From Comamonadaceae bacterium (lineage in GTDB: Bacteria > Pseudomonadota > Gammaproteobacteria > Burkholderiales > Burkholderiaceae_C), in the NCBI GenBank assembly GCA_947469815.1, contig CANIRI010000170.1, positions 1 to 5,632 on the forward strand: a DNA stretch of 5,632 nucleotides, written 5' to 3'. Numbering within the stretch: the first letter of the stretch is position 1; each line of letters opens with the position of its first letter. The translations under genes were made by a program, and so were the position numbers. Below the pieces are notes generated by a model. It searched no databases and was not told the DNA's origin. It was given only the letters and a program-made list of their open reading frames with translations. Shown here piece by piece: positions 1 to 5,632 of this stretch.

Positions 1-2
1 AA

Positions 3-266
3 GACGCCCGCCGCCCGCGCATGAACTTTCACGAGCTGGGCATTCCCACTGGGTCGGTGCTGCTGTTCAAAGACGGGCTGTCGCAGGTGACGGTGGTCAG
101 CGACAGAAAGGTGGAACTCGACGGCACAGTCTGCTCCCTGACCGCCGCCACCCGCAAGCTGCTGGGCCTGCCCGACGACTACCCGCTGCAACCCTCGCCA
201 CACTGGAGCTTTAACGGCCAGTCGCTCAAGGCGCTGTATGAGGCGGTGCACGATGGTGGGGATTGA
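3..266 (+). CDS. 3' part of a gene with a DUF4357-like C-terminal domain (5' end outside window)
   Basis: The reading frame is open to the left edge of the window. The first ATG (position 21) has no purine-rich ribosome binding site before it, so this is probably the tail of a longer gene, not an 81-residue protein. The sequence from MNFHELGIPTGS on alternates beta-type segments: a start like 'LGIPxGS', a hydrophobic strand, 'VTVVSDRKVELDG', 'SLTAATRKLLGL' and a final 'HWSFNGQSLKALYE'. That order resembles the DUF4357 domain, found at the C-terminus of restriction-modification-associated and GIY-YIG-type proteins, but the match is from memory of the pattern. No catalytic residues are visible and the role is unknown. 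The stop lies 30 bp before the next gene on the same strand, so the two may be co-transcribed. It could also be a short stand-alone protein starting at 21. Confidence 0.5.
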   Translation, partial: DARRPRMNFHELGIPTGSVLLFKDGLSQVTVVSDRKVELDGTVCSLTAATRKLLGLPDDYPLQPSPHWSFNGQSLKALYEAVHDGGD

Positions 267-284
267 CCTTTACAGGTTCAACAT

Positions 285-288
285 GGAG
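285..288 (+). promoter_or_regulatory. Ribosome binding site of the DUF2442 gene
   Basis: GGAG is placed 8 nt upstream of ATG 297, the only good Shine-Dalgarno match in the 30-bp gap after the previous gene. It decides the start at 297, not at GTG 288. A second weaker GAGG (290-293) lies only 3 nt before the ATG. Confidence 0.55.
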
Positions 289-296
289 TGAGGTGC

Positions 297-713
297 ATGG
301 CAATTTCTCACAAAAATTTCGACGCCGCCAACCGCCGCGCCGTTCAGACCAAGGCGAAGCATGCGGTGGTGACCAAAGTGCGCTACGACGCGCGGCGCAA
401 ACGCATTGTTTTGCACTTGGAGTCGGGCGTAGAGCTGGCTTTTGCGCCGCATCTGGCGCAGGGCTTGGAAGGTGCAAGCGCCGCCGATTTAGCCGGTGCG
501 CAAATCAGTCCCTCGGGTTTGGGTTTGCATTTCCCGGCACTGGACGCCGACCTGTACCTGCCTGGGCTCTTGGACGGCCTATTCGGCTCCCGCCGCTGGA
601 TCGCTGCACAAAACGGACGCGCTGGCGGCAAGGCCCAAAGCGAGGCTAAAGCGCAGGCAGCCCGCAGCAATGGCGCGCGGGGCGGGCGACCGAAAAAACC
701 AGTGTCCGCCTGA
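297..713 (+). CDS. DUF2442 domain protein with a basic AT-hook-like tail
   Basis: This is a 138-residue protein. I chose ATG 297 over the in-frame GTG at 288 because GGAG (285-288) sits 8 nt before ATG 297, and GTG 288 would overlap that ribosome binding site. Residues ~22-96 follow the DUF2442 pattern: a strand 'VTKVRYDARRKRIVLHL', a glycine turn 'ESGVELAF', then 'ISPSGLGLHFPALDADLYL' and 'PGLLDGLFG'. Residues ~98-138 are rich in Ala, Lys, Arg and Gly and end in 'GARGGRPKK', close to an AT-hook core and typical of nucleic-acid-binding tails. Small DUF2442 proteins are often encoded beside DUF4160 proteins in putative toxin-antitoxin-like pairs; no DUF4160 partner is seen here. DNA binding and antitoxin-like function are inferences. 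The stop codon lies 8 bp before the first copy of the gntR-tail repeat. Confidence 0.75.
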   Translation: MAISHKNFDAANRRAVQTKAKHAVVTKVRYDARRKRIVLHLESGVELAFAPHLAQGLEGASAADLAGAQISPSGLGLHFPALDADLYLPGLLDGLFGSRRWIAAQNGRAGGKAQSEAKAQAARSNGARGGRPKKPVSA

Positions 714-721
714 AAGTTCGC

Positions 722-782
722 CCCCTCACGCATCAATCACCCGACGTGTGAACTGCTCTAGGTAATCCATCAGCTGACTGGC
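722..782. repeat. Direct repeat, copy 1: displaced 3' tail of gntR
   Basis: Bases 722-779 match 1530-1587 at 56 of 58 positions, offset 808 bp, same orientation; the match can be extended to 782 with one more mismatch. Read on the minus strand it encodes ASQLMDYLEQFTRRVIDA and a TGA stop (complement of 726-728), which is the exact C-terminus of the GntR protein encoded at 1534-2211. Differences from copy 2 are at 747 (Thr ACA versus ACG), 773 (Leu CTG versus TTG) and 780 (Ala GCC versus GCG): all synonymous. Further upstream on the minus strand the reading changes to an unrelated KGSKNLSRR. It is therefore a gene fragment, not a gene, and it begins 8 bp after the DUF2442 stop. Confidence 0.93.
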
Positions 783-844
783 GCGGCGGGACAAATTTTT
801 CGATCCCTTACTATTGCGCAGAGTTTTTGTTTGAAAGAACGCGA
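783..844 (+). promoter_or_regulatory. AT-rich leader upstream of mntA, probable promoter region
   Basis: This 62-bp stretch between the repeat copy and mntA is clearly more AT-rich than its surroundings (runs AAATTTTT at 793-800 and GTTTTTG at 823-829). It is the only space in which the toxin-antitoxin operon could have its own promoter. TACTAT (809-814) matches 4 of 6 bases of a sigma70 -10 box, but no convincing -35 box lies 16-18 bp before it. GAAAG (833-837) is a weak ribosome binding site 7 nt before ATG 845. I see no clear palindromic operator. The promoter call is an inference from position and composition. Confidence 0.35.
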
Positions 845-1135
845 ATGCGCCCCTCAGTAGTGCTTGACCTGAAGCGAAGTGCAGTGCGCGAAGCGGTCAG
901 CCGCTTCCGCACGGCGAACCTGCGCGTCTTTGGGTCGGCGCTGCATGGCAGCGACCTGGATGGCAGTGACCTGGATTTGCTGGTTGATGCGTTGCCGGGT
1001 GCCACCTTGCTGGACTTAGGCGGCCTGCAGGACGAGCTGCAATCGTTACTAGGCATTCGCGTTGATTTGCTGACCCCAGGCGACTTGCCGCAGAAGTTCC
1101 GGGCCCAGGTGCTTGCGGAGGCGCGGCCCGTATGA
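845..1135 (+). CDS. mntA: MNT-domain nucleotidyltransferase antitoxin (MntA type)
   Basis: This 96-residue minimal nucleotidyltransferase is the antitoxin of an MNT/HEPN toxin-antitoxin pair. In characterised members MntA neutralises the HepT RNase by transferring AMP units to a tyrosine of the toxin. The signature GSX10DXD is exact: G30-S31, ten residues, then D42-L43-D44. A third acidic position is D74 in 'IRVDLLT', giving the usual metal-binding triad. 'VFGSALHG' and 'SDLDLLVD' are typical of the family, as is the length. ATG 845 is preferred over the in-frame TTG at 827, because family proteins start close to 'MRPSVVLD' and GAAAG lies 7 nt before it. The stop overlaps the start of hepT by 4 bp (ATGA, 1132-1135), so the two are translationally coupled with the antitoxin first. 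The gene belongs to the segment bracketed by the gntR-tail repeats. Confidence 0.92.
   Translation: MRPSVVLDLKRSAVREAVSRFRTANLRVFGSALHGSDLDGSDLDLLVDALPGATLLDLGGLQDELQSLLGIRVDLLTPGDLPQKFRAQVLAEARPV
947..976 (+). repeat. 15-bp in-frame tandem duplication inside the mntA active-site loop
   Basis: Bases 947-961 and 962-976 are identical except one position (C952 versus T967, synonymous). They encode GSDLD twice, residues 35-39 and 40-44. The second unit supplies the catalytic D42/D44. The first unit forms part of the ten-residue spacer of GSX10DXD, so the normal motif spacing is kept. Confidence 0.9.
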
Positions 1136-1518
1136 ATCAGAACCGTCTGCCTGATTACGTCGACCACATTCAGCAGGCCGCAGCAGATGTATGCAGCTTC
1201 GTGCAGGGGTTAGCCAAGGACGACTTCCTCGCCGACAAGCGCACCCAGCAGGCAGTGATCATGAGCCTCATGATCATCGGCGAGGCTGCAACGAAAGCGA
1301 TGGAGGGCTATGCAGCGTTCACGCAGGCGCACCCAGAGGTGCCGTGGCGCAATATGCGCGGCATGCGCAACCGAATGGCCCACGGCTATTTCGACATCGA
1401 CCTTCATGTGGTGTGGGAGACGACACAGGAATGGGTTCCGGAACTGCTCAAGCAGCTACCCGCCGTGCGTCAGGATGCCGAGAATGAAGACCCGAATGGC
1501 GATCGAACGGTGCCGTGA
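1132..1518 (+). CDS. hepT: HEPN-domain RNase toxin (HepT, DUF86 family)
   Basis: This 128-residue, mostly helical protein has the HEPN RNase signature RX4HXY: R79, H84 and Y86 in 'MRNRMAHGYFDID'. Family knowledge: R and H are the catalytic residues of a metal-independent RNase formed at the dimer interface, and the Tyr is the site AMPylated by MntA. Other family marks are 'LMIIGEAA' (residues 46-53) and 'PWRNMRGMRN' (71-80). The length is normal for DUF86 proteins. All key residues are present, so the toxin looks intact. The ATG lies within the mntA stop (ATGA overlap); no separate promoter is needed. The last residues (from about 115) are polar and probably disordered. The gene ends 15 bp from the convergent gntR stop. 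A tRNA or mRNA target cannot be told from sequence. Confidence 0.92.
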   Translation: MNQNRLPDYVDHIQQAAADVCSFVQGLAKDDFLADKRTQQAVIMSLMIIGEAATKAMEGYAAFTQAHPEVPWRNMRGMRNRMAHGYFDIDLHVVWETTQEWVPELLKQLPAVRQDAENEDPNGDRTVP

Positions 1519-1529
1519 CGGAGATTCCT

Positions 1530-1590
1530 CCCCTCACGCATCAATCACCCGACGCGTGAACTGCTCTAGGTAATCCATCAACTGACTCGC
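1530..1590. repeat. Direct repeat, copy 2: 3' end of the intact gntR
   Basis: This is the partner of the copy at 722-782 (808 bp apart, same orientation). It contains the last 18 codons of gntR, its TGA (complement of 1534-1536) and 4 identical bases beyond the stop. A TTC at 1525-1527 also matches 717-719. With copy 1 it brackets the complete mntA-hepT pair: repeat, AT-rich leader, mntA, hepT, repeat. Identity stops abruptly inside the coding sequence, where copy 2 continues into the real gntR (Gly GGT) and copy 1 does not. Confidence 0.93.
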
Positions 1591-2211
1591 ACCATCCGCT
1601 GCTTGGGCTGCGTTGCCTGAGGCGATGGCCTGGGCCAGGACCATGTGGCGGCGGGCGCCTTCGGTGATTTCGCCTTCGTTTTGGTAGCGGTACCAGAAGC
1701 GGCGGCACTGCACGACCAACGGGACCACGGCTTTGACGGCGGCGAAGTTGCCGCAGGCAGCGTGGTTCACGTGGTCCAGCGCCTGGTCTGCGGCCATGTA
1801 TTCGTCCAGGTTGCCGCCCTGGCTGGAGGTAATCATTTTTTCGGCGCACAGCACCAGGTTTTTGCGCTGCTCCGGGCTGGCCCGGCGCGCGGAGCAGGTG
1901 GCGATGAGTTGCTCGAGCACGCGGCGGGTTTCAATCACATCGAGGTGGTCGACCACGTCGATGGTGGAGACCGTCAGCCCCCGGCGCGGCTGCTGCACGA
2001 TCAGGCCGATAGAGACCATGCGCATCAGCGCCTCGCGCACGGGGGTGCGTCCGAGCTGGGCCATCTCGGCCAGTTCAGCCTCCACCACCGTTGAGCCGGG
2101 CGCAATCTCCAGCTTGGAAATCATGGCCTCGATGCGGTCGTAGGCCATATCCGCAGCGCGGCGCTTGGGCTCTGGCGGCTTTTTAGCCTTGGGTGGCGTA
2201 CGGGTGCTCAT
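1534..2211 (-). CDS. GntR-family regulator with FCD domain, probable hydroxyproline operon regulator
   Basis: This is a 225-residue transcription factor. Residues 1-19 are a Lys/Pro/Arg-rich leader. Residues ~22-82 are the GntR winged helix, with 'GRTPVREALMRM' (54-65) as recognition region and 'GLIVQQPRRGLTV' (69-81) as wing. Residues ~88-220 form the all-helical FCD ligand domain. FCD proteins often bind metal through one Asp and three His; here D142 and H189 are kept, but the expected His at 146 is Asp (H147 follows it) and the last His position is Tyr (Y214), so the metal site may be altered or lost. The ATG overlaps the stop of the upstream oxidoreductase gene (ATGA, 2208-2211) and has no ribosome binding site of its own, so it depends on translation of the operon. 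Sensing hydroxyproline or an intermediate is inferred from context. Its last ~57 bp are duplicated at 722-782. Confidence 0.88.
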   Translation of the reverse strand: MSTRTPPKAKKPPEPKRRAADMAYDRIEAMISKLEIAPGSTVVEAELAEMAQLGRTPVREALMRMVSIGLIVQQPRRGLTVSTIDVVDHLDVIETRRVLEQLIATCSARRASPEQRKNLVLCAEKMITSSQGGNLDEYMAADQALDHVNHAACGNFAAVKAVVPLVVQCRRFWYRYQNEGEITEGARRHMVLAQAIASGNAAQAADGASQLMDYLEQFTRRVIDA

Positions 2212-3521
2212 GGGCGTGGCGGGTCAATGGTTGCGGGAATAGTACGTGATGGTCTCTCGGCCATGCGGCTGAGCGTGCCCACGCGCGCGGGCGAGAGCGG
2301 CGGGCGCGGGGAGGGCGTTTGCCAGCCCCACAAATGCTGCGCCGCTGCGCCGCAGACCCGGCCCTGGCAAGCGCCCATGCCGCAGCGGGTGGCCAGTTTG
2401 GCCTCGGTCCAGCCGCTGCAGGCAGCGACATCGGCGTAGGCCACGTCTTCGCAGCGGCAAAAAATGGTGTCCGCTTGCGCCAGCTTTTTCAGCGCGGGCG
2501 ACAGAGAAAAATGCTTTGCTAAACGGCGGGCAAACGCAGCCCAATGCGCGTGCTCTGCCAAGGCCTGTTGCGCCACGGTTTGCCCGGTTGCAGCCAGTCC
2601 CGCGATACGCCCTTCGGCCATAGACAGCTCCACGCCGCCCGCGCCTGTGCATTCGCCCGCAGCAAAAACGCCGGGCAGCGACGTGGCCTGCCGCGCATCC
2701 ACCGCAAGCACGGTTTTGCCATCAACATCTTGCGCCGTGGCGCACCCCAGCAAGCGACCCGGCTCCGCATTGGGCACCAGCCCGAAGCCCACCGCCAGCC
2801 GGTCGCAGGCCAGCGTTTCCACGCGTTCTCCGTGGCGCAGCTGCACGGATTCAAGCCGCGCTGCGCCTTGCGCGGCGATTACATGGGTGGCGCTGCGGTA
2901 CCGCGCCGTCAACAGGCCCAACGCCTGTAATGCTTTACCCGGCCAGCGCCATAAACCTGCCGCGAACGCGGCGATCTGCGTCGCGTTGGCTTGCTCGGCC
3001 ACGCACAGCACATGGGCGCCCGCGCTGCGGGCACTGGCCGCCGCTGCCAGCAGCAAGGGCCCGCTACCCGCCAACACAATGCACTGGCCGCGCACCGGCA
3101 AGCCGCCTTTGATCAGCGCCTGCAACGCGCCTGCGCCGGTGACGCCGGGCAGGGTCCAGCCGGGAAAAGGCAGCAGCAACTCGCGCGCGCCGGTGCACAG
3201 AATCAGCGCGTCAAAAGTCTGTATCCAAGCCCGCTGCGCGTCTTCCAGCAGCAGGGCGTGCGTGCCCTGCGCGGCCACCACGCGGGTGCCGCAGATCAGG
3301 CGCACATCGGGGCAGGCCGCCAGCGCTGCGCGCAAACGCTGTGCCGGTGCGGATGGCGTTGCGCCCGGACCGCCGCGCCAGATCTGACCGCCGGGTGCCG
3401 GGTTGTCATCGACCACGGTGATCTGCCAGCCCGCGTTCGCGGCAGCCAGTGCCGCGCTCAATCCCGCAGGGCCAGCGCCGATGATGAGCAGCGCGGGGTT
3501 TGGGTCTTGAATGGTGCTCAT
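2208..3521 (-). CDS. lhpE: FAD/NAD-type oxidoreductase, D-hydroxyproline dehydrogenase alpha-type subunit
   Basis: This 437-residue protein resembles the alpha subunits of heteromeric amine/imino-acid dehydrogenases (LhpE; also HcnB, OoxA, SoxA-like). Residues 12-21 hold the FAD Rossmann motif 'IIGAGPAGLS'. A second dinucleotide motif, 'LAGSGPLLLAA', is at 150-160, and 'GVFAAGECTG' (284-293) is the C-terminal FAD-contact motif. Near the end are C355-x-C357 and C385-x4-C390 ('FCRCEDV' and 'GMGACQGRVCG'), the BFD-like [2Fe-2S] site of this family. C380, where relatives usually have Ala as I recall them, is an extra Cys. The start is the ATG overlapping the stop of the 2Fe-2S gene (3518-3521); the 78 extra codons upstream in this frame overlap that gene and do not look like protein. 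The specific substrate is inferred from the neighbours. The symbol follows the Pseudomonas naming. Confidence 0.87.
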   Translation of the reverse strand: MSTIQDPNPALLIIGAGPAGLSAALAAANAGWQITVVDDNPAPGGQIWRGGPGATPSAPAQRLRAALAACPDVRLICGTRVVAAQGTHALLLEDAQRAWIQTFDALILCTGARELLLPFPGWTLPGVTGAGALQALIKGGLPVRGQCIVLAGSGPLLLAAAASARSAGAHVLCVAEQANATQIAAFAAGLWRWPGKALQALGLLTARYRSATHVIAAQGAARLESVQLRHGERVETLACDRLAVGFGLVPNAEPGRLLGCATAQDVDGKTVLAVDARQATSLPGVFAAGECTGAGGVELSMAEGRIAGLAATGQTVAQQALAEHAHWAAFARRLAKHFSLSPALKKLAQADTIFCRCEDVAYADVAACSGWTEAKLATRCGMGACQGRVCGAAAQHLWGWQTPSPRPPLSPARVGTLSRMAERPSRTIPATIDPPRP

Positions 3522-3790
3522 GACGCAGCAGTTCCGGTCTGAATTTGCATGCCGTCTTCGCACACGGTCTGGCAGGCCAGGCGTATGTGGCCGTCCACGC
3601 GCAAGCGGCATTCCTGGCAGATGCCCATGCCGCACAGCGGCGCACGCGGCTGGCCGCTCACTGAGTGGCGGGCCACGCCGTCTCCGCCGTACGCAAGAGC
3701 GGCGGCCACACTGGTGCCCGCTGCAACCCGCACGCTGCGCCCGTCTACCGTGCAATGCACCCAGGCACTGGCTTCGGCTTCGGTGTTCAT
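3518..3790 (-). CDS. lhpF: (2Fe-2S)-binding protein, dehydrogenase gamma-type subunit
   Basis: This is a 90-residue ferredoxin-fold protein. The plant-type cluster ligands are C53-x4-C58-x2-C61-x11-C73 ('PLCGMGICQECRLRVDG' then 'LACQT'), with a further Cys at 77. The N-terminal part has the beta-grasp pattern 'VDGRSVRVAAGTSVAAAL' (15-32). Such small Fer2_4 proteins are electron-transfer subunits between two flavoprotein subunits in D-hydroxyproline dehydrogenase, octopine/nopaline oxidase and HCN synthase (HcnA) complexes. It lies between the alpha- and beta-type genes, with 4-bp ATGA overlaps on both sides (3518-3521 and 3787-3790), which suits fixed stoichiometry. No leader peptide is seen, so the complex is probably cytoplasmic or on the inner face of the membrane. 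It is shorter than HcnA-type proteins that carry long extensions. The gamma assignment rests on context plus the cluster motif. Confidence 0.9.
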   Translation of the reverse strand: MNTEAEASAWVHCTVDGRSVRVAAGTSVAAALAYGGDGVARHSVSGQPRAPLCGMGICQECRLRVDGHIRLACQTVCEDGMQIQTGTAAS

Positions 3791-4887
3791 GCCGCCACCA
3801 GAAAGCGGCTGGCCTGGTAGGGCCGGGCGTCCAGGGCGCAGGCCGCGCCGGTGATCTGCGCGGCGATCAGGCGCGCGGTGGCTGGGGCGGTGGTCACGCC
3901 CAGGCCCTCATGGCCGACGGCCAGCCAAAGTTTGTCGCGTCTGGGGTGTGCGCCGATCAGCGGCAAGCCGTCGGGCGTGGCCGCCCGAAAGCCGGCCCAG
4001 CTACGGGTGATTTGCAAGCCGTCCAGCGCGGGCATGTAAGCCAGCGCACAGGCCAGCATGCGCGCCAGCATGGCGGGCTCCACCGCCGGGTCGGCGCTGT
4101 CGAACTGGCGCGAGGAGCCGATCAACAACTGCCCGCTGGGGCGCGGCTGCACGTTAAAGGCCACCGACGCGCCGCTGGCCAGGTGCGCGCTTTTGACGTA
4201 AGCCAATTCCACCAACTGGTGCTGCACCGTGCCGGGGTAGCGGTCGGTGATCGCCAGGTGGCCTTTTTTGGGTTGCAGCGGCAGATCGGGGCACAGCTTG
4301 GTGGACTGCACGCCACCGGCCAATACCACCGCAGCGGCGCTGCGCCGTGCGCCGCCCTGCAGATGGACCACACCGCCTTCAATTGCCGTGACGTGCGCGC
4401 GCTCGGTGCGGATGGGTACGCGGCCATGGGCCAGCAGCCAGCGTGCGGCGTTGGGGGCGTAGACCACGCCGTCGTTGGCGACCCGCAGTGCGCCGCGCAA
4501 GCCGGGGCGCAGAGCGGGTTCGGCAAGGGCCAGTGCGGCGGCGTCCAGCAGTTCGCTGTTTACGCCAGCGGCGCGCAGGCGCACCTGTTTCTCGCGGGCG
4601 GCCTGCATTTCTTCATCGTCGGCGGCAATCCATAAAGTACCGCAGTGGCTATAGCCGCAGTCGGCGTCCATGCGCGGCACCAGTTCGGCCCACATACCGA
4701 CCGAGGCGCTGCTGAGCGCCAGCTCGGCCGGGTTGTCGTCCATCACCACCACATGGCCCATACCGGCTGCGGTGGCTGCGCCTTCGGCGGCGTCAATCAC
4801 CAACACCTGCAGTCCGTTCTGCGCCAGTTCATAAGCGCAGGCGGCACCCACAATGCCTGCGCCGATGACGATGGCGTCCGCGTCCAT
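3787..4887 (-). CDS. lhpB: DAO-family FAD oxidoreductase, D-hydroxyproline dehydrogenase beta-type subunit
   Basis: This 366-residue flavoprotein of the D-amino-acid oxidase/glycine oxidase/sarcosine oxidase-beta superfamily is the likely catalytic subunit that oxidises cis-4-hydroxy-D-proline to a pyrroline carboxylate. Residues 5-16 give the N-terminal Rossmann motif 'IVIGAGIVGAA', and 'VLVIDAAEGAATAAGMG' follows with the acidic ribose-binding residue. The C-terminus has 'RSWAGFRAATPDGLPLIG' and then 'AVGHEGLGVTTAPATARLIA', the FAD-closing motif of the family. The start is ATG 4887: AAGGA (complement of 4898-4902) lies 10 nt upstream, and the fold begins immediately. An in-frame ATG at 4974 would overlap the racemase gene and add an unlikely basic leader. 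The gap to the racemase stop is 22 bp. Glycine oxidase or another D-imino acid dehydrogenase is the alternative identity. Confidence 0.88.
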   Translation of the reverse strand: MDADAIVIGAGIVGAACAYELAQNGLQVLVIDAAEGAATAAGMGHVVVMDDNPAELALSSASVGMWAELVPRMDADCGYSHCGTLWIAADDEEMQAAREKQVRLRAAGVNSELLDAAALALAEPALRPGLRGALRVANDGVVYAPNAARWLLAHGRVPIRTERAHVTAIEGGVVHLQGGARRSAAAVVLAGGVQSTKLCPDLPLQPKKGHLAITDRYPGTVQHQLVELAYVKSAHLASGASVAFNVQPRPSGQLLIGSSRQFDSADPAVEPAMLARMLACALAYMPALDGLQITRSWAGFRAATPDGLPLIGAHPRRDKLWLAVGHEGLGVTTAPATARLIAAQITGAACALDARPYQASRFLVAA

Positions 4888-4897
4888 GCAGCGCTTT

Positions 4898-4902
4898 TCC
4901 TT
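4898..4902 (-). promoter_or_regulatory. Ribosome binding site of the DAO-family gene
   Basis: On the minus strand AAGGA lies 10 nt before ATG 4887, in the 22-bp gap after the racemase stop. It is the only strong Shine-Dalgarno sequence among the four downstream operon genes; the other three starts overlap the preceding stop and seem to rely on translational coupling. Confidence 0.6.
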
Positions 4903-4909
4903 ACGCCCT

Positions 4910-5632
4910 TTAGCAGGCGAACCAGGTGTCGTTGAGGCGGTAGCCCTCGGGGAAGGGGTCTTGCGGGTCGGCACCGTAATACGACAGGCCGGTGATCCAG
5001 GCGCGCCCGCTGATTTGCGGAATGACAGCGGGCGTACTGCCGACCTGCGCCGTGCCGGTGATTTGGCAATGGAACTCGGTCTCTAAAACCGAGCGGTGTG
5101 TAAAGCGTTCGCCCACGGCGAGTTCGCCGCGCGCGTGCATCAGCGCCATGCGCGCCGAACTGCCAGTTCCGCAGGGGCTGCGGTCCAAACGGCCAGGGGA
5201 TACGACCACGGCGTTCTTCGACGTTTTGATGCCGTCGCGCTGCTCCAGCGGACCGGCAAAAAGGGTCATGTTGATGGTGTGGATGCCGGGGTTGAGCGGG
5301 TGCACGCTGGGCAGTTGCTCAGCGGCGGCTAGCTTGATGCGCTCACCCATCTCGACCAGCGAACGCGCCTCGTTACGCTCCAGCGCAAAGCCCAATGAGG
5401 CGGCGTCAACGATCGCGTAAATCATGCCGCCGTAGGACACGTCCAGCGTCAGCGTGCCCAGACCGGGCACTTCGACGGGTTGGCTGCGGTGCATCACGAA
5501 GGCGGGGACGTTTTGGAAAGTGACGCGGCGGCATTTGCCGTCTTCACATTCGGCGCGCACGCGCACCAGACCGGCTGGGGTGTCAACCACCAACTCGGTC
5601 ACAGGGCTTTGCATGGGGACCATGCCGGTCTC
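4910..5632 (-). CDS. Proline racemase / 4-hydroxyproline 2-epimerase family enzyme (N-terminus outside window)
   Basis: About 240 C-terminal residues of a family normally some 310-345 long are present. The frame is open to the right edge, where 'ETGMV' matches the stretch that follows the first catalytic motif (MCGHGTIG type) in family members. So the ATG at 5623 is internal and not the start. The second catalytic Cys is in 'DRSPCGTGSSARMA' (Cys codon at 5171-5173). 'GGMIYAIVDA' and 'HTINMTLFAGP' are also typical. These enzymes use two Cys residues to invert the alpha carbon; trans-3-hydroxyproline dehydratases replace the first with Ser or Thr. That residue lies beyond the window, so epimerase and dehydratase cannot be separated on sequence. 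The adjacent D-hydroxyproline dehydrogenase genes favour the 4-hydroxyproline 2-epimerase (called LhpA in Pseudomonas). It is the first operon gene seen here, so the operon promoter is probably beyond the edge. Confidence 0.9.
   Translation of the reverse strand, partial: ETGMVPMQSPVTELVVDTPAGLVRVRAECEDGKCRRVTFQNVPAFVMHRSQPVEVPGLGTLTLDVSYGGMIYAIVDAASLGFALERNEARSLVEMGERIKLAAAEQLPSVHPLNPGIHTINMTLFAGPLEQRDGIKTSKNAVVVSPGRLDRSPCGTGSSARMALMHARGELAVGERFTHRSVLETEFHCQITGTAQVGSTPAVIPQISGRAWITGLSYYGADPQDPFPEGYRLNDTWFAC

Follow-up and report, generated by a model that had tools for sequence, protein, structure and literature searches.

How do chromosomal toxin–antitoxin pairs and other small defence cassettes that carry no recombinase move and accumulate? 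This open question is raised by a stretch of DNA of 5632 bp (hereafter, the window), which is the whole contig of one incomplete metagenome assembly (75% complete, 317 contigs). In the window, two copies of the 3′ end of a gntR gene bracket exactly one complete mntA-hepT pair. Homologous recombination anchored in gntR, with the incoming gene tail displacing the resident one, probably brought the mntA-hepT cassette to its position in the window. The tail repeat, the intact gene and the complete cassette can be read directly in the window, and the mechanism of the window itself is what we infer.

The gntR Tail Repeat and the Layout of the Window

The copies of the direct repeat occupy positions 717–782 and 1525–1590, both in minus-strand orientation and 808 bp apart from start to start. 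They are identical at 61 of 66 positions without gaps, and the mismatches fall at 720, 721, 747, 773 and 780 in the numbering of copy 1. The initial annotation had described the core of this repeat (722–779 and 1530–1587, 56 of 58 positions identical, mismatches at 747 and 773) on either side of one MNT-HEPN pair; this description was confirmed and the repeat was extended to 66 bp. Among the matches listed (20 of 38 families), it is the longest direct repeat in the window. Copy 2 begins 6 bp past the hepT stop codon and is the in-place 3′ end of the intact gntR (1534–2211, minus strand). This gene encodes a FCD-type regulator with FCD and GntR Pfam domains, is convergent with the cassette and represents the anchor gene. 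Copy 1 encodes the same ASQLMDYLEQFTRRVIDA with a stop codon at 726–728 and has no gntR body behind it, which bears out the earlier distinction between a real gene end and an orphan tail.

Three codons differ between the copies (GCC/GCG, CTG/TTG and ACA/ACG), and all of the differences are synonymous. For three silent differences out of three, p is 0.01–0.02 under simple neutrality and ~0.08 under a half-neutral model in which the orphan drifts and the intact gene is constrained. The silent-site argument in the window is therefore suggestive, not decisive, and cannot alone carry the argument for selection.

The outer (left) cassette lies on the other side of the orphan. Its first gene (3–266, plus strand) encodes a candidate defence protein (PADLOC PDC-S57), of which the C-terminal part is present; the frame is open at the contig start and matches profile positions 128–207 of 212 over 21–266 (E 2.6e-19). 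The second is a DUF2442 gene (297–713, plus strand; PF10387, E 1.5e-13). The DUF2442 stop codon is located 3 bp before the orphan repeat. Each of the two-gene modules thus ends 3 to 6 bp short of one of the gntR tails, and the layout is that of an array and not of one insert. Past the internal break of the orphan, there is a 14-bp filler (783–796), identified by alignment to cassette relatives and probably representing an illegitimate junction. It is followed by the upstream region of the cassette (797–844, plus strand), which is common to the relatives and may act as a promoter.

In line with the earlier statement that the cassette has no recombinase, no recombinase, transposase, resolvase or integrase was recognised among the nine window proteins scanned. 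The longest inverted pair in the window (29 nt) is not placed around the cassette. Rfam and tRNA scans of the window returned nothing. Further isolated copies of the gntR tail had been suggested as a check, and no third copy was present in the genome to which the window belongs (75% complete, 317 contigs), where the extra matches were of 16–17 bp (E 0.15 and 0.97). Ten other gntR loci of the genus each have a single tail within the 0.8 to 1.5 kb of downstream sequence covered, so the doubled tail is particular to the window's locus. At one of them (G056), where the gntR protein is 93% identical to that of the window, the place of DUF2442 is taken by a dihydrolipoamide-dehydrogenase-like gene (named by eye). 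A gntR gene joined directly to the DUF2442 module through a single tail, which the initial annotation had suggested as the empty form, was recognised at none of the ten loci, with the neighbours judged by eye. Likewise, no donor form at gntR was found among the genus loci examined.

The mntA-hepT Cassette and Its Relatives

The mntA gene (845–1135, plus strand) matches NTP_transf_2 (PF01909, E 4.2e-10) and the PADLOC candidate family PDC-S09. It overlaps hepT (1132–1518, plus strand; HepT-like PF01934, E 5.2e-27) at 1132–1135. GSX10DXD, which we take to be the motif of MNT nucleotidyltransferases, is present in mntA, and hepT carries RX4HXY, presumably a form of the HepT-like motif RX4-6HXY. 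By Pfam domains and motifs, the pair belongs to the MntA-HepT (MNT-HEPN) type. It is predicted to be a toxin–antitoxin pair in which HepT would be toxic and MntA would neutralise it.

In 12 fetched relatives of the cassette, DNA similarity starts at 797 or 799, and in 11 of these (L065–L070, L077, L078 and L142–L144) it starts at 797; most of the other relatives, from a named-genome search, start at 821. At the other end, similarity stops most often at 1492 or 1519. Nine of the 11 relatives that start at 797 stay alike further upstream, where the window switches to the gntR tail after the 14-bp filler. The left edge of the cassette in the window is thus a break and not the natural end of a cassette.

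Judging by record titles, the relatives occur across many Proteobacteria, and 1459 plasmid records contain them. A Tn3-type transposase gene lies within 500 bp of the relative at 32 of 80 fetched loci (some of which are cut by contig ends), PF01526 was confirmed for one of these transposases, and a resolvase gene directly follows the relative at L067. None of the 26 genus loci tested contains a match to that Tn3 transposase. Flanking repeats accompany MNT-HEPN pairs at 9 of 25 genus loci (three of them with only CR1, an intergenic repeat, and one with 18 bp), in comparison to 3 of 73 loci that come from other taxa and 21 of 400 random control segments, some of which lie inside DUF924 arrays. 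This check of the genus loci led to the DUF924 gene (PF06041).

DUF924 Arrays

The 3′ end of the DUF924 gene recurs in local series with cassettes between the copies. An 18-base pattern from the tail (at most one mismatch) is found in 28 of 103 genus genomes, and ten of these have two to four copies within ~11 kb. A protein match was present in 68 genus genomes; loci were fetched for 49 of them, and the first ones were picked for tail hits, so the orphan rate is not unbiased. The gene is intact at 39 of the 49 loci, and ten contain only fragments. A displaced 3′ copy or an extra full copy lies downstream of 13 of the 39 intact genes; the other 26 are free of such copies, with 12 of them having downstream sequence of ~1.5 kb or less. 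Five extra copies are found in G009, and six were counted in G110.

A 3′ orphan was defined as a piece ending at gene position 555 or later, so reaching the gene end is true by definition. The start of the orphans varies from copy to copy, between positions 74 and 532 of 567, and a few starts (506/507 and 435/436) recur with different cassettes. Pieces that fall short of the gene end or come from the 5′ side also occur, some of them internally deleted, and G046, G055 and G110 have pieces without the gene end, some fused to tails. Whole extra copies with cassettes between them are present in G123 and G110, and also in G331 and G327. A full second gntR at 722 that decayed in place had been named at the outset as a form that would speak against displacement; full second copies of this kind exist at DUF924. 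Given these whole second copies, the 66-bp gntR orphan may be what is left of a displaced copy that was once longer. The intact gene comes after broken copies and not first in G341 and G159. In the family, 12 of 185 genomes with a DUF924 match have more than one. Six such genomes were fetched, and in four of them, from four other genera (G331, G327, G341 and G159), repeated copies with cassettes between them were seen, with the cargo judged by eye.

The cargo between the copies is diverse and includes MNT-HEPN, ORF6N, HTH-MNT, DUF2442, zeta-toxin-like, HTH+AbiEii, NERD nuclease and NERD-UvrD genes. When nine proteins were compared with PADLOC, matches to defence or candidate defence families were obtained for the first gene of the window, mntA, ORF6N, HTH-MNT and NERD-UvrD; the NERD nuclease matched weakly, and the hepT and DUF2442 proteins had no match. 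The second gene of the HTH-MNT pair in the window's own genome also matches such a family. On another contig of this genome, glnS is followed by a PDC-M05-type pair and a DUF924 tail that lacks the gene body. Directly after DUF924, five different contents were found in nine close genomes. An empty site can be recognised as well: in G101 and G033, the last 61 bp of the orphan and ~700 bp of the adjoining outer sequence line up colinearly (90%) with G001, where they correspond to the end of the single gene and its flank. Scanning the intact DUF924 genes of G101, G033 and G104 in 50-nt windows revealed no clear mosaic break.

In the pooled comparison of 18 orphan and intact DUF924 pairs, pN/pS is 0.32 versus 0.29 among intact genes; one misaligned orphan (G110_11735) out of 19 was left out of this comparison. 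These substitution counts support the view that the pooled copies diverged as genes under purifying selection. The initial annotation had read silent differences as a sign that both gntR copies were selected; this reading agrees with the three silent codons and with the pooled ratio, and it falls short of decisive in the window taken alone. Several orphans are rich in nonsynonymous changes (one in G009 with N 17.5 versus S 5.5, and one in G110 with N 17 versus S 7), which points to drift after displacement. The copies differ by up to ~20%. Among the 19 orphans that have an intact gene in the same genome, 10 are nearer to the intact allele of another genome, some by a margin of only 0.01–0.02 in identity or over less than 65 bp. 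Another 8 have no closer match than their own intact gene (ties included), which is the pattern expected of duplication within a genome, and the misaligned one was set aside. The three full or near-complete copies of G123 are each nearer to the allele of another species than to their siblings, which speaks against simple tandem duplication.

Photolyase and Other Anchor Genes

At a DNA photolyase gene (PF03441), the geometry of the layout is the same as in the window. The order in G133 and G011 is an intact photolyase gene, an HTH-MNT gene with a second gene, an orphan photolyase tail and a HipA-like gene, with the cassette and the photolyase gene facing each other 3′ end to 3′ end. The HipA-like gene has a PF13657 match in G133, where no Pfam match was obtained for the second cassette gene. 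G139 represents the empty site: its single photolyase end continues without a break into sequence that matches G133 colinearly (87.7% over 1.6 kb), starting at the orphan tail and leading outward, and this stretch includes the HipA-like gene. G045 and G137 have the same cassette beside the photolyase gene and no orphan in the stretch, which is a donor-like form. The tail copy and mntA-hepT without any empty-site form had been proposed as a refutation of displacement; such a result is partly present here, in that the cassette of G045 and G137 has no orphan tail, alongside an empty-site relative at this gene.

KKVETTV is the end encoded by the photolyase orphan, whose 3′ flank can be aligned with G139; the intact photolyase genes of G133 and G011 have KKVEIVDQP as their end. 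Since both the end and the flank of the orphan match G139 and not the adjoining intact gene, the orphan keeps the old end of the resident gene. Compared with the intact photolyase gene of the same genome, the G133 orphan shows 95% identity in its coding part (85 bp), which counts against displacement; coding part and flank together are 83% identical to G139 over 254 bp.

Two further anchors were found. An ORF6N gene in G107 is flanked by a 273-bp tail of an aminotransferase-type gene (PF00155), which is itself truncated at the contig start, and the two tails differ by 21 synonymous and 6 nonsynonymous changes. In G031, an hsdS tail (PF01420; open frame of 409 codons) flanks an MNT-HEPN pair, with S 9 and N 8. 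The anchors are mostly unrelated to their cargo, and hsdS is the one nearest to a defence locus. The initial annotation had suggested looking for other cargo between tail copies; displaced-tail layouts with cassettes recur at DUF924, the photolyase gene, the aminotransferase-type gene and hsdS.

Alternative Explanations

Several other processes could leave two gene ends around a cassette. Unequal crossing over within a lineage might have duplicated gntR together with the cassette in tandem, after which the redundant gntR would have been deleted down to its tail. The whole DUF924 copies with cassettes between them (G123, G110, G331 and G327) fit such a duplication, as do the 8 orphans closest to their own intact gene, and the internally deleted copies of G055, G046, G341 and G159 fit a duplication with subsequent trimming. 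Nevertheless, the cassettes between copies belong to different families and are not duplicates of each other, the three G123 copies are each nearer to other species, and the end and 3′ flank of the photolyase orphan are those of the empty-site relative. We consider tandem duplication unlikely; trimming of an imported copy is compatible with recombination anchored in the gene as well. Site-specific integration at gene 3′ ends, with a recombinase acting in trans and the tails as left and right attachment sites, follows the logic invoked initially. It would account for cassettes at gene ends with the gene restored, and for the few DUF924 orphan starts that recur with different cassettes. The other orphan starts show no fixed crossover, the anchors are unrelated genes, the copies differ by up to ~20%, and the window has no recognised integrase. 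A site-specific element was rejected for the variable starts, and the attachment-site reading is very unlikely. Integron cassettes were set aside too: no attC core motif (RYYYAAC or GTTRRRY) is present in or within ~20 bp of the two gntR tails, and no integron integrase above the cut-off was detected in the 75% complete genome.

The plasmid records, the frequent Tn3-type neighbours of the cassette relatives and the resolvase gene of L067 would suit a transposition event that left a long target-site duplication, such as one caused by a Tn3-family element since reduced to its toxin–antitoxin part. A target duplication that has just arisen consists of short, identical copies (5 bp for Tn3). In contrast, the tails measure tens to hundreds of bp, the pooled DUF924 copies appear to have diverged like selected genes, and the 66-bp repeat is not accompanied by transposon ends. 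With no match to the Tn3 transposase in the 26 genus loci, a Tn3 remnant was rejected as the cause of the repeat, and transposition in general is highly improbable. An assembly artefact also has to be considered, as the window is a whole contig of a fragmented metagenome assembly. However, the two gntR tails are not identical and share no exact stretch longer than 25 bp, and layouts of this type are also found in assemblies that comprise one to eight contigs (e.g., G118, G106, G104 and G033), so that an artefact can be given next to no credence.

Proposed Mechanism

The resident, donor-like and occupied forms at the photolyase gene, together with the variable orphan starts, make one-sided homologous recombination with an illegitimate far junction the simplest account. 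Incoming DNA would carry its own gntR tail joined to the cassette, and the resident tail would be pushed to the far side. A crossover inside the conserved anchor gene would form one side of the event. The other side would be a non-homologous join beside the cassette, produced by homology-facilitated illegitimate recombination or an equivalent one-sided event. The initial proposal that an incoming segment with its own gntR allele displaced the old tail agrees with the layouts and with the empty sites in relatives; at the gntR loci examined in the genus, neither an empty nor a donor form was recognised. Repeated rounds of this process would push older cassettes outward, and the DUF2442/PDC-S57 module to the left of the orphan tail would therefore be an older layer. 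A third gntR tail is predicted to the left of the PDC-S57 gene, to the left of position 1 and beyond the contig start. Toxin–antitoxin pairs might persist in such arrays because their deletion by recombination between tails would be punished, and phage protection may also contribute. ComEC is present; it is also found in E. coli, and its presence does not by itself show natural competence.

Since the same layout is found at unrelated genes in relatives, it is likely that predicted defence cassettes spread via the ends of host genes without an enzyme of their own. A broader generalisation can be offered tentatively, as a possibility: ordinary host genes may be the landing platforms of a cassette system that needs no enzyme. 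A borrowed gene tail would be the homology arm of the toxin–antitoxin or defence cassette, and with each arrival the gene would be rebuilt and the old tail left as a spacer. Such a system would be a recombination-driven counterpart of the integron, with arrays at many unrelated gene ends across the bacterial family.

Comparison with Known Systems

The closest parallel in logic is provided by the effector–immunity modules of the type VI secretion system (T6SS) in Vibrio cholerae. In the available text of that work, a new module is placed beside a conserved anchor and the old 3′ part moves to the rear of the array; the process proposed is homology-facilitated illegitimate recombination, the copies come from different strains, and the arrays are likened to those of integrons and compared with orphan Rhs 3′ regions (PMC5361080). 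Orphan 3′ parts of the anchor behind a newer module are common to the T6SS and Rhs arrays, as far as they are described there, and to the window, the DUF924 loci and the photolyase loci. By analogy, the mechanism is best read as following the logic proposed for T6SS arrays, and the new aspect here would be that the anchors are mostly unrelated genes. According to the same text, the T6SS anchor belongs to the toxin gene's own cluster and immunity genes are kept, whereas complete cassettes are found here beside mostly unrelated anchors (PMC5361080).

For integrase-free hotspots, double crossover in both flanking genes has been proposed (PMC5635113). Our reading resembles this model in that accessory genes would be exchanged through core-gene homology without an integrase. 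It differs in being one-sided and marked by a displaced gene tail, since a double crossover in both flanks should leave no tail; partial copies are not described in the available text of that study. Vibrio superintegrons, as far as the available text goes, hold serial cassettes that include toxin–antitoxin pairs (PMC11023631). Toxin–antitoxin cargo in arrays separated by repeats, possibly with a stabilising role, is a shared feature. Unlike in superintegrons, no integron integrase was recognised in the window or, above the cut-off, in its 75% complete genome, the window tails have no attC core motif and the repeats consist of coding sequence from the 3′ ends of host genes. Toxin–antitoxin pairs are also passengers of Tn3-family transposons, as stated in the available part of the source (PMC7157771). 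Many near relatives of the window cassette likewise lie beside tnpA, and one (L067) also beside tnpR, whereas the window itself has no recognised transposase or resolvase. In a literature search that excluded preprints and most subscription journals, no paper pairing DUF924 with toxin–antitoxin genes was found, and none joining toxin–antitoxin, sequential displacement, orphan and homologous recombination. As judged by titles and the beginnings of abstracts in the same search, no comparable toxin–antitoxin array was found.

Displaced gene tails are a readable scar, in which the order of arrival, the junction, and the donor, empty and occupied forms can be recognised in genome collections. If the mechanism is general, the ends of housekeeping genes would be landing sites missed by searches keyed to integrases or tRNA genes. 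Tail repeats would then also explain the swapping of cassettes and why addictive pairs stay.

Further Repeats and Orphan Junctions

Other repeats were considered in the course of this work. Two repeats that flank cassettes were not counted as anchors because no intact copy of the anchor was seen in the stretch: one is histidine-kinase-like (L261), with no Pfam match in the frame that was scanned, and the other is of the DUF1016/YhcG type (L273), with Pfam matches that stay under the cut-off. The intergenic repeat CR1 was tried as the true recombination site and rejected: it follows most of the DUF924 tails printed, is missing after those of G118 and G026, and is absent from the window. As a minor observation, to which little weight is given, the orphan start lies no more than 25 bp from a stop codon upstream of it in 16 of 33 DUF924 orphans; one of the 16 lies after glnS and one after an open frame unlikely to be a real gene.

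Fragments and Repeats at the DUF924 Anchor

The DUF924 gene (PF06041), another anchor in the genus, leaves partial copies not only of its 3' end. Two of the fetched loci, L174 (5374–5503, oriented coordinates) and L158 (6439–6641, oriented coordinates), carry fragments of its 5' end ahead of the complete gene, and therefore the displacement of gene ends may act at gene starts too. In L174, the fragment is separated from the intact DUF924 gene by an antitoxin/ParE-like pair, named by eye.

The genome of the window itself (G000) also carries a DUF924 tail. On its contig C313 (locus L205, reverse strand, oriented coordinates 1029–2269), a PDC-M05-type HTH-MNT gene and a second gene are located between glnS and the tail, and the stop of this cassette overlaps the tail start. 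The DUF924 gene body is absent from this contig.

In many loci, of which L173 (7365–7450) is one example, the stop codon of DUF924 is followed by an intergenic repeat of ~56 bp with a GCTAC...GTAGC stem. It follows most of the DUF924 genes whose downstream sequence was inspected, as well as some cassettes. In one genome (G043), it is present on both sides of a cassette without a downstream DUF924 tail.

Surroundings of the Window Cassette and MNT-HEPN Pairs Elsewhere

The PDC-S57-like gene at window positions 3–266 is already open at the contig start, and therefore a further gntR tail may sit beside it, just past the contig end. Behind gntR, a minus-strand operon (2208–5632) encodes a pyridine-nucleotide/FAD oxidoreductase, a 2Fe-2S protein, an FAD oxidoreductase of the DAO type, and a member of the proline racemase family; it resembles an operon for hydroxyproline or proline catabolism, its putative role.

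Outside the genus, MNT-HEPN cassettes are flanked by direct repeats in Tepidimonas (L077; 242 bp) and Nitrosomonas (L143; 130 bp). Judged by eye, the L077 repeat looks like the end of an IS605-type OrfB. In L045 and L046, the MNT-HEPN pairs appear to be bracketed by the hsdS and hsdR genes of a type I restriction system, also named by eye.
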